From Neolentinus lepideus HHB14362 ss-1 (lineage: Eukaryota > Basidiomycota > Agaricomycetes > Gloeophyllales > Gloeophyllaceae), in the NCBI GenBank assembly GCA_001632425.1, contig KV425570.1, forward strand, positions 400,041-414,394: a stretch of DNA of 14,354 bases. The letters run 5' to 3'. The position numbers and the translations under genes were made by a program. This document shows positions 1 through 14,354 of this stretch, piece after piece (within the stretch, counting starts at the first letter, position 1; each line of letters opens with the position of its first letter). The notes under the pieces were generated by a model. The model ran no database searches, had not been told where the DNA came from, and saw only the letters and a program-made list of their open reading frames with translations.

Positions 1-466
1 GCCCAAGGGGTCCTAACAACTACCCTGATTTTTTCCGCATTTTTAGGCATTGTTTCCGATATTATATGAGCAGCTGAATGGATATCATGAGAGGATCACA
101 TAATATCATGATGCCATCTGACCCCATCAGGTCCCAGGAGCTACCCTGATTTTTTTCCGCATTTTTAGGCATTTTTAGCGATTTTATATGGGCAGCTGAA
201 TCCCATACTGCAGCATTCTATATATATATCAATCTATTTTTAGTACTGGAGGGTTCCCAAATGGGTCCAGGAATATATTCTGATTTATTCCGATTTTCCC
301 ACATTTTCCCGGGCCAGAACCAAGGTCCTAGGCTATTATCACCAATATAGCAGCCTTTTTCCCACACTTGACATCCAAACCCGATTGAGATCTTGATGCC
401 TAGGTGCCAGGCAGTCCAATTCAAACCCAGCCCGGGTTCCGGCGCAATGAATGGTGCAGCCCGGGG
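1..466. other. Non-coding flank left of the inverted repeat
   Basis: This AT-rich stretch lies outside the terminal inverted repeat and is the only DNA in the window that is not part of the retrotransposon nest. It has T-rich runs, a short TA microsatellite near 220-229 and a degenerate repeat described separately. No open frame here shows a recognisable domain, and no splice structure is evident. The frame on the minus strand near 218-469 is short and repeat-derived in composition, so I do not call it a gene. It may be relic repeat or intergenic host DNA. Confidence 0.5.
20..201. repeat. Degenerate ~120-bp direct repeat
   Basis: Bases 20-79 and 141-201 are the same sequence with a few changes. 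Both start with CTACCCTGATT, run through CCGCATTTTTAGGCATT and end in GCAGCTGAAT, at an offset of about 121 bases. A weaker third relative starts near 259 (GGGTCCAGGA, then CTGATTTATTCCG). This suggests a decayed tandem repeat or minisatellite that begins left of the window. The family is not recognised. Confidence 0.6.
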
Positions 467-551
467 CATTAATACATTACACTTAAAACATTACTGGGTA
501 TTGCATAAGGGTTTGTTAAAATATTAGACATGTAATACATTAATACTACAG
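467..551 (+). repeat. Left 85-bp terminal inverted repeat
   Basis: The sequence starts CATTAATACATTAC and ends ATACTACAG. Read on the opposite strand, 14354 back to 14270 gives the same 85 bases with three mismatches by eye: one near position 15 and two near the inner end. The decamer TAATACATTA occurs near both ends of the unit. Immediately inside it, the antisense gene of element A is cut off, so this is a break point. It could be the end of a DNA transposon or a MITE-like repeat. The outer boundary on the right coincides with the window edge, so true length and any target duplication cannot be judged. Confidence 0.8.
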
Positions 552-607
552 CATTAGGTGTGAAGACGAGGCCACCTTCGTGATCGAACCAGATGCAGTC
601 GGTTGAG

Positions 608-611
608 CTGG
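608..611 (+). repeat. Target site duplication (left) of the solo LTR
   Basis: CTGG lies directly before the LTR terminus TGACAGG. It is repeated at 1961-1964 directly after the other terminus CCTATCA. The uninterrupted counterpart in element B (GAGCCGGCACC near 11785) has this tetranucleotide site once as CCGG, so the duplication arose on insertion. Four bases fits Ty3/gypsy integration, which usually makes 4-6. Confidence 0.75.
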
Positions 612-1960
612 TGACAGGCTACAACACACAACAACCACCAAAAACACCTAGAAAATGCGGAGGGAACTCCGTCTAATAGTGTCAGTAGTCGAAGGGCAGA
701 AAGGTAAAGCTCAGGGGAGGTGAGGGAGGCAAAACAGAACACTAAATGGCACCGTATATCTCTTGTGAGTAGACCCAGACACTCTGTAACACTCCTAACT
801 CTCTAACTCCCTTGCTGAATGCGTCTCGGCGCCGACTCAGCGCTTCTCAGAGGGTTCTCGGAGCTGGGCTAGACCAGCTGTCCTTTTGGGGGACTCAGAC
901 GATAATCGGACGATAGTTTGACAGGTTCCTCCACACTGGAGGACTTCGAGGGCACAATAAGATGGAACGCCGATGCAGAAGACGTAGGTAGAACGCAATG
1001 GAGACGATAAATGCAGAGATAAACACTAGACCTCACACTGAGGTCTTGAGATGTGAGCTGTGAGGTAAAATTCACTGCTGGAAATGAATATACAGGATGC
1101 CTAAAGTACTAAGTGACCCGAAGTCTAAGAAACTGCTAAGTCCGAGATAGCCTAATGCTCCATGCATCTACAATCAGAAAATACTACCAAAAATGTGCTG
1201 CTGAGTCTCGCTAAACTCCCAAGCTGCTCGCCAATCGTCCACCGCATACCGCTCTCATTCTGAAGCACTCTAGGTGGGTCAGGAACTGCCGCCTCAGGGA
1301 AGATCCTTCCATCTTGAGCCCGTACAGTGCCCCAGTGCAATTTGACGACTTGTGCTTGATGATAATCGACTCGAACTTGATAAGGAGGGATGATCGAGTG
1401 TTGCGATGGCGCTGGACTGAGACGGGGGCCCTCGGCATCCTATCGTAAGGCAGCCAATGAACGCTGACATATTGCGAGGTCAAACGGAAGGTAAGATCAG
1501 CTGGTATGTGTCAGGAAGGCTGATATGAGTGACTCAGCATATATTGGCACTTGATAGATGCACTGAGTACTGCCATTTGTCACCATGGTGTGGGTAGGGT
1601 GAGTTCCGGAGGCTCCAAGGATCGTCGCATTGTATGGAAGGGGCAGGGCATTGAGTAAGCATTGCCGATGTCATTAGTTCCATTGTCCGAGCACATAAGC
1701 AGCATTCGACAACCTCAGAGTATCCTGAGTCATTGAATAGAGTCCATTCTATAGCACTGGCAGGCATGTGGCATGGCGAAGTGTCCAATACTCGGCGGTG
1801 ACATCAGTATCCAGAGGTGCACGTCCTCGGGGATCGCCGATGTATTGAGTCATAGCTCAGTGAATGCTCGGAGATATGTCGGTGGTCTCGGCGCTTTCCG
1901 CACCATGTCGAACATGCCAAAAACGCGTTTTCAGAGGCTAGCGACGCTGGAGGCCTATCA
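612..1960 (-). repeat. Solo LTR, inserted in reverse orientation
   Basis: These 1349 bases are the reverse complement of the LTR of element B (1381 bp), starting TGACAGG and ending CCTATCA, that is TG...CA read on the minus strand. It is flanked by the CTGG duplication and has no internal element sequence on either side, so it is a solo LTR left after LTR-LTR recombination or an equivalent deletion. It interrupts the last exon of the antisense gene of element A. It keeps the LTR hairpin (1028-1046), the TGTATATTC box and part of the LTR open frame (1788-1534). It differs from the B LTRs more than these do from each other. Confidence 0.88.
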
Positions 1961-1964
1961 CTGG
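1961..1964 (+). repeat. Target site duplication (right) of the solo LTR
   Basis: CTGG immediately after the LTR terminus, pairing with 608-611. The sequence then resumes as GCACCTTGGAGAAGG, matching GCACCTTGTAGAGGG in element B, so no flanking bases were lost. Confidence 0.75.
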
Positions 1965-3437
1965 CACCTTGGAGAAGGGTTGCGGTGGCAGCTGCACCCT
2001 TGCCAAAGTCGAAGAAGAGGTCTTAGGAAGGTTAGGAGGACAGGCTTGCGCTGTCAGCCTCTCAAAGCCAGCCTTCTGCGTCGCCACCATGTCTTGCACC
2101 ATCCCATGGAGGTCTTCGAGCGACTGATGCATGTTCGCCATATCACGCTCCAAGTGTGTAATGTGAGGGTCGAGGTAGGGAGGTGACATTGGCATCATCT
2201 GGACTAGGATGAGCGAGAAATGAGCTAAGTCCCCACACACATTGGGAAGAGAGTGACTTACAGCTAGAGCTCGAAGAGGAACCACTTTGGGTGCACGAGA
2301 TCGCCAGCGCAGTCCCGGCGCTAGTCATGTCATCAACGTCAGACGCCAGTTGGGATTGCTTGTGCACAGGCTGAGTAAGGGGCGATGGCGGTGATGGAAC
2401 CACCATGACCATGGTGGCGGACCTCGACGTCAGTACTATATGCCAATTAGCACCCAGGGAGCAAGCAACAGAGCTAGGGACATACCAGGTTGCAGGATGA
2501 AATGCTCACACTTTACCTTGGAGGTGTGGCAGTTCTGGCATGCATGCACCAGACCACCACTGACCCAAACAAGACACTGGCATCCCTCTTTGACGCAGCA
2601 TGCACACTGAATTTGACCATGTCATTCCAACTCCTAAACTCTGAAGAAAATGTGATGTACCCTAGATGCACTGTCAGCCGGTGCCCACTGAGTCCAAGCA
2701 ACTCACGACTGAGTCTCCATCTTCGGTGGCTCCACCAGCCTTCTATTGAGTCTCGGTGACTCTACCCTCTTTGTCTCAACCTTCGGCGACTCTGGTTGGG
2801 CCCTCCCTGATCTTTTGACCTTCATTGGCGGTATCTCCACGTATGGCATCAGACGCAGGTGGACTGTCAACGTATCAGACATGCTGCCAGAAGAGCGAGT
2901 GGGCTTCGCCACCAGTCGCTGCATAGGGCAAGGCTTGGGCACAGCAGTAGCGGACGCCGAGGAGCGAGACAGAGCGACTAGAGAGAGGGTTAGGATGGCA
3001 GTATACCATGGCAAAGCCAGGACTCACCAGGTGGAGGACGATCAGAGACCACAGACTGCGCCGGATCCAGGATGGGCATGTTAAGGATGGCCTCAGCCAT
3101 GAGGTCTGAGTTCAGGTTCTGTTCAAATAGGTGGTGGATCAGCTGCAGGTGGGCACACTGCTGAGTCAGCATGATGGTGGAAATGTACCCGATCTAGGAG
3201 ATGCTGGTGTTAGCAGGAACTAGAGGCTTTGAGCATAGCAACATACTGCGGTAGGAATGAGGTCTGCACTGACGGCGAATAGGGCAGTGTCGCAATCAGG
3301 GATGGCCACGACCTTGTCAACGGTGGTGACAAGCTCAGCCCAAGTACGATGAGGAGGGGGAGAAGCCATGCCGAAGTCTGATGAGTAAAGTGAGGGGGAG
3401 GCGATGAAGACGATGACTGAGGACAGTCAGGATTTAA

Positions 3438-3450
3438 GTATGGGGGAGGA
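3438..3450 (+). promoter_or_regulatory. Polypurine tract of element A
   Basis: GTATGGGGGAGGA lies directly against the TG of the LTR fragment that starts at 3451. In Ty3/gypsy elements this RNase H-resistant purine run primes plus-strand DNA synthesis. The upstream context CTGAGGACAGTCAGGATTTAA is shared with element B. Confidence 0.85.
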
Positions 3451-3584
3451 TGATAGGCCTCCAGCGTCACTAGCCTCTGAAAATGCATTTTTGGCATGTT
3501 CGACATGGTGCGGAAAGCACCGAGACCACCAACGTATCTCCGAGCATTCACTGAGCTATGACTCAATACATCGGCGATCCCCGA
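3451..3584 (+). repeat. 5'-end fragment of the 3' LTR of element A
   Basis: The 134 bases begin TGATAGGCCTCCAG as the full LTR does and follow it to ...GATCCCCGA. There the next base starts the 5' LTR of element B with another TGATAGG. In the complete LTR the corresponding sequence continues GGACGCGC. The break is therefore the insertion site of B. The matching right flank is not in the window because B's 3' end is missing. Confidence 0.88.
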
Positions 3585-3629
3585 TGATAGGCCTCCAGTG
3601 TCGCTAGCCTCTGAAAATGTGTTTTCAGC

Positions 3630-4010
3630 GTGTTCGACACGATGCGGAAAGTGCCAAGATCACCGATGAATCATCGAGCATTCACCAAGCTACGACTCAA
3701 TACATCGGTGATCCCCGAGGACGCGCACCTCCGGATACTGACGTCACTGCCGAGCAGTGGACACTTCACCGCGCCGCATGCCTGTCGGTGCTATACCGGG
3801 ACTCAATTCGATGACTCAGGATACGCTGAGGTTGTCGAATGTTGCTTATGCGCTCAGACGATGGAACCGATGGCATCGGCGATGCTTACTCAACACCCTG
3901 CCTCTTCCATACGATATGGCAATCCTTGGAACCTCCAGAACTCAGCCTACTCTCTCCGCAGTGACGAATGGCAGCACTCGGTGCATCTATCAAGGGCCGA
4001 CACATGCTGA
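3630..4010 (+). other. Conserved open frame inside the 5' LTR
   Basis: A frame of 126 codons starts 46 bases into the LTR. The same frame is open at the same length in the 3' LTR (13321-13701). In the solo LTR the downstream two thirds are open to the same stop (minus strand, 1788-1534), with the shared stretch DDSGY.EVVECCLCA. I do not recognise the protein; it has no signal peptide or clear domain. It lies upstream of the putative TATA box, so it would need transcription through the LTR or from an upstream start. It may be chance conservation in a region with few stops. Confidence 0.3.
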
Positions 4011-4450
4011 GTCACTCATATCGGCCTTCCTGACGCAAACCAGCTGATTTTACCGTCCGTCTGACCTTGCAATAACTCGGCATTCATTGGTCGTCATACG
4101 ATAGGAAGCCGTGGGCCCCCGTTTCAGTCCGGCGCCATCGCAACACTCGGTCAGCCCTCCTTATGAAGTTTGAGTTGATGATCATCAAGCACGAGTCATC
4201 AAAACACACCGAGGCGGTGTAGGGGCTCAAGATGGAAGGATCTTCCCTGGGGCGGCAGTTCCTGACCCACCTAGAGTGCTTCGGAATGAGAGCGGTATGC
4301 GGCGGACGATTGGCGAGCAGCTTGGGAGTTTAGCGAGACTCGGCGGCGGGTTTTTTGGTTGTATTTTCTGATTGTAGATGCATGGAGCGTCAGGCTGCCT
4401 CGGACTTAGTGGTTTCTTAGGCTTCGGGTCACTTAGTACTTTAGGCGTCC

Positions 4451-4460
4451 TGTATATTCC
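4451..4460 (+). promoter_or_regulatory. TATA-like box of the LTR promoter (candidate)
   Basis: TGTATATTCC is the best TATA-like site in the downstream half of the LTR. It is kept in the 3' LTR (near 14141-14150) and in the solo LTR (minus strand, near 1090-1098). It would place the RNA start near the ACCTCACAGCTCACATC stretch at about 4489-4500. No transcription data are available, so this is a position-based guess. Confidence 0.3.
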
Positions 4461-4529
4461 TTTCCAGCAGCGAATTTTACCTCACAGCTCACATCTCAAG
4501 TCTCGTTGCATCTGAATTGCGTTCTAAGA

Positions 4530-4548
4530 AGACCTCGGTGTGAGGTCT
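4530..4548 (+). other. LTR hairpin AGACCTC/GAGGTCT
   Basis: A perfect 7-bp inverted repeat, AGACCTC and GAGGTCT, around a five-base loop GGTGT. It recurs unchanged in the 3' LTR (14220-14238). In the solo LTR (1028-1046) the stem is intact and the loop is ACACT on the plus strand. It lies shortly downstream of the putative transcription start, so it may be an R-region RNA stem-loop involved in end formation or strand transfer; this role is inferred from position only. Confidence 0.5.
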
Positions 4549-4968
4549 TGCATTTACCTCTGCGTTTATCGTCTCTATTGCATTCTCCCTGCATCTTCTG
4601 CACTGGTGTTCCCTCTTATTGCATCATCGAAGTCCTCTGATGTGGAGGAACCTGTCAGTCTATCATCCAATTATCGTCCGAGTCCCCAAAAGGGACAGCT
4701 GGTCTAGCTGGGCTCCGGGAACCCTCCGAGAAGCGCTGATTCGGCACCGAGACGCACACAGCAAGAGAGTTAGAGAGTTAGAAGAGTTGAAGAGCGTCCA
4801 GGTCTACTCACAAAGAGATATGCGGTGCCATTTAGTGTTCTGTTTTGCCTTCCTCACCTCTCCCGAGCTTTACCCTTCTGCCCTTCAACTACTGACACTA
4901 TTAGACGGAGTTCCCTCCGCGTTTTCTAGGTGTTTTTGGTGGTTGTTGTGTGTTGTAGCCTGTCATTT

Positions 4969-4986
4969 TGGAGCCCACCACGAGGG
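4969..4986 (+). promoter_or_regulatory. Primer-binding site of element B
   Basis: TGGAGCCCACCACGAGGG starts with the TGG that pairs with a tRNA CCA end and lies three bases after the LTR terminus, as in most LTR retrotransposons. The implied primer would have a 3' end with acceptor strand GGTGGGC before the discriminator and CCA. I cannot assign the tRNA with confidence. A self-primed mechanism, as in Tf1, is not suggested, because no LTR-internal complement was noticed. Confidence 0.7.
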
Positions 4987-5349
4987 GGTAACGAGTGATT
5001 CAACAACAGCGCATAGGCACCCTCTTGAAGACCCAGAAACCGAGCGCCGAGTTTACGCGGCACTAGCCCAAGCGAATTCTCAGAACACCCGTAGTGCATT
5101 GCGGAGCCTGCGGAATCTGATCAGTCACACTTTAGATCTGGAAGAATACATTCCAGTTCCTGAAAGCCCGATATCAGATCTCCAACCAATCAGTGATCGC
5201 CGCCGTCATCCCCCTTATCACCCGTTCCCTCCATCTACAACACTCCACCCTTCGAACTCGATCAGTTACCACTTCGACCCACCAGCACCCCCGAGTTTTG
5301 ACAATACTGACCAACTACACCGACACCACCGACCCCACCTCTCTACACA
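4987..5349 (+). other. 5' untranslated leader of element B
   Basis: Between the primer-binding site and the gag start is a leader of about 360 bases. Its second half is rich in C and T (many CCACC, CCCC and TCCA runs). It probably holds the packaging signal. A frame that differs from gag's is open from inside the LTR through the leader to 5368 and includes a helix-like, protein-like stretch around 5030-5160 (many E, R, L, A). Whether it is translated is unclear. The gag start has a better context and family similarity. Confidence 0.5.
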
Positions 5350-6930
5350 ATGGCGGATACAACTATGACTCTGTTACCATCTCGCTGGGATAAAGCTGCC
5401 CCGGTGTTTGATCTGGAACAGCCATGGACGCTAGTTCAGTATTTTGAGGATCTCGATGATCTCTTCGCTTCACATAAGGTAATGACGGATGAGGCAAAGA
5501 AGGCCGCTGCTCTCAAATATGTTCCGATGGCAGTCGAGGACCTTTGGAAGACTTTGCCCAAGTACTCCGTAGAGCACACATATGCGGCCTTCATGGTGGC
5601 CATCAAAATGCTGTATCCAGCGGTCTCGGAAGATAGGCGGTACACTGTTGGGGACCTAGACCGACTCACTGGTGAATGCGCACAGATTGGCATTCATACA
5701 CTCGCTGACCTCGCATCCTATTACCGCGAATTCATTCTTATCACTCAGTTCCTCATTTCCAAAGATCTCCTGTCGACGCGCGAGCAAAACTGAGCCTTCC
5801 AGCGGGGCTTCAATGCCGAGCTATGGTTGCGCATCGTTCACCGGCTTCAAATAAAAGATATCGACCATCCGCCGGACACTGCCTACGATGTTCAGAAAGT
5901 ATACGAAGTGGCAGCCTTCGCTCTCTACGGAACCGCTACTACCGGCGCCAGCGGTTCTACATCCACTTCCGTAGTAACCGACGTCACACCTACCGCGAGT
6001 TCTGTAAAGTCTGAAGAATTGGCAGCACTTGTCGGCGTCATCACGAAGTCTATCGGCCAAGTCCTAGGGCCCGCGCTCACCGCGCTCACCCAGAATATGG
6101 CCACCGCTGGAGCTGCTCCGGTAGCATACCGACCGCCGAGGACTGATACGTGTCACTACTGTGAGAAGCTGAACTGCTCCATTGGTTGGTGCCCAAGTGT
6201 TGAAGAAGACATACGCCTAGGATTGTGCTGGCGAAATCAAGAAGGGAAGGTAGTCCTTCCTGCTGGAGTGATGGTACCAAGGTATATCATTGGAGCAACG
6301 ATGCGTGAGCGCATACAGGAGTGGCATAGGCAGAACCCGAACCAGCGTGCGGCAGGCATACTATCGGTCCAGGATGGTATGTTGTTCAAAATCGAGCACC
6401 GACCCTCTGCGGACTGAGCTGCTTACATTCTGAACACCGATGAACGCATTGAGTATTTATATCGAGAGATTCAAGCCCTCGACGGCGCCCGCAAAAGGCC
6501 CATATTCGATGGAGTTCATGTTCCACCTCGCCTTAGACACGCCGATGTCGAGAACTGATCGCAGGGGTCCCAGCCGCCTGGACTACCAGAAGTTGGAGAG
6601 CAGCAACCTTCTGCTACGACCTCTGAACCCGCCATCAATCGATCATCTCTGTCACCTGCCACCAGCACACTCCGCGACCCGCCTCCGCATCCTTTCAATA
6701 GAGCCAAGGACATCGTCCGGCCTCGTCAAGCGGCACCAAAGACCATATGCCCGGACCCAGTCCCAAAAGCTGAAGCCGAGAAGCGGGAACCGGCATACAA
6801 GACTCAAGCCCCGGTATACAACCCTCAGCTCACCGAAAACATATTCAAGTGTTCGCTCACCTCGACATGCGTCTCTCTTTCCCCCGAGGAACTCCTAGCC
6901 ATCTCACCCGACATTCGGAGCAAGTACTGA
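5350..6930 (+). pseudogene. gag: gag region (capsid and zinc knuckle)
   Basis: The N-terminal part has the retrotransposon gag pattern: hydrophobic and acidic helices with WTLVQYFEDLDDLF (residues about 26-39), then a WKTLPKY stretch and a YAAF..AIKMLYP stretch. It packages the element RNA in cytoplasmic particles. A zinc knuckle follows at 6151-6192 with spacing CX2CX4CX4C; the third ligand is cysteine where retroviral and most gypsy knuckles have histidine. After it come LCWRNQEGKVVLPAG and a helix ending EWHRQNP, typical of this basidiomycete lineage. The C-terminal part is a proline- and lysine-rich linker. In-frame TGA at 5791, 6415, 6556 and 6928 break it. The border with protease is not defined. 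Confidence 0.85.
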
Positions 6931-7139
6931 GAAATCGTCACTCTGAAGAAGGTCCCTACACCGAATCAGGTACAGTTCAGCACGGCCATCGAGGAGATCG
7001 AGGACGAAGAAGCACCGATTTTGGTCCTGGAAGAACAGGTGTCACCAACAACAGCGCCTGCGGACGGCTACGTGGTTCCCAACCCATATGACACCTACCT
7101 GAAGTCTCTGAGCCCCGAAGAGGCGCCAGAGCCATTGGT

Positions 7140-7590
7140 TGTTGCAAAGGAGTCGCATGCGATTCGGTCAATCATTGTGGTTGTTGCTCACATCGAACAG
7201 GTAGAATGCATTATAGATCCAGGATGCCAGATCATCGCCATGTCGGAGGCAGTATGCCACTCGATCGGCCTGGAATACGACCCTCAGATCCAACTCCGGA
7301 TGCAGTCGGCGAACCGGTCCATCGATATGTCTCTGGGTCTTGCCCGGAATGTTCCCTTTCAACTCAGCGACGTCATTCTCTACCTTCAGGTTCATGTTAT
7401 CCGTGACCCAGCATATGACATTCTTCTAGGGTGACCCTTCAACGTCATCACCGAGAGTCTGGTACGGAACTTCAGCAATGAAGAACAAACGATCACCATT
7501 TGCGACCCCAACTCCGACGCCATAGTGACAATCCTGACGTTTCCGAGGGGAAGACTGAAGTTTTGGCCCTTTCCGTACAATGACCGCTAA
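7140..7590 (+). pseudogene. Retropepsin-like aspartic protease region
   Basis: The active-site loop is at about 7204-7233 (VECIIDPGCQ), with the catalytic aspartate codon at 7216-7218. The triplet is D-P-G rather than the usual D-S/T-G. Further on, YLQVHVIRDPAYDILLG is the hydrophobic-hydrophobic-G flap end that closes the fold, followed by a TGA (7432) where the family has arginine before PF. The enzyme cuts the gag-pol polyprotein during particle maturation. I believe DPG is common in this basidiomycete lineage, from memory of related elements, but cannot check here. The frame ends at TAA 7588 as the reading frame shifts. Confidence 0.8.
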
Positions 7591-7945
7591 TCCTTTAGAT
7601 GCATTCCTCAACGATTCCAGTATGGACTGGATAGCCGCAATCATTGAACCCGCAGATACCCCGGACGGCTTTCATTTCTCAGCTGTAACAACAATTCATA
7701 TGACCTCCGATGATTCTCCCTCTTGTTCCCTCCTCGGCTCTCTATATCTCTCAGCATGCGATAATTCAAAAACCAAAAACATCTTCTCGACTCCGGGTCT
7801 AGCAGCGACATCTCTATGGGTTCCAGTCACCTCCGAAAAGTTAGAAAATCAGCAAAAACAGTACTCCGATATTCCTCTAGACGCTTTTGTGCAAATGAAA
7901 AAGAAGTATAAACCAGTCGCCCTTAAGGTCTGCCCGTCGGCGTGA
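7559..7945 (+). pseudogene. Protease-RT connector in a displaced reading frame
   Basis: This stretch is open in the frame one base ahead of gag and ends at TGA 7943. Its last residues (QMKKKYKPVALKV) are the typical lead-in to RT, and the following residues (TLPKEFRIE) are in the original frame, so there is a shift near 7931-7945 that needs loss of one base or gain of two. A second shift of opposite sense must lie within 7559-7590. The first could in principle be a programmed +1 shift between gag-pro and pol, but two opposite indels explain both. The protein content is serine- and threonine-rich with no other domain seen. Confidence 0.6.
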
Positions 7946-9000
7946 CCCTCCCAAAAGAATTCCGAATCGAATGAAACATCACCGGTGACCCCCTCGCTGA
8001 CCTTCCGACACTCAGCCCCCACCCGCGGAGATTCTCACCGACAGGCCGATACACCCAAGAACGCCGTGACGCTCTCCACAAGGTTCACGGCTCCGACTTT
8101 CTGAATGCCGAAGAATTTAAGCTACTGGACGACTTCGTTTGCAAACATGACAAAGCCTTCGCTTGGGATGACTCCGAAAGAGGTCGCTTCCGCTCTGACT
8201 TCTTCCCTCCAGTTCAATTCCCAGTGGTTCCACATACGCCGTGGGTCCAGCGCAACATTCCGATTCCTCCCAGCATTTACAACGAAGTCTGCGCTGTCAT
8301 CAAAAGGAAGATTGCCGCTGGAGTATACGAACCATCCAATGCCTCATATCGGTCAAGGTGGTTCTGTGTCGTAAAGAAAGATGGCAAGTCCCACCGTCTA
8401 GTTCATAGTCTTGAACCGCTGAACGTGGTCACCATACGACATTCTGGAGTCCCGCCGATACCAGAACACATGGCCGAACAATTCGCCGGACAAGCCTGTG
8501 GTGCGATGCTCGACTTATACGTTGGCTATGATGAGCACAAGATTGCGGAGGTCTCTCACGACCTCACCACTTTCCAATCACCCTACGGTGCACTCTGACT
8601 TGTTACGCTGCCAATGGGATGGACCAACTCGGTCCCTATCTTCCATGATGACATTACCCGAATCCTACAACCTGAAATCCCCGAACACACAATCCCCTAC
8701 ATCGACGACGTTCCAGTCAAAGGACCACCGATGTGATATGAACTACCAGATGGATCACATGAATGCCTCGCCGAGAACCCAGGGATTCAGCGATTCATCT
8801 GGGAACACTTCCTAACACTCAATAGGATCGTGCAGCGCATGAAGTATTGCGGAGGTACATTCTCCGGTTTAAAACTCATCTTGTGCGGGCCAGAAGTCAC
8901 CGTCATTGGGCATCAATGCACATATGAGGGACGAATCCCAGATGACAACAAGGTTGCAGTCATACGTGACTGGGGACCCTGCCATAACGTCTCGGAGGTC
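7946..9000 (+). pseudogene. Reverse transcriptase domain
   Basis: The RT fold begins around VPHTPWVQRNIPIPP (8224) and continues with YRSRWFCVVKKDG and RLVHSLEPLN, the fingers motifs of this lineage. The first catalytic aspartate is in MLDLYVGYDE (codon 8512-8514). LPMGWTNSVPIFHDD is the substrate-binding motif, and YIDDV (8698-8712) carries the paired catalytic aspartates. MKYCGGTFSG and VIGHQCTYEGRIPD belong to the thumb. It copies the genomic RNA into DNA in cytoplasmic particles. TGA codons at 7972, 8596 and 8734 interrupt it, but all catalytic residues are present. Confidence 0.93.
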
Positions 9001-9600
9001 CGAGCTTTTCTAGGAACGGTCGGCATCCTCCAAATCTTCATCCGAGATTTTGCACATCGCGCCCACCACCTTGTTCAACTCACATGGAAAGGAGCGGTAT
9101 TTGAATGGGAACCGAAGCATGCAAAGGCGCAAGAGGACCTCAAGATGGCCATTCTCGAATTGCCGGCGCTCCAACCAATTGACTACGAATCCGAGGAACC
9201 AGTTATACTCGCTGTCGACACTTCCTACATCGCCATCGGTCACTTCCTGTGCCAACAAGCACCTGACCATCCCAAGCGACGATTCTATAGCCACTTCGGC
9301 TCGATCACGCTCAACAACCGCGAGCGCCGATTCTCACAGCTGAAACTCGAGATTTACGGCCTATTCTGAAGTCTCCGAGCACTCCAACTCTACCTTATCG
9401 GTGTCCGCAACCTAGTCATGGAAGTCGATGCAAGGTATATCAAGGGCATGCTCCAGAATCCGGACATTGCACCTTTGGCAAGTATCAACCGATGGATTGT
9501 TCTGATCCTTACGTTCCATTTCACCCTCGTTCATGTTCCAGGAGCATCACACGGACCAGACGGTCTCTCTAGAAGGCCGCCACAGCCTGACGATCCACCC
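9001..9600 (+). pseudogene. RNase H domain
   Basis: This follows the RT connection (VRAFLGTVGI and FAHRAHHLVQLT). Catalytic carboxylates are seen as LAVDTS (aspartate codon 9217-9219), QLKLEIYGLF (glutamate codon 9349-9351), MEVDARYIKG (aspartate codon 9427-9429) and GPDGLSRR at the end, with HVPGASHG before it. It removes the RNA strand during DNA synthesis and leaves the polypurine primer. A TGA at 9367 interrupts it directly after EIYGLF, where related elements have arginine. The segment 9600-9795 after it is an acidic linker (DDPPQDDTDDGFDDW). Confidence 0.88.
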
Positions 9601-9795
9601 CAGGATGACACCGACGATGGGTTCGACGACTGGATTGACAAAGTACACAGTTTCATTCACGTCGTCAATCCAATCCCCTATCTACAATCTGCTCTGAACT
9701 TAGCAATATTCGCACAAGGCCTCACTGATGACACTGACACCGAAGCTCCAACCATCACCTATGCCGACGCTCCTCGATCAGAGCATGTGAAATGA

Positions 9796-11154
9796 CAAGA
9801 TGAACGACTAAAGCAACTCCCCGAGTGGTTCGACACACTAGAGCGACCTGCCGACATCGAGCCCGAGCACTACGAGTCCTTCATCAAGTTCGCGTATCAG
9901 TTCTTTACATCCGGAGGGAAGCTTTGGCACAAGCATCTGCAAGGCACTCACCAAGTAGTGCTCTTCGGCAAGAATCGAATCATGGCACTCCGAGCCTGCC
10001 ACGACGAGGTAGGCCACCGTGGGATATTCATGATGCGGAGCCTGCTACTTGAATGCTTTTGGTGGCCGTACGCCGGACAAGACATTTCCTGGTACGTCAA
10101 AACATGCCACATCTGCCAGACACGACAGACACGACAGATCCTTATTCCTCTGACTGTCGCAATGCCGGCGCCACTGTTCGCCAAAGTACACACCGATACG
10201 ATGCATATGCCCAAGTCTGGAGGATATTCATATATTATCCAAGGCCAGTGCATCCTTAGTCACTATCCAGAAGCACGAAAGCTACACTCCGAGAATGCGA
10301 CAGCCATTGCCGAGTGGATGTACAAGGACTTACTCTGTCGCTGGTGCGGCCTAGCCGAGATCATCACGGACAATGGCGGCCCCTTCGTCAAGGCATTGGA
10401 CCAGCTCAGCAAACGCTACAAGGTGTATCACATCCGCATTAGTGGCTACAATTCACAAGCGAACGGAGTCGTCGAACACCCCCATTTTGACATCCGACAA
10501 GCTCTCTACAAGGCCACCGACGGAGATCAGTCTCGGTGGTCACAAGTGTTCCACTCCGTCCTGTGGTCCGAACGCATCACCATCTGCTGCCGACTCGGCG
10601 TATCACCTTATTTCGCAGTCACCGGAGCACATCCCCTCATCCCACTCGATATAGTGGAAGCTACATATCTTCAGCCTCCTCCAAACTCATTACTATTGAC
10701 AACAGATCTCATAGCTCGCCGAGCCATCACCCTTCAATGCCGGGAAGAGGACGTTGAGAGACTCCACACGCGTGTCCTACAGGCAAGAGTGGAAGCTGCG
10801 AAACGCTTCGAGCGCAAGCATCGGCACACGATCTGAGACTTTGACTTCAAGCGCAGTGACCTCGTTCTAGTCTGAAACACACAGATCGAGAAGTCCCTCA
10901 ACCAGAAGATGCAACCTCGGTACCTCGGTCCAGTCATAGTAATCACTCGGAACCGTGGCGGCGCATATGTCCTAGCCGAGCTCGATGGAACACTCTTCGA
11001 CCGACCCTTCATGGCATTCCGAGTCATTCCCTACTTTGCACAAATGGCAATTGCGATTCCCGACGAATTCACCGACATTGGACCCGACCATATACGTGAA
11101 ATGGAGGACGCCGATGAACAGGGCGACGATGCCGATAATGAAGCGGAGGTCTAG
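9796..11154 (+). pseudogene. Integrase with GPY/F-like C-terminal module
   Basis: The zinc-binding N-terminus has histidine codons at 10000 and 10015 (HDEVGH) and CHIC at 10105-10116. The catalytic core has D in HTDTM (10195), D in ITDNGG (10369) and E in NGVVE (10474), with 34 residues between the last two. It inserts the cDNA into chromosomes. After TGA codons at 10834 and 10873 comes RYLGPVIVITRNRGGAYVLAELDG, equivalent to the GPY/F module. No chromodomain follows; the protein ends with an acidic tail (EDADEQGDDADNEAEV) at 11154. TGA 9793 lies just before the domain. Confidence 0.9.
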
Positions 11155-11613
11155 ATGAGCCTAATCATTTCTCTCCTCATCATTTCTTTACCCATCCCTT
11201 TGAACTTGCTTTATTTTCTTGTTGGGATATCATTTTCTCGGCGATTCTATGTTGTCTTGCGAACTGAGGACAGTTCAGATTTAAGTATGGGGGAGGAGAA
11301 CACCCTTATATTCAGCTAACCATTTTCACCTTTATTTTCAGCATTTTTGGCAGTTTTCTTTATATGCCTTTCAACGAGATTTTTCGAGTTTCAAAAAAAA
11401 AACACTTTGGAAGTCCAACCCTTCCTTTTCATTTCAAACACTATTTTTTTTATTGATTTTAAAAGAATCCTCACAATTCAAGTCACACAGACATTTTATT
11501 CACGATTTTACTTGTACAAAAAGTACTACCCAACCCCGGAGCATCCACAACAAGCAATGCAAAATGAATACAAGTACAAGGAAGCATTACCGACCATACA
11601 CCGACCGCTGAGC
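11155..11613. other. Spacer between pol and the antisense gene
   Basis: These 459 bases are AT-rich with runs of T and A (near 11393-11402 and 11443-11462). They hold a copy of the polypurine tract at 11285-11297. On the plus strand they would be the pol 3' untranslated region, and on the minus strand the 3' untranslated region of the cargo gene. A plus-strand frame of 120 codons (11347-11709) runs into the antisense exon and shows no domain; I do not count it as a gene. Confidence 0.6.
11285..11297 (+). promoter_or_regulatory. Internal second polypurine tract
   Basis: GTATGGGGGAGGA is identical to the tract next to the 3' LTR. The preceding bases (ACTGAGGACAGTTCAGATTTAA) match those at 13240-13262 except for an inserted T and a G/A difference. 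It lies only 131 bases after pol, where a simple gypsy element would have its tract and LTR. The downstream sequence is not LTR. It may be the ancestral tract, with the cargo added after it, or an auxiliary plus-strand primer site. Confidence 0.7.
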
Positions 11614-13194
11614 CTACGCCGCATCTGCCGAAGGGCCCTCATCTACCTCACCATAGTCCTCGTCATCCTCCTCATCGTTCACCTCCTCCTCATCAGACTC
11701 ATCCTCTGATTCCACAGCGGCAGCAGCACTCGGCGTTGAAGACGAGGCCACCTTCACAACCAAACCAGGCGCAGTCGGATGAGCCGGCACCTTGTAGAGG
11801 GGTTGCGGCGGCAGCTGCACCCTGGCCGAAGTTGAAGCGGAGGCCCTAGGAAGGTTAGGAGGTCAGCCTTGCGCCGTCAGCCTCTCAAACCCAGCCTTCT
11901 GCGTCACCGCCATGTCTTGCACCATCCCATGGAGGTCTTTGAGCGATTGATGCAAGTTCGCCATATCACGCTCTAGGTGCGTGATGCAAGGGTCGAGGTA
12001 GGGAGGCGACATCGGTGTCATCCGGACTAGGATGAGCGAGGAATGAGCTAAAGTCCCCACGCACATCGGGAAGAGAAGGGACTTACAGCTGGAGCTCGAA
12101 GAGGACCCGCTTTGAGTGCACGAGATTGCCAGTGCAGTCCCGGCGCTAGTCGTGTCATCGACGTCAGAAGCCAGATGAGATCGCTTGCGTACAGGCTGAA
12201 CAAGAGGCAACGGCGGCGATGGAACTACTGTGACTGTGGTGGCAGACCTCGACGCCAGTACTATATGCCGATTAGCATTTAGGCGGCATGCTACGGAGCT
12301 AGAGACGTACTGGGTTGCAGAACGAAGCGCTCGCACTTCACCTTGGAGGTGTGGCAGTTCTGGCACGCATGCGCTGGACCACCACCAACCCGAATGAGGC
12401 ACTGGCAGCCCTCCTTGATGCAGCGCGCACACTAAATTGGACCAAGTCATTTCATCTCCTAAACCCGAAGACAAGAGCGACATACCCTCGATGCACCGTC
12501 AGTCAGTGCCCACTGAGTCTGAGCAACTCGGGACTGCATCTCCGTCTTTGGCGGCTCCACCGGCCTTCTATCAAGTCTCGGCGACTCTACTCGCTTCATC
12601 TCAACCTTCGGTGACTCCGGTTGGACTCTTCCTGACCTTTCGACCTTCATTGGCGGTATCTCCACATAGGGCGTCAGACGTGGGCAGACTGTCGATGTAT
12701 CAGAAGCCCCGCCAGAAGAGCGGGTGGGCTTCACCACTGGTCACGGTATAGGGTGAGGCTTGGGCATCGCAGCAGTGGGCGCCGAGGAGCGAGACGGAGC
12801 GACTAGAGAGAGGGTTAGGATGGCTGTATACCATGGCAAAGGCAGGGCTCACCAGGTGGAGGACGATCGGAGACAACAGAATGCGCCAGATTGAGGACAG
12901 GCATGTTGAGAATGGCCTCGGCCATGAGGTCCGAATTTAAGTTTTGCGAGAACAGGCAGTGGATCAGCTGCAGGTGCGCGCGCTGCTGACTTGGCATCAC
13001 AGTGGAAATGTACCTGATCTAGAGGCCGCCGGAGTTAGCAGGAACTAGTAGTGTCGCGCATAGCGACTTACTGCGGTGGGGATAAGGTCCACGCCGACGG
13101 CGAATAGGGCGGCGTCTCGATCAGGGATGGACACAACCTCGTCAACGGCGGTAACAAGCTCGGCCCAAGTACGACAGGGAGGAGGAGAAGCCAT
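11614..13194 (-). pseudogene. Antisense six-exon cargo gene, copy B (Zn2Cys6-like, two in-frame stops)
   Basis: ATG at 13194-13192 (A at -3, G at +4), TAG at 11616-11614. Inferred exons: 13072-13194, 12853-13018, 12486-12802, 12311-12431, 12087-12260, 11614-12026. Introns of 53, 50, 54, 50 and 60 bp have donors GTAAGT, GTGAGC, GTATGT, GTACGT, GTAAGT and AG acceptors; introns 1, 2 and 4 have GCTAAC, CCTAAC and GCTAAT branch-like sites. Exon lengths total 1314 bases, exactly 438 codons. Protein: N-terminal helical part (TWAELVTAVDEVV), a proline/charged linker, a cysteine cluster at residues 203-235, a serine-rich stretch, a coiled-coil-like segment (about 310-350) and an acidic tail (406-431). 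TGA codons at 12743-12741 (residue 117) and 11865-11863 (residue 355) break it; copy A has CGA at the first. Function unknown; a nuclear regulator is a guess from layout. Confidence 0.8.
12333..12431 (-). other. Zn2Cys6-like cysteine cluster in exon 4 of the cargo gene
   Basis: Exon 4 opens with CARC and shows cysteines spaced CX2CX6CX11CX2CX6C over 33 residues, the canonical spacing of the fungal binuclear zinc cluster, plus one extra cysteine between the second and third. The lysine-rich half (CQNCHTSKVKC) is second, whereas in GAL4-type domains the basic half comes first. All six cysteines are kept in copy A (2508-2606). DNA binding is therefore plausible but not assured; a protein- or RNA-binding zinc module is an alternative. 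Confidence 0.65.
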
Positions 13195-13262
13195 GCTGGA
13201 GTCTGAGGAGTAAAGCAAGGGAGGGGTGATGAAGACGATGACTGAGGACAGTCAGGATTTAA

Positions 13263-13275
13263 GTATGGGGGAGGA
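13263..13275 (+). promoter_or_regulatory. Polypurine tract of element B
   Basis: GTATGGGGGAGGA directly abuts the TG of the 3' LTR at 13276. It primes plus-strand synthesis. On the minus strand the same bases begin the pyrimidine-rich 5' leader of the antisense gene, whose ATG follows 81 bases from the LTR boundary. Confidence 0.9.
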
Positions 13276-14260
13276 TGATAGGCCTCCAGCATCGCTAGCC
13301 TCTGAAAATGCATTTTCAGCGTGTTCGACACGATGCGGAAAGTGCCAAGATCACCGATGAATCACCGAGCGTTCACCGAGCTACGACTCAATACATCGGC
13401 GATCCCCGAGGATGTGCACCTCCGGATACTGACATCACCACCGAGCAGTGGACACTTCACCGCGCTGCATGCCTGTCGGTGCTATACCGGGACTCAATTC
13501 GATGACTCAGGATACGCCGAGGTTGTTGAATGTTGCTTATGCGCTCAGATGATGGAACTGATGGCATTGGCGATGCTTACTCAACACCCTGCCTCTTCCA
13601 TACGATATGACAATCCTTGGAACCTCTGGAACTCAGCCTACTCTCTCCGCAGCAACGAATGGCAGCACTCGGTGCATCTATCAAGCGCTGACACATGCTG
13701 AGTCACTCATATCGGCCTTCCTGACGCAAACCAGCTGATCTTACCTTCCGTCTGACCTTGCAATAACTCGGCGTTCATTGGTCGTTGTACGATAGGAAGC
13801 CGTGGGCCCCCGTTTCAGTCCGGCGCCATCGCAACACTCGGTCAGCCCTCCTTATGAAGTTTGAGTTGATGATCATCAAGCACGAGTCATCAAAACACAC
13901 CGAGGCGGTGTAGGGGCTCAAGATGGAAGGATCTTCCCTGGGGTGGCAGTTCCTGACCCACCTAGAGTGCTTCGGAATGAGAGCGGTATGCGGTGGACGA
14001 TTGGCGAGTGGCTTGGGAGTTTAGCAATACTTGGCGGCACATTTTTGGTTGTATTTTCTGATTGTAGACATATGGAGCATTAGGTTATCTCGGACTTAGT
14101 GGTTTCTTAGGCTTCGGGTCACTTAGTACTTTAGGTTTCCTGTATATTCCTTTCCAGCAGCGAATTTTACCTCACAGCTCACATCTCAAGTCTCATTGTG
14201 TCCGAATTGCGTTCTAAGAAGACCTCGGTGTGAGGTCTTGCATTTACCTCTGCGTTTATC
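13276..14260 (+). repeat. 3' LTR of element B, truncated
   Basis: It matches the 5' LTR from TGATAGG to CTCTGCGTTTATC (14260) and then stops; the 5' copy continues GTCTCTATTGC. About 396 bases of the LTR end are missing. Nine unrelated bases (14261-14269) separate it from the right inverted repeat. It retains the TATA-like box, the hairpin at 14220-14238 and the 126-codon frame at 13321-13701. Read on the minus strand, it lies directly upstream of the antisense cargo gene and would hold its promoter. Confidence 0.9.
13321..13701 (+). other. LTR open frame, 3' copy
   Basis: Same 126-codon frame as at 3630-4010, with the same start and stop. Amino-acid differences between the copies are mostly those produced by C/T or G/A changes (for example T/M, P/L, A/T, D/N). 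No stop has arisen in either copy although both lie in CpG-decayed DNA, but few CGA codons occur in this frame. Coding status uncertain. Confidence 0.3.
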
Positions 14261-14269
14261 CAGCCGGTT

Positions 14270-14354
14270 CTGTAATAATAATGTATTACATGTCTAATAT
14301 TTTAACAAACCCTTATGCAATACCCAGTAATGTTTTAAGCGTAATGTATTAATG
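14270..14354 (-). repeat. Right 85-bp terminal inverted repeat
   Basis: Reverse complement of 467-551 with three mismatches. It starts CTGTAATAATAATG on the plus strand and ends GTATTAATG at the last base of the window. Because the window stops here, the repeat may continue outward and the flanking target duplication cannot be seen. Confidence 0.8.

What the first reader, a model, noticed from the sequence alone, without database searches (positions are those of the whole stretch)
11614..13194. A spliced antisense gene carried between pol and the 3' LTR
Seen: on the minus strand, six exons joined at five GT-AG introns of 50-60 bp give exactly 438 codons from a good-context ATG to TAG, and each junction keeps frame. 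Known: retrotransposons lose introns on the sense strand because their RNA is spliced before reverse transcription. Inferred: because the gene is antisense, its splice signals are invisible in the sense genomic RNA, so the element can carry an intron-containing gene through retrotransposition. An intact, intron-bearing antisense cargo of this type is unusual and I know of no description of this one.
Basis: partly seen in the sequence, partly recalled or inferred. Interest (0 to 1): 0.88.

Follow-up and report, generated by a model that had tools for sequence, protein, structure and literature searches.

The report
Intron-bearing antisense gene in fungal retrotransposons
A family of jumping genes in the wood-rotting mushroom Neolentinus lepideus carries, written backwards between its own genes and its end repeat, an extra gene that still has introns and is kept by selection, although the copy in this window is broken by two stop codons.

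Summary
The window lies in the genome of Neolentinus lepideus (Gloeophyllales) and holds a decayed Ty3/gypsy element. The gene is real in the family: another copy reads open over 436 codons and equals public protein NEOLEDRAFT_1176777; splice dinucleotides are kept well above the expectation from intron divergence; dN/dS is 0.23-0.36 in 21 of 21 copy pairs, about as low as in integrase. A second, abundant family and a third (one locus) carry a diverged version at the same place: 13 of 16 integrase loci of this lineage have it downstream on the opposite strand. The proteins share a six-cysteine cluster of Zn2Cys6-like spacing whose first Cys directly follows a phase-0 intron. A lone gene on contig C9 shares the cluster, that intron and a 41-codon first exon, so it may be a host relative. 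Best reading: a selected, intron-bearing antisense accessory gene, probably a DNA-binding regulator. Antisense accessory genes are known (Grande, Retand, Boty, HBZ); five conserved introns and the C9 relative make it a new variant. No RNA evidence was available.

The parts
13072..13194 (-). exon 1 of the antisense gene (41 codons, ends in phase 0)
13019..13071 (-). intron 1, 53 nt, gtaagt...ctag
   Evidence: GT in 10 of 10 copies, AG in 9 of 9 that have the site; the site is deleted in the C125 copy
12853..13018 (-). exon 2
12803..12852 (-). intron 2, 50 nt (phase 1)
   Evidence: 10 of 10 copies keep GT and AG
12486..12802 (-). exon 3; holds TGA at codon 117 (12743-12741) in this copy
12432..12485 (-). 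intron 3, 54 nt (phase 0), acceptor directly before the first Cys codon of the cluster
   Evidence: GT in 8 of 9 copies (TT in the C58 copy), AG in 9 of 9
12311..12431 (-). exon 4, CX2CX6CX11CX2CX6C cluster
12261..12310 (-). intron 4, 50 nt (phase 1)
   Evidence: 9 of 9 copies keep GT and AG
12087..12260 (-). exon 5
12027..12086 (-). intron 5, 60 nt (phase 1)
   Evidence: 8 of 8 copies keep GT and AG
11614..12026 (-). exon 6, likely coiled coil and acidic C-terminal tail; TGA at codon 355 (11865-11863) in this copy; final TAG 11616-11614
   Evidence: long helix at low confidence, acidic tail read by eye
11495..11500 (-). AATAAA, 114 nt past the stop codon, possible polyadenylation signal of the antisense transcript
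   Evidence: function not tested
11263..11297 (+). inner polypurine-tract box, 32 of 35 bases identical to the outer one without gaps
   Evidence: (D6)
13241..13275 (+). outer polypurine-tract box, directly before the 3' LTR
9796..10836 (+). integrase part of pol (Pfam Integrase_H2C2)
   Evidence: relatives
6931..7434 (+). aspartic protease part of pol
8737..9369 (+). RNase H region of reverse transcriptase
3585..4965 (+). 5' LTR (end approximate, from the shared repeat)
13276..14260 (+). 3' LTR, 930 of 985 compared bases identical to the 5' LTR; interrupted after about 14260 by another repeat
1963..3369 (-). second, truncated copy of the same antisense gene, upstream of the 5' LTR

Best explanation
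This is one decayed copy of an accessory gene that belongs to a lineage of Ty3/gypsy elements in Neolentinus lepideus. The gene lies antisense between pol and the 3' LTR, has five short introns, and is held by selection as a protein gene (shown by comparison of copies). It is read from a start in or next to the 3' LTR (81 bp lie between ATG and LTR), spliced, and translated into a protein with a helical N-terminal part, a six-cysteine cluster of Zn2Cys6 spacing, a coiled coil and an acidic tail (cluster shown; transcription, splicing and zinc binding inferred). The introns survive mobility because the genomic sense RNA, which is copied back into DNA, carries only their complement (inferred; introns are present at 45 of 45 examined places). 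The protein most likely acts in the nucleus as a DNA-binding regulator of the element's own LTR or of its targeting, as proposed for other antisense accessory genes (inferred). A lone gene on contig C9 that shares the cluster and two intron positions points to capture of a host gene with its introns (inferred).
For: Gene model; public 436-aa protein identical to the spliced C12 copy. Splice sites kept above expectation in the window family (40 of 41 donors, 40 of 40 acceptors; 29.2 and 28.5 expected) and the second family (29 of 30, 30 of 30; 18.7 expected). dN/dS 0.23-0.36 (21 pairs) and 0.21-0.46 in the second family (21 pairs), against 0.29-0.48 for the integrase part (6 pairs). Frames shifted by one or two bases give 0.84-2.05 (10 pairs each). 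Same place and opposite strand at 13 of 16 integrase loci of the lineage. Cysteine cluster in family one and at C9, family two and, with a longer first loop, family three; coiled coil and acidic tail read from the translations. Phase-0 intron directly before the first Cys in families one and two and at C9; in family three a 56-nt GT-AG intron fits at that place.
Against: No RNA evidence was available. This copy has two stops, most copies are broken, and only 1 of the 5 copies that span the whole gene (A, B, C, D, I) is open throughout; in the second family 1 of 7 examined is open from ATG to stop. The cluster scores just under the Pfam Zn_clus cut-off (20.4 against 21), the match is of its second half to the first half of the profile, and no Zn_clus match was listed for the second family. 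The fold model is poor (mean pLDDT 46.5). Outside the cluster the families are hardly alike: N-terminal parts of families one and two reach their score in 85 of 1000 shuffles, of family one and C9 in 745 of 1000, of family two and C9 in 0 of 1000. Profile matches cover the cluster only, with hhalign probabilities of 78%, 80% and 17%. One sense-strand frame also shows dN/dS 0.30-0.47, which I explain by its sharing the wobble column; it is higher than the antisense value in 10 of 10 pairs.
Confidence: 0.72

Rival explanations
1. A host gene was trapped once by chance and is carried passively as a relic, with no use to the element.
For: Two stops in this copy, most copies damaged.
Against: dN/dS well below 1 over 42 copy pairs of two families and about as low as in the integrase part; kept at 13 of 16 loci over three diverged families.
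Confidence: 0.06
2. The antisense transcript, not the protein, is the working part, for example as a regulatory or silencing RNA.
For: Antisense RNAs with such roles are discussed for other elements (passages of PMC7264820). Not excluded as an extra role.
Against: Selection is on codons, reading frame and splice sites, which an RNA-only role does not explain.
Confidence: 0.07
3. The introns were gained after the gene entered the element, or the lone C9 gene is a tamed element gene rather than the donor.
For: Direction cannot be read from one genome; by phase and place, intron 2 of the window family and intron 5 of the second family have no counterpart in the other.
Against: C9 shares the 41-codon first exon, its phase-0 intron and the phase-0 intron before the first Cys, and none of the 50 integrase matches listed lies on contig C9.
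Confidence: 0.3
4. The six-exon model is a chance string of GT-AG pairs.
For: GT-AG pairs of 50-60 nt are common in any sequence.
Against: Conservation of sites, frame and codon pattern over copies and families; identical public protein.
Confidence: 0.01

Closest known systems
Boty elements of Botrytis cinerea with antisense gene brtn (Zhao et al. 2011, seen only as cited in PMC7264820, PMC8365987, PMC4227169)
   Same: Fungal LTR retrotransposon with an extra antisense gene; [quoted passage not shown]
   Different: Its sequence and intron content were not available here; the Boty-like gag-pol described in PMC4227169 has a CHROMO domain (passage). No relation was tested.
Plant antisense accessory ORFs: Grande gene23, RIRE2, Retand, PvRetro13 (passages and one section of PMC7264820, passages of PMC11963269)
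   Same: Same place and strand; kept in most copies; nuclear or DNA-binding role proposed; for Grande a promoter upstream of gene23 is reported.
   Different: Retand genes carry the TRP28 domain, which our Pfam scans did not list; no word beginning with intron occurs in the main text of either paper.
HTLV-1 HBZ (passages of PMC3185765)
   Same: Spliced antisense gene read from the 3' LTR, encoding a transcription regulator.
   Different: HBZ is a bZIP protein whose ATG lies in an exon within the LTR; here five introns inside the coding region and a cysteine cluster.
Fungal Zn(2)Cys(6) transcription factors (Pfam PF00172)
   Same: Six cysteines with the family's spacing (recalled), coiled coil, acidic tail.
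   Different: Score just below the curated cut-off and the second half of the cluster aligns to the first half of the profile.
Laboratory retrotransposition markers of the his3AI type (recalled, not from a call)
   Same: An antisense, intron-bearing gene inside an LTR element, where the orientation of the intron decides whether it is lost.
   Different: There the intron is turned to be spliced from the element's sense RNA and so is lost; here the introns run with the antisense gene and are kept.

Membership tests
LTR retrotransposons with an antisense accessory gene between pol and 3' LTR (aORF-3R) | Gene antisense, between pol and 3' LTR | tested here: met
LTR retrotransposons with an antisense accessory gene between pol and 3' LTR (aORF-3R) | Present in most copies of the family | tested here: met
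   13 of 16 integrase loci of the lineage; of the other three, two match only part of integrase and one keeps only the edge of the region
LTR retrotransposons with an antisense accessory gene between pol and 3' LTR (aORF-3R) | Conserved about as well as the other element proteins | tested here: met
   (compared with the integrase part only)
Retand lineage | TRP28 domain (PF04195) in the antisense protein | tested here: not met
   not among the Pfam matches
Retand lineage | Reverse transcriptase phylogeny | not tested
   no tree was built
Boty / brtn | Sequence relation to brtn | not testable with these tools
   sequence not in hand; protein searches listed only Neolentinus proteins, within their word-sharing limits
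HBZ-type antisense genes | Spliced transcript starting in the 3' LTR | not testable with these tools
   no RNA data
HBZ-type antisense genes | bZIP domain | tested here: not met
   no bZIP in the Pfam listing
Fungal Zn(2)Cys(6) cluster proteins | CX2CX6CX5-12CX2CX6-8C spacing (recalled definition) | tested here: met
   family one, C9; family two; family three has CX2CX8C in the first half and does not meet it
Fungal Zn(2)Cys(6) cluster proteins | Pfam PF00172 score above its cut-off | tested here: not met
   20.4 against 21 bits, E 0.00055; not listed for the four second-family proteins at E up to 1; C9 13.8 bits
Fungal Zn(2)Cys(6) cluster proteins | Zinc and DNA binding | not testable with these tools
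   needs bench work

The most novel reading that the evidence does not exclude
An LTR retrotransposon lineage captured a host regulatory gene together with its introns, by taking it in antisense, and has kept it through many rounds of mobility and the split into at least three families; a possible host form of the gene still stands at C9. This would be a natural case in which antisense placement shields introns from loss, and a route by which intron-bearing host genes become mobile.
Probability: 0.45. Interest if true: 0.78.

Novelty: new variant of a known kind. Interest (0 to 1): 0.62.

Why it matters
Antisense accessory genes of LTR elements are known, but their origin and function are called unknown in the review seen here. 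A gene with conserved intron positions, a recognisable cysteine cluster, many natural copies and a single lone relative in the same genome makes both questions testable: where such genes come from (host capture with introns) and what they do (regulation of the element). It also shows that a multi-intron gene can persist in an element that moves through RNA.

Tried and rejected
An intact gene in the window was rejected: two in-frame TGA. The public model of this copy (NEOLEDRAFT_1178226, 400 aa) is exactly the window read with a longer intron 2 (12852-12737) and an extra 45-nt intron (11890-11846), which skip both stops. The extra intron's donor is GT in 4 of the 8 copies with letters there (A-D), or 4 of 7 without copy E, whose sequence is no longer homologous at that point, so I take it for a rescue by the gene finder; real use in this copy is not excluded. 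A suspicion that the C9 gene was frame-broken (note) was dropped after a six-intron model read open for 375 aa; I chose its splice sites by hand and no public model was checked. Relatives outside Neolentinus: none among the proteins listed (17 and 46 scored only the candidates sharing most words), none in viral contigs by the second-family alignment (the window family was not scanned there). Solved structures: three weak matches, E 0.16-0.66. The fold model was too poor for a fold search, so none was run. Generic Zn-cluster similarity as the reason for the C9 match was checked: none of the 24 Zn_clus places listed for the genome is in the list of places matched by the 436-aa protein, while C9 is. 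A distant gypsy locus (L047) showed no polypurine box or cysteine pattern by simple pattern search over 3.5 kb. Other element lineages were not examined for antisense genes.

Full report
What the window is. The window is G000:C20:400041-414394 of a 33.8-Mb, 168-contig genome. Proteins encoded in that genome equal NEOLEDRAFT_1176777 (C12 copy) and, with the public exon choice, NEOLEDRAFT_1178226 (the window copy) of Neolentinus lepideus HHB14362 ss-1, a Gloeophyllales mushroom. The window holds a Ty3/gypsy-type element: 5' LTR about 3585-4965, gag-pol pieces, integrase at 9796-10836 and 3' LTR from 13276. Gag-pol is split over several open stretches, so I take it as broken. The two LTRs agree at 930 of 985 compared bases; 49 of the 55 differences are transitions and 22 are of CpG type, so the copy is not young and has decayed as methylated repeats do (inference).

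The observation. All five introns and the exon sum are right, but the frame has TGA at codons 117 and 355. The public model of this copy, a 400-aa protein, is the window read with a longer intron 2 and an extra 45-nt intron that pass the stops. The extra intron's donor is GT in A-D but not in E, F, I and the C8 copy (E is not homologous there).

Other copies of the same gene. A DNA search of the genome gave 12 matches, two of them in the window; the tool calls such counts lower bounds. I aligned 11 rows (ten loci, the C8 locus in two halves; the 48-nt match on C168 was left out). Donor GT is kept at 40 of 41 places and acceptor AG at 40 of 40 outside the window copy, against 29.2 and 28.5 expected if these bases had changed like the intron interiors. 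Exceptions: the C58 copy has TT at intron 3, and in the C125 copy the acceptor of intron 1 is deleted. An intron is present at 45 of 45 places with exon on both sides. Copies B (C58), D (C40) and I (C13, 73% identical) have the same total exon length as the window; C (C12) lacks one codon; E, F, G, H and J are truncated or interrupted. Several introns differ in length between copies. Of the five copies that span the gene, only C12 is open over the whole length. dN/dS (Nei-Gojobori, codons with stops left out) is 0.23-0.36 in 21 of 21 pairs of seven copies, against 0.84-2.05 for the frames shifted by one or two bases (10 pairs each). On the sense strand two frames give 0.80-1.47; one, which shares the wobble column, gives 0.30-0.47, above the antisense value in 10 of 10 pairs. 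The integrase part gives 0.29-0.48 in 6 pairs of four copies. So the antisense gene has been under selection as a protein gene about as strong as that on integrase.

A second family. Elements with 65-68% DNA identity in the integrase region carry between two polypurine boxes a region of about 2.3 kb that neither tblastn nor blastn matched to the window gene. One such region has 29 matches in the genome; I aligned seven copies. They encode, antisense, a gene with five introns of 50-58 nt; GT is kept at 29 of 30 and AG at 30 of 30 places outside the reference copy, 18.7 expected for each, and the intron is present at 34 of 34 places with exon on both sides. The C76 copy is open for 588 codons from ATG; the other six are broken in the frame I used. 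dN/dS is 0.21-0.46 in 21 pairs. The public protein set lists 28 matches to this family at E up to 1, all named as N. lepideus. The protein has the cluster CX2CX6CX11CX2CX6C and, as in the window gene, the first Cys codon directly follows a phase-0 intron. Profile comparison of the two protein families gives E 1.7e-5 (probability 78%) over 37 columns, the cluster alone; the N-terminal parts are not clearly alike (85 of 1000 shuffles reach the score). With five introns in 1,314 coding bases, an intron falls on a given place by chance in about 0.4% (inference).

A third family. One locus, C59:104500-108500, has integrase, a polypurine box and, antisense, a cluster of the form CX2CX8CX11CX2CX6C. 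A 56-nt GT-AG intron in phase with the open frame before it fits directly before the first Cys. Further on I read, by eye, a coiled-coil-like stretch and an acidic tail. It is single-copy by DNA search and its first exons were not settled.

Distribution. I grouped the 50 matches into sixteen integrase loci of this lineage (best pieces 54-100% protein identity). Thirteen have one of the three antisense genes downstream on the opposite strand. The spacing is 781 bp in 4 of 4 window-family loci and 503-505 in 6 of 8 second-family loci; the other two give 453 (C41) and, across an insertion with unread bases, 3,084 (C59); the third family gives 457. Of the three loci without it, C30 and C7 match only part of integrase and C40:1378-2410 keeps only the edge of the region before other repeats. 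The gene is thus a standing part of the lineage. More distant gypsy elements (22-31% identity) were not surveyed, but for one pattern search (L047).

A lone relative. The 436-aa protein also matches contig C9 weakly (E 0.011). There a gene that I modelled by hand with six GT-AG introns (50-59 nt) reads open for 375 aa, with a first exon of 123 nt (41 codons, as in the window gene), a phase-0 intron after it, and a phase-0 intron directly before CX2CX6CX11CX2CX6C; it goes on with acidic, proline-rich and coiled-coil-like parts. Profile comparison with the window family gives E 1.4e-5 (probability 80%), with the second family 0.0014 (17%), both over the cluster. Shuffle tests: window against second-family cluster 0 of 1000, window against C9 cluster 0, second-family against C9 cluster 2; N-terminal parts of C9 0 of 1000 with the second family but 745 of 1000 with the window family. 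A search with its first 162 residues found only itself, none of the 50 integrase matches lies on contig C9 and no polypurine box was found in the 3.5 kb. None of the 24 Zn_clus places listed for the genome is among the matches, so the link is not a generic one. C9 may be the host relative from which the accessory gene came, or a tamed element gene; one genome cannot decide.

How it most likely works. Shown: a selected antisense protein gene with conserved introns. Inferred: transcription from in or near the 3' LTR, splicing, translation to a protein that binds zinc and DNA and acts on the element's expression or targeting. The cluster narrowly misses the Pfam Zn_clus cut-off (20.4 against 21 bits), so I call it Zn2Cys6-like, not a member. 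The AlphaFold2 model is poor (mean pLDDT 46.5), with four N-terminal helices mostly near pLDDT 80 and one long helix at 312-351 below 60. An AATAAA lies 114 nt past the stop on the minus strand, with two more downstream. Introns stay because the RNA that is copied back is the sense strand (inference from the known logic of retrotransposition).

What is known. From passages and one section of PMC7264820 and passages of PMC11963269: antisense accessory ORFs between pol and 3' LTR occur in Grande, RIRE2, Retand and PvRetro13 and in the fungal Boty elements; a nuclear or DNA-binding regulatory role is proposed; origin of most and function are called unknown. From passages of PMC3185765: HTLV-1 HBZ comes from a spliced antisense transcript of the 3' LTR. 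Passages of PMC8365987 and PMC4227169 mention brtn; Zhao et al. 2011 itself was seen only as a citation. No word beginning with intron occurs in the main texts of the two plant papers. Searches for an intron-bearing antisense gene in such elements (listings only) and for N. lepideus retrotransposons (one paper listed) showed no description, but subscription papers are missing from the library. I therefore call it a new variant of a known kind.

Noticed in passing
window 1963-3369 and 612-1960: A second, truncated copy of the antisense gene lies upstream of the 5' LTR and is cut at about 1961 by an LTR in inverted orientation (612-1960).
   Followed up: partly
window 3449-3582: The first 134 bp of the LTR are present twice in tandem before the 5' LTR, next to the polypurine box of the upstream copy.
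   Followed up: no
window 11263-11297 and 13241-13275; L034 2865 and 5193: The polypurine box stands at both ends of the antisense gene in two families. Within a family the two boxes agree at 34 of 36 (window) and 32 of 36 (L034) aligned places, between families at 26 of 35 to 30 of 36, which suggests duplication at capture and later homogenisation, or that both are used.
   Followed up: partly
window 14261-14354, L025 up to 5222: The 3' LTR is interrupted after about 14260; a further LTR piece follows some 4.4 kb on. The sequence 14270-14354 is the inverse of 467-551 and, by eye, a similar one follows the C8 copy.
   Followed up: partly
window 2-289: Short degenerate repeats of 121-134 bp spacing at the window start.
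   Followed up: no
window LTRs: 22 of 55 LTR differences are CpG-type transitions, 49 of 55 are transitions, as in methylation-driven decay.
   Followed up: partly
public record NEOLEDRAFT_1178226: The public gene model of the window copy avoids both stop codons by extra intron sequence; such models can hide decayed element genes in annotation.
   Followed up: yes
L043, gene start at 1058: Single-copy, seven-exon gene on contig C9 with the same cysteine cluster and two shared intron positions.
   Followed up: yes
C59:104500-117500: Two different families of the same element lineage lie within 13 kb of each other.
   Followed up: no
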